DNA of 64,000 nt, taken from assembly GCF_023715325.1 (NCBI RefSeq), contig NZ_JAMBNX010000003.1:310001-374000 (forward strand), written 5' to 3'. Shown piece by piece: positions 1 through 64,000 of the stretch. The translations under genes and the position numbers were made by a program. Source of the DNA: Agromyces mediolanus (GTDB lineage: Bacteria; Actinomycetota; Actinomycetes; Actinomycetales; Microbacteriaceae). Positions within the stretch are counted from its first letter, which is position 1. Every line of letters begins with the position of its first letter. Under the pieces are notes generated by a model. The model ran no database searches. It was not told the DNA's origin and worked only from the letters and a program-made list of their open reading frames with translations.

Positions 1-2
1 GC

Positions 3-2069
3 CGGCCGCTCGCCGACCGGGTGGACGCGCTGCTCGACGACGGTCGCACCGTCGCCCTCGAGCACCTCGCCGACGGGATCTGGTCGGGCGGCGACGACGG
101 CGCCCCGACCGGATACCGGCTCCGCGCACGGTACGCGGACGGCACCGAGTGGACCGCCGACGACCCCTACCGGTTCGAACCCACCATCGGGGAGCTCGAC
201 CTCCACCTCATCGGCGAAGGCCGGCACGAGGAGCTGTGGCAGGCCCTCGGAGCGCACGTGCGCAGCCACCGCGGCACCGGAGCCACCGTGACCGGGACGG
301 CGTTCACGGTGTGGGCGCCGCGGGCGCGGGCGGTGCGCGTCGTCGGCGACTTCAACCGCTGGGACGGTCGCGGGCACGCGATGCGCAGCATGGGCGCGAG
401 CGGAGTCTGGGAGCTGTTCGTGCCGGCCGTCGAGCCCGGCGCCCGGTACAAGTTCGAGCTGCTCACCGCAGCGGGCGCCTGGGTCATGAAGGCCGACCCG
501 ATGGCCAGGCAGGCCGAGCAGGCGCCCGCGACGGCCTCCGTCGTCTCCTCGAGCGAGCACCGATGGGGCGACGCCGCCTGGCTCGCCGAGCGCGCGTCGA
601 CCTCGGTGCACGAGCGCCCGATGAGCATCTACGAACTCCACCTCGGGTCCTGGCGCCCCGGTCGCGGGTATCGGGACGTCGCCGACGAGCTCATCGAGTA
701 CCTCGACTGGCTCGGGTACACCCACGTCGAGTTCCTCCCGCTCGCGGAGCACCCGTTCGGCGGGTCGTGGGGGTACCAGGTCACCGGCTACTACGCCGCG
801 ACGAGCCGGTTCGGGTCGCCGGACGACCTCAAGTACCTCGTCGACCGGCTCCATCAGGCCGGCATCGGGGTCATCATGGACTGGGTCCCCGGGCACTTCC
901 CGAAGGACGAGTGGGCGCTCGCCCGCTTCGACGGCGAGCCCCTCTACGAGCACGCCGACCCGCGCCGCGGCGAGCAGCTCGACTGGGGCACCCTCGTCTT
1001 CGACTACGGCAACCCGAGGGTGCGCAACTTCCTGGTCGCGAACGCGCTGTTCTGGCTCGAGGAGTTCCACGTCGACGGGTTGCGGGTCGACGCGGTCGCC
1101 TCGATGCTCTACCTCGACTGCTCGCGCGCCGAGGGTGAGTGGCTGCCGAACGAGCACGGCGGGCGCGAGCATCTCGAGGCGATCGCGTTCCTGCAGGAGG
1201 CGACGGCGACCGCGTACAAGCGGAATGCCGGCATCGTGATGATCGCCGAGGAGTCGACGGCGTGGCCCGGCGTCACCGCCCCCACCTCGTCGGGCGGTCT
1301 CGGCTTCGGCTACAAGTGGAACATGGGCTGGATGCACGACACGCTCCAGTACGTCGCGCACGACCCGATGCACCGCGCGCACCACCACCACGAGCTCACG
1401 TTCTCGTTCCAGTACGCGTTCAGCGAGCACTACGTGCTGCCGATCAGCCACGACGAGGTCGTCCACGGCAAGGGCTCGCTCGTGCGCAAGATGCCCGGCG
1501 ACCACTGGCAGCAGCTCGCGAACACCCGCGCATATCTCGCGTTCATGTGGGCGCATCCCGGCAAGCAACTGCTGTTCATGGGGCAGGAGTTCGGTCAGCT
1601 GTCCGAGTGGAGCGAGGAGCGTGGCCTCGACTGGTGGATCCTCGACCAGCCCTCGCACCGTCAGCTGGCCGAGTTCGTGGCGCGGCTGAACCACGTCTAC
1701 CGCCGACTGCCGTCGCTCTGGCAGCTCGACGACGACGCGGCCGGCTTCGAGTGGGTCGACGGGGGCGCCGCGGCGGAGAACGTGGTCGCGTTCCTCCGAT
1801 ACGACCGGGCGCAAGTGCCCCTGCTCTGCGTCGTGAACTTCGCCGGCCGCCCGCACGAGGGGTTCCGGCTCGGCCTGCCGGCCGCCGGCCGGTGGGTGGA
1901 AGTCTTGAACTCAGACGCGCTCGAGTTCGGCGGCTCGGGGGTCGGCAACCTGGGCGCCGTGGACGCGGTCGACGCGCCCTGGGCCGGTCGACCGGCGTCG
2001 GCGAGCGTCACGCTGCCACCCCTCGGCGCCCTCTGGTTGCGCTTCGAGGGACCGTCGGCGGCTCAGTAG
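3..2069 (+). CDS. glgB: 1,4-alpha-glucan branching enzyme GlgB (5' end outside window)
   Basis: Glycogen branching enzyme: cuts alpha-1,4 chains and re-attaches them by alpha-1,6 bonds. The frame is open to the window edge, so the N-terminus is missing; a GTG at 21 is in frame but probably internal. A CBM48-like beta-sandwich starts near residue 92 counted from that GTG ([10 protein letters not shown], then GDFNRW). The GH13 barrel follows, with the nucleophile Asp in LRVDAVASM (about residue 357), the acid/base Glu in MIAEEST (about 409) and the third acid in ISHDEVVHG (about 478). A C-terminal beta domain ends the protein. The stop overlaps the convergent neighbour by 7 bp. Identification is secure. 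Confidence 0.95.
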
Positions 2070-2995
2070 AGCAGGCTCGCGAGCCGGCGACGCGCCACGG
2101 CGACGCGCGGGTCCTCCGTGCCGACGACCTCGAAGAGTTCGACGAGGCGCTCGCGCACGGCGGTCTTGCCGTCGGCGTCGAGGCGCGGGAAGAGGCTCAG
2201 CAGCCGGTCGAACGCGTCGTCGATGTGCCCGCCCGACAGATCGAGGTCGGCCACGGAGAGCTGGGCCTCCAGATCTTCGGGTGCGGATGCCGCGGCGTTC
2301 CGGATCTCGTCGAGGCTCTTGCCCTGCAGCCGCCCGAGGAGCCGCACCTGGGCGAGACCGGCGACCGCGAGCTGATCACGCGGATCCTGCGCCATCGCCG
2401 TGCGGTACGCGGTCTCGGCCGCCTGGTAGTCGCCACGCTCGATCGCGTCGAAGGCTTCCTGGTGCAGCGGAGGCAGCGGCGCTTCGACCGGCTCGGCCGC
2501 TTCGTCGCCGGCGGCGCCCGGGTCGATCCGGCCGTCGGCACCGTGCTGGGCGCCGAGCTCGAGGAGCTGGTCGAAGAGCTGCTCGATCACCTCGTCGGGC
2601 TGCGATCCGGCGAACAGCGGGACCGGCTGCCCGGCGACGAGCGCGACGACCGTCGGCACGGACTGGGCCTGCAACGCCTGCACGAGCTGCGGGCTGCGCT
2701 CCGCGTCGACCGCGGCGAGCAGCAGGCGGCCCTGGCGAGCGCGGACGAGGCGGGCGAGGCGGTCGACGAGCTCGATCGACGGCTCGCTGAACCCGGCCCA
2801 GAGCACCGTGACGACGGGAACGGTCTTGCTCTGCTCGAGGACCCGGCCGAAGGACTGGTCGTCGGCCTCGACGATCAGCGGGTCGGTGCCGCCGTTCGCC
2901 GGCGCCGCGCCGTCGGCCGGCGACTGGGCGCGCGGTGCGAGCGAGGACAGGTCGACCGCGCCGCGCAGGCCGATCGGATCGTTCGGGTTCGTCAT
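2063..2995 (-). CDS. Thioredoxin-fold TPR protein (YbbN/CnoX-like co-chaperone)
   Basis: 310 aa. Residues about 40-150 form a thioredoxin-like domain, but the redox CxxC is replaced (WAGFSEPS at the active-site position), so it is unlikely to act as a disulfide reductase. Residues about 175-310 are helical and TPR-like ([20 protein letters not shown]). This layout matches the YbbN/CnoX family, holdases that work with GroEL or DnaK; that role is inferred from family. The ATG overlaps the TGA of the upstream membrane protein (ATGA), so the two are probably translationally coupled. The N-terminal 35 residues look disordered. Confidence 0.8.
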
Positions 2996-4854
2996 TGGAC
3001 CTCCGAGGCGCTGACGAGGCTCTCGGACCAGCCGAGGAGCCGGATGGGTTCATCCGTGCCGACCGCCGGCACGTAGAAGAGCAGTTGCAGATCGCGCGTG
3101 GACTGCACACCCTTCGCGCTCTGCTCCGTGAAGCCCGAGAGCGCGCGGGCCGGGGTGTTCTCCTTGAAGCCCGTGGTGCCGCCGTCGTTCGGTCGCGACT
3201 GCTCGGTGCGGCGCACGAGCGTCGAGACCAGTGCGCCGGCGTCGTTCGTGGCGAGCGCGACCGCCGGGGCGTCGCCGGCGACGGCCGACACGCTCAGGGT
3301 GATCGTCGGGTTCGCACCCTGGACCTCGTTCGCCCGAGCGGTCGCGTTCAACGTGTCGTCGAGATCGGTGCCCTCGAGGTCGAACAGCGGGGCGTACTCG
3401 CTCTCGGCGCCCTTCATCAGGATGTCGGCGAACGCCGTCGACACCTGGGACGGGGCGAGGGTGAGGCCCTTGTACTCCGGGGCGATGATCGGTGCGCCGA
3501 TCGAGGCGGGCGCGACGTCGGGGAACTCCGGGCCGGGCACGAGCGACATCGTGTACACCACGTGGTACTGGTCGCGCGGGGCGTCCTGCTGCAGCACGAG
3601 CGCGGTCGGCGCGACCGCCGCGTCGTCGGAGGACTCCGTGACGGTGAGGACCGTGCGAGGCCATCCCTTCGTCGGGTCGGCGCTCGTCTGCTGCGGGAGC
3701 ATCACGGACAGCGGACCCGGCGGGATGGCGAGCGCCTGCGTCTGCTCCGGCAGCGTGCCGCGGATCGTGTAGTCGGCGGCTCGCGCCTCGAGCGCCGGCC
3801 CGGCGAACCGGGTCTCGAGCGCATCGGTCGCGCGTGCCTCGTCGTTCGTCACGGTGAACTCGGAGATGGTCTGCATGATGCGCTCCATCTGCGGCTCGGT
3901 GACGGCGGGCAGACTCTCGTCGACCGGATCACCCTGCTCGGGGGCTTCGCTCTCGGTCGGGCCGGGCGTCACGGTCGGGGCGTCGCTCGCCGACGGCTGG
4001 TCGAAGGTCGGCCAGTAGTCGGCGGAGCAGGCGGTGAGCGCCAGCGCCGGCACGAGCACGAGCGGCGCGAGGAGCGCGCGACGGCCGCGGCCGAGGGCGC
4101 GGGACTGCTCGGCCGGGCTCGCCGCACTCCGGCGGCGCAGGCCGCGTGGTCCCTTCGGCAGGTTGCGCCGAGGACCGCGGGAGCGGCGGTGGTGCAGGAT
4201 GCCGAGGAGCAGGAGCACGAGGCCCACCAGGAACAGGGCGCTTCCGCCGACGAGCAGCGGGCCGGCCCAGGGCGTGGAGTTGTCGAGCGGCCACGCGACG
4301 ACGATCTCATTTGGTGCCGGGTCCTCCGAGCCGGAGGCCACGATGACCGAGATGCCCTCGGGCGCGGCAATGGTCGTGGTGACCCGCCCGTCGCCGGTGA
4401 ACTGGTCGAGCCAGAGATCGGAACCGGCCGGCGAGATGGTCGCCGTGTCGGCTGCCGGCGCCTCGGGCGTCGCCGGGGTCTCGACGACCGCGCCGTCGGC
4501 GGGCGGGGCCGCCTCCGGGGCATCCGCCACGCCGTCGACGCGCTCGGTCACGAGGGTGTCGGTCTCCGCGTCGTAGCCGATCGTCGCGTGGTCGCTCGAT
4601 CGCACCCAGGCGTCGACGTCGGAGGAGCGCCCGTAGGCGACGAAGACGCTGCCGTCGCCGGTCACGCTCAGGGTCTGGGTTCCGGGGTGCGCCGCGAGCG
4701 CGTCGGGCTGGATCACCACGTAGTCCTCCGAGCCGTCGATCGTGGCGGTGAGCGACACCCGGGCAGGCTCGAGGAACACCGTGCGCTGGGCGATGCCCAG
4801 CCCGATGAGCACGGCCGCAGCGACGAACGCCACGATGGCGAGGACGAATCGCAC
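2992..4854 (-). CDS. Membrane protein with lipoprotein-like C-terminal half, function unknown
   Basis: 620 aa from the GTG at 4854, chosen because GGAGG lies 8 nt upstream; an ATG 10 codons earlier has no such site. There is a TM helix at the N-terminus, an exported Thr/Pro/Ala-rich region to about residue 185, a second TM (PLLVGGSALFLVGLVLLLLG), a very basic loop, and then a third hydrophobic stretch ending in LALTAC with the Cys at about residue 276. That last element looks exactly like a lipoprotein signal with lipobox. The remaining 340 residues are presumably extracytoplasmic. The family is not recognised. It is first in an operon with the thioredoxin/TPR gene. Confidence 0.75.
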   Translation of the reverse strand: MRFVLAIVAFVAAAVLIGLGIAQRTVFLEPARVSLTATIDGSEDYVVIQPDALAAHPGTQTLSVTGDGSVFVAYGRSSDVDAWVRSSDHATIGYDAETDTLVTERVDGVADAPEAAPPADGAVVETPATPEAPAADTATISPAGSDLWLDQFTGDGRVTTTIAAPEGISVIVASGSEDPAPNEIVVAWPLDNSTPWAGPLLVGGSALFLVGLVLLLLGILHHRRSRGPRRNLPKGPRGLRRRSAASPAEQSRALGRGRRALLAPLVLVPALALTACSADYWPTFDQPSASDAPTVTPGPTESEAPEQGDPVDESLPAVTEPQMERIMQTISEFTVTNDEARATDALETRFAGPALEARAADYTIRGTLPEQTQALAIPPGPLSVMLPQQTSADPTKGWPRTVLTVTESSDDAAVAPTALVLQQDAPRDQYHVVYTMSLVPGPEFPDVAPASIGAPIIAPEYKGLTLAPSQVSTAFADILMKGAESEYAPLFDLEGTDLDDTLNATARANEVQGANPTITLSVSAVAGDAPAVALATNDAGALVSTLVRRTEQSRPNDGGTTGFKENTPARALSGFTEQSAKGVQSTRDLQLLFYVPAVGTDEPIRLLGWSESLVSASEVQ

Positions 4855-4955
4855 GTAGGACCTCCAGGGGCAAAGACATTCCACACTACCCAGCGCGCCT
4901 GAGCGTCTCCTAACCGCCAGCTGAAGACGAACACCCCGGTCCCGCCTCCTACCCG

Positions 4956-4961
4956 TACAAT
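4956..4961 (+). promoter_or_regulatory. Candidate -10 box for the DivIVA-type gene
   Basis: TACAAT, 54 nt before the ATG at 5016, in the 161-bp divergent intergenic region. No convincing -35 is visible. A ribosome-binding site (GGAGGA) lies just before the ATG. Confidence 0.4.
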
Positions 4962-5015
4962 CGGAGGCGATTCCCGCGCGCCATTTCGCCGACGCGGGAC
5001 CGACACGGAGGAAGA

Positions 5016-6629
5016 ATGGCCGTCGAAGAGACCGAGTTCACCCAGGTGTTCCGCGGATACGACAAAGATGAAGTCGACAAGGCGATCAACGGCCTGCGTC
5101 GGGACATCATCGCTGCGAACACCCAGTCGGCCGAGGCGTCGAAGGAGAACAAGCGACTCCTCGCCCGGATCGAAGAGCTCACGGCCGAGCTCGAAGAGGT
5201 CGGCAGTCCGACCTTCTCCGGACTCGGCACGAAGCTGGAGAACACGCTCCGGGTCGCCGAGGAGCAGTCGACCCGGCTCATCGCCCAGGCCGACATCGAC
5301 GCCGAGAAGCTCCGCCGCGCCGCGGAAGACGAGGTGCACGTCCTGAAGTCGGACGCGAAGGAGCTCGCCGAGCGCAGCGTGTCCGAGGCGCGCGCCCAGT
5401 CGAGCCGGATCCTCGAGAGCGCCCGGGCCGAGGCCGACGACATGGTCGCCCGCGCGCACGAGACGAGCGAGCAGCTCCGCCAGGAGGCGGCCCGCGATGC
5501 CGCCGCCATCCGGAGCTCGGCCGCGACCGAGACCGCAGAACTCCGCGCCAGCGCGAAGCGCGAGGCCGCGGCCACCCTCTCCGACGCCGAACGCCGCGCC
5601 TCCGAGCGGCTCGCCGAGGCGAACGCCGAGGCGAACGAGGCGAAGGCCACCGCGGCCGGCCTCGCCCAGGAGACCGAGCAGACCCGCGCAGAGGTCGCGG
5701 TCGAGCTCGACCGGGCGAGGGCCGAGCTCGCGAAGGAGAGCGAGCAGGTTCGCCTCGACCTGGCGGCCGAGACCGAGCAGGCGCGTCTCGACCTCGCTCG
5801 CGAGAGCGACGAGGCCCGCGCCGCGGTCGCCGCGGAGACCGCTGAGCAGCGCACGGCGCTCGGCCACGAACTGGAGCAGGCTCGCGCCGATCTCGCCCGC
5901 GAGATCGAGAGCGGTCGCGAGGAGCTGGAGCTCGAGCGCGAGCAGGCCGCCATCGATCGCGCCCGCGAGGGCGAGGCCGCGAAGCAGAAGCTCGCGCACG
6001 AGCTCGAGCGCCTCCGTGCCAAGCACGCCGCCGAACTCGAGCAGATGCGCGCCGACCTCGCCCTCGAGCAGGAGCAGGCTCGCGCCGACTTCGAGGCCGA
6101 GGCCGAGCAGGCGCGAATCGATCTCGACAACCAGCTCACCTCGATGCGCAAGAAGACCACCCACGAGGTCAACCGCAAGACCCGCGAGATCGAGCAGGCC
6201 CGAATCGACCTCGAGACCGAGCTGGCGACGAAGCGCGACGAGGCCGAGCAGGAGCTGCTCGCCGCCCACCAGCAGGGCGTCGCCGAGACGAAGAAGTTCC
6301 TCGACGAGGCGAACGCCGAGCTGGCCGATGCGGTCGCGCGCACGGCTTCGAGCCGGGCCGAGGTCGAGCGGCTCGAGACCGAGGTCCGCGCCGAGATCGC
6401 CGAGCTCCGCAACCGTGCCGAGGACGAGGCGCACTCCCGCGTGCAGAGCGCGCACGACCAGGCCCGCAAGCTCATCTCCGACGCGGAGGAGCGCACCCGG
6501 GCCCTCGTCGCCGACGCGGAAGACCGACTCTCGCAGATCCGCATCGAGCGCGACGCCGTCGCCGGCTACTTCGAGAGCCTTCGCGGAGTGCTGACCCAGG
6601 CGGAGCAGGTCGCGGCGGACACCGAGTAG
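5016..6629 (+). CDS. Long coiled-coil DivIVA-domain protein
   Basis: 537 aa. The N-terminus (residues 5-60) is DivIVA-like (FTQVFRGYDKDEVDKAINGL). From about residue 70 to 520 the protein is an almost unbroken Ala/Glu/Arg coiled coil with recurring EQARxDL-type blocks around residues 220-400. Such proteins (compare Scy and FilP of Streptomyces and Wag31 relatives) form polar or cytoskeletal scaffolds in actinobacteria; the exact role here is inferred. Ribosome-binding site GGAGGA, ATG start. The AI-2E-family permease follows 22 bp downstream, so cotranscription is likely. It is not in the ftsZ cluster, so it is probably not the primary DivIVA. Confidence 0.85.
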   Translation: MAVEETEFTQVFRGYDKDEVDKAINGLRRDIIAANTQSAEASKENKRLLARIEELTAELEEVGSPTFSGLGTKLENTLRVAEEQSTRLIAQADIDAEKLRRAAEDEVHVLKSDAKELAERSVSEARAQSSRILESARAEADDMVARAHETSEQLRQEAARDAAAIRSSAATETAELRASAKREAAATLSDAERRASERLAEANAEANEAKATAAGLAQETEQTRAEVAVELDRARAELAKESEQVRLDLAAETEQARLDLARESDEARAAVAAETAEQRTALGHELEQARADLAREIESGREELELEREQAAIDRAREGEAAKQKLAHELERLRAKHAAELEQMRADLALEQEQARADFEAEAEQARIDLDNQLTSMRKKTTHEVNRKTREIEQARIDLETELATKRDEAEQELLAAHQQGVAETKKFLDEANAELADAVARTASSRAEVERLETEVRAEIAELRNRAEDEAHSRVQSAHDQARKLISDAEERTRALVADAEDRLSQIRIERDAVAGYFESLRGVLTQAEQVAADTE

Positions 6630-6651
6630 CGAGGGCGGGGCGGCTCCCGGC

Positions 6652-7728
6652 ATGAAGATCCAGAACGCGTTCCGGGTCGGGCTCGTCGGCACGCTCGGCG
6701 TCGGCGTCGGGCTCCTGATCCTGATGTCGATCGCGAGCCTGTCGACGATCCTCACCTACGTCGGCGCCGCCCTCTTCCTCGCCCTCGGGCTCGAACCGGC
6801 GATCGCCTGGCTCGAACGCCGAGGACTCCCCCGCTGGAGCTCGATCCTCATCGTGATGGCGGGCGTCGCAGCGCTCGTCGCCGCGCTGCTCCTCGCGGTG
6901 ATCCCGATCATCGTCGAACAGGTCGGCCAGCTCGTGCAGCGCGTCCCGCTGCTCGTCGCCAATCTGAACTCGACCGAGTGGGTCGCGAGCACCCTCGACT
7001 CCCTGCAGGAGCAGTTCCCGCTGCTGAACGTCCAGGAGATCTGGGACAGCGTCTCCAAGGGCGTCGTCGACTTCGTGAGCGACCCCGACAAGATCAGCGA
7101 GCTCGCCGGCGGCGTCTGGCAGGTGGCGGTCGCCCTGGGCAGCGGCCTGTTCGCCGTCATCATCGTCGTCATCCTGACGCTCTACTTCACGGCCTCGCTG
7201 AACACCATGAAGCGCGGCATCTCCCAGCTCGTGCCGGCCTCGCGTCGGGCCCGCTTCGCCGATCTCACCGAGCAGATCACCCAGTCGGTCGGGCGCTACG
7301 TCATCGGTCAGGTGTCGCTCGCCGCGATCAACGGTGTCGCGAGCTTCGTCTTCCTCTCGGTGATCCAGGCCCCGTTCTCAGCCGTACTGGCGTTCGTCGC
7401 GTTCGCATTCTCGCTCGTGCCGCTCGTCGGCACGCTCACCGGATCCGTGCTGATCGTGCTCGTCTGCCTCATCCCGGGGCTCGGCTCACCGCTCACCGCG
7501 CTGGTCGCCGCGGTCTACTACATCGTGTACATGCAGGTCGAGGCATACGTGCTGAGCCCTCGCATCATGAACCGAGCCGTGAAGGTTCCCGCCGCGCTCG
7601 TCGTGGTCGCGGCGCTCGCGGGCGGCGCACTGCTCGGCGTGCTCGGAGCCCTCGTGGCGATCCCGATCGCCGCGTCGCTCCTGCTCATCATCAAGCAGGT
7701 CGTCATCCCCCGCCAGAACGAACGCTGA
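6652..7728 (+). CDS. AI-2E family transporter
   Basis: 358 aa polytopic membrane protein of the AI-2 exporter/PerM superfamily. About eight TM helices are visible: two near residues 10-50, one at 62-90, then a soluble stretch at about 95-165 (LVQRVPLLVANLNSTEWV and following), and the remainder between 165 and 350. The conserved PerM-type central region (SLVPLVGTLTGSVLIVLVCL) is present. Members export autoinducer-2 or other small molecules or act in ion homeostasis; the substrate cannot be told from sequence. It lies 22 bp after the DivIVA-type gene on the same strand. Confidence 0.88.
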   Translation: MKIQNAFRVGLVGTLGVGVGLLILMSIASLSTILTYVGAALFLALGLEPAIAWLERRGLPRWSSILIVMAGVAALVAALLLAVIPIIVEQVGQLVQRVPLLVANLNSTEWVASTLDSLQEQFPLLNVQEIWDSVSKGVVDFVSDPDKISELAGGVWQVAVALGSGLFAVIIVVILTLYFTASLNTMKRGISQLVPASRRARFADLTEQITQSVGRYVIGQVSLAAINGVASFVFLSVIQAPFSAVLAFVAFAFSLVPLVGTLTGSVLIVLVCLIPGLGSPLTALVAAVYYIVYMQVEAYVLSPRIMNRAVKVPAALVVVAALAGGALLGVLGALVAIPIAASLLLIIKQVVIPRQNER

Positions 7729-7734
7729 CGCGGC

Positions 7735-7749
7735 CGCCCCTCAGGGGCG
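7735..7749. terminator. Short hairpin between convergent genes
   Basis: CGCCCC/GGGGCG stem with a 3-nt loop just after the permease stop, followed by more GC-rich inverted sequence. There is no T-tract, so it is only a weak terminator candidate. Confidence 0.3.
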
Positions 7750-7778
7750 CGCGTTCGCTCGGGCGCCCGGGCCCGGTC

Positions 7779-8537
7779 TCAGACGCCCGCGCTGGGGGCC
7801 GGCCAGCTCGTGGGCAGCGGTGCGGCGGACGGGTTCACGATCGAGACGATCTCGTCCAGCACCCGCCTGGTCTGCGTCTCGCCCACCCAGAGATGGCGAC
7901 CCCCCTCGACGTCGATGCGCCGGAGTCGCGGCACCGCGGCGAACCGTGCCGCGGCCTCGGCGGGGCGGAGGTAGTCGTCGAACTCCGGGATGAGTGCGAC
8001 GAGCTGCGGTTCGGCGTCGCGCCAGCGCGACAGCTCGGCGTCGCTCGTGCGATGCAATGGGGGCGAGAGCAGGATCGCGCCGTCGATCCGATGCTCCAGG
8101 CCGTACTTCAGCGCGAGCTCCGTGCCGAACGACCAGCCGAGGAGCCAGGGATGCGGAAGGCCGCGCGCCTCGACGAACGCCATCGCCGCCGCGACATCCG
8201 CCTGTTCCGCGATGCCGTCGCCGAACTCGCCGTCGCTCGTTCCGCGCGGAGACGCCGTACCGCGGGTGTTGAAACGCAGCACCGCGAGGTCTGCGAGAGC
8301 GGGCAGCCGAGCGGCGGCCTTGCGGAGGATGTGCGAGTCCATGAAGCCGCCCGCGGTCGGCAGCGGGTGCAGCGTCACGAGCGTCGCGACCGGCTCCCTC
8401 GCCTCCGGGAGAGCGAGCTCGCCGACGAGTCGGAGCCCGTCGCTCGTCGTGAGCACGACCTCCTCCCGACGGGCCGGAAGTTCGATGCCCGCGCGGATCT
8501 CCACGGAGGTGGTCTCACTCGAATCGTGCTGCGTCAT
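7779..8537 (-). CDS. Alpha/beta hydrolase
   Basis: 252 aa from the ATG at 8537, supported by GGAGGG about 9 nt upstream and by the ATGA overlap with the previous gene. Alpha/beta hydrolase fold: oxyanion region LHPLPTAGG, nucleophile Ser in GWSFGTE, an Asp in PEFDDY, and a C-terminal His in EGGRHLWVG. It resembles the COG2945-type short-chain hydrolases with no signal peptide, so it is cytoplasmic. The substrate is unknown. It is coupled to the small zinc-ribbon-like gene upstream. Confidence 0.85.
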   Translation of the reverse strand: MTQHDSSETTSVEIRAGIELPARREEVVLTTSDGLRLVGELALPEAREPVATLVTLHPLPTAGGFMDSHILRKAAARLPALADLAVLRFNTRGTASPRGTSDGEFGDGIAEQADVAAAMAFVEARGLPHPWLLGWSFGTELALKYGLEHRIDGAILLSPPLHRTSDAELSRWRDAEPQLVALIPEFDDYLRPAEAAARFAAVPRLRRIDVEGGRHLWVGETQTRRVLDEIVSIVNPSAAPLPTSWPAPSAGV

Positions 8538-8839
8538 CTGCCTGCCCTCCAGCAGTGGGTGTGCCAGTGCCGACGAGCGGACAGGTCGGCCGCATCGCCG
8601 AGCACCCCGTCGGCCCGCCACACCACGAGATGCGCGGTGCCGGGCGGGATCTGCTGTGCGCACCCGGGACACGCGTAGGGCTTCAGCGCCTGCGCCTCGG
8701 ACACCGGCTGGACGTTCCATTCCCGCCCGCGGTGCGTCTCGGTGCGACGCCAGCCGGAGGTCAGGCGGTCGACGTCGAGCTCGGGATGCGGCTCGCGTGC
8801 CCGCGCGGCTCGACCATGGGATCGGTGCGAGGGTGCCAT
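8534..8839 (-). CDS. Conserved actinobacterial small protein (often named ATP/GTP-binding protein)
   Basis: 101 aa. The N-terminal 35 residues are basic. The C-terminal half carries YACPGCAQQIPPGTAHLVVW and later HWHTHCW, a CxxC plus H/C pattern suggesting one structural zinc site. Close relatives throughout Actinobacteria are annotated as ATP/GTP-binding, but no Walker motif is visible, so that name is not supported. It shares ATGA with the hydrolase downstream. A TAGACT box lies 7 nt before the ATG, so the transcript may be leaderless. Confidence 0.8.
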   Translation of the reverse strand: MAPSHRSHGRAARAREPHPELDVDRLTSGWRRTETHRGREWNVQPVSEAQALKPYACPGCAQQIPPGTAHLVVWRADGVLGDAADLSARRHWHTHCWRAGR

Positions 8840-8846
8840 GCGAACC

Positions 8847-8852
8847 AGTCTA
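8847..8852 (-). promoter_or_regulatory. -10 box TAGACT, leaderless candidate (gene starting 8839)
   Basis: TAGACT followed by 7 nt and then the ATG. No ribosome-binding site can fit, so transcription probably starts at or next to the start codon. Confidence 0.5.
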
Positions 8853-8894
8853 TGGCGAGCTGCGACACCGGCAGCTCAGACGGCGAGGCACCGC

Positions 8895-9602
8895 TCAGTA
8901 CCAGCCTGCGGACTCCGAATGCGCCCACGCGCCGCAGGGTGAGCCATACCGGCCCTGGATGTAGCCCAGTCCCCACTCGATCTGCGTAGCGGCGTTCGTC
9001 TCCCAGTCGTCGCCCGCGCTGGCCATCTTCGAACCCGGTAGGGCCTGCGGGATGCCGTACGCGCCGCTCGACGCGTTGTGCGCGTTCACCCGCCAGCCCG
9101 ACTCACGGTTCCAGAGCGCGACGAGGCAGTCGAACTCACCGGCCCCCCAGCCGCGGGCCGCGACCGCGCCGGAGGCGTACCCCTGCGCCGAGCCGGGATC
9201 CGGCTGGACGGCCGGCGGAGCCCACGCCACGGCTTTCGGCGCCTCGACGATCGGTTCGGGCTTCTTCTCGACGGCGTAGTCCTCGCGGCCGACCGAGAGG
9301 GTGTACTCGCCCTCGAGCTCGAGGTCCTGCACCGACCGACCCTCGAAACGGTCGCCGGCCGCCGCGAACTCCACTCCCGAGGCGGCAGTCGCGCGCGCAT
9401 CCACCGTGGGGTCGACGAGGTTGACGAGGACGATGCCGATGCTCGCGGCCGAGGCGAAGCCCACGGTGAGGGCCTGCTTCACCCGCGATCGCACGCTGGT
9501 GGCGGCGCCGGCGGTGCGGGGCGTCGCCGTGACCGTGTCGATGGCCGGCTGGGAACGGTGAAGCGATGCGCTTGGCGCGCCTGCGTCCGAGTGCCTACCC
9601 AC
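8895..9602 (-). CDS. Secreted transglycosylase-like protein
   Basis: 235 aa. A single hydrophobic segment (residues about 45-62, VGFASAASIGIVLVNLV) follows a charged N-terminus and acts as signal or anchor. The C-terminal 90 residues form a compact lysozyme-like domain: EFDCLVALWNRESGW with the probable catalytic Glu, SSGAYGIPQALPGSKM, and NAATQIEWGLGYIQGRYGSPCGAW. This matches the transglycosylase SLT-like domain family common in Micrococcales cell-wall proteins, so peptidoglycan cleavage is the likely activity. The start codon is GTG at 9602; an in-frame ATC lies immediately before it. Confidence 0.85.
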   Translation of the reverse strand: MGRHSDAGAPSASLHRSQPAIDTVTATPRTAGAATSVRSRVKQALTVGFASAASIGIVLVNLVDPTVDARATAASGVEFAAAGDRFEGRSVQDLELEGEYTLSVGREDYAVEKKPEPIVEAPKAVAWAPPAVQPDPGSAQGYASGAVAARGWGAGEFDCLVALWNRESGWRVNAHNASSGAYGIPQALPGSKMASAGDDWETNAATQIEWGLGYIQGRYGSPCGAWAHSESAGWY

Positions 9603-9611
9603 GATGCTCCG

Positions 9612-9617
9612 AGTCTA
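9612..9617 (-). promoter_or_regulatory. -10 box TAGACT, near-leaderless candidate (gene starting 9602)
   Basis: TAGACT, then 9 nt (6 nt plus an ATC triplet) to the GTG start. No Shine-Dalgarno sequence lies between. Confidence 0.4.
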
Positions 9618-9632
9618 GCGAGACGACCCCGC

Positions 9633-10211
9633 TCATCGCACGGCCAGCATCACGTCGACGACGGCATCGAGCACGAGATCGACCTGTGCCTCGCGGTAGC
9701 CACCACGCTGCGGGCGGAACGTCACCGTGCGGACGTCGTCGACCGAGATGGGCCAACCGTCGCGGAAGTACCGGGTCAGCTTGTCGGCGAATCGATCGAC
9801 GTCCTCGACGCGGTACCCGGTGACGAGCGGGTTCACCCGCTCGAAGCGGTGGTGCTCCGGGCGACCGAGCCGGTTCGCGATCACCTGCGCCGTCGTCCGC
9901 GCCTCGCGCAACCAGGCCTCCTGGCCGTAGAGCAGGGCCGAGGTGCGGCGCTCCTGCGCCGCGAACGCGTCCTCCAGCCGTTCGAGCGCGGCATCCACGT
10001 GATCGGTCGAGTACCCGCGCTTCTGCATGCCGAAGGCCGTCAGGCGGATCGACTCCGCCGTGATCGTCTGATCCCCGGGCGCCGGGGTTCCGTCGTAGGC
10101 GCGGCGCGCCACCCTCAGGAACTCGTCGACCTCACCGGTGTGGTACCCCAACTTGGGCTTTCGTGCGCGCGGAAAGGGAGAAGACACCGCTCCAGTATTG
10201 CGCACGCTCAT
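9633..10211 (-). CDS. Short DivIVA-domain protein
   Basis: 192 aa from the ATG at 10211, which overlaps the cdsA stop (ATGA). It contains repeated DivIVA-like N-terminal motifs: GYHTGEVDEFLRVARRAY near residue 23, RGYSTDHVDAALERLEDAF near 65, GYRVEDVDRFADKL near 133 and GYREAQVDLVLDAVVDVM near the C-terminus. Each has the G-Y-x-x-x-x-V-D signature, so the protein appears to be four DivIVA/DUF3887-like helical modules rather than one domain plus coiled coil. Proteins of this type often follow cdsA in Micrococcales. The function is inferred as division- or growth-associated. Confidence 0.8.
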   Translation of the reverse strand: MSVRNTGAVSSPFPRARKPKLGYHTGEVDEFLRVARRAYDGTPAPGDQTITAESIRLTAFGMQKRGYSTDHVDAALERLEDAFAAQERRTSALLYGQEAWLREARTTAQVIANRLGRPEHHRFERVNPLVTGYRVEDVDRFADKLTRYFRDGWPISVDDVRTVTFRPQRGGYREAQVDLVLDAVVDVMLAVR

Positions 10212-11224
10212 CCGAAGAGCTGGAAGGCCACGAAGGCAACTGCGGCTGAGGGCAGGATCGAGTCGAGTCGGTCGAGGAACCCGCCGTGCCCCGGCAACCA
10301 GGAACTCATGTCCTTGATGCCGAGATCCCGCTTGACGAGCGATTCGGCGAGATCGCCGAGGGTCGCGGTGAGCAGCACCGCGGCACCGAAGATCAGCCCG
10401 AACCACCACGTGTTGTCGAGCATGAACACCGACAGCAGCACCCCGGCAACGAGACTCGCGAGCGCGCCGCCGGCGAAACCCTCCCACGTCTTCTTCGGGC
10501 TGATCACGGGGGCCATCGGATGCTTTCCGAAGAGCAGCCCGGAGACGTAGGCACCGGTGTCGGCGCCGACCGCGATGATGATGAACGCGAGGGTCCACCA
10601 CTGTCCGCCGTCCGCCGCCGTGAGCACCACCGCGAACGAGGCGAGGAACGTGACGTAGCCCTGCACGAACGCCCCCGCGGCGAGATCACGGAGCAGCCCC
10701 CGCGAGCCGGCGACGGCCTTCGGCACGGCCTGCTCGATGATCCGCCAGAGCGACACCAGCAGGATGCCGCCGGGCACCGCGAGCAGCTGCCCCCCTGGAC
10801 CGCCGTAGTAGGCGATCGGTACGGCGACCACCGCGGCGATGACGGTGGGAATGCGGGGCACCAGGTACGAGCCCTTGCGCAGCGCTTGCGCCAGCTCGTA
10901 GCTGGCAAAGCCCGCCACGAGCACGGCGAAGAGCATGAAGAGCTCTTTCAGGAAGAGCAGGCTGAGCAGCAGGGCGCCGCCGAAGACGACCCCGATCAGC
11001 ACCGCCAGGATCAGATTCCGACCGGTGCGCGCCTGAATGCGCTCCTGCGCCTGATCGAACTGCGCCTTGCCCGCTTCGAACTGCCGCTCCAGGTCGGCCT
11101 TCCTCGCCCCGAGCTGCCGCTCGAGACCAGCCTTCCGGGCCTGCACCTGAGCACGGAACTCACCGCGCGACGCGGGCTCCTGCTCTGATCCCCCGCCGCG
11201 CTCCTCCTCGGGAACGCCCGACAT
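10208..11224 (-). CDS. cdsA: Phosphatidate cytidylyltransferase
   Basis: 338 aa integral membrane enzyme making CDP-diacylglycerol from phosphatidate and CTP, the branch point of phospholipid synthesis. The CdsA signature lies near the C-terminus (ATLGDLAESLVKRDLGIKD, then PGHGGFLDRLDS). Eight or so TM helices start at about residue 70. The first 65 residues form a soluble, charged helix with three near-repeats built on ARKAxLERQ, longer than in E. coli CdsA. It lies 9 bp after frr and overlaps the short DivIVA gene, so the three are probably one operon. Confidence 0.93.
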   Translation of the reverse strand: MSGVPEEERGGGSEQEPASRGEFRAQVQARKAGLERQLGARKADLERQFEAGKAQFDQAQERIQARTGRNLILAVLIGVVFGGALLLSLLFLKELFMLFAVLVAGFASYELAQALRKGSYLVPRIPTVIAAVVAVPIAYYGGPGGQLLAVPGGILLVSLWRIIEQAVPKAVAGSRGLLRDLAAGAFVQGYVTFLASFAVVLTAADGGQWWTLAFIIIAVGADTGAYVSGLLFGKHPMAPVISPKKTWEGFAGGALASLVAGVLLSVFMLDNTWWFGLIFGAAVLLTATLGDLAESLVKRDLGIKDMSSWLPGHGGFLDRLDSILPSAAVAFVAFQLFG

Positions 11225-11233
11225 CCGCTGGCC

Positions 11234-11788
11234 TCAGACCTCGAGGAGTTCGGCTTCCTTGCGCTTCAGCGCCTCGTCGATCTGGTCGACGTGCGCCTTG
11301 GTCACCTGTTCGAGCTCCTTCTCACCGCGAGCCACCTCGTCGTCGCCGACCTCGCCCTTGAGCGAGTCGAGGTCGTCCTTCGCCTTCCGGCGGACGTTGC
11401 GCACCGAGACGCGGGCGTCCTCCGCCTTCGACCGCACGATCTTCACGAACTCCTTGCGGCGCTCCTCGGTGAGCTCGGGGAGGGTCACCCGGATGATGTT
11501 GCCGTCGTTGCTCGGGTTGGCCCCGAGGTTCGGCGTATCGCGGATGGCCTGCTCGATGTCCTTCATCGCCCCCTTGTCGTACGGCGTCACGACGAGCGTG
11601 CGCGCCTCGGGGTTGGCGAGGGACGCCAGCTGCGCGAGCGGGGTGGGCGTGCCGTAGTAGCTCACCATGATCTTCTGGAAGAGCTGCGGGTTCGCACGAC
11701 CAGTGCGGACCGTGGCGAAATCTTCCTTTGCCGCCTCGACGGCCTTCTGCATGCGCACACCGGCGTCGGAAAGTACATCCGCGATCAC
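11234..11788 (-). CDS. frr: Ribosome recycling factor
   Basis: 184 aa, standard length. It splits post-termination ribosomes together with EF-G. The family core is clear: [33 protein letters not shown], then [27 protein letters not shown]. The start is GTG with AGGAG 8 nt upstream. It lies 35 bp after pyrH and 9 bp before cdsA, the usual actinobacterial order rpsB-tsf-pyrH-frr-cdsA. Confidence 0.97.
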
Positions 11789-11817
11789 GTCGAACTCCTT
11801 ACGGTTCTAAGCCTCTG

Positions 11818-11835
11818 GTCAGTCTATCGACTGAC
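11818..11835 (-). promoter_or_regulatory. Hairpin and possible -10 at the pyrH/frr junction
   Basis: GTCAGTC/GACTGAC stem with a 4-nt loop spanning the pyrH TAG. The minus-strand sequence contains TAGACT (11826 to 11821), which could be the -10 of a promoter for frr. There is no T-tract, so it is unlikely to be a strong terminator. Confidence 0.35.
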
Positions 11836-12561
11836 GGGTTCCACGCCGTTCGCCACGACGGTGCCGAGGTCGGCGCCGAGGATGGCCGCGGTCACGTTGC
11901 CGGCCGGCTCCATGCCGAACACCTGCATCGGCATGCCGTTGTCCATGCACAGGCTGAAGGCGGTCGAGTCGACGACCTTCAGGCCGCGCTGCAGCGCTTC
12001 CTGGTAGCTGATCCGATCGATCTTGTGGGCGTCCGGGTTCGTCCTGGGGTCGTCGGAGTAGACCCCGTCGACGCCGTTCTTCGCCACGAGCACGACGTCG
12101 GCGCCGATCTCGAGCGCACGCTGCGCGGCGACCGTGTCGGTGGAGAAGTACGGCAGCCCGGCCCCCGCACCGAAGATGACGACGCGGCCCTTCTCGAGGT
12201 GCCGTTCGGCGCGGCGCGGGATGTACGGCTCGGCGACCTGCGTCATCTCGATCGCGGACTGCACCCGCGTCTCGGCGCCGGCCTGCTCGAGGAAGTCCTG
12301 CAGCGCGAGCGAGTTCATGACGGTGCCGAGCATGCCCATGTAGTCCGCGCGGCCGCGGTCCATGCCGCGCTGGCTGAGCTCGGCGCCGCGGAAGAAGTTG
12401 CCTCCGCCGACGACGATCGCGATCTCGACGGTGCGCGCGGCATCCGCGATCTCACGGGCGATCTGGCTGACGACGTCGGGATTGACGCCGAGGGCGCCAC
12501 CTCCGAACGACTCGCCGGAGAGCTTGAGGAGGACCCTGCGTCGCGTGGGGGTCTCGGTCAT
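11824..12561 (-). CDS. pyrH: UMP kinase
   Basis: 245 aa, amino-acid-kinase fold; phosphorylates UMP to UDP in pyrimidine nucleotide synthesis. Visible motifs are [14 protein letters not shown] (phosphate loop), [12 protein letters not shown], and the nucleotide/effector region [22 protein letters not shown]-like segment near residue 160-180. AAGGAA lies upstream of the ATG. A strong terminator separates it from tsf, so it probably has its own promoter in the 150-bp gap. Confidence 0.97.
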
Positions 12562-12710
12562 GGATGTCGGTTCCTTCCCGCTCGTCTGAGTTCAAACTAG
12601 TGCGTCCGCAACGCGGCGGAGCCGTGCGGCGCCTGAGAATCCCGCCCGACGAGGAGGGCAGGGCAGGCGCGGTCGCCCAGGGGGCGAGTGCGCGCCGATC
12701 GCGCGCACAG

Positions 12711-12745
12711 AAAAGGAGTCCGGATCGACGAGCGATCCGGACTCC
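12711..12745 (-). terminator. Rho-independent terminator of tsf
   Basis: Perfect 13-bp stem (12715-12727 with 12733-12745) and 5-nt loop, followed on the minus strand by TTTTC. It lies 13 bp after the tsf stop and separates rpsB-tsf from pyrH. Confidence 0.85.
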
Positions 12746-12757
12746 TCCTCATCGGCG

Positions 12758-13582
12758 TTACGCCGTGGCCTTGAACCGGGCGAAGCCGGTCACGGTGAGG
12801 CCGGCATCGTCGAGCACCTTCTTCACCTGCTGCTTGTTGTCGCGGGCGTAGTCCTGCTCGAGCAGGGCGACCTGCTTGAAGAACGCGGTGAGACGACCCT
12901 CGACGATCTTCGGCAGGGCGGCCTCGGGCTTGCCCTCGTTGCGGCTGATCTCGGTGACGAGCTCGCGCTCCTTCTCGACGATGTCGGCCGGGACCTCGTC
13001 ACGCGAGAGGTACGTCGGGTCGAACATCGCGATGTGCTGCGCGATCGCCCGCGCCGTCTCGGCGTCGCCACCCGTGTAGGCGACGAGGACGCCGATCTGC
13101 GGCGGGAGGTCCTTCGAGGTCTTGTGCAGGTAGACCCCGAACTGGTCGCCGCTCAGGGTGACGACCTTCGAGAGCTCGACCTTCTCGCCGAGGATGGCAG
13201 CCTGCTCGTCGATGACCTCGCCGACGGTCTTGCCGTCGACGGGGGCCGCGAGCGCGGAGGCCACGTCGGTGGCGCCGGCCGCGGCGACCGCGTCGAGCAC
13301 CTGGTCGGCGAGGGCGATGAACTTGTCGTTCTTCGCGACGAAGTCCGTCTCGCAGGCGAGCTGGATCATCGTGTAGCCGGCGGCCGACTCCTTCGCCGCG
13401 ACGAGACCTTCGCTCGTCGAGCGGTCGGCGCGCTTGGCGTTGCCCTTGGCACCCTTCAGGCGCAGGATCTCGGTGGCCTTCTCGAGGTCGCCACCGGCCT
13501 CCTCGAGCGCCTTCTTGGTGTCGACCATGCCCGTGCCGAGCTGCTCGCGCAGGGCCTTGATGTCAGCGATGCTGATTGCCAT
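12758..13582 (-). CDS. tsf: Elongation factor Ts
   Basis: 274 aa; nucleotide-exchange factor for EF-Tu. The N-terminal UBA-like module (ADIKALREQLGTGMVDTKKA) and the core (AGYTMIQLACETDFVAKNDKF) are intact. Length is normal for Actinobacteria, with one core subdomain and a C-terminal helical part (EGRLTAFFKQVALLEQDYARD). It lies 23 bp after rpsB with GAAGGAG upstream, so it is cotranscribed with it; a strong terminator follows. Confidence 0.97.
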   Translation of the reverse strand: MAISIADIKALREQLGTGMVDTKKALEEAGGDLEKATEILRLKGAKGNAKRADRSTSEGLVAAKESAAGYTMIQLACETDFVAKNDKFIALADQVLDAVAAAGATDVASALAAPVDGKTVGEVIDEQAAILGEKVELSKVVTLSGDQFGVYLHKTSKDLPPQIGVLVAYTGGDAETARAIAQHIAMFDPTYLSRDEVPADIVEKERELVTEISRNEGKPEAALPKIVEGRLTAFFKQVALLEQDYARDNKQQVKKVLDDAGLTVTGFARFKATA

Positions 13583-13605
13583 GTCTGGCTGTCTCCTTCG
13601 GGGAC

Positions 13606-14517
13606 TTATTCGGCGGGGGTTGCGGCGGCGGCCGCGCCCTCGGCGTCGGCCTCGGACTCGGTCGCGGCGATCTCGGTCGCGGCCTCGTCGACGACCTCGG
13701 CGGCCTCAGCCTTGGCCTCGGCCTCGGTCTCGACGGCCTTCTCGGTCGCGGCGCCCTGCTGCAGGAGCTCCTGCTCCCACTCGGCGAGCGGCTCGACGGC
13801 GGAGACGTTGCCGCTCTCCTCGGGCTTCTGGTGGCGCTCGATGAGGCCCTCGGCGGCGGCGTCGGCGATGATGCGGGTGAGCAGGCTCACCGAGCGGATC
13901 GCGTCGTCGTTGCCCGGGATCGGGTACTGCACCTCGTCGGGGTCGCAGTTCGTGTCGAGGATGCCGATGACGGGGATGCCGAGCTTCTTCGCCTCGTCGA
14001 TCGCGAGGTGCTCCTTCTTGGTGTCCACGACCCAGAGCGCCGACGGCGTCTTCGAGAGGTTGCGGATGCCGCCGAGCGACTTGTGCAGCTTGTCGAGCTC
14101 GCGCTTCTTGAGCAGCAGCTCCTTCTTCGTGAAGCCCGAGGTGGTGCCCTCGTAGTCGAGCTCCTCGAGCTCCTTCATGCGGGCGAGGCGCTTCGACACC
14201 GTGGTGAAGTTGGTGAGGAGACCGCCGAGCCAGCGCTGGTTCACGTAGGGCTGGCCGACGCGGGTCGCCTGCTCGGCGATGGACTCCTGCGCCTGCTTCT
14301 TCGTGCCGACGAAGAGGACGGTGCCGCCGTGGGCGACCGTCTCGCGGACGAAGTCGTACGCCTTGTCGATGTAGGCGAGCGACTGCTGCAGGTCGATGAT
14401 GTAGATGCCCGAGCGCTCGGTGAAGATGAAGCGCTTCATCTTCGGGTTCCAGCGGCGGGTCTGGTGCCCGAAGTGCACGCCGCTGTCGAGCAGCTGGCGA
14501 ATGGTGACGACGGCCAT
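13606..14517 (-). CDS. rpsB: 30S ribosomal protein S2
   Basis: 303 aa from the ATG at 14517 (AAGGAG at 6-9 nt; [19 protein letters not shown] is the usual start). The S2 core is complete to about residue 250. A 45-residue tail made almost only of Ala, Glu, Thr and Val follows, a common feature of actinobacterial S2. First gene of rpsB-tsf. The 355 bp upstream hold its leader and promoter. Confidence 0.97.
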
Positions 14518-14872
14518 GAGCCGTTCTCCTTCTGTTCTCAGTTGTACGCTGCCGGCCGGCGGCCGGAAGCCCTGGTGCCCGGCGCGATCCCGCCGTTCCG
14601 GCGAATCGCTGCGGGCAGCGGTTCGCGGTGGTTTGGACTGAGTGGGATCGGCGGCCGAATGGGCACGCGGAGTCACCTCGACATGCGAGGTGCGGGTTCA
14701 CTCTACCAGTTCACCGCCCGCTCGCCGTCCGGCACCGCACCGGGCGCGGTCGGGCACCGGCCCGGTCGGCTCCAGCGGACGCCCCGTCCTCCACACCCGT
14801 CGCACGGTCGCGCGATCGCACCGATCGCGCGCACCGGCCCCGGGACGCGGCGACGCACGCGAGGGTGAAGGG
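14518..14872. other. Non-coding gap between divergent rpsB and the LytM-like gene
   Basis: Contains the rpsB ribosome-binding site, a GC-rich inverted repeat near 14552-14568, a 7-bp-stem hairpin at 14674-14692 (CACCTCG/CGAGGTG), and a weak -10-like TAGAGT on the minus strand (14705 to 14700). If that box is real, the hairpin lies at the very 5' end of the rpsB mRNA, about 185 nt before the start codon. No convincing -35 and no small ORF were found. Confidence 0.3.
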
Positions 14873-15496
14873 ATGACGCGCCCACTGCTCCGACGCTTCG
14901 CCCCGTCGCTCCTCCTGAGCGTCGTGCTGCTCGCCCCGTTCGCCGTGCCCGCTCAGGCCACCCCCGCTCGCGTGGCGCCCGCCCAGGCCGCCCCCGCTCG
15001 CGTGGCGCCCACCCAGGCCACCCCCGCTCGCGTGGCGCCCACCCAGGCCACCCCCGCTCGCGTGGCGCCCGCCCAGCCGGCCGGCGAAGCACGGTGGGGC
15101 TGGCCGGTCGGCCCGCCTGTGGCCGTCGTCGAGCCGTACCGGGCGCCGCCCACCCCGTACGCCCCCGGACATCGCGGCATCGATCTCGCCGCATCGTCCG
15201 GCGCCCCGGTGCTCGCCCCGGCGAGCGGAACGGTCAGCTTCTCCGGACCGGTCGCCGGGCGCCCACTCGTCGCCATCGATCACGGCGACGGGTACGTGAG
15301 CGCGATCGAGCCGGTGTCGGGCCTCGTCGAGGTGGGGGCGGTGGTGGAGCCCGGCGCACCGCTCGGGCAGGTCGCCCTCGGCGGGCACTGCGACGGGCGG
15401 TGCGTTCATTTCGGGGTGCGACTGCACGGCGAGTACGTCTCACCGATGCTCCTGCTCGACTCGGTGCCCCGCGCCGTGCTGCTCCCGCTCGACTGA
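14873..15496 (+). CDS. Secreted LytM/M23-domain protein with tandem repeats, probably non-catalytic
   Basis: 207 aa from the ATG at 14873. A signal peptide (LLLSVVLLAPFAVPAQA, about residues 12-28) is followed by four 10-residue repeats (consensus TQATPARVAP) and then a LytM domain of about 115 residues. The first zinc motif HxxxD is present (HRGIDLA), but the usual HxH reads C-V-H in GRCVHFGVR, so one expected zinc/catalytic His is lost. It may bind or regulate wall enzymes, as EnvC-type LytM factors do, rather than cut peptidoglycan. It is monocistronic, convergent with xerC. Confidence 0.82.
   Translation: MTRPLLRRFAPSLLLSVVLLAPFAVPAQATPARVAPAQAAPARVAPTQATPARVAPTQATPARVAPAQPAGEARWGWPVGPPVAVVEPYRAPPTPYAPGHRGIDLAASSGAPVLAPASGTVSFSGPVAGRPLVAIDHGDGYVSAIEPVSGLVEVGAVVEPGAPLGQVALGGHCDGRCVHFGVRLHGEYVSPMLLLDSVPRAVLLPLD
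14951..15070 (+). repeat. Four tandem 30-bp units in the LytM-like gene
   Basis: Units at 14951-14980, 14981-15010, 15011-15040 and 15041-15070, differing at only a few positions; the last two are nearly identical. They encode the 10-residue linker repeats after the signal peptide. The copy number is likely to vary between strains. Confidence 0.9.
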
Positions 15497-15536
15497 GCCC
15501 GCCTTGTGAGTGCGCCCTCCGCGTGGCTGCGCCCCG

Positions 15537-16604
15537 TCAAGCCCGAGGGTGGGCGGTGCGGTAGCTCTGCTTCAGCCGCTCGGCCGAGACGTGCGTGTAG
15601 ATCTGGGTCGTACCGAGGCTGGCGTGCCCGAGGAACTCCTGCACCGCCCGCAGCTCGGCGCCGCCGTCGAGCAGGTGCGTCGCCGCCGTGTGGCGGAGGG
15701 CGTGCGGTCCGGCGGGCCCCCCGCCGGGAATCTCGGCGAGGAGGCCTGCGACGAGGCGGTGCACGCTGCGAGGATTCAACCGGCCCCCTCGAGCCCCGAG
15801 GAACACCGCGTGGCCCGGCCTCGAGGAACTGCCCCCATTCGACGGGCGTGCCGCGGTCGATGATCCCCCAGCGGAGGGGCTCCCTCCAGCCGCCGCGCGC
15901 GCGAGCAGCACGGGCCGCCCGAGATCGAGATACCGGTCGAGCGCGCGCGCCGCCGGCGCCCCGTAGGGCACCACGCGCTCCTTCGACCCTTTGCCGAGCA
16001 CGCGCACCGTGCGAGCCGACCGGTCGAGATCGTCGACGTCGAGCCCGACGAGTTCGGAGACGCGGAGCGCCGCCGCATAGAGGAGTTCGACGACCGCGTG
16101 ATCCCGGAGGGCGTTCGGCTCGCCGGTGGCGGCGGCGGCCTCCAGATCGCCGAGCAGCCCTTCGGCGGCCTCACGGGTCAGCACCCGCGGTAGCGTGCGC
16201 TGCGCCTTCGGCGCCCGGAGCCGTGCACCGGCATCGCTCGCGGCGCGCCCGCTCGTGGCGAGCCAGGCGGCGAAACCACGGGCGGTCGCCGCCCGCCTCG
16301 CGAGCGTCGCCCGGGCGAGGCCGCGTTGGTCGGCGTCCCAGAGCCAATCGCGGAGCAGTGCGAGATCGAGCTCGGCAGCGGGCCCGGCGGCAGCGTTCGC
16401 GAGCGGCGCCCTCGCTGGGTCCCGGGTGCGCGTGGACGGGACCGCCGCCGGCGAACCGGCCTCGACGCCACCGCGCGAATCCGCGAAACCGGCGAGATCG
16501 GCGAGATCGGCCGCGTAGGCCGCGACCGTGTGCGCCGAGTACCGGCGCTCGTCACGGACGTGTGCGAGGTAGTCGTCGATCGCGGCTTCCAACGGGCTGG
16601 CCAC
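15537..16604 (-). CDS. xerC: Tyrosine recombinase XerC
   Basis: 355 aa; site-specific recombinase that resolves chromosome dimers at dif with XerD. The catalytic set is visible: Arg in AALRVSELVGL, Lys in GKGSKERVVP, HxxR in HALRHTAATH, His in LGHASLGTTQ and Tyr in IYTHVSAERL. It is about 50 residues longer than typical XerC because of two low-complexity insertions: about residues 45-72 in the SAM-like N-terminal domain, and a Ser/Gly-rich loop (about 250-272) in the catalytic domain. It lies 2 bp after the phosphodiesterase gene; XerC is assigned by context with dprA. Confidence 0.88.
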   Translation of the reverse strand: MASPLEAAIDDYLAHVRDERRYSAHTVAAYAADLADLAGFADSRGGVEAGSPAAVPSTRTRDPARAPLANAAAGPAAELDLALLRDWLWDADQRGLARATLARRAATARGFAAWLATSGRAASDAGARLRAPKAQRTLPRVLTREAAEGLLGDLEAAAATGEPNALRDHAVVELLYAAALRVSELVGLDVDDLDRSARTVRVLGKGSKERVVPYGAPAARALDRYLDLGRPVLLARAAAGGSPSAGGSSTAARPSNGGSSSRPGHAVFLGARGGRLNPRSVHRLVAGLLAEIPGGGPAGPHALRHTAATHLLDGGAELRAVQEFLGHASLGTTQIYTHVSAERLKQSYRTAHPRA

Positions 16605-16606
16605 GG

Positions 16607-17503
16607 TCAGAACCCCCGCTTGCGCGAGAAGCGCTCGAGCCTCGCCAGCGGGTCGAGCCCCGACAGCTCGTCGACGAACCGCCCGTCGAAGCGCGAGATC
16701 ACCTCGCTCGGCCCGAGCGGCGCCACGGAGACCAGATGCCCCTGGTCGAAGAGCTGCACCAGCGAGAACGAGCGCCCTCCGTCGACCCCGTGCAGTTCGC
16801 GCGGCGGGGCGCTGACATCGAGCGTGTAGGCGGTAGCGCCGGCGATCGAGACCGGGACGCCCACGAAGCTCCCTGCGCTCGGATAGTGCAGGTGCCCACC
16901 GAGGATCAATCGGACGTCGCTCCCCCGCAGTACCTCCGCGAGTCGCTCCTGGCCCTGCAGCTCGAGCACGTCCATCACCGCGATCGGCGTCGGGATCGGC
17001 GCGTGATGCACGGCCAGCACAGTGCCCTTCGGCGCAGGCGTGGCGAGCACGCTCGCCAGCCAGGTGGCGCGCTCCTCGTCGACCGCTCCGTGGTGCCAGC
17101 CGGGCACCGAGACATCGAAGGAGATGAGCCGCACCCCTCCGACTTCGGCCACCCGGTGCAGCGGCGCGCCCTCGTGCGGTCGGCCGAGCAGTTCAGCCGC
17201 GAACGGTGCGCGCTCGTCATGGTTGCCCATCACCCACAGCAGCTCGGCCTGCGCGCGCGCCGCGAGCGGCTCCAGCGCCGCCCGCGCCAGACGATAGGCA
17301 TCGGGCTCGCCGAGGTCGGCGATGTCGCCGGTGACGACGATCGCATCGAGGACGGTGCCGAGCCGATCGAGCTGCTCGACCGCCTGGTCGAGCGCACGAA
17401 CCGTGTCGGCCGCGCCGCCGAGCGGCGCCCCGCCCGCCAGCAGGTGGGTGTCACTCAGATGTGCGATCGTCGTTTGCGCCGCCGGGTATCTGCCGAGTTG
17501 CAT
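16607..17503 (-). CDS. Metallophosphoesterase (CpdA-like class III phosphodiesterase)
   Basis: 298 aa from the ATG at 17503 (GGGAGG 4-9 nt upstream), preferred to a GTG/ATG 13 codons earlier. All five metal-binding motifs of the calcineurin-like family are present: HLSDTHL, VVTGDIADLG, MGNHDERAPF, AVHHAPIP and GGHLHYPS. This set matches class III cyclic-nucleotide phosphodiesterases, so 3',5'-cAMP hydrolysis is possible; substrate range is unproven. It sits between dprA and xerC, 72 bp after dprA. Confidence 0.88.
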   Translation of the reverse strand: MQLGRYPAAQTTIAHLSDTHLLAGGAPLGGAADTVRALDQAVEQLDRLGTVLDAIVVTGDIADLGEPDAYRLARAALEPLAARAQAELLWVMGNHDERAPFAAELLGRPHEGAPLHRVAEVGGVRLISFDVSVPGWHHGAVDEERATWLASVLATPAPKGTVLAVHHAPIPTPIAVMDVLELQGQERLAEVLRGSDVRLILGGHLHYPSAGSFVGVPVSIAGATAYTLDVSAPPRELHGVDGGRSFSLVQLFDQGHLVSVAPLGPSEVISRFDGRFVDELSGLDPLARLERFSRKRGF

Positions 17504-17575
17504 CCGTCCTCCCGGGCACAGCCTACGGCGGACCTCGGTCACCGCGGACTGCTGCTCCGGCGTGGTCGAGCCTCG

Positions 17576-18826
17576 TCATCCGATTCGGCGGATCAGCCAG
17601 CCGTCGGTGGTGCTCCGCACCCGGCCCAGCGCGTCGAGCGTGCCGAGGGCGCCGAGCGTGCGCGAGGGTTCCAGCCCTGCCCGGGCGGCCAAGTCCGCGA
17701 CGGTTCGTGGCACGCGAGCACTCATCGCGTCGAGCACCCGGACTTCGACCTCGCGCACCCCTTCGGTGACCGCGGCGGCTGCCGCCACCGGGAGGGGGTC
17801 CGAGACGCCCGGCCGGCCCACGAGCTCCGCCATCTCCGCGGCATCAGTCACGCACACGGCCGCCTGCTCCCGCAGCAGTCGATGGCACCCCGCGGACGCC
17901 GGACTCGTGACCGGCCCCGGTACCACGCCGACCGGACGCCCCAGGGCAGCCGCGTGGTGCGCCGTGTTCAGCGCGCCGGAGCGCCATCCAGCCTCGACCA
18001 CCACCACGGCATCGCTCAGCGCGGCGATGACCCGGTTGCGTGCGAGGAACCGCCACTTCGTCGGCGCTGCACCGCACGGCAGCTCGGAGACCACGGCCCC
18101 GCGCTCGATGATCTCGCCGAGCAGCGCCGCGTGCCCCTGAGGGTAGAGCCGGTCGGGTCCGCCGGCGAGCACCGCGACCGTCGCTCCCCCGCGGCGCAGG
18201 GCCGCGCGATGAGCGGCCCCGTCGATGCCGTACGCGCCGCCAGAGACGATCGTGCAGCCGCGATCGACGAGTCCCGACACGGCGTCGAGCGCGACGTGCT
18301 CGCCGTATCCCGTCGCCGCGCGCGCCCCGACCACGGCGATGCTCGCCCGCCCGCCCACAAGGTCGGGATCGCCACGCACCCAGAGCGCGAGCGGCGCGTG
18401 GGGGCCGAGGTCGGCGAGGCCCGCGGGCCAGCGTCCGTCGCCGGGGACGAGGAGGCGGGCCCCGACCCGACCGGCCTGCTCGAGCGAGCGAAGGAAGGCG
18501 GCAGCGTCGAGCCGCTGACGCCACCGTTCGAGTCCCTCGGCGAGCGTCCGCACGCCGAGCTCGACCGCGAGCTCCGGTCGGGAGCGCAGTGCTTCGCCGG
18601 CCGTGGACTCGCTCGCGACGAACACGGCCGCCTCCTGGGCGCCGAGCGCATCGACGAGTGCCCCGAGCGTGCCGTCACCGGGCTCGCTGAGCACTCCGAG
18701 CAGCGCACGCGAGGCGGCCTCGGCGGTCGCTGCCCGCTCGGAGCTCGCCGCCCCGATGCGCATCGCGTCGACCATCGGCTCCGCCCCGCGAAGCGCGGCG
18801 ACGATCTCGCCGCTCAGGCCACCCAC
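17576..18826 (-). CDS. dprA: DNA-processing protein DprA
   Basis: 416 aa from the GTG at 18826, chosen for GGAAGG about 7 nt upstream and for a 13-bp overlap with the end of comM; an ATG lies 17 codons further in. DprA binds ssDNA and loads RecA during transformation. The extended Rossmann core reads SIAVVGARAATGYGEHVA, IVSGGAYGIDGAAHRAAL, ALSDAVVVVEAGWRSGALNTA. A C-terminal winged-helix (DprA WH) follows. It is in the conserved yraN-comM-dprA string. Confidence 0.94.
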   Translation of the reverse strand: MGGLSGEIVAALRGAEPMVDAMRIGAASSERAATAEAASRALLGVLSEPGDGTLGALVDALGAQEAAVFVASESTAGEALRSRPELAVELGVRTLAEGLERWRQRLDAAAFLRSLEQAGRVGARLLVPGDGRWPAGLADLGPHAPLALWVRGDPDLVGGRASIAVVGARAATGYGEHVALDAVSGLVDRGCTIVSGGAYGIDGAAHRAALRRGGATVAVLAGGPDRLYPQGHAALLGEIIERGAVVSELPCGAAPTKWRFLARNRVIAALSDAVVVVEAGWRSGALNTAHHAAALGRPVGVVPGPVTSPASAGCHRLLREQAAVCVTDAAEMAELVGRPGVSDPLPVAAAAAVTEGVREVEVRVLDAMSARVPRTVADLAARAGLEPSRTLGALGTLDALGRVRSTTDGWLIRRIG

Positions 18827-20355
18827 TGCGGCGCCTTCCGAAGCACATTCGCCTGCCCCACGTGGTCGCCGTCGGGCAGGCCTGCGCCGTCGAGATCGGC
18901 GAGCGTCCACGCGAGCCGCAGCACCTTGTCGTAGCCGCGCATCGTGAGGCCACCGCGTTCGAGCGCCCGGTCGATCGCGGCGGTCGCCCGGTGGCCGGGG
19001 TGCATGCCGCCGGCCCCGCGCAGCCAGGGGCCCGGGACCTCGGCGTTGGTTCGCCAGGGAGTCTCCCGGTATCGCTCGGCGGCGACCGCTCTCGCGAGCT
19101 CGACCCGTCGGCGCGCCTCGGCGCTGGACACCCGCCCCGCGGCATCCCCGCTCGCCGCCGTCGACGTCAGCCGGGGCACCCAGAGCTCGAGGTCGAGGCG
19201 GTCCCGCAGCGGCCCGGAGATGCGGGAGAGGTAGCGCCGCTTGACGCTCGGCGCGCACGTGCACGACTCACCCTTGGGTGACCACTGCCCGCACGGGCAG
19301 GGGTTCGCCGCCAGCACGAGCTGGAAACTCGCGGGGAACGAGGCGATCGCACTGGCTCGGTGGATGGAGATGGTGCGCGACTCGAGCGGCTGCCGGAGGA
19401 CGTCGAGCACCGAGGAGGGGAACTCCGGCGCCTCGTCGAGGAAGAGCACCCCGTGCGACGCTCGGGCTGCGGCGCCCGGTCGGATGAGGCGACCACCCCC
19501 ACCGATGATGGCGGCCGCACTCGCGGTGTGGTGGGGCGCCTCGAAGGGTGGCCGCATCGAAAGGCCACCGACCCCGAGGCCTGAGAGGGAACGCAGGGAG
19601 GCGACCTCCAGCGATTCGTCGAGGGCGAGGTCGGGGAGGATGCCGGGCAGGCGCGACGCCAGCATGGTCTTGCCGGCGCCCGGCGGCCCGTAGAGCCCGA
19701 GATGGTGCCCACCCGCCGCCGCGGCAATGAGCGCGGCCACCGCCTCGGGGTTGCCCACGACGTCGGCGAGATCGCCGGAATGGACGATCGGCGGCTCCGC
19801 CGGGTCGGGCGCGAGCACCGCGTCGACGGGGACCACCTCGACGTCGCCGCCGTGCCACGCCACCGCCTCGGCGAGCGAGGCGACGCCCACGACCTCGATA
19901 CCGTCGACGAGCGCCGCCTCCGCGGCGTTCGACGTGGGCACCATGACCCGCTGGACGCCCGCCCGCCGCGCGGCGAGCACCGCGGGCAGCACGCCGTCGG
20001 TCGGGCGGAGGCGGCCGTCGAGCCCGAGCTCACCGAGGTGCACGACAGCGCCGGCCGACACGGCGTCGAGGCGCCCCGCCGCGGCGAGGCAGGCGATCGC
20101 GATCGCGAGGTCGAAGCCGGAGCCGTGCTTGGGCAGCGTGGCCGGCGACAGGTTGACCGTGAGCCTGCGGGCCGGCAGGGGGCACCCGGAGTTCGCCGCG
20201 GCCGCCCGGACGCGTTCCCGCGACTCGCCGATCGCGGCGTCGGGAAGGCCGATCACGAGGAACGCCGGCAGCTGGCTGCCCAGGTCGGCCTCGACCTCGA
20301 CGATGGAGCCGCTGAGCCCGAGGAGCGCCACGGAGCGGGTGCGCGCGACCGGCAT
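18814..20355 (-). CDS. comM: YifB/ComM family magnesium-chelatase-like AAA+ ATPase
   Basis: 513 aa from the ATG at 20355, which overlaps the TGA of yraN. ComM is a helicase that promotes branch migration during natural transformation. The N-terminal Lon-type fold (about 1-170) is followed by the AAA+ core: Walker A GPPGAGKTMLASRL, Walker B GVLFLDEAPEF, and a Cys-rich insertion CPCGQWSPKGESCTCAP, then the C-terminal MgChl_C part. It is coupled to yraN upstream and dprA downstream. Confidence 0.94.
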   Translation of the reverse strand: MPVARTRSVALLGLSGSIVEVEADLGSQLPAFLVIGLPDAAIGESRERVRAAAANSGCPLPARRLTVNLSPATLPKHGSGFDLAIAIACLAAAGRLDAVSAGAVVHLGELGLDGRLRPTDGVLPAVLAARRAGVQRVMVPTSNAAEAALVDGIEVVGVASLAEAVAWHGGDVEVVPVDAVLAPDPAEPPIVHSGDLADVVGNPEAVAALIAAAAGGHHLGLYGPPGAGKTMLASRLPGILPDLALDESLEVASLRSLSGLGVGGLSMRPPFEAPHHTASAAAIIGGGGRLIRPGAAARASHGVLFLDEAPEFPSSVLDVLRQPLESRTISIHRASAIASFPASFQLVLAANPCPCGQWSPKGESCTCAPSVKRRYLSRISGPLRDRLDLELWVPRLTSTAASGDAAGRVSSAEARRRVELARAVAAERYRETPWRTNAEVPGPWLRGAGGMHPGHRATAAIDRALERGGLTMRGYDKVLRLAWTLADLDGAGLPDGDHVGQANVLRKAPQWVA

Positions 20356-20720
20356 CAGCCGATGCCTTCGAGGTGTTCGATGACGGCCGACTCCCCCGGT
20401 CTGGCCAGCACTGCGACCGCGTCGATTCGAGCCGGCCCGGCCTTGGTGCCGTTCGCCTCGCACCACATCGCGGCGAGGCGGCGGAGCCGGGCGAGCTTCG
20501 CCGGCGTGATCGCCTCGAACGGGTGGCCGTAGCGCTCGCTGGCCCTGGTCTTCACCTCGACGAACACCGTGCACGCGCGGTGAGCCGCGACGACGTCGAT
20601 CTCGCCGTGCCTGCACCGCCAGTTGCGCTCGATCAGCCGGAAGCCGCGCGCCTCCAGGTGCTCCGCGGCGAGATCTTCGCCGAGGCGTCCGAGTTCTGCG
20701 TTGTGGGACATCCGCACCAC
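20355..20720 (-). CDS. YraN family protein
   Basis: 121 aa, UPF0102 family with a restriction-endonuclease-like fold. Motifs: LGRLGEDLAAEHLEARGF, RCRHGEIDVVAA (the E-x-D) and FVEVKTRASERYG (E-x-K), matching the nuclease core. The biological role is unknown; it is nearly always next to comM and rnhB. The ATG overlaps nothing upstream; its TGA shares a base with the comM ATG. Confidence 0.93.
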   Translation of the reverse strand: MVRMSHNAELGRLGEDLAAEHLEARGFRLIERNWRCRHGEIDVVAAHRACTVFVEVKTRASERYGHPFEAITPAKLARLRRLAAMWCEANGTKAGPARIDAVAVLARPGESAVIEHLEGIG

Positions 20721-20823
20721 CTCCGCGACCCAGCGTCGCGAACGATCGGGGCGCGCACGGTGGTGCCGGGCGGATCAGTGGAGAGCGGGCGGTACACCGC
20801 GGCGGATGCGGAGGAGACGGGCC

Positions 20824-21147
20824 TCACTCGTCGAGCGCGAGCTCCTTCGGCAGCTCGAACTCGCGGGCGGCGAGCTCCTCGATGTTGACGTCTTTGAACG
20901 TGAGCACGCGCACGCTCTTCACGAAGCGATCGGCGCGATAGACGTCCCAGACCCAGACGTCCTTCATCGTCAGCTCGAAGTAGAAGTCGTGCTCGGTGTC
21001 GCGTCGCACGAGTTCCACCTCGTTCGCGAGGTAGAAGCGACGCTCGGTCTCGACCACGTACTGGAACTGCGACACGATGTCGCGGTACTCGCGGTACAGG
21101 GCCAGCTCGACCTCACGGTCGTAGTCGTCGAACTCGTCGTCATCCAT
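20824..21147 (-). CDS. DUF2469 family protein
   Basis: 107 aa acidic protein restricted to Actinobacteria (EFDDYDREVELALYREYRD at the N-terminus; YFELTMKDVWVWDVYR in the middle). The function is unknown. It is strongly conserved between rnhB and yraN. A TAGGAT box lies 8 nt before the ATG, so a separate, near-leaderless transcript is possible in addition to readthrough from rnhB. Confidence 0.93.
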   Translation of the reverse strand: MDDDEFDDYDREVELALYREYRDIVSQFQYVVETERRFYLANEVELVRRDTEHDFYFELTMKDVWVWDVYRADRFVKSVRVLTFKDVNIEELAAREFELPKELALDE

Positions 21148-21153
21148 CGCTGA

Positions 21154-21843
21154 TCATCCTACGCCGAGCTCGAAGAGCGCGGCGGCCGGTTCCGCCTCGC
21201 GCGAACGATCGTGGAGCCACGTGCGACGGTGGAGCTCGCTCGGGCCGTGTTCAGCGATCGCCTCGAAATGCGCCCGAGAGGAGTAGCCCTTGTTCTCGTC
21301 CCAGCCGTAGACCGGCCAGTCGACGTGCGCCGCCCGCATGGCGCGGTCGCGGTGCACCTTCGCGATGACCGAGGCCGCCGACACCGAAGCGCAGTCTCGG
21401 TCGGCCTTGATCCGCGTGATCACCCGGGCTCGGTGTTCGATCGACTGGCTCAGCCAGTCGTAGTTGCCGTCGAGCACGAGCGGCGCGCCGAAGGGCACGT
21501 CGACGAGCTCGCGGATCGCGGCGAACGCACGAGCTCCCGCCAGGCCCAGGCAGGCCATGATGCCGAGCTCGTCGATCTCGGCTGCGCTGGCCTCGCCGAC
21601 GGCGGAGGCGCGGACCCAGCCGGCGGCCCGCGGGGCGAGGAGCTCGCGCTTGGGCTCCGATAGCAGCTTCGAGTCTCGGAGCCCGGCGGGCATGCGGCGC
21701 ATCTCGCCGTCGACGACGACGATGCCGACCGCGACCTGCCCCGCGAGTGCGCCGCGACCGACCTCGTCGCAGGCGATCACGATTCCGGCTCCGCCGTCGA
21801 GGAGCTCCCGCTCGAAGCGCATCGTCGGCGCTGCGGCCGGCAT
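21154..21843 (-). CDS. rnhB: Ribonuclease HII
   Basis: 229 aa from the ATG at 21843, overlapping the lepB TGA. It removes ribonucleotides from DNA. The catalytic carboxylates are in IACDEVGRGALAG (Asp-Glu), LDGNYDWL (Asp) and IKADRDCASVSAASVIAKV (Asp). The substrate-recognising Gly-Arg-Gly is present. It lies in the lepB-rnhB-DUF2469 order normal for Actinobacteria. Confidence 0.95.
   Translation of the reverse strand: MPAAAPTMRFERELLDGGAGIVIACDEVGRGALAGQVAVGIVVVDGEMRRMPAGLRDSKLLSEPKRELLAPRAAGWVRASAVGEASAAEIDELGIMACLGLAGARAFAAIRELVDVPFGAPLVLDGNYDWLSQSIEHRARVITRIKADRDCASVSAASVIAKVHRDRAMRAAHVDWPVYGWDENKGYSSRAHFEAIAEHGPSELHRRTWLHDRSREAEPAAALFELGVG
21156..21161 (-). promoter_or_regulatory. -10 box TAGGAT, near-leaderless candidate (DUF2469 gene)
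   Basis: TAGGAT, then 8 nt to the ATG at 21147. The box overlaps the last codons of rnhB. Confidence 0.4.
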
Positions 21844-22592
21844 CAGCCCGAGCCCTCTTCGACGCCGGCGAACACCTCCGGATAGTTCCCGAGCCACGCC
21901 CAGCGCGACAGCGGCCAGCTCACGACGAAGGCGCGCCCGACGACATTGTCGACGGGTACGAAGCCCTTGAGCGGGGTATCGCCGTTGTACCGGCTGTCCT
22001 GCGAGTTGTACCGGTTGTCGCCCATCACCCAGAGGGAGCCGTCCGGCACGGTCACGTCGAAGTCGTCACGGGAGACCCGGGTCTCGCCGGGCGGGAGCGC
22101 CACGTACGGTTCATCGAGCGGGACGCCGTTGACACTCATCTGGCCGAGCGCGTTGCAGCACACGACGTGATCGCCCGGCAGCCCGATGAGACGCTTCACG
22201 AGGTGATCGTTGGAGTCGGGGGCCGAGAGCCCGACGAAGGCGAGGAACCAGTCCACCGCGGCCACGAGTGGCGGCTGCTGCGGCTCCTCGCGGATCGGCA
22301 GCCACCCGCCCGGGTCGCGGAACACGATCACGTCGCCGTGCTCGAGCGGCACCACGTCGGGCACGAGTTCGTTGACGATGATGCGGTCGTCGACCTGGAG
22401 CGTCTCCTGCATCGACTGCGAGGGGATGAAGAAGGAACGGATCAGGAACGTCTTGATGAGGAAGGACACCAGTACCGCGACGACGAAGATGATCAGCAGG
22501 TCGCGCAGGAACAGCAGGACCCCCCGCTTCCGGCCGGGCTGCTGCGAGCGGCCTTCGTCGGCGCTCGCGGTGGTCTGCGTCTCGTCTGTCAT
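21843..22592 (-). CDS. lepB: Signal peptidase I
   Basis: 249 aa from the ATG at 22592 (a second ATG 5 codons earlier is possible). It cleaves signal peptides of secreted proteins. One N-terminal TM (residues about 27-50) is followed by box B with the catalytic Ser60 (PSQSMQ) and box D with Lys133 (HLVKRLIGLPGD); box E is MGDNRYNSQDSR. The periplasmic domain is normal, with a CC pair after box D (DHVVCC). It lies downstream of rplS across a terminator and is coupled to rnhB. Confidence 0.95.
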   Translation of the reverse strand: MTDETQTTASADEGRSQQPGRKRGVLLFLRDLLIIFVVAVLVSFLIKTFLIRSFFIPSQSMQETLQVDDRIIVNELVPDVVPLEHGDVIVFRDPGGWLPIREEPQQPPLVAAVDWFLAFVGLSAPDSNDHLVKRLIGLPGDHVVCCNALGQMSVNGVPLDEPYVALPPGETRVSRDDFDVTVPDGSLWVMGDNRYNSQDSRYNGDTPLKGFVPVDNVVGRAFVVSWPLSRWAWLGNYPEVFAGVEEGSG

Positions 22593-22615
22593 GGAACCCC
22601 GTGTCATTCGCTCGG

Positions 22616-22659
22616 AAAACACCGAGCTCCCCGTCCCAGTGTAGGGGCGGGGAGCTCGG
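22616..22659 (-). terminator. Rho-independent terminator of rplS, with a -10-like box in its loop
   Basis: Perfect 12-bp stem (22622-22633 with 22648-22659), 14-nt loop, followed on the minus strand by TGTTTT. The loop contains TACACT (22643 to 22638) on the same strand, a possible -10 for lepB. Confidence 0.8.
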
Positions 22660-22683
22660 CCAGGCGCTGCGACGCGGAGCGAA

Positions 22684-23031
22684 TCAGCTCTCGCGCTTCT
22701 CCTTGATCTTGGCCTTCTTGCCACGGAGCTCGCGCAGGTAGTAGAGCTTCGCACGACGGACGTCACCGCGCGTGACGACCTCGATCTTGTCGATGATCGG
22801 CGAGTGCACCGGGAACTTGCGCTCGACGCCGACCTGGAAGCTGATCTTGCGGACCGTGAAGGTCTCGCGGACGCCCTCGCCCGAGCGGCCGATGACGACG
22901 CCCTGGAAGACCTGGACACGCGAGCGCGTGCCTTCGACGATGTTGACGTGCACCTTGACGGTGTCGCCGGGGCGGAAGTCGGGGATGTCCGACTTCAGGC
23001 TCGCGGCGTCGACGTGGTCGAGGATGTGCAT
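22684..23031 (-). CDS. rplS: 50S ribosomal protein L19
   Basis: 115 aa from the ATG at 23031 ([19 protein letters not shown]). The core [19 protein letters not shown] and the C-terminal [20 protein letters not shown] are typical. L19 lies at the 30S-50S interface. The leader is about 125 nt and carries a 16-mer shared with rpsP. A clear terminator follows. Confidence 0.97.
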
Positions 23032-23157
23032 GATGGTTCGCTCTCTGCGCCCGCCACCGGTCGAACGCGGATCATTGTTGGAAGAATTCGGTGCCGCCTC
23101 GCGCGAAGCGCGTCGCAGGCTCCCCGGAGGCAGGGCCGAGCAGCGGCACAAGCGTCC

Positions 23158-23173
23158 ATTCTGCCAGATCCGG
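23158..23173 (-). promoter_or_regulatory. Conserved 16-mer upstream of rplS (also upstream of rpsP)
   Basis: CCGGATCTGGCAGAAT on the minus strand, 127 nt before the rplS ATG. The identical 16-mer occurs 125 nt before rpsP. It contains an NANNNT -10-like element (CAGAAT) preceded by TGG, so it may be a promoter, an activator site or the start of a regulatory leader. Confidence 0.55.
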
Positions 23174-23226
23174 ACCCCACCCGCCAACCCGGGCCGTCGG
23201 GGCGACGGGCGGATGACTCGGCGAGT

Positions 23227-23727
23227 TCAGTCCCGCGACTCGTGGACGATGATGACGTCGCCGTCGCCGTCGTCGAAGGGCGGCTTCGGGGCGCCGGGGA
23301 CGGAGCCGCCGTTCTGCGCGGCAGCCTGCCGCTCGAACTCCGCCATCGTCGCCCGCATCCGGCGCGAGCCGTCGGCGACCAGCTGCGAGAGGGCGACCCA
23401 GAACGCGGCGACCGCACCGATGATGGCGAGCACGCTGAAGAGGGTCGCGGTGGCGCCGTAGAAGCCGGTGCCGACGATGGCCAGATGCCACGCCCCGAGC
23501 GCGCCCACGTCCAGCCACGATGCCGCTCGCTCCGATCGGGCGGTCGGCCGGGCGTTCACGAGCAGCGCCACGACGAGCAGCGTGAGGAACGCGGCCGGCA
23601 CGGTGACGACGAGCCCGAGCGTGCCCCAGCCGCCGGCCCCGAAGAACGCCCAGCCGATGACCAGCCAGAGCGGCAGCGCGATCACCGCGACGAACTGCCA
23701 GCGGTAGAAGAGGCGCCTGAGGAGCAT
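23227..23727 (-). CDS. Hypothetical membrane protein
   Basis: 166 aa, with four predicted TM helices: about residues 10-32, 36-57, 72-92 and 96-118. A polar, acidic C-terminal tail of about 45 residues ends in GDGDVIIVHESRD. The family is not recognised. It sits alone between rplS and map, interrupting the otherwise conserved trmD-rplS linkage. A TAGCCT box lies exactly 6 nt before the ATG, so the transcript is probably leaderless. Confidence 0.75.
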   Translation of the reverse strand: MLLRRLFYRWQFVAVIALPLWLVIGWAFFGAGGWGTLGLVVTVPAAFLTLLVVALLVNARPTARSERAASWLDVGALGAWHLAIVGTGFYGATATLFSVLAIIGAVAAFWVALSQLVADGSRRMRATMAEFERQAAAQNGGSVPGAPKPPFDDGDGDVIIVHESRD

Positions 23728-23733
23728 GCCGAC

Positions 23734-23739
23734 AGGCTA
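23734..23739 (-). promoter_or_regulatory. -10 box TAGCCT, leaderless candidate (gene starting 23727)
   Basis: TAGCCT followed by 6 nt (GTCGGC) and the ATG; no ribosome-binding site fits between. Confidence 0.5.
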
Positions 23740-23844
23740 ACCTCGGGCCGCTGTGAGCGCACCGGGTGTTCACTCAGGGCGGAGCCCGGAGACTGGACGG
23801 GGAGAGCCGCGCCCGCGGCATCCGCCAGAATGGTCTCGGAGAGG

Positions 23845-24618
23845 ATGAGCGTGATCGAACTGAGGACCCCCGCCGAGATCGAGGAGATGCGACCCGCGGG
23901 CCGTTTCGTGGCCGGCGTGCTGCAGGCCACCTCCGCGGCGGCGAAACCGGGCATGAACCTGCTGGAGCTCGACGCCCTCGCGCACGAGATGATCCGGAAG
24001 GCCGGCGCCGAGAGCTGCTACATCGACTACCACCCCTCCTTCGGCGCGAGCCCGTTCGGCAAGGTCATCTGCACCTCCGTCAACGACGCGGTGCTGCACG
24101 GCCTCCCCCACGACTACGTGCTGCGCGACGGCGACCTGTTGAGCCTCGACTTCGCCGCGTCGGTGAACGGCTGGGTCTCGGACTCGGCGGTGTCCGTCGT
24201 CGTCGGCACCCCTCGCGAGGCGGACCTCCGCCTCATCTCGACCACCGAGGAGGCGCTCGCCGCCGGCATCGACGCGGCCCGCGTCGGCAACCGGATCGGC
24301 GACATCTCGCGGGCGATCGGCGACGTCGCGAAGGCCTCGGGCTACCTCGTGAACACCGACTTCGGCGGCCACGGCGTCGGCCGCACCATGCACGGCGACC
24401 CGCACGTGCCGAACTCCGGCCGCCCGGGCCGTGGCATGCCGCTGAAGGCCGGCCTCGTGCTCGCGATCGAGCCGTGGTGGCTCGAGACGACCGACCGGAT
24501 CTTCACCGACCCCGACGGCTGGACGCTGCGCAGCGCCGACGGCTCGCGCGGCGCGCACTCGGAGCACACGATCGCCATCACCGACGGCGACCCGATCGTG
24601 CTCACGGCACGGGGCTGA
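23845..24618 (+). CDS. map: Type I methionine aminopeptidase
   Basis: 257 aa; removes N-terminal Met. The pita-bread fold is intact: YHPSFGASPFGKVICTSVNDAVLHG (first His), LSLDFAASVNGWVSDSAV (two Asp metal ligands; the second lies in the VSDSAV segment), FGGHGVGRTMHGDPHVP (His), LVLAIEPWW (Glu) and AHSEHTIAI (Glu). The start is uncertain: ATG 23845 gives MSVIELRT, while an ATG at 23830 would add five residues; GGAGAGG sits just before 23845. It is on the plus strand, convergent with trmD 23 bp away. Confidence 0.94.
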   Translation: MSVIELRTPAEIEEMRPAGRFVAGVLQATSAAAKPGMNLLELDALAHEMIRKAGAESCYIDYHPSFGASPFGKVICTSVNDAVLHGLPHDYVLRDGDLLSLDFAASVNGWVSDSAVSVVVGTPREADLRLISTTEEALAAGIDAARVGNRIGDISRAIGDVAKASGYLVNTDFGGHGVGRTMHGDPHVPNSGRPGRGMPLKAGLVLAIEPWWLETTDRIFTDPDGWTLRSADGSRGAHSEHTIAITDGDPIVLTARG

Positions 24619-24641
24619 ATCGCGCCTGACCCGCGGCGCGC

Positions 24642-25334
24642 CTACTCGGGCGGCAGGAGGTCCGGACGGACGGCCCGGGTGCGCTCGAGCTGCTGCTCAC
24701 GGCGCCACTCGGCGATGCGACCGTGATTGCCGGAGCGCAGCACGGGCGGCACCTCGAGGCCGCGCCACTCCTGCGGCTTCGTGTAGCTCGGGTACTCGAG
24801 CAGGCCGTCCTCGTGGGACTCCTCGACGAGCGACTCCGGATTGCCGACCACGCCCGGCACGAGGCGGCCGGCGGCCTCGATCATCGCCATGACGGCGACC
24901 TCGCCGCCGTTCAGCACGTAGTCGCCGAGCGAGACGAGCCGCACCCGCATGCGGGTGCGGTAGTGGTCGACGACGCGCTGGTCGATGCCCTCGTAGCGGC
25001 CGCAGGCGAAGACGAGGTGCGCCTCCGCCGCGAGTTCGCGGGCGAGCTGCTGCGTGAACGGCTCGCCGGCGGGCGAGGGCACGACGAGCAGAGCATCGGA
25101 TGAGCCGTCGCCGACGATCGCGTCGAGGGCCTCGCCCCACGGCTCCGGCTTCATGACCATGCCGGCGCCGCCGCCGTAGGGCGTGTCGTCGACCGTGCGG
25201 TGCCGGTCGTGCGTGAAGTCGCGCAGATCGTGTGCGGCGACCTCGATGAGTCCCGACTGCCTGGCCTTGCCGAGCAGCGACAGGTCGAGCACGTCGAAGA
25301 AGCTCGGGAAGATCGTGACGATGTCGATCCGGAT
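24642..25334 (-). CDS. trmD: tRNA (guanine37-N1)-methyltransferase TrmD, apparent ATC start
   Basis: 230 aa if translation starts at the ATC at 25334. SPOUT-class enzyme that makes m1G37. The knot is intact ([35 protein letters not shown]). Homologous sequence begins immediately after this codon ([18 protein letters not shown]), where orthologues have Met. GGAG lies 8 nt upstream, ideal for initiation there. The next usual in-frame start is a GTG 14 codons later and would remove the first beta-strand; no ATG, GTG or TTG precedes it. So either ATC is used or one base is wrong. It lies 16 bp after rimM. Confidence 0.9.
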
Positions 25335-25350
25335 GGCCCCGTCTCCTTCG

Positions 25351-25962
25351 TTAGTTCGCGTCGTCGCCCGCAGCGGATGCCTCGGCGTCGCCCGGCGCCG
25401 CCTCCGGCTCGTCGGGCAGCTCCTCGAAGAGCCCGGCCGGCGGCGTCACGGTGAGGGTGCCCGCCTCGAGGTCGACCTCTGGCACGATCGCGGCGACGAA
25501 CGGCACCATGACCTCGCCCGCCGCGGTCTTGACGATGAGCAGGTCCTGCGCCGGCAGGTGGTCGACGTGCGCGACCTCACCGACGCGGACCCCGTCGCGG
25601 AGGACGTCCAGCCCGACGAGCTGGTGGTCGTACCAGGCATCCGGCTCGGCCGCGGCCGCTTCGGCCGCCTCGTCGACGTCGACCCAGAGGATCGCCTTGA
25701 TGAGCGTCTCGGCCGCGGTGCGGTCGTCGACGCCCTCGAAGAAGCCGACCGGCTGCTGGTTGTACCAGCGGAGCTCCCGGAAGACCAGGTGCTTGCCGTG
25801 CCACGGGGACTCGGCAGGCACCTGGAGGGAGAACTCGGCTCCGGGGACGAACCGCCGTTCGGGGTCGTCGGTGTAGAGCTCGAGCTTGATGGCGCCCTTC
25901 AGCCCGTGGGCCTTGGTGAGGCGCCCGACCCGCAACTGCTGGGGGCGCTTCTCGCGCGCCAC
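25351..25962 (-). CDS. rimM: 16S rRNA processing protein RimM
   Basis: 203 aa from the GTG at 25962, 1 bp after the khpA stop; a GTG 10 codons earlier is also possible. RimM assists 30S head assembly with S19. The N-terminal beta-barrel has [22 protein letters not shown]; the C-terminal PRC-barrel has [24 protein letters not shown]. The final 25 residues are an acidic, Ala/Asp-rich tail. Member of rpsP-khpA-rimM-trmD. Confidence 0.94.
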
Positions 25963-25963
25963 G

Positions 25964-26200
25964 TCAGGCGTCGGTGTCGACGACGTCGACACGGACTCGG
26001 CGACCGTCCGAGAGGGCGGCCACCACGGTGCGGAGCGCTTTGGCGGTGCGGCCGGCGCGTCCGATGACGCGGCCGAGGTCCTCGGGGTTCACATGAACCT
26101 CGAGGACCTCGCCACGTGCGCTCGACGCGGAGACGACCTTCACCTCGTCGGGGTGTTCGACGATGCCCTTGACGAGGTGCTCGAGCGCGGACCTGAGCAA
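25964..26200 (-). CDS. KH-domain RNA-binding protein KhpA
   Basis: 78 aa with a single KH domain: VHVNPEDLGRVIGRAGRTAKALRTVV contains the GxxG loop (GRAG). Small KH proteins of this type bind RNA with KhpB/Jag in other bacteria. It lies between rpsP (4 bp) and rimM (1 bp), a fixed position across Gram-positives. Confidence 0.94.
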   Translation of the reverse strand: MLRSALEHLVKGIVEHPDEVKVVSASSARGEVLEVHVNPEDLGRVIGRAGRTAKALRTVVAALSDGRRVRVDVVDTDA

Positions 26201-26204
26201 GACG

Positions 26205-26636
26205 TTACGCCTCGTCGGTCGCGGTCTCGTCGGCGGGGGCCTCGGCCTCGGCGGCCGCGGGGGCCTCCTCGACCTTGGCCGGCTTCTCCGCCTTGGGCTT
26301 CAGCACCGGCTTCTTCTTGTCGTCGGCCACGAAGGCCTCCTTCGCCGCGGCGACCTGGACGGTCGAGACGGCGTCCTTGTCGCCCTTGAAGCTACCCCAG
26401 TCGCCGGTGAGCTTGAGGATGGCCCGGACCTGCTCGGTCGGCTGCGCGCCGACGGAGAGCCAGTACTGGGCGCGCTCCGAGTCGACCTCGATGAACGAGG
26501 GCTCCTCGGTGGGGTGGTACTTGCCGATCTCCTCGATCACACGACCGTCGCGCTTGGTGCGCGAGTCGGCGACGACGATGCGGTAGTACGGGGCACGGAT
26601 CTTGCCGAGCCGCTTGAGACGGATCTTGACAGCCAC
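26205..26636 (-). CDS. rpsP: 30S ribosomal protein S16
   Basis: 143 aa from the GTG at 26636, with AGGAG 5 nt upstream. The core ([22 protein letters not shown]) occupies about 85 residues. The rest is a Lys/Ala/Glu/Pro tail of more than 50 residues, usual in Micrococcales. First gene of the rpsP-khpA-rimM-trmD operon. Its 125-nt upstream region carries the 16-mer shared with rplS. Confidence 0.96.
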
Positions 26637-26760
26637 GATTCTCCTGAAAGGTGTTGCGAGAGTTGAACCGATCGCCTGGAGCGTGGGGTGCACACCCGGC
26701 GGAAGCTCGAAATGGGCGGACCACGGCCTGATAGAGGGTCGGGCGGCGGTCCAACCGCCT

Positions 26761-26776
26761 ATTCTGCCAGATCCGG
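26761..26776 (-). promoter_or_regulatory. Conserved 16-mer upstream of rpsP
   Basis: The same CCGGATCTGGCAGAAT as upstream of rplS, 125 nt before the rpsP GTG. The flanks differ between the two sites, so the identity is limited to this box plus a nearby G. Confidence 0.55.
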
Positions 26777-26925
26777 GCCGCCGCCGCGAACCAGGGCGGC
26801 TGCCGTGTCGTCGCGAGGGTGCGAGCCGCCGACCGCGTGCCCGTCACGCGGCGTCGTACGGGCGGCGGCGGGCACCCGCCGTGTCATGATTGGCCGCACG
26901 GCATCCGTCCCGAGAAAGGCCGCCC

Positions 26926-28077
26926 ATGCCCATCGAGTTCGCCGACTCCCCGCGATCGACCGTCGGCCTCGAGTGGGAGATCGCCATCGTCGACCGCGAG
27001 ACGGGCGAGCTCGCCTCGGTCGCCGACCGGGCGTTGCAGCTGCTCGACTCGATCAGCCCGGGCGGCCGGCACCCCTTCATCACCTCGGAGCTCCTGACGA
27101 ACACCGTGGAGCTCGTGAGCAGCGTGCACGCGACGGTCCCGGCGGCGGTCGCCGACCTCGAGGGGCAGCTCGCCGAGGTGCGCGCCGTCGTCGAGGAGCT
27201 CGGCGACTACGAGCTGATCTGCAGCGGCTCCCACCCGTTCAGCCAGTGGTACGACCAGCAGCTCACCGACAAGCCGCGCTATCACAAGCTCATCGAGCGC
27301 ACCCGGTGGTGGGGGCGCAACATGATGATCTGGGGCGTGCACGTGCACGTCGGCATCGAGGACCGCGACAAGGCGCTGCCGATCCTCGACGGCCTGCTCA
27401 CCTTCCTTCCGCACTTGCAGGCGCTCAGCGCGTCGAGCCCGTTCTGGGCGGGCGTCGACACCGGCTACGCGTCCAACCGGGCCCTGATGTTCCAGCAGCT
27501 GCCGACCGCGGGACTCCCCTACCCGCTGACGGACTGGGCCGCCTACGAGAGCTACGTCGAGGACCTCCGACGCACGGGGGTCATCGAGGACCACAGCGAG
27601 GTGCGCTGGGACATCCGCCCCTCCCCCCGCTGGGGCACGGTCGAGGTCCGCGTCTGCGACGGCGTCTCCACCGCCAGGGAGCTCGGCGCGATCGGTGCCC
27701 TCGTACAGTGCCTCGTCGAATGGATGAGCACGAAGCTCGACCGCGGCGAGCCGCTGACCGTGCTGCAGCCCTGGTACACGCGGGAGAACAAGTGGCGTGC
27801 CGCACGCTACGGCCTCCACGCCGTCGTCATCACGGATGCCTCGGGCACGGAGCGACCCGTCGCCGACGATCTGCTCGAGCTCGTCGAGCGCCTCTCCCCC
27901 GTCGCCGCGCGGCTCGGCTGCGGCGCGGAGCTCGCCGAGGTGACGCGCATGGTCGCCGAGGGCGCGAGCGCCCAGCGTCAGCTGCAGGTCGCGGAGGCGA
28001 ACGCCGGGGACCTCAAGGCCGTCGTCGCGCACCTCGCCCACGAGCTCCGCTCGGGGATGGACGCGTCGACGCGCTGA
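26926..28077 (+). CDS. Carboxylate-amine ligase of the GCS2/YbdK family
   Basis: 383 aa; ATP-grasp-like glutamate-cysteine ligase type 2 fold. Motifs: VGLEWEIAIVDRETGEL at the N-terminus, ELICSGSHPFSQWYDQ, MMIWGVHVHVGIEDRDKAL and the C-terminal ENKWRAARYGLHAVVI. Family members have weak gamma-glutamylcysteine synthetase activity. Actinobacteria normally use mycothiol, so the real substrate here is uncertain. It is the only plus-strand gene between rpsP and ffh; ATG start with AGAAAGG upstream. Confidence 0.88.
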   Translation: MPIEFADSPRSTVGLEWEIAIVDRETGELASVADRALQLLDSISPGGRHPFITSELLTNTVELVSSVHATVPAAVADLEGQLAEVRAVVEELGDYELICSGSHPFSQWYDQQLTDKPRYHKLIERTRWWGRNMMIWGVHVHVGIEDRDKALPILDGLLTFLPHLQALSASSPFWAGVDTGYASNRALMFQQLPTAGLPYPLTDWAAYESYVEDLRRTGVIEDHSEVRWDIRPSPRWGTVEVRVCDGVSTARELGAIGALVQCLVEWMSTKLDRGEPLTVLQPWYTRENKWRAARYGLHAVVITDASGTERPVADDLLELVERLSPVAARLGCGAELAEVTRMVAEGASAQRQLQVAEANAGDLKAVVAHLAHELRSGMDASTR

Positions 28078-28090
28078 GCGGAGCTCAGCG
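28072..28090. terminator. Perfect hairpin spanning two convergent stop codons
   Basis: CGCTGAGC / GCTCAGCG, 8-bp stem and 3-nt loop, including the TGA of the GCS2 ligase and the TGA of ffh. It is symmetric, so it could work in both directions, but it has no T-tract. Confidence 0.35.
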
Positions 28091-29668
28091 GCCGCCGAGC
28101 AGTTTCTGGAAGTTCGCGAGATCGTCGGCCGAGGGAGTCGGTGCCGGCGCGCCGCCGAGCCCGAAGCCCGCACCCTTCGACTCCTCCGCCGTGCCCGCGA
28201 CCGGGCGCCCCTCGGCGATCGCCTGGTTCTCGGCCGCCCGCTTCGCGGGGTTTCCCGAGCGCGAGCCGCCCGACTTCTTCTTGTTCTTGGCCGACTGACG
28301 CTTGCCCCCGCCGTACCCGCCGGCGCCCGGGATGGGCCCCATGCCGGGGATCTGCGGCACGCCGCCGCGAGCGACGGTCTTCATCATCTTCGCGGCCTGC
28401 TCGAAGCGCTGCACGAGCTGGTTCACGTCGGTCACCGTCATGCCGGCGCCCTTCGCGATGCGGAGGCGGCGCGATCCGTTCAGGAGCTTCGTGTTCTTGC
28501 GCTCCGCCGGCGTCATCGACTGGATGATCGCCTCGGTACGCACGATCTCGCGCTCGTCGAAGTTCTCGAGCTGCTGCTTCATGCCGCCGGCACCGGGCAG
28601 CATGCCGAGCATCTTCTTGATCGAGCCGGCGCCACGCAGCTGCTGCATCTGCTTCAGGAAGTCCTCGAGCGTGAACTGCTCGCTCGCGAGCTTCTCGGCG
28701 ACCTTCATCGCCTCTTCTTCGTCGAAGGCCTGCTGCGCCTGCTCGATGAGCGTGAGGATGTCGCCGAGGTCGAGGATGCGGCTCGCCATGCGGTCGGGGT
28801 GGAACGGCTCGAAGTCGTCGAGGCCTTCACCGGTCGAAGCGAAGATGATCGGCCGGCCGGTGACCGAGGCGACCGAGAGCGCGGCACCGCCGCGCGCATC
28901 GCCGTCGAGCTTGGACAGCACGACACCCGTGAAGTCGACGCCCTCCTGGAACGCCTTCGCGGTGGCGACCGCGTCCTGACCGATCATCGCGTCGATGACG
29001 AACAGCACCTCGTCGGGGTTCGTCGCCTTCCGGATGTTCGAGGCCTGCTTCATCAGCTCCGCGTCGACGCCGAGGCGGCCGGCGGTGTCGATGATGACCA
29101 CATCGTGCTGCGCGCGGGCGGCCTGCGCGACGCCGTCCTTCGCGACCTTGACCGGGTCGCCGACGCCGTTGCCGGGCTCGGGCGCGTAGACGGGCACGCC
29201 GGCCTGGCCGCCGACCACCTGGAGCTGGTTCACGGCGTTCGGGCGCTGGAGGTCGCTCGCGACGAGGAGCGGCGTGTGCCCCTCTTTCACGAGGTGCTTC
29301 GCGAGCTTTCCCGCGAGCGTGGTCTTGCCCGCGCCCTGGAGGCCGGCGAGCATGATCACGGTCGGCGGGTTCTTCGCGAACTGCAGGCGCCGCTGCTGGC
29401 CGCCGAGGATGCCGACGAGCTCCTCGTTGACGATCTGGACGACCTGCTGCGCGGGGTTCAGCGCTTTGTTGACCTCGTCACCGAGCGCCCGCTCGCGCAC
29501 CCGAGCGGTGAACTGCTTGACGACGTCGAGCGAGACGTCGGCGTCGAGCAGCGCCCGCCGGATCTCCCGAACGGTGCCGTCGACGTCGGACGCCGACAGC
29601 TTGCCCTTCGTGCGGAGGTGCTTGAAGGTCTCGGCGAGGCGGTCAGACAGGGTTCCGAAGGTAGCCAT
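28085..29668 (-). CDS. ffh: Signal recognition particle protein Ffh
   Basis: 527 aa; SRP54 GTPase that binds signal sequences and FtsY. N domain first, then G motifs GLQGAGKTTLAGKLAKHL, DTAGRLGVD and LSKLDGDARGGAALSV. The Met-rich M domain (MKQQLENFDE, MTPAERKNTKLLNGSRRLRIAKGAGMTVTDVNQLV) follows, and then a Gly/Lys/Ser-rich tail of about 75 residues. A TAGAAT box lies 9 nt before the ATG, so the transcript may be almost leaderless. Confidence 0.97.
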   Translation of the reverse strand: MATFGTLSDRLAETFKHLRTKGKLSASDVDGTVREIRRALLDADVSLDVVKQFTARVRERALGDEVNKALNPAQQVVQIVNEELVGILGGQQRRLQFAKNPPTVIMLAGLQGAGKTTLAGKLAKHLVKEGHTPLLVASDLQRPNAVNQLQVVGGQAGVPVYAPEPGNGVGDPVKVAKDGVAQAARAQHDVVIIDTAGRLGVDAELMKQASNIRKATNPDEVLFVIDAMIGQDAVATAKAFQEGVDFTGVVLSKLDGDARGGAALSVASVTGRPIIFASTGEGLDDFEPFHPDRMASRILDLGDILTLIEQAQQAFDEEEAMKVAEKLASEQFTLEDFLKQMQQLRGAGSIKKMLGMLPGAGGMKQQLENFDEREIVRTEAIIQSMTPAERKNTKLLNGSRRLRIAKGAGMTVTDVNQLVQRFEQAAKMMKTVARGGVPQIPGMGPIPGAGGYGGGKRQSAKNKKKSGGSRSGNPAKRAAENQAIAEGRPVAGTAEESKGAGFGLGGAPAPTPSADDLANFQKLLGGR

Positions 29669-29677
29669 AACAGGCCG

Positions 29678-29683
29678 ATTCTA
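29678..29683 (-). promoter_or_regulatory. -10 box TAGAAT upstream of ffh
   Basis: TAGAAT followed by 9 nt and the ATG at 29668. No ribosome-binding site is visible in the gap. Confidence 0.5.
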
Positions 29684-29730
29684 TCCGGATGCCCTGGGCC
29701 TCGCGGGCCAGTCGCGCGGTTCGCCCGCGC

Positions 29731-30219
29731 TCAGCCCTCGAAGCGGACGTCGACGATCTCACGCCCGAGCTCGATCACGGCGATGAGCCGCTCGTCGGTC
29801 TCGTCCGGCGCCAGCCCGTACTCGAACTCCGCGAACGGCTCGCCCTCGCCGTCGGCCTCCGGTCGAAGGTCGACCCGTACGAGGCTCAGCGAGCGCAGCG
29901 CGTCGACCTGACGGTCGCCCGATTCCCGGCCGATGGCCGCCTCGATGTCCTCAGCCTGCTCCAGTTCGGGATCGAGCACCGCGTCGAGGAAGCGCACCAC
30001 CGGGGACGAGCTCGAGTCGAGCTGACCGACGAAGGCCCCGCGCAGCTCGTCGTCGACGAGCTCGAGCTCGCCGACGAGGGTGGCCGCGGCATCGAGCGCC
30101 GCGGTCGACGCGGACTCGCCCTCGGCGTCCAGGACGACCTCGACCCGCTGGTCCGCGTACTCGACGTCCTCGGACCAGTAGTCTCCGACGACGCCGAAGT
30201 AGTCGTGCTCGGTGGCCAT
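29731..30219 (-). CDS. DUF2004 domain protein
   Basis: 162 aa acidic soluble protein (HDYFGVVGDYWSEDVEY at the start; GELELVDDELRGAFV in the middle), matching the DUF2004 family of unknown function. The ribosome-binding site GGAGG is well placed. It lies 27 bp after ftsY and 62 bp before ffh, so it is probably cotranscribed with ftsY. No catalytic motif is visible. Confidence 0.75.
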   Translation of the reverse strand: MATEHDYFGVVGDYWSEDVEYADQRVEVVLDAEGESASTAALDAAATLVGELELVDDELRGAFVGQLDSSSSPVVRFLDAVLDPELEQAEDIEAAIGRESGDRQVDALRSLSLVRVDLRPEADGEGEPFAEFEYGLAPDETDERLIAVIELGREIVDVRFEG

Positions 30220-30246
30220 GTCGCGCCCTCCTCTTCTTGCGTGCGC

Positions 30247-31122
<876 letters not shown>

Positions 31123-31128
31123 GCGTCG

Positions 31129-31134
31129 AGCTTA
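31129..31134 (-). promoter_or_regulatory. -10 box TAAGCT, leaderless candidate (ftsY)
   Basis: TAAGCT followed by 6 nt and the ATG at 31122; too close for a ribosome-binding site. Confidence 0.5.
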
Positions 31135-31162
31135 TTCGTTCAGCGGAGCCTGCCGGGTTCAC

Positions 31163-31837
31163 TCAGGGCACCACGGCGATGGCCGAGAGCTCGTTGAGCT
31201 CGTCGAGCACCGCCTCCGGGTCCTGCCCGGTGCAGTCGATCGTGACCGTGAAGCCGAGCCCCGGCTGCACGAGCGCCCGGCCGGCGACGACCCACTGGAC
31301 GGTGCCGTCGTCGCCCACGACGTAGCGGGCGTCGACGTCGTCGTTGCCCGGCGCGGCGAGGGCGAAGCCGCCGTCGACGGCCACCTCGCCGACCTCGGCC
31401 GCGGTGGCGCCGAACACGACGGCGAGCATCTCGTCGGTGGCGATGCGATCGTCGCCCGAGCTCGTGTCGACGTCACCGATGTAGCCCTGCCAGTACGCCG
31501 CCGTGCACGCGCCGTCGGCGGAGGTGTAGCCCCAGTTGCCGTTGCCGTCGTCCGGGCTCGTCAGCGTCCAACCGTCGTCGAACATGAGCCCGTCGGCCCA
31601 CTCCGCGGTCGAGGCGGAGGTGAGCAGCGCGCCGTCCTCGAAGGACAGCTCGTCGAAGCCGGCGGAGTCGCTCTCGACGATCGGGTCGTCGCTCTTGCTC
31701 GCGCCGCCGCCGTCGATGCGCTGCGCGTTCGTCACGTCGATCGGGAAGCAGCCGCTGAGCGCGAGCGGCGCCGCAACGGCGGCGAGGATCGCGAGGGCGC
31801 GGAGCGCGGAACGTGGTGCGGTGCTGACGGGGCTCAT
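31163..31837 (-). CDS. Lipoprotein, function unknown
   Basis: 224 aa. Signal peptide with lipobox LALSGC (Cys at about residue 30). The mature part is acidic with Gly/Asp/Thr-rich segments (WADGLMFDDGWTLTSP; DGACTAAYWQGYIG) and two Cys that could pair. No family is recognised. It lies between smc and ftsY, a position that usually has no gene. A TAGGCT box 6 nt before the ATG suggests its own leaderless transcript. Confidence 0.78.
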   Translation of the reverse strand: MSPVSTAPRSALRALAILAAVAAPLALSGCFPIDVTNAQRIDGGGASKSDDPIVESDSAGFDELSFEDGALLTSASTAEWADGLMFDDGWTLTSPDDGNGNWGYTSADGACTAAYWQGYIGDVDTSSGDDRIATDEMLAVVFGATAAEVGEVAVDGGFALAAPGNDDVDARYVVGDDGTVQWVVAGRALVQPGLGFTVTIDCTGQDPEAVLDELNELSAIAVVP

Positions 31838-31843
31838 GCGGCC

Positions 31844-31849
31844 AGCCTA
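31844..31849 (-). promoter_or_regulatory. -10 box TAGGCT, leaderless candidate (lipoprotein gene)
   Basis: TAGGCT followed by 6 nt (GGCCGC) and the ATG at 31837. Confidence 0.5.
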
Positions 31850-31904
31850 GCCATCCGCCGGGACGCGGCAATGGGGAGCGCTCCCCGCCGCCGCCGCCGA
31901 GCGA

Positions 31905-34900
31905 TCAGCTCGCCGCGCGCTCCTCCCGGACCCGCTGACCGACGACGGCGGAGACGCCGTCCTGGCGCATCGAGACGCCGTAGAGGGCGTCGGCGATCTC
32001 CATCGTGCGCTTCTGGTGCGTGATGACGATGAGCTGGGACGCTTCGCGGAGCGACTCGAAGGTCGTCAGCAGGCGGCCGAGGTTCGCATCGTCGAGGGCG
32101 GCTTCGACCTCGTCCATGATGTAGAACGGGCTGGGGCGGGCTTTGAAGATCGCCATCAGCAGCGCGACCGCGGCGAGCGAGCGCTCACCGCCGGACAGCA
32201 GCGAGAGACGCTCGATCTTCTTGCCGGCCGGCTTCACGCTGACCTCGATGCCGGTGCTCAGCAGATCGTCGGGGTTCGTCAGGAAGATGCTACCGGTACC
32301 GCCGGGGAAGAGCACCGGGAACACCTCGGTGAAGGCGTCCCTGGTGTCCTCGAAGGCGGCCCGGAAGATCGCCTCCATCTTGCCGTCGATCTCCTCGATG
32401 ATCGTGAGCAGATCCTTGCGGGTGTTGGCGAGATCGGTGAGCTGCTCGGTGAGGAACTGGTGGCGCTGCTCGAGCGCCGCGAATTCCTCGAGCGCGAGCG
32501 GGTTCACCCGGCCGAGCTGGGCGAGCTTCCGTTCCGCCTGTGCCAGCCGTCGCTGCTGCACCTCCTTGGAGTACGGCGTCGCCTCGCCGTCCTCGGTCTC
32601 CGGCGGCACCTCCTGCTCGGGGCCGTACTCGGCGACGAGCACCTCCTCGGTGAGCCCGAGCTCGGACTCGGCGCGCTCGGCGAGCGAGGCCGCGTGCAGC
32701 TTCTTCTCGTAGATCCGCAGTTCGAGGCCGTGGACGTCCTCGGTGACCGACTGCAGCCGCTCCCGGACCTGGGCCTCCTCGCGTCGGACGGCCTGCAGCT
32801 GTTCGTTCCGGCTCGCTCGCTCCGCTTCCGCCCGGCCGAGCGCGACCCGCGCCTCGGCGACCGAGGCGTCGACCGAGGCCAGCGCCGCGGGCAGCGCCTC
32901 GGCGACCCGGCTCGCAGCCTCGAGCTGGGCACGGCGGATGACGGCGCGCCGGGCGGCCTCGACCGCCTGCTGCTGCTCGGTGTCGAACTGCCGCTCGAGC
33001 TGGCCGATGCGGGCCTCCTCGGAGCGCACCCGCTCGCGGATGGTCTCGACCGCGAGCTTGGCTTCGACCTCCCGCTCCCGCGCGGCATCGAGCGCCGCGA
33101 CGGCCCCGTCACGCTTCGAGGCGTCGAGCACCGGCCTCGGCACGGCCCGAGCGGCCTCGTGCGCCGCCTTGCCCGCCTCCGCGGCGGCCTCGGCCTCGCC
33201 GACACGGCCCTCGGCGCTCGCAGCCGCCTGCCGGAGGCGTTCGAGCTCGGCGTCGGCGGCCTCGAGCTGCACACGGGCTCGGTTCAGGCGTTCGGTGCGC
33301 TGGGCGAGCTGGGCGTCGAACTCGCGGAGGCTGGTGAGCGCCTGCTTGGAGACCTGCTTCGCCTGCTCGTGGGTCGTGCGCTCCTCGGCGAGGGCGCTGC
33401 GGCTGCGCTCGAGTGCGCCGCGCAGCTCGTCGAGGGCGTTCTGGGCCTCGTCGCGCTCGGCGACGAGCTCGATGCGGCTCTGCTTGCGCCCGGAGCCGCC
33501 GCGCAGCACGAAGCGGCCGACGACGGTGCCGTCGCGGGTGATCACCGTCACCGGACGATCGAGCTTCGCGAGGGCGGGTTCAGCGGCGCGGACCGCGTCG
33601 AGGTCGTCGGCCACGAGCACCTCGGCGAGGAGCGCGCGCACGCCGGAGGGCGCCGTGATCACCTCGGCGGCGGGCGTGAGCCCGGGCACGCTCGGCAGCG
33701 CGGCGGAGGCCGGCGCGCCGCCCGCGTCCGCGAGGGTGATCGCGACACGGCCGAGATCGCCGTCCGCCGCTGCCGCGACCGCCCGGAACGCGGCATCCCG
33801 GTCGTCGACCAGCACGGAGTCGGCCAGCGAACCGAGCGCGGCGGCGATCGCCGCCTCGAAGCCGGAGCGCACCTGCATGCCCTCGGCGAGCAGGCCCCGC
33901 ACGCCGGGCACCCCGGCGGCCACGAGGGCGGCCGAGCCGTCGCGCTGGTCCAGCGCCAACGAGAGCGCCTGGGTGCGCGCCTGCAGGGCGCCCTGCTCGC
34001 GCTCGAGCCCGTGCAGCCCCTCGCGGAGCCGCTCGATCTCGGCCTCGGACTCGAACACCGCCGCCTGCGCGAGTTCGTACGCCTCGTCGAGGTCGGTCTC
34101 TCCGGCGTCGTCGCTCTCCGCCTGCTGCTCCGCCTCGGCGAGCGCGGCGGCCGCGGCGGTGCGGCGGGCCTCGGCCGCCTCGAGGGCGTTGCCGTGCCGC
34201 AACACCTCGCCACGGGCCGAGGCGAGCTTCGACGCGGCCGCGTCGGCCCGGCCGGCGAGCTTGGACAGTTCGAGGTCGTATGCGGCGACGAGCGCGCTCT
34301 GCTTCGCGATCTCGGCATCCACCTCGTCGAGCGCGGCACGCGCGACCCCGGTCGCCTCGTGCGCGACGTCGAGCTCGCCCGCGGCCGTACCGATGCCGTC
34401 GCGGAGGGCGTCGAGGGCGTCGATCGCCTGGACGATGTCCTGACGGCTGACGGTCGGCACGGCCTCCGGGGCCTCGCTCTGGCCGCCGAGCAGCGCGATC
34501 CGCTGCCGGGCGAGGGTGTCGACGGCGCGGAGGGCGCTCTGCGCCTGCTCGAGCTCGAAGCCGAGCGAGCGCGCCCGATCGACGTCGTCTCCTTCGAAGG
34601 CCTGCTCGAGTGCGGTCACCCGCGCCTGATGCTGCTCGAGCTTCTCCTGCAGGACGAGCCGCTCAGCGTGCCGTTCGTGCTCGCTGCGACCGTGCTCCTC
34701 GAGTGCGCGGCGCAGGCCGGTGAGTTCATCGGCGAGCAGGCGCGCCTTCGCGTCGCGCACGACGGCGGCGATGCCGGCCGCCTCGCGGGCGACCTCCGCC
34801 TGGCGGCCGAGCGGCTTCAGCTGGCGCCGGATCTCGCCGGCGAGGTCGGACAGGCGGGTGAGGTTCGTCTGCATCGCCTCGAGTTTGCGCAGCGTCTTCT

Positions 34901-35423
34901 CCTTGCGCCGGCGGTGCTTCAGGATGCCGGCCGCCTCCTCGATGAAGCCGCGGCGGTCCTCGGGGCTCGCGTGCAGCACCGAGTCGAGCCGGCCCTGCCC
35001 GACGATGACGTGCATCTCGCGGCCGAGCCCGGAGTCGCTGAGGAGCTCCTGCACGTCGAGGAGCCGGCACTGCTCGCCGTTGATGGCGTACTCCGACTGG
35101 CCACTGCGGAACAGGGTGCGCGAGATCGTGACCTCGCTGTACTCGATCGGCAGGGCGCCGTCGGCGTTGTCGATCGTGAGGCTCACCTCGGCGCGGCCGA
35201 GCGGCCCACGGGTCGAGGTGCCCGCGAAGATGACGTCCTCCATCTTGCCGCCGCGGAGGGTCTTGGCCCCCTGCTCGCCCATGACCCAGGCGAGAGCGTC
35301 GACGACGTTGGACTTGCCGGAGCCGTTCGGCCCGACGATGCAGGTCACCCCCGGCTCGAACGCGAAGCTCGTGGGCTGCGCGAAGGACTTGAAGCCTTTG
35401 AGCGTGAGGCTCTTGAGGTACAC
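31905..35423 (-). CDS. smc: Chromosome segregation protein SMC
   Basis: 1172 aa, normal length. It organises and segregates chromosomes with ScpA/ScpB. Walker A GPNGSGKSNVVDAL near residue 32; long coiled coils at about 170-490 and 660-990 flank a hinge at about 495-650; the C-terminal head has the signature LLSGGERSLAAVAL and Walker B FYIMDEVEAALDD. The start is GTG with AAGGTGGG upstream. It is normally next to mutM; here an 11.9-kb block separates them. Confidence 0.98.
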   Translation of the reverse strand: MYLKSLTLKGFKSFAQPTSFAFEPGVTCIVGPNGSGKSNVVDALAWVMGEQGAKTLRGGKMEDVIFAGTSTRGPLGRAEVSLTIDNADGALPIEYSEVTISRTLFRSGQSEYAINGEQCRLLDVQELLSDSGLGREMHVIVGQGRLDSVLHASPEDRRGFIEEAAGILKHRRRKEKTLRKLEAMQTNLTRLSDLAGEIRRQLKPLGRQAEVAREAAGIAAVVRDAKARLLADELTGLRRALEEHGRSEHERHAERLVLQEKLEQHQARVTALEQAFEGDDVDRARSLGFELEQAQSALRAVDTLARQRIALLGGQSEAPEAVPTVSRQDIVQAIDALDALRDGIGTAAGELDVAHEATGVARAALDEVDAEIAKQSALVAAYDLELSKLAGRADAAASKLASARGEVLRHGNALEAAEARRTAAAAALAEAEQQAESDDAGETDLDEAYELAQAAVFESEAEIERLREGLHGLEREQGALQARTQALSLALDQRDGSAALVAAGVPGVRGLLAEGMQVRSGFEAAIAAALGSLADSVLVDDRDAAFRAVAAAADGDLGRVAITLADAGGAPASAALPSVPGLTPAAEVITAPSGVRALLAEVLVADDLDAVRAAEPALAKLDRPVTVITRDGTVVGRFVLRGGSGRKQSRIELVAERDEAQNALDELRGALERSRSALAEERTTHEQAKQVSKQALTSLREFDAQLAQRTERLNRARVQLEAADAELERLRQAAASAEGRVGEAEAAAEAGKAAHEAARAVPRPVLDASKRDGAVAALDAAREREVEAKLAVETIRERVRSEEARIGQLERQFDTEQQQAVEAARRAVIRRAQLEAASRVAEALPAALASVDASVAEARVALGRAEAERASRNEQLQAVRREEAQVRERLQSVTEDVHGLELRIYEKKLHAASLAERAESELGLTEEVLVAEYGPEQEVPPETEDGEATPYSKEVQQRRLAQAERKLAQLGRVNPLALEEFAALEQRHQFLTEQLTDLANTRKDLLTIIEEIDGKMEAIFRAAFEDTRDAFTEVFPVLFPGGTGSIFLTNPDDLLSTGIEVSVKPAGKKIERLSLLSGGERSLAAVALLMAIFKARPSPFYIMDEVEAALDDANLGRLLTTFESLREASQLIVITHQKRTMEIADALYGVSMRQDGVSAVVGQRVREERAAS

Positions 35424-35455
35424 GTCCCACCTTCCTGCTCCGGGCGCTGCGGACT

Positions 35456-35461
35456 ACCGTA
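35456..35461 (-). promoter_or_regulatory. Candidate -10 box for smc
   Basis: TACGGT, 32 nt before the GTG start at 35423. This leaves a short leader that contains the ribosome-binding site. Confidence 0.4.
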
Positions 35462-35537
35462 GCCGAGTTCGCCCCCGCGGGCGCGGCGGAACGCCGTCGG
35501 GCGCCGGGACGGGCCCGGTCCCCGTTCGGTCGCCCCG

Positions 35538-35543
35538 TACGCT
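35538..35543 (+). promoter_or_regulatory. -10 box TACGCT, leaderless candidate (GNAT gene)
   Basis: TACGCT followed by 6 nt (GAAACC) and the ATG at 35550. Confidence 0.5.
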
Positions 35544-35549
35544 GAAACC

Positions 35550-36659
35550 ATGGAGATCCGTCAGATCCCGGTCCCCGAGCGCCTCGGTGTGCCCGCCGCC
35601 CGTGAGTTCGAGCAGGCGGTGCTGCTCCTCGCGGCGGTCGAGCACGAAACCTGGGGCGACGACGACTTCGCCCTCAGCGCCGAGGAGATGCTCGCGGCGG
35701 CTCGCGGAACGCACTTGCGAAGGGTGGCGTTCGGCGCGTGGGACGGCGCGGAGCTGCTCGGGCGGTCCTCCGCCGTCTGGGACGAGGACCCGGAGGCCGA
35801 GTCGGCCGAAGTGCACGTCGTGGTCGCTGCGGGGCACCGCCGTCGGGGCATCGGCCGCGCCCTCCTCGAGGTCGCGGAGCGCGCCGCCCTCGGCGCCGGC
35901 AAGATCGCGCTCGACTCCTTCTCCGACCATCCCCCCGGGAGCCTCGGCGAGCCCGGCTCTGGGCTTCGGGCACCCGCGGCGACCGCCGGCGACGCAGAGA
36001 TCCCGGCCGACTCCGCCGCGGCCGCATTCGCCACGGCGACCGGCTATCGACTGGGGCAGATCGAACGGGTGAGTCTGCTGGAGACGAGCGGACGCGACCG
36101 GGAGCTCCGGGCGCAGCTCACCGAGGTTCAGGACTCCGCCGCGTCGGCCGGCTACCGGGTCGTGAGCTGGCGGGACGGCGCGCCCGACGCACTCGTCGAC
36201 GCCTACGCCGCAGCGAGGGAGCACATGAGCCGAGACATCCCGGCCGGGGCGCTGCAGATCGACGCCGAGCGCTGGGACCGCGCGCGGGTGCGCGCCTGGG
36301 AGTCCGAACTCCTCGCGGGCGGGACGACCCTGCTGAGCTGCGCCGTGGTCGACCCGAGCGGGAGCGTCGCGGGCTACACCGTGCTGGAGCTCCCGCCCGG
36401 CCGCCCGGTCGCGTACCAGGACGACACGATCGTGCTCGGCCCGCACCGGGGTCACCGGCTCGGTCTCCTGCTGAAGCTCGCGAACCTCGTCGCGCTGCAT
36501 GACGCGGCTCCGGAGCGGACCCGGGTGCACACCTGGAACGCCGACGAGAACGCCCATATGCTCCGCATCAACCTCGGCCTCGGCTTCCGTCCGTACGGGC
36601 TGTCGGCCGCGTGGGAGCGGCGGGTGCCGAGCGGCGAACGGCCGTCGTCGCTCAGCTGA
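35550..36659 (+). CDS. Double-GNAT acetyltransferase
   Basis: 369 aa with two GNAT domains. Both acetyl-CoA motifs look intact: AAGHRRRGIGRALLEVAERAAL near residue 97 and GPHRGHRLGLLLKLANLVAL near 305. The tandem layout resembles mycothiol synthase MshD and related actinobacterial enzymes, but the flanking sequence is not clearly MshD, so the substrate is open. It lies alone on the plus strand, divergent from smc and convergent with the LacI gene (6-bp gap). Confidence 0.85.
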   Translation: MEIRQIPVPERLGVPAAREFEQAVLLLAAVEHETWGDDDFALSAEEMLAAARGTHLRRVAFGAWDGAELLGRSSAVWDEDPEAESAEVHVVVAAGHRRRGIGRALLEVAERAALGAGKIALDSFSDHPPGSLGEPGSGLRAPAATAGDAEIPADSAAAAFATATGYRLGQIERVSLLETSGRDRELRAQLTEVQDSAASAGYRVVSWRDGAPDALVDAYAAAREHMSRDIPAGALQIDAERWDRARVRAWESELLAGGTTLLSCAVVDPSGSVAGYTVLELPPGRPVAYQDDTIVLGPHRGHRLGLLLKLANLVALHDAAPERTRVHTWNADENAHMLRINLGLGFRPYGLSAAWERRVPSGERPSSLS

Positions 36660-36665
36660 CCCGGC

Positions 36666-37706
36666 TCATCCGACCCGTGCGACGGTGGCCCGGAGCCGAG
36701 CGACGCCGCAACTCCGCCCGGTCGATTCGCGCGGCATCAGCCGCGTCGGGAGGAGGATCGGGTCCGACGGGACCGGCTTGCCAGCGAGGATGGCGATGAG
36801 CGTGTTCGTGGCGGTCGTACCCTGATCTCGAAGCGGGGACGCGATGGAGGTGAGCGGTGGCGTCGTCAGCGTGCCGAGCTGGGAGTTGTCGAAGCCGACG
36901 ACGCTGACATCGCGGGGCACCTCGAGCCCCAGGGCGCGCAGGCCGACGATGAAGCCGATGGCCATCACGTCGTTGAACGCGATGACGCCGGTCGTCGGAT
37001 TCGCGGCCCAGTGCGAGGCCGCGCGGAAGCCGCCTTCGACGGTCGGGGACGCGGCTCGGATCCGGCAGGTGCGGATGCCGAGATCGACCGCCGACTGCTG
37101 CACGCCCCGCCACCTGACGCCGTCGGTCCAGGATGCCGCGGGGCCGGCGAGGTACGTGACCTCGGTGTGGCCCAGCTCGTGCAAATGCTCCGCCGCGTGC
37201 CGCGCGCCCTCCGCACCGTCCGTCAGCACGCAGGGCAGGTCGCCGACGATCCGGTTGAGCACGACGACCGGGCGCTGCTTGGCGAGCATTCGGATGCCGG
37301 CGGCGGGCAGCCGCGGACTCGTGAGGATGACCCCGTCGACCGCGGTGAGGTATCGCTCGAACGCGCGCTCGCGCACCATGCTCTCGCGGGAGTCGAAGAC
37401 CATCAGGGTGTACCCCGCCCCCTCGGCCGCGAGGTCCGCACCGCGGACGAGGTCGGTGAACACCGGGTTCTTGATGTCGCTCACTACCATCGCGAGCAGC
37501 TGCGACCGTTGGAGTGCGGCCGGTAGGGTGCGGCTGCGCAGGTACCCGAGGCGCTGCGCGACCTCCCGGACCTTCGAGGCGGTCGCCACGCTCACCCGCC
37601 CGGGCCGGGCGAGAGCGCGTGAGACAGTCGACGGCGCTACGCCCGCTTCCCTGGCGACGTCATAGATCGTGACCGGGCGCTCCTCTGCCTGTTCGCGGTG
37701 CGGCAT
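36666..37706 (-). CDS. LacI family transcriptional regulator of the hexuronate cluster
   Basis: 346 aa from the ATG at 37706. The N-terminal helix-turn-helix (VTIYDVAREAGVAPSTVSRALARPGRVS) is a classic LacI headpiece with hinge; the rest is a periplasmic-binding-type effector domain (SQLLAMVVSDIKNPVFTDLVRG, VIAFNDVMAIGFIVGLRALG, PRDVSVVGFDN). It is divergent from uxaC across 145 bp that contain a nested palindrome. By position it represses the cluster and is released by a hexuronate or pathway intermediate; this is inferred. A TACCAT box lies 6 nt before the ATG. Confidence 0.9.
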   Translation of the reverse strand: MPHREQAEERPVTIYDVAREAGVAPSTVSRALARPGRVSVATASKVREVAQRLGYLRSRTLPAALQRSQLLAMVVSDIKNPVFTDLVRGADLAAEGAGYTLMVFDSRESMVRERAFERYLTAVDGVILTSPRLPAAGIRMLAKQRPVVVLNRIVGDLPCVLTDGAEGARHAAEHLHELGHTEVTYLAGPAASWTDGVRWRGVQQSAVDLGIRTCRIRAASPTVEGGFRAASHWAANPTTGVIAFNDVMAIGFIVGLRALGLEVPRDVSVVGFDNSQLGTLTTPPLTSIASPLRDQGTTATNTLIAILAGKPVPSDPILLPTRLMPRESTGRSCGVARLRATVARVG

Positions 37707-37712
37707 ACGGGC

Positions 37713-37718
37713 ATGGTA
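37713..37718 (-). promoter_or_regulatory. -10 box TACCAT, leaderless candidate (LacI gene)
   Basis: TACCAT followed by 6 nt (GCCCGT) and the ATG at 37706. Confidence 0.45.
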
Positions 37719-37792
37719 CTGGCGCTCGCGCGGGGCGGAGCGACGCGGAATCACGGACGCTCCACCCGTTCGAGGGCCATCCCGGTCAGACG

Positions 37793-37822
37793 GTTGGCAA
37801 AGCATGGCAACTTGTTGCCAAC
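37793..37822. promoter_or_regulatory. Nested palindromic operator for the LacI regulator
   Basis: Inner perfect inverted repeat TGGCAACTTGTTGCCA at 37805-37820. Outer arms GTTGGCAA (37793-37800) and TTGCCAAC (37815-37822) also form an exact inverted repeat. Three copies of a TTGGCAA/TGGCAAC half-site are therefore packed in 30 bp, 30 nt before uxaC, which fits a LacI-family operator. Confidence 0.7.
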
Positions 37823-37851
37823 GCCCGAGGGGCTCCCAGAGGATGGTCCGC

Positions 37852-39291
37852 ATGCAGGCCACACGACGAACGCACCCGGCAGGGCGGCACCCCGACCGTC
37901 TGCTCCCCTCGGAGCCGCAGCGCCGTCGCATCGCCCGCGAACTCTACGAGCAGGTCGCCGATCTCCCCATCGTTTCGCCGCACGGCCACGTGCCCGCGGC
38001 GCTGCTCGCGGAGAACCGGCCGTTCGAGAATCCGGCCGAGCTCTTCATCACCCCGGACCACTACGTCACGCGCCTCCTGCACGCGCACGGCGTCCCGCTC
38101 GCCGAGCTCGGCGTCGGCGCCGAGCCGCTCTCCGAGGAGCAGGCCCGGAGATCGTGGCGCATCCTCTGCGAGCACTGGGCGCGGTTCGCCGGAACGCCGA
38201 TGAAGTACTGGCTCGAGGACGTGCTCGTCGGCGTGTTCGAAGTCGACGAGCTACCTGACGCCTCGAACGCGGACGCCCTCTTCGACCACCTCGGCGAGCG
38301 CCTCCGCGACCCGGCGTACCTCCCGCGCGCCCTCGTCGAGTCGTTCAACATCGAGACGCTCGCCACGACGGACGACCCGCTCTCGACCCTCGAGCACCAC
38401 GCCGTGCTCCGCGACGACCCCGCCTTCGCCACCGACGTGATCCCCACGCTGCGGATCGAGGCGGCCATCGACCCCGCCCATCCGAGCTGGCACCGGAACG
38501 TGACCGCGCTCCTCGCCGGCGCGGGAGGCGACGACGCCTTCGAGCCCTACCTCACCGCCATCGCCGAACGCCGCCGCGTGTTCGCGCAGCACGGCGCGGT
38601 GTCGATCGACTGCGCGCTCGAGGACGCCCGCACGGCGGTCCTCCCCCACGGACAGCTCGCGGAGCTGTATCTGCGAGCACGGCGAGGCGAGGCGACGCCC
38701 CTGGAGAAGGCGACGTTCTGCGCGGGCATGGTCTCGGAGCTCGCCCGGCAGTCCCATGACGACGGACTCGTCATCACCCTGCACGTCGGTTCGCTGCGCG
38801 ACTACGACGCCGGGCTGCACCGGCAGTACGGACCGGATCGGGGCTGCGACATCCCGCTCACGACGCAGTTCGTCGAGGGGCTGCGCCCCCTCCTCAACGA
38901 GTTCGGCCACGACCCGGCGTTCCACCTCGTCCTCTTCACGCTCGACGAGACCTCGTGGGCGCGGGAGATCGCGCCGCTCGCGGGCTTCTACCCGAGCGTC
39001 TACGCGGGCGCGCCCTGGTGGTTCCTCGACGAGCCGGAGGCCATCCTGCGCTACCGCTCCGCCGTGACCGGTTCGATCGGCTTCGGCAAGCAGTCGGGCT
39101 TCATCGACGACACCCGTGCGCTCTGCTCCATCCCCGCGCGCCATGACATGGCTCGACGCCTCGACAGCGCCTTCCTCTCGAAGCTCGTGAGCGAGCACCG
39201 GCTCTCGATCGACGAGGCCGGCTCGATCATCAGGCAGCTCAGCTACGAGCTGCCGCGCGCCGCGTTCCGGCTCGGCCACTTCGGCCACTGA
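37852..39291 (+). CDS. uxaC: Glucuronate/galacturonate isomerase UxaC
   Basis: 479 aa from the ATG at 37852 (GAGG 8 nt upstream; a second ATG 3 codons earlier has no spacing). Isomerises D-glucuronate to fructuronate and D-galacturonate to tagaturonate. Amidohydrolase-fold metal site: IVSPHGHVPAALL near residue 37. Other family marks are PMKYWLEDVLVGVF and the C-terminal AGAPWWFLDEPEAILRYR ... GFIDDTRALCSIPARHDMARR. First gene of the cluster, right after the operator. Confidence 0.95.
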   Translation: MQATRRTHPAGRHPDRLLPSEPQRRRIARELYEQVADLPIVSPHGHVPAALLAENRPFENPAELFITPDHYVTRLLHAHGVPLAELGVGAEPLSEEQARRSWRILCEHWARFAGTPMKYWLEDVLVGVFEVDELPDASNADALFDHLGERLRDPAYLPRALVESFNIETLATTDDPLSTLEHHAVLRDDPAFATDVIPTLRIEAAIDPAHPSWHRNVTALLAGAGGDDAFEPYLTAIAERRRVFAQHGAVSIDCALEDARTAVLPHGQLAELYLRARRGEATPLEKATFCAGMVSELARQSHDDGLVITLHVGSLRDYDAGLHRQYGPDRGCDIPLTTQFVEGLRPLLNEFGHDPAFHLVLFTLDETSWAREIAPLAGFYPSVYAGAPWWFLDEPEAILRYRSAVTGSIGFGKQSGFIDDTRALCSIPARHDMARRLDSAFLSKLVSEHRLSIDEAGSIIRQLSYELPRAAFRLGHFGH

Positions 39292-39392
39292 GCCGTTCGT
39301 ACGCGCGCCCACCCCCATTCCCCCCGACTCGGCTCCACTCCCCCGATTCCCTCCCCCGCTCGACCCCGAACCTGACCAATGGAGGTCACGAA

Positions 39393-40700
39393 ATGAAACG
39401 GTCCATGGCACGCGGAACCGCCACCGCAGCGGCGCTCTCGCTGCTCCTCGTGGGATGCAGCGCTTCACCGCCGGACGGATCCTCGGGATCCGGCTCCGAG
39501 GAGCTCGTCTACTGGTCGATGCTGACCGTCGACGAGCCCGAGGTCCCGATCCTCACGGCCGTGTTCGATGAGTTCGAAGCGGAGACGGGCATCACGGTCA
39601 ACGTGCAGTGGCAGGGGCGCGACGTGCTCCAGAAGGTGATGGCCGGGATGACGACCGGCAACGTGCCGGACCTCACCGACCAGGACAACAACCGGCTGCA
39701 GGGCCTCCTCGCGAACAACGGTGCAGCCCGAGACCTCTCCGGACTGTACGAGCGCACGGTGCAGGGCGAGGACGTCACGATCGGCGAACTCGTCGGCGAC
39801 AAGTACGACCCGCTCACGAAGGGCGAGGACGGCGCGTACTTCATGCTGCCGTTCACCCTCCAGCCCTACGTCTGGTGGTACAACGGCGCCAACGTCCCGA
39901 GCCTCACCGACGGCGCGCCGAGTGATTGGGCCGGCATGGACGCCCTGCTCGGCGAGCTGAAGGCGGAGGGACGCGCGCCGCTCGCGCTCGACGCGGACCA
40001 CACCGACTACGACCGCGCGATGGTCGCGACCGCCATCGTCCGCGCGGTCGGGCCAGGCAAGCTGCTGGAGGCCGTCGAGGACCCCACCGGCGACGCTTGG
40101 GACACCCCCGAGATGCGCGAGGCCGTCGAGCTCTTCGTCGACTGGGCCGAACAGGGCTTCTACGCCGAGGGCTACGACAGCAGCAAGTGGCCGGCCATCC
40201 AGACGGAGTGGGCGCAGAACAAGGCCGACCTGCTCTTCCTCGGCGGCTGGACGCCGAACGAGACCCGGGGCTATGCCGCCGACGACATGGCGTACCGTGC
40301 GTTCAACTTCCCCGCCGTCGAGGAGGGCGGCGACACCGCGGTCCCGGTGGCGCTCAACGGCTTCGCGATCCCCACGAAGGCGAAGAACCCCGAGGCCGCG
40401 GAGCAGTTCCTGGCGTTCCTGTATGCGAAGGACCCCATGTCCCGTCTCACGACCGAGACGCTGAGCCTCACGGTCCGCTCCGACATCGAGGTGCCGGCCG
40501 ACCTGCAGGACATCCGCGACATCGTCGACCAGAACGCGATCTACGGCGTGAACGACCAGGTCCCCGCCGTGGTCCCGAACTTCGACACCACGGTCTTCCA
40601 GCCCGCGACTCAGGCCCTCGTGACCGGCCGGCTCACCACCGACGAGTTCATCGAGCGGATGAAGACCGAGCAGAAGCAGTACTGGGAACTCAACGGGTGA
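39393..40700 (+). CDS. ABC sugar-acid transporter substrate-binding lipoprotein
   Basis: 435 aa. Lipoprotein signal with lipobox LLLVGCS (Cys at residue 22), then a family-1 extracellular binding protein (ELVYWSMLTVDEPEVPILTAVFDEFEAETGI; GWTPNETRGY; VPVALNGFAIPTKAKNPEAAEQFLAFL). It captures the substrate outside the membrane for the two permeases that follow. From the neighbours the ligand is a hexuronate or hexuronate-containing oligosaccharide. Ribosome-binding site GGAGGT. Confidence 0.92.
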   Translation: MKRSMARGTATAAALSLLLVGCSASPPDGSSGSGSEELVYWSMLTVDEPEVPILTAVFDEFEAETGITVNVQWQGRDVLQKVMAGMTTGNVPDLTDQDNNRLQGLLANNGAARDLSGLYERTVQGEDVTIGELVGDKYDPLTKGEDGAYFMLPFTLQPYVWWYNGANVPSLTDGAPSDWAGMDALLGELKAEGRAPLALDADHTDYDRAMVATAIVRAVGPGKLLEAVEDPTGDAWDTPEMREAVELFVDWAEQGFYAEGYDSSKWPAIQTEWAQNKADLLFLGGWTPNETRGYAADDMAYRAFNFPAVEEGGDTAVPVALNGFAIPTKAKNPEAAEQFLAFLYAKDPMSRLTTETLSLTVRSDIEVPADLQDIRDIVDQNAIYGVNDQVPAVVPNFDTTVFQPATQALVTGRLTTDEFIERMKTEQKQYWELNG

Positions 40701-40728
40701 CCGTCCCCCGAGCCGCAGGAGCAGACGA

Positions 40729-41688
40729 GTGAGCGTGTTGGAGTCAGAGCGCGTCGGGACCGACGCCGACGCACCGGGGCGCACCGCCCGTACCGAGGCG
40801 AGGCCGCGGCAGCGCTCGCAGCGGAACTGGTTCGTGCTCTTCGTCCTCCCGGCCGTCGTGCTCTACGCACTCGTCCTGATCGGTCCGACGGTCTTCTCGA
40901 TCGGGGTCAGCCTGTTCCAGTGGAATGGGCTGACCCCGCCCGAGTGGCGCGGGCTCCGCAACTACGAGATCCTCTTCCGGGATCCGGTGTTCCTCCGCTC
41001 GCTGGTCAACACCCTGGTGATCCTCCTCGTCGGCGGCGCCGTGATCTTCATAGTCGGCTTCTTCTTCGCAGCGTTCATCCGGACCATGCGGGGGCGGAAC
41101 TTCATCCGTTCTGCGCTGTTCTTCCCGTTCATCGCGTCGCCGATCGCCCTCTCGATCGTGTGGGGCGTGCTGTTCCAGTACCGGGGCATCGTGAACACCC
41201 TGCTCGGCGAGCTCGGCATCGAGCCGCTCGAGTGGCTGTCGAGCGAGAACATCTTCAAGATGGCCGTCACCGGCACCATCTGGGTGAGCGCGGGGCTCTA
41301 TCTCACCATCCTGCTCGCCGGGATCGACCAGATCCCGCCCATGTACTACGAGGTCGCGGAGCTCGAGGGTGCGAGCGCCTTCCAGCGGTTCCGGTACGTC
41401 ACGCTCCCGCTCTCCTGGGACGTCGCCTCCGTCGCCGCGATCCTCTGGACGATCGAGGCGCTGAAGCTCTTCGACTTCCTGTTCGCCTTCGGCGGGGCCA
41501 CGACGACGATGCCGCCGGTGGAGATCTGGAACTCCTCGCTCTTCGTCTACGGCCAGACCTTCGGCGACCAGGTGCCCGCGTACCGCTTCGGGTACGCCTC
41601 GGCATCCGCGGTGCTCATGCTGCTGCTGTTCGGCGTCATCGTCGTACTGCTCCGGCGGATCCTCCGCAGGGAGCCGATCGAACTATGA
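40729..41688 (+). CDS. ABC transporter permease (MalF type)
   Basis: 319 aa from a GTG with AGGAG 8 nt upstream. Six TM helices starting at about residues 35, 90, 127, 178, 232 and 285. The cytoplasmic EAA loop that contacts the ATPase is YYEVAELEGASAFQRFRYVTLP. It forms a heterodimer with the next gene. The ATPase subunit is not encoded in the cluster. Confidence 0.93.
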   Translation: MSVLESERVGTDADAPGRTARTEARPRQRSQRNWFVLFVLPAVVLYALVLIGPTVFSIGVSLFQWNGLTPPEWRGLRNYEILFRDPVFLRSLVNTLVILLVGGAVIFIVGFFFAAFIRTMRGRNFIRSALFFPFIASPIALSIVWGVLFQYRGIVNTLLGELGIEPLEWLSSENIFKMAVTGTIWVSAGLYLTILLAGIDQIPPMYYEVAELEGASAFQRFRYVTLPLSWDVASVAAILWTIEALKLFDFLFAFGGATTTMPPVEIWNSSLFVYGQTFGDQVPAYRFGYASASAVLMLLLFGVIVVLLRRILRREPIEL

Positions 41689-41746
41689 CCCGCCACCGCC
41701 CCCGCGGCCGGCCCACGCCGGACGCCCCGTCGAAAGAGGTGCACCG

Positions 41747-42637
41747 ATGAGCCCGCAGAACACGGCCCGCGCGCCTCGGCGAGCGTTCCAGCGTGCCACG
41801 CGCTCCACTCCCGGCCGACTCTTCGGCTGGCTACCCCGCCTCGTCATCTGGCTCTTCGTCGGGTTCAACCTCGTGGTCCTCGCGATCACCCTGTTGTCAT
41901 CGGTGAAGACCACGAAGGACATCTTCGCGGCCCCGCTGGGCCTCCCGACCACGTGGGAGTGGGGCAACTGGAGCACGGCCTGGTCCAACAGCGGGTTCGC
42001 CGTCGGAGCGATCAACTCCCTCATCGTCGTCGGCTCGGCGTCGATCGCGGTCGTGGCGATCGCCGCGCCGGCCGCCTACGCGCTCTCGAGGATGAATGTG
42101 CGCTGGGCCAAGCAGCTCTCGACCGCGTTCGTGCTCGGCATCGGCATCCCGCCGCACATCATCATCATCCCGCTGTTCATCGAGTTCTCGCAGCTCGGCC
42201 TCATCAACAGCAAGCTCGGGCTCATCATCGTGTACACGGGCGTCTCCTTGCCGTTCGCGGTGTTCCTGCTCACCGGCTTCATGGCCGCCGTGCCGAAGGA
42301 GATCGAGGAGGCAGCTTCCCTCGACGGGGCGGGGCCGATCGCGACGCTCGTCCGCATCTTCTTGCCGACCGTGCGCAACGGCCTGCTGACGGTGTTCATC
42401 ATCACCGCGGTGAGCCTCTGGAACGAGGTGCTCATCGCCCTCACCTTCGTGCAGTCGAACGACAACTTCACCCTCGGGTTCTCGCTCATGTCCCTGCTCT
42501 CGGCGATCCAGTACAGCGGTGCGGACTACGGGCTGCTGTTCGCCGGCGTCGGCATCATGCTCGTGCCGATGCTGCTGCTGTTCGTCCTGCTGCGGCGATT
42601 CGTCATCGAGGGCATGACCCTCGGCGTCGGCAAGTAG
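41747..42637 (+). CDS. ABC transporter permease (MalG type)
   Basis: 296 aa, with six TM helices from about residue 31. EAA loop PKEIEEAASLDGAGPIATLVRIFLP. The partner of the preceding permease. Ribosome-binding site GAGGTG. Like many actinobacterial carbohydrate importers it probably shares a multitask ATPase (MsmK/MsiK type) encoded elsewhere. Confidence 0.93.
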   Translation: MSPQNTARAPRRAFQRATRSTPGRLFGWLPRLVIWLFVGFNLVVLAITLLSSVKTTKDIFAAPLGLPTTWEWGNWSTAWSNSGFAVGAINSLIVVGSASIAVVAIAAPAAYALSRMNVRWAKQLSTAFVLGIGIPPHIIIIPLFIEFSQLGLINSKLGLIIVYTGVSLPFAVFLLTGFMAAVPKEIEEAASLDGAGPIATLVRIFLPTVRNGLLTVFIITAVSLWNEVLIALTFVQSNDNFTLGFSLMSLLSAIQYSGADYGLLFAGVGIMLVPMLLLFVLLRRFVIEGMTLGVGK

Positions 42638-42685
42638 CCGCGCACCGCGCCATCAACGACGCACCCATCTCGAAAGGACCTGCAC

Positions 42686-43759
42686 GTGACCACCCCAGCC
42701 GTCCCGCTCGGACATCGCAATCTCAGCCCGAACGCCTGGCTCCTCGACCGGGCCAGGAAGCACACCCCCCGGTTCCACTTCGACCCGGAGACCACCGACG
42801 TCGAGGCCTGGCGGGAGAAGACGCTCGCCGCGGTCCTCGCGACGCTCGGCGAGGAGCCGCCGGCCTGCGAGCCGAACCCCGTGCTGCTCGGCGAGATCGA
42901 GCTCGACGGCTTCATCCAGCAGCGCTGGATGATGGACGTCGAGGACGGACTGTCCACAATCGTGGCGGTGAACCGGCCGAGCGGCGGCGGCGAGGAATCG
43001 ACCTGGGCCCCGATCCTCTGCTGGCACGGCCACGACATGGGCGGCAAGGAGCCCATCATGGGCAACCGCTCGACCGCGCTGCTCCGCTCCTACGCGGACG
43101 ACGGCTACAACTACGGCGCGGTGATGGCGCGCCACGGCTTCGTCACCATCGGCGTCGACTGGATGGGGCACGGCGACTTCGACGAACAGCGGAAGTGGCG
43201 CATCAGCTCGCCCCAGAAGGGCGTCGAGATGGACTGGTGCGACACGTACTACCTCAACGCGACCAACCTCGGCATGACGCCGCTCGGCATCAACATCGCC
43301 CACGGGAAGCGCGTGCTCGACTTCGTGACCACGCTCCCCTACGTGCAGGACGGGCCGATCGGGGTGATGGGCGTCTCCGGAGGGGGCACGATGTCGCTGT
43401 GGTCGGCGCTCGCGGACCCGCGCATCGCGGCGACCGAGATCATCTGCTACTCGGACACCTTCCCCGACTTCGGCTTCCGCGACAGCAACTACTGCGGCAT
43501 GCAGATCACGCCGGGCCTGTTCTCGCTGGTCGACGTCTCCGATCTGCAGGGGCTGCTGTTCCCCCGCGCGCTGATGGTCGACCTCGGGTTCTTCGACGAC
43601 TGCTTCATGCTCGAGTCGGCCGGCCCCTGCGCCGACCGCGTCGAGGAGATCTATCGACGGGCCGGTGCGTCGCACCGGTTCCGCCGACAGCTGTTCGCGG
43701 CCGGGCACAGCTGGTGCGACGAGCAGTCCGCCGACTTCTTCGGGGAGCACCTGCGATGA
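42686..43759 (+). CDS. Alpha/beta hydrolase (probable esterase) in the hexuronate operon
   Basis: 357 aa from a GTG with AAAGGA upstream. Alpha/beta hydrolase with nucleophile Ser231 in GVSGGGTMS, acid probably Asp304 or Asp305 (GFFDDCF) and His341 in AAGHSW; an oxyanion-type CWHGHDMGG lies at about 112-120. It resembles the Abhydrolase_7 / acetyl-xylan-esterase-like group without a signal peptide, so it acts in the cytoplasm. The likely substrate is an acetylated or methyl-esterified uronate or oligouronide brought in by the ABC system; this is inferred from context. It overlaps uxaE by 4 bp. Confidence 0.8.
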   Translation: MTTPAVPLGHRNLSPNAWLLDRARKHTPRFHFDPETTDVEAWREKTLAAVLATLGEEPPACEPNPVLLGEIELDGFIQQRWMMDVEDGLSTIVAVNRPSGGGEESTWAPILCWHGHDMGGKEPIMGNRSTALLRSYADDGYNYGAVMARHGFVTIGVDWMGHGDFDEQRKWRISSPQKGVEMDWCDTYYLNATNLGMTPLGINIAHGKRVLDFVTTLPYVQDGPIGVMGVSGGGTMSLWSALADPRIAATEIICYSDTFPDFGFRDSNYCGMQITPGLFSLVDVSDLQGLLFPRALMVDLGFFDDCFMLESAGPCADRVEEIYRRAGASHRFRRQLFAAGHSWCDEQSADFFGEHLR

Positions 43760-45192
43760 GCGGACAGGAGCACTGCGAACTGACGATCGAGACGGTCGCG
43801 GGCGAGCGCCTGCTCGCCGTGGCGGGCGCCTCGGACCGGGAGCGCGCCCGGTTCGAGCGGATGGCGCCGGGCCCTCGCGCCGGCGTGTCGTACGGCCCGC
43901 TGTCGGCGCGCAACGCGGCGGCCGCCCGGATCGTCCGGCCGAACCTCGCACCCCGACCGATCGGGCTGTCGACCTCGGCCGGCACCGGGGATCGGCTCGG
44001 CCTCGCAACCCCGGGTCAGGCCGCAGCATTCCGAGACTTCGCGCCGGGCCTGCGAGCGATCTTCGCGCAGCAGTCCATTCGAGAGATGGACCGCCTGGGC
44101 CGCAGCCCGCAGCAGGTGCTGGACGACGCCACGTTCGGCTGCATCGAGGCCGGTTGGACCGCTCCGGTCGGCGCGGATGCCGACCATCTGAAGACCACGG
44201 ACGACATCGACCGCTGCCTCGCCGCTGGCTTCAGCCTTTTCACGATCGACGTGGGCGACTTCGTCGAGGCGTGCGACGCGGTGCCGTCCGACGCTGAGCT
44301 GGCCGGGCTGCCCTGGGCCGAGCTCGAGGACGACCTCGCCTCGGCCAGGCGCCGATACGCCTCGCTTCGACTCGAGCTCGACTCGGGCGTGCAGACCGTC
44401 GGCGAGGCCGAGCTCGCCCATGCGATGGGCAAGTACGGACGAGCTGTCGCCATGGGAGCGCGACTCGCCCGTCACCTGATGGACCGCGCCAGCTCTCCCG
44501 TCGAGATCGAGATCGCCGTGGACGAGACCGACGAGCCGACGACCTCGGAGGAGCACATCTACATCGCGACGGAGCTCGCGCGCCTCGGCATCCGCTGGGT
44601 GAGCTTCGCTCCTCGCCATCTCGGCTCCTTCGAGAAGGGCGTCGAGTTCGCCGGCGACCGCGCAGCGCTGTACGACGCGATCTCCCGGCACGCCGCGATC
44701 GCGCGGGCGCTCGGGCCCTACAAGATCGGCATGCACTCGGGCTCGGACAAGTTCAGCATCTACGACGGCGTGATGGAGCACACCCGGGGACTCGTGCACC
44801 TGAAGACCTCAGGCACCAGCTATCTCGTGGCGCTCGGCGTCCTCGCGACGCAACGTCCCGAGCTCTTCCGGCGGGCCTACGAGGCGAGCCTCGCCGCGTA
44901 TCGCGCCGCCCGCGCGAGCTACCAGGTGTCCGCGGAGTCCGGCGCGGTCCCCGCCCCTGACGCGCTCGCCGACGCGGAGCTGCCGCGCCTGCTGCTCGCC
45001 CCGGCGACGCGGCAGATTCTGCACGTCGGCTACGGTGCGGTGCTCCGCACGGCGGACGGAGGCGGTGCGTCGTTCCTCGGCACGGAACTCGTCACCGCAC
45101 TCTCGGACCACCACGACGAGTACCGGGCCGATCTCCGTGCGCATTTCGGCCGACACCTCGCCCCGTTCTCGGCCGTGAAGGTCCGCTCGTGA
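43756..45192 (+). CDS. uxaE: Tagaturonate epimerase UxaE
   Basis: 478 aa, ATG overlapping the esterase TGA (ATGA). UxaE converts D-tagaturonate to D-fructuronate, joining the galacturonate branch to the glucuronate branch. Family features: GADADHLKTTDDIDRCLAAG, FTIDVGDFVEACD, LDSGVQTVGEAELAHAMGKY, FAPRHLGSFEKGVEFAG and GMHSGSDKFSIYDGV. These match the Thermotoga-type UxaE family. Because uxaB/uxaA are absent, this enzyme is the link that lets galacturonate enter the mannonate route. It overlaps the SDR gene by 4 bp. Confidence 0.88.
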   Translation: MSGQEHCELTIETVAGERLLAVAGASDRERARFERMAPGPRAGVSYGPLSARNAAAARIVRPNLAPRPIGLSTSAGTGDRLGLATPGQAAAFRDFAPGLRAIFAQQSIREMDRLGRSPQQVLDDATFGCIEAGWTAPVGADADHLKTTDDIDRCLAAGFSLFTIDVGDFVEACDAVPSDAELAGLPWAELEDDLASARRRYASLRLELDSGVQTVGEAELAHAMGKYGRAVAMGARLARHLMDRASSPVEIEIAVDETDEPTTSEEHIYIATELARLGIRWVSFAPRHLGSFEKGVEFAGDRAALYDAISRHAAIARALGPYKIGMHSGSDKFSIYDGVMEHTRGLVHLKTSGTSYLVALGVLATQRPELFRRAYEASLAAYRAARASYQVSAESGAVPAPDALADAELPRLLLAPATRQILHVGYGAVLRTADGGGASFLGTELVTALSDHHDEYRADLRAHFGRHLAPFSAVKVRS

Positions 45193-45971
45193 CGATCGCC
45201 CCGTCGGTCGCCGGCCTGTTCGACCTGGAGCGGAGCACCGCCCTGGTCGTCGGCGGCACCGGCGTCCTCGGCGGCCGATTCTGCGAGGCGCTGGCCGCCG
45301 CCGGCGCTGAGGTCGCGGTCGCCGGTCGCTCCCGCGAGCGCGGCGAGCAGGTGGTGCGCCGTGTGCTGGACGCCGGCGGTGCGGCGCGGTTCGTCGAGCT
45401 GGATGCCACAGACCGGGCGTCCGTCGAACGCGTTGCCGCGGACTGCCGGGAGCGGGGAGGAATCGACATCCTCGTGAACGCCCCGGGCGTCAACAGCGCG
45501 ACACCGTTCGAGGAGATCACCGACGCCGAGTGGGAGCTGCTGCTCGACACGAACCTCGGATCGATGTTCCGGACGATCCAGGCGTTCCGGCCACAGCTGG
45601 CGGCCGCCGGGGGCGGCAGCATCATCAACATCTCCTCGGCCTCTTCCGGCCCGCCGCTGTCGCGGGTGCTGGCCTACGGGGTCGCAAAGGCCGGCGTCAA
45701 CAGCCTCACCCAGTACCTCGCCCGGGAGCTCGCACCGGACGGGATCCGCGTCAACGCGATCGTGCCGGGGTTCTTTCCCGCCGAGCAGAATCGTGCGCTG
45801 CTCAGCGAGGAACGGGTCTCCGACATCGTCCGGCACACCCCGATGGGCCGCCTCGGCGAGCAGCACGAGCTCGACGGCGCGCTGCTCTGGCTCGCCTCCG
45901 GCCGAGCCTCCGGCTTCGTCACCGGTGCGCTCATCCGCGTCGACGGCGGGTTCTCCGCCATGACTATCTGA
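45189..45971 (+). CDS. SDR-family oxidoreductase, probable fructuronate reductase
   Basis: 260 aa from a GTG overlapping the uxaE stop. Classical short-chain dehydrogenase: GGTGVLGG (residues 22-29, cofactor), NAPG at 97-100, Asn122, Ser150, Tyr163 and Lys167 (YGVAK). By position it reduces fructuronate to mannonate, the UxuB step, for which SDR-type enzymes are known in Gram-positives. The classical long-chain UxuB is not in the window. Gluconate-5-dehydrogenase-like activity is the main alternative. Confidence 0.82.
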   Translation: MTIAPSVAGLFDLERSTALVVGGTGVLGGRFCEALAAAGAEVAVAGRSRERGEQVVRRVLDAGGAARFVELDATDRASVERVAADCRERGGIDILVNAPGVNSATPFEEITDAEWELLLDTNLGSMFRTIQAFRPQLAAAGGGSIINISSASSGPPLSRVLAYGVAKAGVNSLTQYLARELAPDGIRVNAIVPGFFPAEQNRALLSEERVSDIVRHTPMGRLGEQHELDGALLWLASGRASGFVTGALIRVDGGFSAMTI

Positions 45972-46031
45972 GATCACGCCCGACCGCACCCCGCGGCTCG
46001 CCCCTCCCCTCCCCTGCAGAAAGGAACCGGT

Positions 46032-47270
46032 GTGAAGATCGAACGCGCCGAGGTGATCGTCACCAGCCCGAATCGGAACTTCGTCACGTTGAAGCTCACC
46101 ACCGACGATGGCCTGACCGGTCTCGGCGATGCGACCGTCAACGGCCGGGAACTGGCCGTGGTCTCCTATCTCACCGATCACGTCGTCCCCCTGCTGCTCG
46201 GACTCGATGCACATCGCATCGAGGACACGTGGCAGTTTCTCTATCGGAGTGCGTACTGGCGCCGAGGGCCGATCACGATGGCGGCGATCGCGGCGGTCGA
46301 CATGGCGCTCTGGGATCTCAAGGGCAAGGCGGCCGGCCTGCCGGTCTACCAGTTCCTCGGCGGCGCCTCGCGCAGCGGGATGATGGCCTACGGGCACGCC
46401 TCGGGGAAGGAGCTGCCGGAGCTGTTCGATTCGATCCGGGAGCACCAGGAGCTCGGTTACCGCTCGATCCGCGTCCAACCCGGCGTACCGGGGCTGAAGG
46501 CGATCTACGGCGTCGCCTCCAACACCGGCCTCGCCGGCAACGAGGGCGTCAGATACGACCACGAGCCGGCGCAGCGCGGCGTGATGCCCATGCTGGAGGA
46601 CTGGGACACGCGCGCGTACCTGCGGCACGTGCCGACGGTCTTCGAGGCGATCCGCGCGGAGTTCGGCGCAGAGCTGCCATTGCTGCATGACGGCCACCAC
46701 CGGATGACCCCGCTGCAGGCCGCCGCCTTCGGGAGGTCGCTGGAGCCGTACGACCTCTTCTGGCTGGAGGACTGCACGCCGGCGGAGAACCAGGAGGCGC
46801 TCCGCCTCGTCCGACAGCACACCACGACCCCGCTCGCCATCGGCGAGGTGTTCAACACGATCTGGGACTTCCAGGCGCTGATCAAGGAGCAGCTGATCGA
46901 CTACGTGCGAGCGGCCTCGACGCATTTCGGCGGCATCAGTCCGCTGAAGAAGGTGATGGACTACGCCGCCCAGTATCAGATCAAGTCCGGATGCCACGGA
47001 CCGACCGACATCTCACCGGTCGGCTTCGCCGCGCAGCTGCACGTCGGGCTCGCGATCCACAACTTCGGCATCCAGGAGTACATGCAGCACGGGGCTCGCA
47101 CGAACGCCACCTTCGAGCAGTCGATGACCTTCGTCGACGGGTTCCTGCACCCGGGCGAGCGCCCGGGTCTCGGCGTGGAACTTGACGTCGACGAGGCCGG
47201 CAAGTACCCCTATGTGACCGCCTACCTGCCGTACAACCGCCTGGCGGACGGGACCGTCCACGACTGGTGA
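46032..47270 (+). CDS. manD: D-mannonate dehydratase ManD (enolase superfamily)
   Basis: 412 aa. Converts D-mannonate to 2-keto-3-deoxygluconate. Residues expected for high-activity ManD are all visible: Arg147 and Tyr159 (SIRVQP; KAIYGV), metal ligands Asp220, Glu246 and Glu272, and His222 (LLHDGHHRM). Also FWLEDCTPAENQEALRLVRQ and the C-terminal NRLADGTVHDW. This family is unrelated to UxuA. GTG start with AAAGGA upstream; last gene of the cluster, convergent with mutM. Confidence 0.94.
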   Translation: MKIERAEVIVTSPNRNFVTLKLTTDDGLTGLGDATVNGRELAVVSYLTDHVVPLLLGLDAHRIEDTWQFLYRSAYWRRGPITMAAIAAVDMALWDLKGKAAGLPVYQFLGGASRSGMMAYGHASGKELPELFDSIREHQELGYRSIRVQPGVPGLKAIYGVASNTGLAGNEGVRYDHEPAQRGVMPMLEDWDTRAYLRHVPTVFEAIRAEFGAELPLLHDGHHRMTPLQAAAFGRSLEPYDLFWLEDCTPAENQEALRLVRQHTTTPLAIGEVFNTIWDFQALIKEQLIDYVRAASTHFGGISPLKKVMDYAAQYQIKSGCHGPTDISPVGFAAQLHVGLAIHNFGIQEYMQHGARTNATFEQSMTFVDGFLHPGERPGLGVELDVDEAGKYPYVTAYLPYNRLADGTVHDW

Positions 47271-47296
47271 CGTGCCCCACCCGGTGACGTGCGCCA

Positions 47297-47310
47297 CCGA
47301 CTGCGGTCGG
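47297..47310. terminator. Weak hairpin between manD and mutM
   Basis: CCGAC/GTCGG stem with a 4-nt loop in the 50-bp convergent gap, next to two direct copies of GGTGACGTGC (from about 47267 and 47283). No T-tract. Confidence 0.25.
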
Positions 47311-47320
47311 CGACGTGAGA

Positions 47321-48289
47321 TCAGCCGGCTCGTCGCGCCCGCAAACGCTGGCAGCGCGGGCAGAAGTGCGAGGAGCGGTTCATGAACGGCTCACGCACCA
47401 TGAGCGTGCCGCAGCGCGGGCAGGCCTTGCCCTCGCGACCGTACGCGTTCAGGGAGTGCGCGAAGTACCCGGACGCCCCGTTCACGTTCACGTACTGGGC
47501 GTCGAAGCTCGTGCCGCCCTCGGCGAGGGCCTTCTGCAGCACCCCGCGCACGGCCTCGAGGAGCTCGCCTGCCCGGCGCGCACTGACGCTCGACGCGGGC
47601 TGCTCGCCGTGCAGGCGCACCGCCCACAGCGACTCGTCGGCGTAGATGTTGCCGATGCCGCTGACGAGCGTCTGGTCGAGCAGCACGCGCTTCACGGCGG
47701 AGTGCCGTCTCGCGAATGCCATGAGGAAGCCGCGCTCGTCGAAGGCCGGGTCGAGCGGGTCCCTGGCGATGTGCGCGACCTGGCTCGGCACGAAGTCCGC
47801 CCATTGCCCCGTCACTCCGGCGGAGAACCCGGCCGCACGGCCGTCTGGCGTCGGCGCCATCCGGTCGATCGCCATCGAGCCGAAGATGCGCTGGTCGACG
47901 AAATCGACACGGAGCTCGCCGTGGTCCTCGTGCTCGAGGTGGATGCGGATGCGGGCGTGCGCGTCGCCGCCCGGATGGTCGGGCGTGCGCAGCAGCACCT
48001 GCCCGCTCATGCCGAGATGCGCGACGAGCGCCCGCGGCTCGGCCGGCGCCTCGGATGCCTCGGATGCCTCGGATGCCTCGGATGGCAGGATCGGCAGCCA
48101 GAGGAACTTGCCGCGGCGGACCGCGGCGGCGAAACGCGCCCCGACGAGGCTGCGCTCGAAGTCACCGCTCGCGGGATCGTGCCGCTTCAGCGACCGCCGG
48201 TCGAGCACCTCGACGCCGGTGACGAGCGCACCGGTGACGGCGGGAGCGAGACCGGCGCGGACGACCTCGACTTCGGGGAGTTCGGGCAC
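47321..48289 (-). CDS. mutM: Formamidopyrimidine-DNA glycosylase
   Basis: 322 aa from a GTG 1 bp after the rnc stop. Excises 8-oxoguanine and formamidopyrimidines. N-terminal PELPEVEVVRAGL with the catalytic Pro2 and Glu3, Lys in RRGKFLWLP, H2TH motif, and the C-terminal zinc finger CPRCGTLMVREPFMNRSSHFCPRC. It is longer than usual because of a (Ser-Glu-Ala)4 insertion near residue 68-79, encoded by a 9-bp tandem repeat. Normally adjacent to rnc and smc. Confidence 0.96.
   Translation of the reverse strand: MPELPEVEVVRAGLAPAVTGALVTGVEVLDRRSLKRHDPASGDFERSLVGARFAAAVRRGKFLWLPILPSEASEASEASEAPAEPRALVAHLGMSGQVLLRTPDHPGGDAHARIRIHLEHEDHGELRVDFVDQRIFGSMAIDRMAPTPDGRAAGFSAGVTGQWADFVPSQVAHIARDPLDPAFDERGFLMAFARRHSAVKRVLLDQTLVSGIGNIYADESLWAVRLHGEQPASSVSARRAGELLEAVRGVLQKALAEGGTSFDAQYVNVNGASGYFAHSLNAYGREGKACPRCGTLMVREPFMNRSSHFCPRCQRLRARRAG
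48051..48086 (-). repeat. 9-bp tandem repeat inside mutM
   Basis: Four copies of TCGGATGCC on the plus strand (48051, 48060, 48069, 48078; the last has one mismatch), giving four Ser-Glu-Ala triplets in MutM. Copy changes would stay in frame. Confidence 0.9.
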
Positions 48290-48290
48290 C

Positions 48291-49001
48291 TCAGCCCGCG
48301 CTCAGGGCGGTCCAGGCTTCGAGCGCCGCGGCCATCTCGGCCTGCTTCTTGCTCGATCCTTCGCCTGAGGCCCGGACGAGCTCACCCACGGAGACGGTGG
48401 CGAGGAAGTGCTTGCTGTGATCGGGACCGCTCTCGGCGACCTCGTACACGGGCGGCGGGGAACCGAGCCGCGCGGCGGCTTCCTGCAGACTCGTCTTCGG
48501 GTCCATCGCTGCACCGAACCGCGCGGGGTCGCTCATGAGCGGGGCGACGAGACGCAGCACGAGCGCCGTCGCGGCATCGCCCCCGGCGTCGAGGTAGGTC
48601 GCCCCGATGATTGCCTCGACCGTATCGGCGAGGATCGACGGCTTGTCGGCACCGCCGGTCATGGTCTCACCGCGCCCGAGCCGGATGAAGCGGCCGAGGC
48701 CGATCGCGCGACCGACCTCCGCCAGCGCGGCGCTCGAGACGAGGCTCGCCCGTCGCTTGGCCAGCTCGCCCTCGTCGAGCTCGGGGTGATCGCGGAACAG
48801 CCGCACCGTGACGGCCTGACCGAGGATCGAGTCGCCGAGGAACTCGAGGCGCTCGTTCGTGGGGATGCCGCCGTTCTCGTACGCGAACGACCGGTGCGTG
48901 AGCGCGAGCAACAGCAGCTCGGGGGCGATCTCGATCTGCAGCGTCTCCTGGAGCGCTGCGAGGTCTCGATCCGCAGTTCCCGTCTGCCGCGCGTGCGCCA
49001 C
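48291..49001 (-). CDS. rnc: Ribonuclease III
   Basis: 236 aa from a GTG at 49001. Cuts double-stranded RNA (rRNA processing). The signature NERLEFLGDSILGQ with catalytic Glu and Asp is present; a C-terminal dsRNA-binding domain follows (DPKTSLQEAAARLGSPPPVYEV; GEGSSKKQAEMAAALEAW). It lies 28 bp after rpmF and directly before mutM. No strong ribosome-binding site is seen. Confidence 0.95.
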   Translation of the reverse strand: MAHARQTGTADRDLAALQETLQIEIAPELLLLALTHRSFAYENGGIPTNERLEFLGDSILGQAVTVRLFRDHPELDEGELAKRRASLVSSAALAEVGRAIGLGRFIRLGRGETMTGGADKPSILADTVEAIIGATYLDAGGDAATALVLRLVAPLMSDPARFGAAMDPKTSLQEAAARLGSPPPVYEVAESGPDHSKHFLATVSVGELVRASGEGSSKKQAEMAAALEAWTALSAG

Positions 49002-49029
49002 GACCGGTCGTTCGGAGTCCGAGGGCCGA

Positions 49030-49233
49030 CTAGACGTCGGCGACCTTCCGGCCCTTGTACTCGAGGAAGAGCGGGGTGCCCGCCGAGTCCTCGACCACGC
49101 GCGCGCGGTGCGGGAGGCTGTAGGTCACCTTGCCGTTCTCGACGGTCTTGACGAGCGTGGGGACCTCGGCCTTCCACTGCGAACGGCGCGCGTGGGTGTT
49201 GGCGCGTGACTTCTTCCGCTTGGGAACAGCCAT
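49030..49233 (-). CDS. rpmF: 50S ribosomal protein L32
   Basis: 67 aa ([20 protein letters not shown]). No Cys pair, so it is the zinc-free C-minus form. ATG start with GAGAGAG upstream. It lies 9 bp after yceD, the normal yceD-rpmF-rnc arrangement. Confidence 0.96.
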
Positions 49234-49242
49234 GTCTCTCTC

Positions 49243-49803
49243 TCAATCTCTCTCAGAATCAGCGCTGCCCGCGGCAGCGCCCTGGTCTTCGGAAGCCTCG
49301 AACCCGGCGAGCGCGGCCCATCGAGGGTCGCGCTGCTCGGACGTGACGAGTTCCGGATGATCAGCCAGACGCTGCCCGGTCACAGGGTCGAGACCCGGGC
49401 AATCAGGCCGGCACACCGGCTGGAAGGGCAGTGCCAGCACTACCGCATCTCGGATAAGCGGTTCAAGATCCACGTGGTCGTCTTGAACCTCATACTCGAA
49501 AGCTTCCCCAGAATGATACGCGAAAAGCTCCTGGAACTCGACTTCGACGGGCACGGCGATGTCGATGAGGCACCGACTGCACTCCCCCTCGGCCACCGCA
49601 TCGAGCTCGACACTCGCGAGAACCCCCTCGTGCACCGACTCCAGCCGAACGTCGAGCTCGAGCTCGGAGCCTTCGCGGACGGCGACGAGGCCCTCGCCGA
49701 ACTGGGCCGGCGCGGGGACGTCGAGCTCGACCTCACGCATCTCGCCAGGGCGGTGCATGACGTCGCGCACGTTGATGCGGAACGGGGAATCGTGATGGGC
49801 CAC
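49243..49803 (-). CDS. YceD family protein (DUF177)
   Basis: 186 aa. Central Cys pair ECSRCLIDI and a second VCRPDCPG, typical of the family linked to 23S rRNA accumulation and coupled to rpmF. The start is not certain: a GTG at 49803 (VAHHDSPFRINVRDV) is chosen because homologous sequence begins there and a TAGAAT box lies 8 nt upstream. It overlaps nothing; the TGA is 9 bp before rpmF. Confidence 0.9.
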   Translation of the reverse strand: MAHHDSPFRINVRDVMHRPGEMREVELDVPAPAQFGEGLVAVREGSELELDVRLESVHEGVLASVELDAVAEGECSRCLIDIAVPVEVEFQELFAYHSGEAFEYEVQDDHVDLEPLIRDAVVLALPFQPVCRPDCPGLDPVTGQRLADHPELVTSEQRDPRWAALAGFEASEDQGAAAGSADSERD

Positions 49804-49811
49804 GATCGGCC

Positions 49812-49817
49812 ATTCTA
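49812..49817 (-). promoter_or_regulatory. -10 box TAGAAT, near-leaderless candidate (yceD)
   Basis: TAGAAT then 8 nt to the GTG at 49803. The box overlaps the TAG stop of the transglutaminase gene. Confidence 0.45.
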
Positions 49818-52115
49818 CGCGCGCGCAGCCGACCGTCGGCCCGCCCGCGCCGTATCGAGCAGCGAGACCGGGAGAAGTCGGGCCCGCACTCGCGTCACGG
49901 GCGTCGCCCGGCGCCGCAGCGCCGTCACGAGTTCGACGAGCGCGGCCTCCGACACCGGCGCCTCGGTGCCCGGCGGTCCGTACCGGGCGCGCTCCACCGC
50001 GTCTCGCAGCGCGTACAGGGCACGCCGACCGGCGTCGTCGAGGCCCCCGAGCTCGTCGAGCAGCACGTCGGCCGCCTCGCGCGGGGTGAGTGCCGCCGTG
50101 CCTGCGGCAGAGCCGAGGTCGCTCGCGGTTCCCATCGCCTCCCGCCAGGCGGCATCCGCGCCGCGATCGTCGCGCCGGACCCGGCGGAACCGTACGCGGC
50201 GGACCCAGCTGCGCACCCCGGCCGGCAGCAGCAGGACGACGACGAGGCCGAGGGTGACGAGCGGCCACACGACCGGATCGCTCGTCGCCCCGGCTGACCC
50301 GCCGGACGCGAGCTGACGCTCGGGATCGAGGTCCGGCCTGGCTCCGGGCGTCGGCGGCGGCGTGCCCGGGGCGCGCTCCGGCACCGGGGCGGTCTCGCTC
50401 GCCCCCGGGCGCGAGTAGTCCGGGACGGTGCCCCGGCCGGGCGTCGGTTCGAAGGGCACCCAGCCGACGCCTTGGAAGTAGAGCTCCGGCCAGGCGTGGA
50501 GATCCTGGCTGTCGACCTGGACGACGGCGACGTTCTCCACGCGGGTCGTCGTCGGCGTCCCGGCCGTGTACCCGACGGAGATGCGCGAGGGGATGCCGAG
50601 CTCGCGGGCGAGGACGGCCATCGTCGAAGCGAATTGCACGCAGTAGCCTTCCCGCTGCTTGAGGAACTCGGCGACGACGTCGAGGCCGCCGCCGTCGTAG
50701 CTTTCCTCGACCGGTGCCTCGACGGAGTATCGGAAGTCCGGGCCGCGAAGGTACTCCTGGATGGCGACGGCGCGGTCGTACGCGGTGTCGGCGCTCGCGC
50801 CGAGTTCCGCCGCGAGCTCGGCGATCGGAGCGGGAGTCTCCTCGGGGAGCTCGGTGAACTCCTGGATGGACTCGGGAATGCGGCTGCCGGCCGCTCGGAG
50901 CTGCTCGGCAGTGGGATCGATCTCGAGCATCGTCGCGCGGTACTGCTGACCACTGGTGTCGCTGTCGGCGCTGCGGACGGTGAGGGGCCCGCGGTCCCAG
51001 AACCAGGACCCGTCGAGCCCTTCGACGGACGACACGGGGTACGGCAGGGGCAGCCAGGTGGTGCGCAGCTGCTGCACGGTGATGTCGATGGGATGCTGGG
51101 TGCGCGCCACCGCATCGCCGAGGCCCGTCGGCGTGGGGAACTCGTCGACCGCGTTGTCGCCGTCGATCCGCCGGTCGCTGGGAGCCCAGACCTCGCCGTC
51201 GAAGCGATCGATCGTGAGGAGCCGGAAGTACGGTCGGTCGCCGTCGCGTGCGACGTAGCTGAACGCGGGCACCGCGTCCGGTCGCCGAAGGTCCCGCCCG
51301 AGGTCGAGGAAGGGGCTCACCCCGCGCGCGAACAACGCTCCCTGTCCCCCGCTGCCGAGCAGGAGGCTCGTCGAGACGCTCGGCGTCGAGGCGGTGAGGA
51401 GCGACGCCGCGACGAGTCCCGCCGCGGCGAGACCGATGGTCGGGAGCACGCTCGACGCGACGGGCGTCCGCCGCGGCGCCGTGATGAGTACCTCGTCGTC
51501 GTGGTGGGCGAGGGCGGCTCGCCGACGTACGCGCACATCGACCCGGAGCAACAGGAGGAAGGCGGCGGCGGTGAGCACGAGCGTGCCGACCTCGGCGCCG
51601 TCCTCGATCAGGAAGCCGGGCACGAGGATCGGCACCAGTGCGGGCGCGGCGGCGAGGGCGGGGAGCCGGAAGGTCAGCACGAGCAGATCCGCGAGCACGG
51701 CGAGCAGCCCGGTTCCGAGCGCCAACCCGAAAGCGAGGGACGGCACCACCACGGCCGGCACCGACTGCTGCTGGATCGTGCGCTGCGCACCGCCGAGCAG
51801 CTCCCCGAACACGCCGAAGGTGTCGGCGGTCGGGACGAGCAGCAGGAGCGAGCTCGAGCCGCCGAAGAACAGCGTGAGCGTCGCGAGGAGGATGAGGAGC
51901 TCACCCAGCGGCACGAGCGAGGCCGGCAGGCGGATGGCCCGGAGCCCGGCGCCGCCGAACAGCACGGCGGCGGCGACCGCCGTGCACAACCACCACCACC
52001 CGCTGCCGGCGAGCAACGGGCCGAGGGCCATCACGGCGATGACGAGGAGCAGGAAGGTGGCACCGCTCAGGGCGAGCGCTTGCAGCCGGCTGAGCGGCGC
52101 ACGGTCACGGCGCAT
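49815..52115 (-). CDS. Membrane-bound transglutaminase-like protein (TgpA type)
   Basis: 766 aa from the ATG at 52115, overlapping the DUF58 gene by 11 bp. N-terminal block of about six TM helices (to about residue 230), then an extracytoplasmic region with the transglutaminase core: Cys in REGYCVQFASTMAVLARELGIPSRISVGY, His in DLHAWPELYFQGVGW and an acidic residue in VPFEPTPG. A last TM (VWPLVTLGLVVVLLLPAGV) and a cytoplasmic DUF4129-like tail follow. The family is usually encoded with DUF58 and MoxR, as here. Role: probably modifies or cleaves surface proteins; the substrate is unknown. Confidence 0.88.
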   Translation of the reverse strand: MRRDRAPLSRLQALALSGATFLLLVIAVMALGPLLAGSGWWWLCTAVAAAVLFGGAGLRAIRLPASLVPLGELLILLATLTLFFGGSSSLLLLVPTADTFGVFGELLGGAQRTIQQQSVPAVVVPSLAFGLALGTGLLAVLADLLVLTFRLPALAAAPALVPILVPGFLIEDGAEVGTLVLTAAAFLLLLRVDVRVRRRAALAHHDDEVLITAPRRTPVASSVLPTIGLAAAGLVAASLLTASTPSVSTSLLLGSGGQGALFARGVSPFLDLGRDLRRPDAVPAFSYVARDGDRPYFRLLTIDRFDGEVWAPSDRRIDGDNAVDEFPTPTGLGDAVARTQHPIDITVQQLRTTWLPLPYPVSSVEGLDGSWFWDRGPLTVRSADSDTSGQQYRATMLEIDPTAEQLRAAGSRIPESIQEFTELPEETPAPIAELAAELGASADTAYDRAVAIQEYLRGPDFRYSVEAPVEESYDGGGLDVVAEFLKQREGYCVQFASTMAVLARELGIPSRISVGYTAGTPTTTRVENVAVVQVDSQDLHAWPELYFQGVGWVPFEPTPGRGTVPDYSRPGASETAPVPERAPGTPPPTPGARPDLDPERQLASGGSAGATSDPVVWPLVTLGLVVVLLLPAGVRSWVRRVRFRRVRRDDRGADAAWREAMGTASDLGSAAGTAALTPREAADVLLDELGGLDDAGRRALYALRDAVERARYGPPGTEAPVSEAALVELVTALRRRATPVTRVRARLLPVSLLDTARAGRRSAARA

Positions 52116-53472
52116 CGCGCTCACCCGCCAGGAACTCGTCCCATCTGGCCTCACGAGCCGCGCCGGCGCCGACGGTCGTCGGGCGGGCGGTGAAGACCGT
52201 CGCGAGCTCGGCCGCGCGGCGGATGCGGATGATGCGCCAGTCGGCGTGCTCGAGCGTCTCGATCCAGCGTTCGGCGACCGACGGCAGCACGATGGCGACG
52301 GCCGGTGCGAACGTCGCTCGGAGCGCCGCGAGTTCCGCGAGACGCTCGTCGGCTGGCCGAACGAGCACGGCGAAGCCCGGCATCGGCGCCCGCCGTTCGC
52401 GAGTAGCCGTGAGCCGGCCCGCCCCGTTCGCCGCGCTGCCGCCGCCCGCGCGCTCCCGACGCCGCCACTGCCCGGGCGTGGGGAGCCGGGCGAGATCGTC
52501 GAGGAGCAGCGCCGCGCCGCCTCCGGGTTCGCGATACTCGCCGCGTCCCGGCGCGCCGTCGTCGAGCGGATCGACCCGCAGCCGATATCCGCGATCCAGC
52601 AGGTGCACGCCGAGGGAGGCGGCCGCCTCGACCGCGAGCTCGAACTCGAAGTCCGGCGCATCGCCGCGGTGAGCCTCGTCAGTCCGGCCGCGCGGCGCGG
52701 TGTCGAGGAAGAGTCGAGCTTCGGGGTCGCCGCGCTGCTCCTCCTCCCGCACCATCAGCTCGCCCCGCCGGGCCGTCGCCGCCCAGTTCACCCGGCGCAA
52801 CGGGTCGCCGTAGCGGTACTCCCTCGCGATCAGCTCGTCGGAGTTCGGGTTCGTGCGCCGCTGCAGCCCGTGCCGAGCTCCGTCGACCGCGGCGCTGCGT
52901 GCGATGGCACCGTCGATCGCGGTCACCCGCGGGGTGACGAGCAGCTCGCGTTCGCCACCGACCGCGCGCCGCATGACGGCGAGGCCGAACGGGTCGCCGA
53001 GCGACAGCTGCAGCGGGCCGATCGGGTACGCGCCCCGCCGGGGCGTCCGGAGCAGATAGTCGAGACGCACCGTGTCGTCACCGCTCGGCAGGGCGCGCTC
53101 CCAGGACCCGATGCCGGGGAGCACCTCCTCGCCGGGCGCGAGCAGCGGTGACGGCACCTCGTCGCGCCACCTCGCCCCGTCGAACGGTCGCCGCGAGCGG
53201 TTCTGCACCGTGAGCCGCACCCGGGTCGAGCCGCCTGCCGCGACCGTCGCCGGGGCGAAGGTCCGGGTCACCGCGAGCCTCGGTAGTCGGAGCATCGCGT
53301 AGCCGAGGCCGACGAGCGGCATCGCGATCGCCACGAAGGCCAGCAGCAGCACGTCTCGCAGGTCGAACCAGAGACTCACCCCCGCCAGCACCGCCCCGAT
53401 GACCACCAGCCCGGCCCCGCGCCTCGTCAGCCGCGGAACGTTCCGCGGCTGGCGGCGGGAGGAGGCCGGCAC
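52105..53472 (-). CDS. DUF58 domain protein
   Basis: 455 aa from a GTG 2 bp after the moxR stop, with AAGGG upstream. Two TM segments near residues 20-65, then a beta-rich region and the DUF58 core (REYRYGDPLRRVNWAATARRGELMVREEEQ). The C-terminal part has a von-Willebrand-like fold by family. Works with MoxR ATPases in assembling or activating protein complexes. Middle gene of MoxR-DUF58-transglutaminase. Confidence 0.88.
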   Translation of the reverse strand: MPASSRRQPRNVPRLTRRGAGLVVIGAVLAGVSLWFDLRDVLLLAFVAIAMPLVGLGYAMLRLPRLAVTRTFAPATVAAGGSTRVRLTVQNRSRRPFDGARWRDEVPSPLLAPGEEVLPGIGSWERALPSGDDTVRLDYLLRTPRRGAYPIGPLQLSLGDPFGLAVMRRAVGGERELLVTPRVTAIDGAIARSAAVDGARHGLQRRTNPNSDELIAREYRYGDPLRRVNWAATARRGELMVREEEQRGDPEARLFLDTAPRGRTDEAHRGDAPDFEFELAVEAAASLGVHLLDRGYRLRVDPLDDGAPGRGEYREPGGGAALLLDDLARLPTPGQWRRRERAGGGSAANGAGRLTATRERRAPMPGFAVLVRPADERLAELAALRATFAPAVAIVLPSVAERWIETLEHADWRIIRIRRAAELATVFTARPTTVGAGAAREARWDEFLAGERDAP

Positions 53473-53474
53473 GA

Positions 53475-54491
53475 CTAGTCCCTTCGAGCGCTGCCGATCG
53501 GCACGGGCGTGTCGGTGACGATGCGGCGCACGATCGTATCGATGAGGGGGCCGCTGTCGTGGTCGTGCGAGCCGAGCGCCCGGCTCGTCGGAACGAGCCG
53601 GTGGGCGAGCACCGGCACCGCGAGCGCGTCGATGTCGTCGGGCAGCACGAAGTCCCGGCCGTGCATCGCCGCATGCGCCTTCGCGGCACGGACGAGCTGC
53701 AGCGTCGCGCGCGGACTGGCGCCGAGTCGCAGCTGGCGGTCGTCGCGCGTCGCCCGGGCGAGCTCGACCGCGTACTCCTTCACCGGGGCGGAGGCGAACA
53801 CCCGGGACACCGTGCGGATCATGGCCTGCAGTTCGTCGAGGGCGACCACCGGGTCGACGAGGTCGATCGGACTCGCCGTCTCCCGCGTCGACAGCATCGC
53901 GAGCTCGTCGGCCTGGGCCGGATAGCCCATCGAGATGCGCGCCATGAAGCGGTCGCGCTGGGCCTCCGGCAGCGGGTAGGTGCCCTCCATCTCGACCGGG
54001 TTCTGCGTGGCGACGACGACGAACGGGCGCCCCAGTCGGTGCGTCACGCCGTCGGCCGTGACCTGACGCTCCTCCATGCACTCGAGCAGCGCCGACTGGG
54101 TCTTCGGGCTGGCGCGGTTGATCTCGTCGCCGATCACGAGGTTCGCGAAGACCGGGCCGGGCTTGAACGTGAAGCTCCGCGTGGACTGGTCGAAGACGGA
54201 GACACCGGTGACATCGCTCGGCAGCAGATCGGGGGTGAACTGGATGCGGCTCACCGTGAGGTCGACCGAGCGCGCCAGGGAGCGGGCGAGCATCGTCTTG
54301 CCGACGCCGGGCACGTCCTCGATCAGCAGGTGCCCTTCCGCCAGCAGGACCGTGAGCGCCGCCACGACGGCCTCGCGTTTACCGCTGATCACCGTCTCGA
54401 CGTTCGCGACGATGGCGGCGGCGCGGGCGCCGACCTCGTCGATGCCCGGATCCGGCATCCCCGTCATGGTCGCAGCGCCCGCTTCGCTCAC
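53475..54491 (-). CDS. MoxR family AAA+ ATPase
   Basis: 338 aa from a GTG that overlaps the coaD stop. Walker [19 protein letters not shown], Walker [22 protein letters not shown], sensor [24 protein letters not shown], all typical of MoxR. Chaperone-like ATPase coupled with DUF58 and the transglutaminase downstream. An in-frame ATG at codon 9 is an alternative start. Confidence 0.92.
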
Positions 54492-54979
54492 GGGGTCATC
54501 GCCCCCGCGAGATACTCCGCGACGGAGGCCGGCACGTATGGGCGCACGTCGCCGCCGAGGGCCGCGACCTGGCGCACGAGCGAGCTCGAGACATGCGCGT
54601 TCGCCGGGTCGGGCAGGAGGAAGACGGTCTCGACCCCGGCCAGGTGGCGGTTCACGATCGCCATCGGCGTCTCGTACGCCACGTCGAGCTGGGAGCGGAT
54701 GCCCTTCACCAGCACGCTCGCCCCGACATCGGTGCAGTAGTCGACGAGCAGCCCCATGCTCCAGCTGGCCACCACGATGTCGCCCTGGATGCCGGCGTCG
54801 GAGATGGACTGCTCGATGAGCGCGACCCGCTGGGCGATGGGCAGGAGGGCGCTCTTGTCGGGGTTGTGCACCACGACCACATGGAGCTGGTCGTACAACC
54901 CTGCCGCACGCCCGATGACATCGAGATGTCCGAGGGTGACGGGGTCGAACGAGCCGGGAACGACGGCGATCCGCTGCAT
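54488..54979 (-). CDS. coaD: Phosphopantetheine adenylyltransferase
   Basis: 163 aa; fourth step of CoA synthesis. Nucleotidyltransferase motif [19 protein letters not shown] with T-x-G-H and the C-terminal [16 protein letters not shown] (the usual ISSTxVR). Key [15 protein letters not shown] and [13 protein letters not shown] segments are present. A TACGCT box sits 6 nt before the ATG. It overlaps moxR by 4 bp, so coaD may lead the moxR transcript. Confidence 0.96.
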
Positions 54980-54985
54980 GGCTCC

Positions 54986-54991
54986 AGCGTA
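54986..54991 (-). promoter_or_regulatory. -10 box TACGCT, leaderless candidate (coaD)
   Basis: TACGCT followed by 6 nt (GGAGCC) and the ATG at 54979. Confidence 0.45.
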
Positions 54992-55021
54992 GTGCCCGGC
55001 GGAGCCGCCGGCCCGGCCGCC

Positions 55022-57232
55022 TCAGCTCTTGCTCAGGAACTCGCTCGCCTCGTCGTCGAGTCGCCGTCGCACCGCCTCGGCGAGCGCCTCGTGCCGGGTG
55101 AGTCCGGGATCGTCGTCGAGCAGCGCGGCCGCGTGCCCGCGCGCCTCACCGATGAGCTCGGCATCGCGGACCACTCGCAACAGCTTCAGCGAGGACCGGC
55201 CGCCCGACTGGCGGGCGCCGAGCACATCGCCCTCCTGGCGGAGCTCCAGGTCGACCTGGGCGAGCTCGAAGCCGTCGAGCGTCGCCGCGACCGCCTCGAC
55301 GCGCTGCAGTGCCAGGGAGCCGGGCGCCGCCCGGGTCACGAGCAGGCAGAGGCCCGGCACCCCGCCGCGCCCCACGCGCCCGCGCAACTGATGGAGCTGC
55401 GAGACGCCGAAACGATCGGCGTCGACGACGACCATCGCGCTCGCGTTCGGCACGTCGACCCCGACCTCGATGACGGTGGTGGCGACGAGCACGTCGACCT
55501 CCCCGGCGGCGAACGCCCGCATCACCCGGTCTTTCTCGTCGGCCGCCATGCGACCGTGCAGGGGTTCGATGCGGGCGGAGCCGAGCTGCGGATGCTCCCG
55601 GAGCTCGGCGAGCGTGGCGAGCACGGTCGCCGCCGGCGCACCCTCCGCCTCGGCCGCCTCGATCGGCGCGACCGGCTCGCCGTCATCCTCGGTCTGCTTC
55701 TGGTCGATCGCCGGGCAGACGACGAACGCCTGCCGACCCTGGGAGAGCTCTTCGGCGAGCCGCTCCCAGATGCGGGACCGCCACGCCGGACGGATGGCGA
55801 GCGGCACCACCTGGGAGGTGATGCCGGCGCGGCCCGCGGGCAACTGCCGGATCGTGGACACGTCGAGATCGCCGAAGACGGTCATCGCGACGGTGCGCGG
55901 GATGGGCGTGGCCGTGAGCACGAGCACGTGCGGGGCGGTGCGGCCCTTCAGGCGCAGGGCCTCGCGCTGTTCGACGCCGAAGCGGTGCTGCTCGTCGACG
56001 ACGACGAGCCCGAGATCGGCGAAGGTCACCCGGTCGCCCATGAGCGCGTGGGTGCCGACGATGATGCGAGCCTGCCCCGCGGCGGTGCGGAGGAGCGCCT
56101 TCCGGCGTTCCGCGGCCGGCAGCTGGCCCGTGACGAGGGTCGGCATGAGTTCGGCCGAGAGCTCGGGGCCGAGCACTTTCGCGATGGAGCGCACGTGCTG
56201 GGCGGCGAGCACCTCGGTCGGCGCGAGCAGGGCGGCCTGCCCGCCCGAGTCGGCCACCGCGAGCATCGCCCGCAACGCGACGAGGGTCTTGCCGGAGCCG
56301 ACCTCGCCCTGCACGAGGCGGTTCATCGGGGCGGCGCTCGCGAGGTCGTCGGCGATCTCCCGCCCGACCTCGTGCTGGTCGTCGGTGAGCTCGAAGCCGA
56401 GTGCCGCGTCGAAGCGCTCCAGCAGCCCGCCCGGCTTCGGCCGGCGTTCGATCGCCGCGTGCGAACGGAGTGCGGCGCGCCGCTGCAGCAGCGCGGTCTG
56501 CAGCACGAAGGCCTCGGTGAAGCGCAGCGTGCGCCGCGCGCTCTTCCAGTCGCCCTCCGACGACGGCCGGTGGATCAACTCGAGCGCTCGGCGGTGACCT
56601 TCGAGCCCGCGGGCCTCGCGCACCTCGGCCGGGAGCGGGTCGGCGACGCGGCCGAGACCGTCGAGCACGAGCGCCATCGACTTCGCGAGCTGCCAGCTGG
56701 CGATCGTGGAGGTCGCCGGGTAGATCGGGATGGGCGCCTGCGCCCAGCGCACCGCCTCGGCATCGTCGACCGTGCGGGGGGTCTCCTCGTCGAAGAGCTC
56801 GTAGTCGGGATGGGCGAGCTGCCGCGCGCCCTTGTACGAGCCGACCTTGCCCGCGAAGATGCCGCGCCGGCCGGGCCGCAGCTCGTTCTGCCGCCACGAC
56901 TGGTTGAAGAACGTCAGCGTGAGCACCCCGTTGCCGTCGGAGATCTTCACTTCGACGATCGAGCCGCGTCGCTGTCGCATGGACCGCTCGCGCACCTCGA
57001 GCACCTCGGCCACGATCGTCACGTTCTCGTCGAGCGGCAGCGAGTCGAGCGCGGTGAGCTCCCCGCGCATCGCATAGCGCCGCGGGTAGTGCGACAGGAA
57101 CTCCCCCACCGTGCGGTAGCCGAAGGCGCGCTCGACGGCCTGTGCCGTACGCGAGCCGAGCGCCGTCGCGAGCTTGGACTCGAGGCCGAAGGAACCGGGC
57201 TCCACACTCGGCTCAGCTGCTGCGACCGTCAT
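55022..57232 (-). CDS. recG: ATP-dependent DNA helicase RecG
   Basis: 736 aa from the ATG at 57232, overlapping the TPR gene (ATGA). Fork-remodelling helicase. N-terminal OB wedge (YRTVGEFLSHYPRRYAMRGE; DENVTIVAEVLEV), then helicase motifs: QGEVGSGKTLVALRAMLA (Walker A), VVVDEQHRFGVEQRE (DEQH), LTATPIPRTVAMTVFGDLD, and the C-terminal VGVDVPNASAMVVVDADRFG ... LRGRVGRGG. Essentially full length. Confidence 0.96.
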   Translation of the reverse strand: MTVAAAEPSVEPGSFGLESKLATALGSRTAQAVERAFGYRTVGEFLSHYPRRYAMRGELTALDSLPLDENVTIVAEVLEVRERSMRQRRGSIVEVKISDGNGVLTLTFFNQSWRQNELRPGRRGIFAGKVGSYKGARQLAHPDYELFDEETPRTVDDAEAVRWAQAPIPIYPATSTIASWQLAKSMALVLDGLGRVADPLPAEVREARGLEGHRRALELIHRPSSEGDWKSARRTLRFTEAFVLQTALLQRRAALRSHAAIERRPKPGGLLERFDAALGFELTDDQHEVGREIADDLASAAPMNRLVQGEVGSGKTLVALRAMLAVADSGGQAALLAPTEVLAAQHVRSIAKVLGPELSAELMPTLVTGQLPAAERRKALLRTAAGQARIIVGTHALMGDRVTFADLGLVVVDEQHRFGVEQREALRLKGRTAPHVLVLTATPIPRTVAMTVFGDLDVSTIRQLPAGRAGITSQVVPLAIRPAWRSRIWERLAEELSQGRQAFVVCPAIDQKQTEDDGEPVAPIEAAEAEGAPAATVLATLAELREHPQLGSARIEPLHGRMAADEKDRVMRAFAAGEVDVLVATTVIEVGVDVPNASAMVVVDADRFGVSQLHQLRGRVGRGGVPGLCLLVTRAAPGSLALQRVEAVAATLDGFELAQVDLELRQEGDVLGARQSGGRSSLKLLRVVRDAELIGEARGHAAALLDDDPGLTRHEALAEAVRRRLDDEASEFLSKS

Positions 57233-58032
57233 GCCTCGATCGTAGGCCGTGCCCCCGTCAACGCCTCGAGCTCGGCCGTCACGAACGGATCGCCGGCGCG
57301 CTCGGCGTCGAGCGCACGCTGGATGGCCAATGCCTCGTCGGTGCGCCCGAGGGTGCGCAACGCGCGCGCCATCGACCACCGCGCGACACGGAGCTGCTCG
57401 GCGCTGCCGTACTGCTCGGCGGCCTCGGCGGCGAGGGTGAAGTGGTGCAGCGCGGCGACCGGATCGTCGCCGTCGTGCTTCGTCCAGCCGAGGTTGTTGT
57501 GCAGCGCGATGCCCCAGCGCAGCACCCGCGGATCGCGGGAGCCGGCGAGCACGTCGAAGCCCTCGGCCGCCCATTCCTCCTCGTGGCCGCCGTCGGTGAG
57601 CGCGAGCATGTGCAAGCCGTCGAGCACGAGGAAAGCGGCACCCGCCGCGGCGGCCTCCCGGACGGCGCGGGTGAGCTCGGGCAGCGCTTCCTCCGGGCGC
57701 CCGGCGGCCGCATGCAAGCGGCCGCGCTCGAGCGCCACACGGGCGCGCAACTCCGCCGCCTCCGGCCCGGACTCCGATCCCGGCGCGGCGGCGGCGACGC
57801 CGTCGAGCACCGCGAGCGCCTCCTCGGTACGGCCCTGCAGGCCCACGGCGCGCGCGAGCTGGGCGGCCATCACGGCGCGCTTGTGCGGCGTGCGCTCGGG
57901 ATCCGCGGATGCCGCACGGAATCGCTCCTCGCTCGCCACCGGATCGGCGAAGTCCCAGAGCCGATCGATCTCGCGCTGCTCCGTGCCCCGATGGCGGGAC
58001 GGGCTGGCTGGAAGGTCGGTCGATTCGTCCAC
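57229..58032 (-). CDS. Tetratricopeptide-repeat protein
   Basis: 267 aa from a GTG at 58032. Helical, with several TPR-like units (TPHKRAVMAAQLARAVGLQGRTEEALAVL; ALERGRLHAAAGRPEEALPEL; ARWSMARALRTLGRTDEALAI). No signal peptide or catalytic domain. The partner is unknown. It is coupled to recG by an ATGA overlap, an arrangement not needed for RecG function as known. Confidence 0.8.
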   Translation of the reverse strand: MDESTDLPASPSRHRGTEQREIDRLWDFADPVASEERFRAASADPERTPHKRAVMAAQLARAVGLQGRTEEALAVLDGVAAAAPGSESGPEAAELRARVALERGRLHAAAGRPEEALPELTRAVREAAAAGAAFLVLDGLHMLALTDGGHEEEWAAEGFDVLAGSRDPRVLRWGIALHNNLGWTKHDGDDPVAALHHFTLAAEAAEQYGSAEQLRVARWSMARALRTLGRTDEALAIQRALDAERAGDPFVTAELEALTGARPTIEA

Positions 58033-58109
58033 GAAACCATCATGGCAGCGCCTCCCCCGAACGGGCGACCCCTTGACGGCGGATGACGCCCCGCCTATGG
58101 CACCGCCGC

Positions 58110-58115
58110 TAAGCT
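58110..58115 (+). promoter_or_regulatory. -10 box TAAGCT upstream of rsmD
   Basis: TAAGCT then 9 nt to the ATG at 58125, so at most a few nucleotides of leader. Confidence 0.4.
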
Positions 58116-58124
58116 GCCTGGAGC

Positions 58125-58727
58125 ATGACGCGCATCATCGCCGGCTTCGCCGGTTCTCAGACCCTCGCCGTCCCCCGCTCGGGCACTCGGCCGACGAGCG
58201 ACCGCGTGCGCGAGGCGATCTTCTCCGCGCTCGAGGCCCGCGACGCGATCGCCGGCGCTCGCGTGCTCGACCTCTACGCCGGCTCCGGGGCGCTCGGCCT
58301 CGAGGCCGCGAGCCGAGGGGCCGCGGAGATCGTGCTCGTCGAACGTGCGAAGCCGGCCGCCGACATCTGCCGCCGGAACGCCGAGGGCGTGCGCCGCGCG
58401 GCACCGCGCGGCACGGCGCCGATTATCCGGGTCGCCCAGCGCAGCGTCGCCGCGTTCCTCGAGCCCGGCGCGGCCCCCGGCCCCTGGCACCTCGTCTTCA
58501 TCGACCCGCCGTACGAGCTGGGCGAGTCGGAACTCGCGCGCGAACTCGCCGCGCTCGCACCGGCGCTCGCCGACGACGCGCTCGTGATCGTGGAGCGGAG
58601 CGCGCGCTCGCCGGAACCATCCTGGCCGGAGGAGATCGACCTCGAGCGGCGCCGCGACTACGGCGAGACGACCCTGTGGTGGGCCGTGCCCGCGGATCAC
58701 CCGGCCCGGCCGTCCCAGCCCGAGTAG
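58125..58727 (+). CDS. rsmD: 16S rRNA (guanine966-N2)-methyltransferase RsmD
   Basis: 200 aa. SAM-binding motif ARVLDLYAGSGALGLEAASRG and the catalytic FIDPPYELGESELAREL (D-P-P-Y). N-terminal RIIAGFAGSQTLAVPRSGTRPTSDRVREAIFSAL is typical. It converges with thiL and overlaps it by 31 bp. Confidence 0.95.
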   Translation: MTRIIAGFAGSQTLAVPRSGTRPTSDRVREAIFSALEARDAIAGARVLDLYAGSGALGLEAASRGAAEIVLVERAKPAADICRRNAEGVRRAAPRGTAPIIRVAQRSVAAFLEPGAAPGPWHLVFIDPPYELGESELARELAALAPALADDALVIVERSARSPEPSWPEEIDLERRRDYGETTLWWAVPADHPARPSQPE

Positions 58728-59692
58728 GGGTCCCAGCCGAGCGCCTCCACGGGCTCGCCGTCCAGCGAGAGCCGGCCCGGTGCGTCCACGACCCGGCCGA
58801 TCCGCTCGAACGGGGGCGGCGGCGTCTGCCCCGCGGGGAACGTCGCCAGCAGCCCGTGATCCTCGGCTCCGGCGAGAGCGAGCCGCGGGTCCGGGCCGAG
58901 CGCCGTCGCGGCGAAGTCGAGCCCCACGCCGCTCGCGACCGCGATGCGTCGGGCGTCGCGGGCGAGCCCGTCGGAGACGTCGAGCATCGCGGTGGCACCG
59001 GCCGCCGCAGCGGCGACCCCCGCCGACACCGGCGGCCTGGGCGCGAGCTGCGCAGCCAACAGCTCGGGCTCGCGCCGCCGGAGCTCGGCGGCGAGCGAGG
59101 CATCCGGCTCTCCCGATGCGTCGCGGGCCTCGTCGAACAGCAGGGCCAGGCCCCGCGCGGCGTCGCCTCTGACGCCCGCGTGCGCGAGCACGTCGCCGAC
59201 GCGGGCACCGGAGCGCAGCACCGGCGCGCGGCCCTCGAGATCGCCGAAGGCGGTCACGGCCAGGGTCAGCACGGTGGAGGCCGAGAGGTCCCCGCCGACG
59301 ACTCCCGCCCCGGGGGCCAACACCACGAGCGCCTCCCGGAACCCGTCGGCGATGCCCTCCAGCACGGCGACGTCGAGCTCCGGCGGGGCCGCGATCGCGA
59401 CGGTGAGGGCGGTGGGCCGGGCGCCCATCGCCGCGACATCAGTGAGATTCGTCGCCGCCGCCTTCCACCCGAGTTCGAACGGCGTCGACCAGGCGAGTCG
59501 GAAGTCGGGTCCGTGCACCATCAGATCGGTCGTGACGACGAAGCGGCCGTCGGCCGCCGCGACGACGGCCGCGTCGTCCCCGGCGCCGAGCAGTGCGGCC
59601 TCGCCCGGCCGCAGCCTCGGGAGCACCCGCGCGAGCACCGCGTCCTCGCCGAGCCGTCCGATCGAGGTCGCCGGGCTCAGAGCGTCTTCCAT
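58697..59692 (-). CDS. thiL: Thiamine-monophosphate kinase
   Basis: 331 aa from the ATG at 59692 (a GTG three codons earlier is possible). Phosphorylates TMP to thiamine pyrophosphate. ATP-grasp-like PurM fold: LLGAGDDAAVVAAADGRFVVTTDLMVHG, WKAAATNLTDVAAMGARP, GVVGGDLSAST and AMLDVSDGLARDARRIA with the metal-binding Asp residues. Its start lies 24 bp from the divergent DUF3515 gene. Confidence 0.94.
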   Translation of the reverse strand: MEDALSPATSIGRLGEDAVLARVLPRLRPGEAALLGAGDDAAVVAAADGRFVVTTDLMVHGPDFRLAWSTPFELGWKAAATNLTDVAAMGARPTALTVAIAAPPELDVAVLEGIADGFREALVVLAPGAGVVGGDLSASTVLTLAVTAFGDLEGRAPVLRSGARVGDVLAHAGVRGDAARGLALLFDEARDASGEPDASLAAELRRREPELLAAQLAPRPPVSAGVAAAAAGATAMLDVSDGLARDARRIAVASGVGLDFAATALGPDPRLALAGAEDHGLLATFPAGQTPPPPFERIGRVVDAPGRLSLDGEPVEALGWDPYSGWDGRAG

Positions 59693-59699
59693 GGCTCCC

Positions 59700-59705
59700 A
59701 CGCTA
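59700..59705 (-). promoter_or_regulatory. -10 box TAGCGT, leaderless candidate (thiL)
   Basis: TAGCGT then 7 nt to the ATG at 59692. It overlaps the opposing TAGCCT box of the DUF3515 gene by 2 bp. Confidence 0.5.
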
Positions 59706-59709
59706 GCCT
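59704..59709 (+). promoter_or_regulatory. -10 box TAGCCT, leaderless candidate (DUF3515 gene)
   Basis: TAGCCT then 7 nt to the ATG at 59717, a mirror image of the thiL box. Confidence 0.5.
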
Positions 59710-59716
59710 GGCCTGG

Positions 59717-60220
59717 ATGTCTCTCCGCCCCACCCGGTTCCGCCGCGTCCTGCGCGCCGCCGCCGTCATCGCCCCCGCCGCCCTCGCGCTGTCCGCCTGC
59801 ACGCCGATCGTGCCCTTCGAGGCCGCCCCCGACGCGAACGACGCCGACTGCGCCTCGCTCGTGGTGCGGCTGCCCGACACCGTCGCCGAGCTGCCGAAGC
59901 GTGAGACGAACGCGCAGGGCACCGGCGCCTGGGGTGAGCCCGCGTCGGTGCTGCTGCGCTGCGGCGTGCCCGTGCCCGGTCCCACCACCGACCGCTGCGT
60001 GAGCGTCGACGGCATCGACTGGGTCATCGACGAGTCCGACGCCCCGCGCTACCTCTTCACGACGTACGGTCGCACGCCCGCCGTCGAGGTACTCGTGGAC
60101 AACGACGTCGTCGGCGGCACCACGGCGATCGCGGACCTCTCGAACGCGGTCGGCATCATCCCGGCCGACGACGGATGCACCTCCCTCGGCGACCTCGGCG
60201 AGATGCCGAGCGAGGGCTGA
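59717..60220 (+). CDS. DUF3515 family lipoprotein
   Basis: 167 aa. Lipoprotein signal with lipobox LALSAC (Cys about residue 28). Mature part matches DUF3515 (DCASLVVRLPDTVAELPKRE; GIDWVIDESDAPRYLFTTYGR; VGIIPADDGC), an actinobacterial family of unknown function. It ends 10 bp from the convergent ddl, in the usual thiL-DUF3515-ddl position. No ribosome-binding site; leaderless candidate. Confidence 0.9.
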   Translation: MSLRPTRFRRVLRAAAVIAPAALALSACTPIVPFEAAPDANDADCASLVVRLPDTVAELPKRETNAQGTGAWGEPASVLLRCGVPVPGPTTDRCVSVDGIDWVIDESDAPRYLFTTYGRTPAVEVLVDNDVVGGTTAIADLSNAVGIIPADDGCTSLGDLGEMPSEG

Positions 60221-60229
60221 ACCGCCGGC

Positions 60230-61339
60230 TCAGCGGGCGCCGCGCGCGTGCCCGACCTCGATGAGGCGGGTGATGAGCTCCGGGTAGCTGAGCCCGGAGT
60301 TCAGCCAGCACGTCGGGAACATCGAGATCGGCGTGAAGCCCGGCATCGTGTTCACCTCGTTCACGACGTAGCCCTCGTCGGTCAGGAACACGTCGACCCG
60401 GGCGAGCCCCTCGGCCCCGAGCGCCTCGAAGGCGCGGCGCGCGATGCGCTGCAGCTCGAACAGCTCGCCGTCGCCGAGCTCGGCCGGGCAGACCAGCTCG
60501 ACGCCCGGCGCGTCGAGGTACTTCGCCTCGAAGTCGTAGAAGTCGCGACCCGTGACGACGACCTCGCCGGCGACGCTGACGCCGATCTCGCCCGGAGTCG
60601 GGCCCTCGAGCACCGCGATCTCGATCTCGCGGCCGGGGACGGCGGACTCGACGAGCACACTGCGGTCCTCCGCGAACGCGACGTCGAGCGCGGTGTCGAG
60701 CCCGGCCCAGTCGTCGACCTTCGTCACGCCGACCGAGCTCCCCGCGCGCGCGGGCTTCACGAACACTGGCAGTCCGAGGGCCTGCACCCGGCGCTGCCAG
60801 AGCGCCGGGTCGGCCGCGAGCGCCGCCCGGGTGAGGGTGACCCACGGCGCGACCTGGATGCCCGCGCCCTCCAGCAGCGTCTTCGTCGCGTGCTTGTCCA
60901 TGCCGGCAGCCGAGGCCAGCACGCCGTTGCCGACGTAGGGCAGGCCGAGCAGCTCGAGGAGCCCCTGGATGGTGCCGTCCTCACCGAAACGCCCGTGCAG
61001 GATCGGGAACACCACATCGACGTCGCCGAGCGAGCGGGTGACCGGGCCGCCGGTCTCCGCCGACCCCGTCGTCACCCGCAGCTCGCGGGAGACGGCGCTG
61101 TCCGGCCAGCTCACCCGGGTGCCGTTGTCGACGACCTCGGGCAGCTGCGCCGGGTCGAGGGCGAAGCGCGCCGGATCGTCTGATTCGAGCACGAAGGCGC
61201 CGTCGCGGGTGATCCCGACCGGGATCACCTCGAAGCGGTCACGATCGATCGCCCCCAGCACTCCCCCCGCCGTTGCGCAACTGATCGAATGCTCGCTTGA
61301 ACGCCCGCCGAAGAGCAGAACCACCCTGAGCTTGTCCAT
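60230..61339 (-). CDS. ddl: D-alanine--D-alanine ligase
   Basis: 369 aa from an ATG with AAAGGA 6 nt upstream. Makes the D-Ala-D-Ala end of the peptidoglycan stem. ATP-grasp: LLFGGRSSEHSISCAT, HGRFGEDGTIQGLLELLGLPYVG, VFVKPARAGSSVGVTKV, and VNEVNTMPGFTPISMFP with the metal ligands. DdlA-like length. The 3' end of gpsA overlaps its first 101 bp in another frame. Confidence 0.96.
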   Translation of the reverse strand: MDKLRVVLLFGGRSSEHSISCATAGGVLGAIDRDRFEVIPVGITRDGAFVLESDDPARFALDPAQLPEVVDNGTRVSWPDSAVSRELRVTTGSAETGGPVTRSLGDVDVVFPILHGRFGEDGTIQGLLELLGLPYVGNGVLASAAGMDKHATKTLLEGAGIQVAPWVTLTRAALAADPALWQRRVQALGLPVFVKPARAGSSVGVTKVDDWAGLDTALDVAFAEDRSVLVESAVPGREIEIAVLEGPTPGEIGVSVAGEVVVTGRDFYDFEAKYLDAPGVELVCPAELGDGELFELQRIARRAFEALGAEGLARVDVFLTDEGYVVNEVNTMPGFTPISMFPTCWLNSGLSYPELITRLIEVGHARGAR

Positions 61340-62378
61340 CGTTCGTCCTTTCGCCCTGGGGCTCGTCGTCGGTCGTGAGGTGCGGGGCGATGTCGCGCGG
61401 GGCCAGCGTGCCCGCGAGCACCTGCCGCACCTGCTCGACGATGGGCATAGCGACGCCCTTCGCCTTCGCCAGCTCGAGGATCGGGCCGACGGACGCCAGC
61501 CCCTCGGTCGTCTGCTGCATGCGCTCGACGACGTCTTTCAGGTGGTAGCCCTGCCCGAGCAGCCGGCCGGCCGTGTTGTTCCGCGACAGCGGCGACTGGC
61601 ACGTCGCGATGAGATCGCCGAGGCCGGCGAGGCCGGACAGCGTCTCGGCCTGCGCGCCGTAGGCCACCGAGAAGTCGGTCATCTCGACGAGGCCGCGGGT
61701 GAGGATCGAGGCCTTCGTGTTCTCACCGTACCCGGCGCCGTCGACGATGCCGATCGCGACCGCGATGAGGTTCTTCAGCACTCCGCCGAACTCGGTGCCC
61801 GGCACATCGGTGTTCACGAAGGAGTGGAAGTACCGGTTGCGCGACACCGAGGCGACCGCCTGCGCCGTCTCGAGGCTCACCGAGGAGACGACCGCTGCGG
61901 TCGGCTGCTCCTTCGCGATCTCGAGCGCGAGGTTCGGGCCCGAGATGACGGCGATGCGCGACTCGTCGATCGGGAGCACCTCGGCGATGACCTGGCTCAT
62001 CCGCAGGCCGCTGGCCTTCTCGACCCCCTTCATCAGGGAGACGACGATCGCGTCGGCGTGCAGGTGCGGCGTGATCGCCTCGAGGTTGTCGCGGAGCGAC
62101 TGGCTCGGCACCGAGATGTAGACCTGCTCGGCCCCGGCCAGCGCGAGGTCGAGCCGGCTCGTCGAGCGCAGGCCCCGCGGGAGATTGATGCCCGGCAGGT
62201 AGTCGCTGTTGCGCTGCGCCTCCTGGATCTCGCGGGCGAGTTCCGGACGCCTCGCCCACAGCATCACGTCGGCGCCGCCGTCGGCGAGGATCTTCGCGAA
62301 AGTCGTGCCCCAGCTGCCCGCCCCGAGCACCGCGACGCGGGTGCCGTGGGGCTTGCGGGAGCCGCTCCTAGTCTTCAA
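61239..62378 (-). CDS. gpsA: Glycerol-3-phosphate dehydrogenase (NAD(P)+), extended C-terminus
   Basis: 379 aa. Start TTG at 62378, with AGAAGGAG about 10 nt upstream; no ATG/GTG is available near the conserved VAVLGAGSWGTTFAKIL. Reduces dihydroxyacetone phosphate to sn-glycerol-3-phosphate for phospholipids. Catalytic Lys in GVLKNLIAVAIGIVDGAG; AGLGDLIATCQSPLSRN is present. The conserved protein ends about residue 335; about 45 more residues (rich in Gly, Arg, Gln) follow and run into ddl. Confidence 0.94.
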   Translation of the reverse strand: MKTRSGSRKPHGTRVAVLGAGSWGTTFAKILADGGADVMLWARRPELAREIQEAQRNSDYLPGINLPRGLRSTSRLDLALAGAEQVYISVPSQSLRDNLEAITPHLHADAIVVSLMKGVEKASGLRMSQVIAEVLPIDESRIAVISGPNLALEIAKEQPTAAVVSSVSLETAQAVASVSRNRYFHSFVNTDVPGTEFGGVLKNLIAVAIGIVDGAGYGENTKASILTRGLVEMTDFSVAYGAQAETLSGLAGLGDLIATCQSPLSRNNTAGRLLGQGYHLKDVVERMQQTTEGLASVGPILELAKAKGVAMPIVEQVRQVLAGTLAPRDIAPHLTTDDEPQGERTNDGQAQGGSALRRAFKRAFDQLRNGGGSAGGDRS

Positions 62379-63183
62379 GGCGGCCCGTCTCCTTCTGACC
62401 GTGCACCACGGGGTCCCAGCGTTCGGCGGGCGCCGGCTCCCCGCGGAGCTCCGCGAGCAGCGCGGTGATCGCGTCCATGAGGTCGGCCGTCGCCGCGACC
62501 ATCGTCGCCTGGTCGAGCGGCTTGCCGCGGTACCGCGAGAGGTCGACGGGGTCGCCGATGGCGACGTCGATCGTCTTGCGCGGGAACAGGCTCAGCTTCT
62601 TGCCGTAGCGCGGCATGAGGGCCTGGGTGCCCCAGTGCGCCGCGGGGACGAGCGGGATGCCGCGCTCGAGCGCGATGCGCACCGCGCCGGTCTTGCCGCG
62701 CATGGGCCAGAGATCGGGATCGCGGGTGAGCGAGCCCTCCGGGTAGACGATGACCATCCGCCCCTTCTCGACGAGCTCTTCGGCGGCGCGGAGGGCGTCA
62801 TGCCCCCGGCTGCCGCTGCGCTCGACCGGGATCTGACCCGAGGCGCGGAGCGCCCAGCCGACGACCGGCACCTTGAAGAGCGAGGCCTTCGCGAGGAAGC
62901 GGGGGGCGCGTCCGAGCTTCCAGCTCGCGGCGCCCATCACGACCGGGTCGATCTCGCTGTAGTGGTTCGGCGCGAGCACGAACGCCCCCGACTGCGGCAT
63001 GCGCTCCCGGTGGTGGAAGCGGAACTTCACGCCGAGGTTGAGGATCGGCAGGATGACCGCCGCCAGGAACCAGAAGAAGGAGGGCCGTCGGGTCTCGGAC
63101 CGGGGCTTCGCCCGCGCCGGAGGCGGGTCGCTCACCGGCTTCGACTCATCCGCGCCGTCGTCGTTCGCCACCTGGCCGTTCAC
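62368..63183 (-). CDS. plsC: 1-acyl-sn-glycerol-3-phosphate acyltransferase (PlsC family)
   Basis: 271 aa from a GTG overlapping the murA stop. Acylates lysophosphatidate. HX4D motif NHYSEID and the EGSLTRDP block (YPEGSLT) are intact; one TM near residues 35-52. It sits between murA and gpsA, so the last lipid steps are encoded together. Ribosome-binding context is weak, consistent with translational coupling to murA. Confidence 0.92.
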   Translation of the reverse strand: MNGQVANDDGADESKPVSDPPPARAKPRSETRRPSFFWFLAAVILPILNLGVKFRFHHRERMPQSGAFVLAPNHYSEIDPVVMGAASWKLGRAPRFLAKASLFKVPVVGWALRASGQIPVERSGSRGHDALRAAEELVEKGRMVIVYPEGSLTRDPDLWPMRGKTGAVRIALERGIPLVPAAHWGTQALMPRYGKKLSLFPRKTIDVAIGDPVDLSRYRGKPLDQATMVAATADLMDAITALLAELRGEPAPAERWDPVVHGQKETGRLED

Positions 63184-64000
63184 CCTTCGAGTTCGAAGTC
63201 CGCCCCGAGCAGCTCGAGCTTCCCGATGAAGTTCTCGTAGCCGCGGGCGATGATCCCGACGTTGGACACGGTCGAGCGTCCCTCGGCCGTGAGCGCCGCG
63301 ATGAGGTGGCTGAATCCGCCGCGAAGGTCGGGCACCTCGATGTCGGCGCCGGTGAGCTTCGCCGGGCCGGAGATGACCGCGGAGTGCTTGAAGTTGCGCT
63401 GACCGAAGCGGCACGGCTTGCCGGTCAGGCACTCCTTGTGCACATCGATCTTCGCGCCCATCTCGACGAGCGCGTCGACGAAGCCGAAGCGCTGCTCGTA
63501 GACGGTCTCGTGCACGATCGACACGCCCTTGGCCTTGGTGAGGGCGATCACGAGCGGCTGCTGCCAGTCGGTCATGAAGCCGGGGTGCACGTCGGTCTCG
63601 ATGATCGTCGAGCTCAGTTCGCCACCCGGGTGGAAGAAGCGGATGCCGTCTTCTGCGATCTCGAACGCGCCGCCGACCTTGCGGAAGACGTTCAGGAACG
63701 TGAGCATCTCCGCCTGGCGGGCTCCGCCGACGAAGATGTCGCCCTCGGTCGCGAGGGCCGCGGCGGCCCAGCTCGCGGCTTCGTTGCGGTCGAAGAGCGC
63801 GCGATGGCTGTACCCGGAGAGCCGGTCGACCCCCTCGATGCGGATCACCCGGTCGGTGTCGACCGTGATGATGGCGCCCATCTTCTGCAGGATGTTGATG
63901 AGATCCATGATCTCGGGCTCGATCGCCGCGCCGGTGAGCTCGGTGATGCCGTCGGCGAGGGTCGCCGTGAGCAGCACCTGCTCCGTCGCGCCGACGCTCG
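63180..64000 (-). CDS. murA: UDP-N-acetylglucosamine 1-carboxyvinyltransferase (5' end outside window)
   Basis: At least 273 codons; the gene begins beyond the window edge. First committed step of peptidoglycan synthesis: adds enolpyruvate to UDP-GlcNAc. The visible C-terminal part has SVGATEQVLLTATLADG, FDRNEAASWAAAALATEGD and DLRGGFSHLIAALTAEG with the late-domain Arg. The catalytic Cys loop lies in the missing part. The TGA overlaps the plsC start. Confidence 0.94.
   Translation of the reverse strand, partial: SVGATEQVLLTATLADGITELTGAAIEPEIMDLINILQKMGAIITVDTDRVIRIEGVDRLSGYSHRALFDRNEAASWAAAALATEGDIFVGGARQAEMLTFLNVFRKVGGAFEIAEDGIRFFHPGGELSSTIIETDVHPGFMTDWQQPLVIALTKAKGVSIVHETVYEQRFGFVDALVEMGAKIDVHKECLTGKPCRFGQRNFKHSAVISGPAKLTGADIEVPDLRGGFSHLIAALTAEGRSTVSNVGIIARGYENFIGKLELLGADFELEG

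Follow-up and report, generated by a model that had tools for sequence, protein, structure and literature searches.

A probable AUC start codon behind a strong Shine-Dalgarno sequence in the trmD gene of one Agromyces clade

The tRNA m1G37 methyltransferase guards the reading frame, and its gene trmD is essential in well-studied bacteria. In the window analysed here, a stretch of 64,000 nucleotides from Agromyces mediolanus, the trmD frame carries ATC at the position where orthologues carry ATG or GTG. This raises the question of where translation of TrmD begins in this organism and what such a codon would imply for its supply. The features of the locus are the following.

24642..25334, minus strand: trmD, 230 residues, tRNA (guanosine(37)-N1)-methyltransferase, the sole family match in the genome
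25332..25334, minus strand: near-certain trmD start codon, ATC; at the aligned position 56 same-genus orthologues have ATG/GTG and 2 have ATC
25343..25348, minus strand: Shine-Dalgarno sequence AAGGAG, 8 nt before ATC, identical in the three ATC species
25335..25350, minus strand: 16-nt leader from the rimM stop to ATC, identical in the three ATC species
25290..25292, minus strand: GTG codon 15 of trmD, the first in-frame ATG/GTG/TTG, with no Shine-Dalgarno sequence seen before it
25351..25962, minus strand: rimM (NCBIfam TIGR02273, 123 bits against 66), ending 16 nt before the trmD ATC
25964..26200, minus strand: gene of a KH-domain RNA-binding protein, upstream of rimM (NF002761, 127 bits against 106)

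Read on the minus strand, the rimM stop codon TAA (25353-25351) is followed by CG, AAGGAG, the 8-nt spacer ACGGGGCC, ATC and then CGG ATC GAC ATC. The arrangement given in the preliminary description, AAGGAG and 8 nt before an ATC after the rimM stop, is thus borne out over 25353-25332. The product is assigned to TrmD at equivalog level by two profiles (NCBIfam NF000648, 315.1 bits, cut-off 220; TIGR00088, 255.1 bits, cut-off 195, residues 2-227), with predicted m1G37 methyltransferase activity. The start of rimM is our own reading, a GTG adjoining the stop codon of the KH gene. Like the E. coli rpsP-rimM-trmD-rplS operon, the locus has rimM directly before trmD and rpsP, named by eye, upstream; in contrast to that operon, the KH gene lies between rpsP and rimM. 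By eye, an rplS-like gene lies within 22684-23187 on the minus strand, and a plus-strand gene within the open reading frame 22804-24618, probably encoding a type I methionine aminopeptidase (map), stands between it and trmD. This too differs from E. coli, and the opposite orientation of the map-like gene cuts the rplS-like gene off from rimM-trmD. E. coli trmD has an ordinary start codon, and its translation is far below that of the ribosomal proteins encoded in the same operon. The regulation of the E. coli operon is described as not known in the accessible text of PMC10931766.

A protein search over 60 Agromyces genomes found trmD in 59, with none from an assembly of 840 contigs (G011). At the aligned start, 41 of the 59 genes have ATG, 15 have GTG and three have ATC. 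The alignment of trmD starts in relatives, suggested as a check in the preliminary description, therefore places a noncanonical codon at the orthologous start, conserved between species, in 3/59 same-genus genes. The three belong to the window genome (G000, 89 contigs), G033 (10 contigs) and G042 (1 contig), each with one trmD match. Their trmD genes differ pairwise at 34, 35 and 27 codons, with 26, 26 and 25 synonymous differences, and G000 and G042 share 90.0% identity across a 400-kb stretch (378 of 392 fragments). Codons 1-19 are identical in all three; since sister species differ little there, codon bias alone could keep codons 2-19 identical. In a trmD tree of 29 of the 59 genomes, the three ATC species are monophyletic with a support of 1.0, and the GTG-start genomes G023 and G028 adjoin them (joint support 0.87). 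A single ancestral change to ATC, kept through speciation, would be the simplest account of these sequences.

Beyond the genus set, the best 80 of 582 named loci from genome contigs have 53 ATG and 27 GTG starts. Among 398 genomes of the family, a draw that does not contain G033 and G042, a pattern for trmD starts of the form [ACT]T[ACT] has one match, the window's own; the corresponding pattern for starts ending in TG has 246, and 151 genomes match neither. At class level, 58 of 60 genomes have a trmD match, with at least 30 loci. The 28 loci read by motif comprise 20 ATG, 5 GTG, the ATC of the window, a CTG (L281) and a CTT (L305), while two loci that the motif missed (L280, L304) have an in-frame GTG and ATG, respectively, near the expected place. 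In L281 and L305 an in-frame ATG lies 8 and 6 codons upstream of the usual start, amounting to a short N-terminal extension. A plasmid collection yielded a single distant trmD record (73.9%, Tsukamurella).

On the strength of the sequence, we regard ATC as near certain to be the trmD start codon in this clade. We consider it very probable that the gene is initiated at AUC and that a strong Shine-Dalgarno sequence partly offsets a weak, probably IF3-sensitive start. From 8 nt upstream, the perfect AAGGAG would place the 30S subunit at AUC, the ordinary initiator tRNA with its CAU anticodon would pair with this codon at the first two positions only, and TrmD would still begin with formylmethionine, as published work on other genes suggests. 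Initiation from AUC would be less efficient than from AUG, with the perfect Shine-Dalgarno sequence making up part of this weakness. By analogy with infC and with genes in other organisms, we infer control of trmD by IF3, which rejects such starts and would limit TrmD output as it does that of infC. According to the accessible text of PMC5472188, starts other than ATG, GTG and TTG are repressed by IF3. In vitro, weak third-base pairs give less product with IF3 (PMC10158994, accessible text); the initiator pair given there is AUU/CAU, with no value for AUC/CAU seen in that text, and the accessible part of PMC11497404 contains no mention of AUC or AUU.

The comparison with infC drawn in the preliminary description is stronger than the window alone could reveal, since the three ATC-trmD genomes have an ATC start in infC as well. 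Such an infC start occurs in 7/7 genomes read individually, including the three ATC-trmD species, and in 30/30 further same-genus loci (59 genomes with a match). One genome, G013, occurs in both sets, so that 36 of these 59 same-genus genomes were read, all with ATC. In the three species with ATC at trmD, only 5 open codons precede the infC ATC, none of them ATG, GTG or TTG; an in-frame codon of this kind lies further upstream of the infC ATC in six loci (L250, L251, L252, L264, L146, L149). Class-wide, infC was found at 30 or more loci, of which 27 were read, 26 with ATC and one with ATT (L245); the motif was missed in L221-L223. The infC start codons (L146-L152, L220-L249, L250-L279) usually stand behind GGAGG or GAGGAG. 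The accessible parts of PMC5472188 report that infC begins with ATT in E. coli and with ATC in Streptomyces and is autoregulated. An altered initiator tRNA that reads AUC is not supported: in 7/7 genomes examined, the three ATC species included, the initiator tRNA has the anticodon CAT together with the GGG/CCC stem.

The leader of trmD combines AAGGAG with a normal spacing of 8 nt to ATC, a strong Shine-Dalgarno sequence. Its predicted pairing with the anti-Shine-Dalgarno tail, the sequence of which was taken from recall, is -9.6 kcal/mol in the clade, compared with a mean of -5.5 for 56 other same-genus leaders, and nearly equal to the -9.8 kcal/mol of the clade's infC leader. The preliminary description had proposed that a weak start limits TrmD output. 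As regards the start codon this is supported, with ATC at the orthologous position in three species; given a perfect 6-nt Shine-Dalgarno sequence whose predicted pairing exceeds the genus average, however, the overall outcome may be compensation rather than reduced TrmD output. Such leaders accompany ATC but are not confined to the ATC clade, as the trmD leader of an ATG-start relative (L138) reaches -10.9 and eight others, seven with GTG and one with ATG, fall in the range from -8.2 to -8.9, several of the GTG ones having AGGAG or a similar motif. In L017, L019, L021 and other GTG-start relatives, AGGAG overlaps or just follows the rimM stop, and in many ATG-start relatives trmD has no clear Shine-Dalgarno sequence. 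Weaker trmD starts are possibly paired with stronger Shine-Dalgarno sequences in Agromyces. Since AAGGAG followed by ATC after 5-9 nt occurs 8 times in the 64-kb window (1.05 expected in shuffles), the combination alone is uninformative, and what counts is its position at the orthologous start; some of the other 7 occurrences are probably Lys-Glu codons inside genes.

In the three ATC species, the segment CGAAGGAG, which holds the Shine-Dalgarno sequence (window 25290-25350, minus strand), is fully complementary to CUUCUUCG of codons 11-14, and codon 11 is AGC in these species and TCG in the outgroup G007. The predicted fold pairs the Shine-Dalgarno sequence with codons 11-14 in all three, with z-scores of -0.02, -0.03 and 0.41. 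We do not claim an RNA switch at the trmD start, as the hairpin is no stronger than that of shuffled sequence.

We give an even chance to the view that the ATC start is real but unregulated, having arisen by drift in the ancestor of the clade, with the strong Shine-Dalgarno sequence keeping TrmD near normal. The confinement of ATC to one clade and the strong leader that accompanies it both agree with this view, as does the second of two start-codon surveys, each run with a codon-position GC filter. The first compared 169 non-overlapping frame pairs of a 400-kb stretch between the window genome and G007 and flagged 4 frames without ATG, GTG or TTG in the former and 1 in the latter. The second, with 390 orthologous frame pairs over 800 kb of G042 and G007, flagged 11 in G042, 5 in G007 and 4 in both. 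trmD is flagged in both surveys, with an identity of 1.00 over the residues after the start in the second, and in our judgement is the only credible flagged frame in either. For two flagged frames (B_-_795590, B_-_645239) the opposite strand holds a frame that looks more like a gene, a flag on rimM disappears at the next GTG, and the remaining ones were judged by eye to be out-of-frame or upstream sequence. The 169 and 390 pairs thus give no support to a general relaxation of start codons in the clade, and as no other credible ATC start appears among the 390, nothing suggests a regulon wider than infC. The surveys are, however, weak for unusual starts shared by both species, as infC was among the compared frames and went unflagged. 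Against drift alone, ATC has been kept in a single-copy gene of three species although one base change would give ATG, and ATC is also the infC start codon of these genomes.

The other alternatives dispute the start codon itself. Ahead of ATC the trmD frame has 37 open codons in the window copy and 35-37 in the three ATC species, with no in-frame ATG, GTG or TTG among them in any of the three; in the window copy, the sole such triplet in any frame from -20 to +60 is the in-frame GTG at codon 15. That this GTG is the first in-frame codon of the ordinary kind speaks for its use, and the enzyme would then lack its first 14 residues. We consider this very improbable. Codons 2-14 encode beta-strand 1 (residues 2-7) and part of the first helix (residues 10-14), a region of which a structure model is confident (mean pLDDT of 93 for the first ten residues, 78.8 overall), and they include six residues, R2, D4, F9, P10, F12 and F13, that do not vary among 40 aligned TrmDs. 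A start at codon 15 would lose all of these, so that no ATG, GTG or TTG can replace ATC without loss of conserved sequence. Conservation among the three ATC species extends to the residues ahead of codon 15, no Shine-Dalgarno sequence is seen before the GTG, and the one located 8 nt before ATC would serve nothing. The preliminary description was right on both counts here, that no ordinary in-frame start precedes ATC and that the next GTG would delete the first beta-strand.

The open upstream frame would also allow a start at a CTG at codon -13, inside rimM, or a RimM-TrmD fusion through a +1 frameshift close to the rimM end. This CTG is found in G000 and G033, but codon -13 is CCG in G042, and AAGGAG lies downstream of it. 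The rimM stop varies between TAA in two of the ATC species and TAG in the third, and no conserved slippery site was seen by eye in an alignment of 200 nt upstream of trmD. Either route is extremely improbable. The remaining suggestion of the preliminary description, a single wrong base in place of ATG or GTG, has practically no probability and is rejected short of a shared systematic error, for although the window genome is a draft of 89 contigs, the separate assemblies of three species, G033 and G042 differing from it elsewhere in trmD, carry the same ATC and an identical leader.

AUC initiation thus stands as the preferred reading, and by its anatomy the trmD case fits the class of noncanonical starts discriminated by IF3 that infC and sigR represent. 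Like infC of the same genomes, trmD would have an AUC start behind a strong Shine-Dalgarno sequence, with no upstream in-frame ATG, GTG or TTG in the three species. In contrast, the infC codon is ATC in 36/36 same-genus genomes, and in the 27 loci read across the class it is ATC or ATT, whereas ATC at trmD is confined to three species. infC also regulates itself, as described in the accessible sections of PMC5472188, while any regulation of trmD would be in trans. The same sections describe Streptomyces sigR, likewise a non-infC gene of an actinobacterium that starts at none of ATG, GTG and TTG and has an extensive ribosome binding site, which may help initiation; its start is GTC and is repressed by IF3. 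The two genes differ in codon and product, GTC and a sigma factor for sigR as opposed to AUC and a tRNA methyltransferase for trmD, and IF3 repression of sigR was shown by experiment, whereas for trmD it is proposed from sequence.

Experimental characterisation covers very few noncanonical start codons, according to the accessible text of PMC5472188, and we met no report of a trmD with such a start in the literature covered, to which subscription journals mostly do not belong. An ATC start restricted to one clade, in a single-copy gene with canonical starts in sister species, offers a natural experiment on the origin of such starts, on the features that compensate for them and on whether they bring IF3 control with them. 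For annotation, gene finders restricted to ATG, GTG and TTG would remove the first strand of TrmD here. It is speculative, and argued by analogy, that the AUC start sets the cellular level of TrmD or ties it to the supply of IF3. We offer only tentatively, as a rather unlikely possibility, that in one Agromyces clade, a small group of soil bacteria, trmD is gated by IF3 through AUC, so that the supply of the m1G37 methyltransferase follows the level of IF3, the guardian of start-codon choice. If true, this would link initiation fidelity to tRNA modification through one start-codon change and a new leader.
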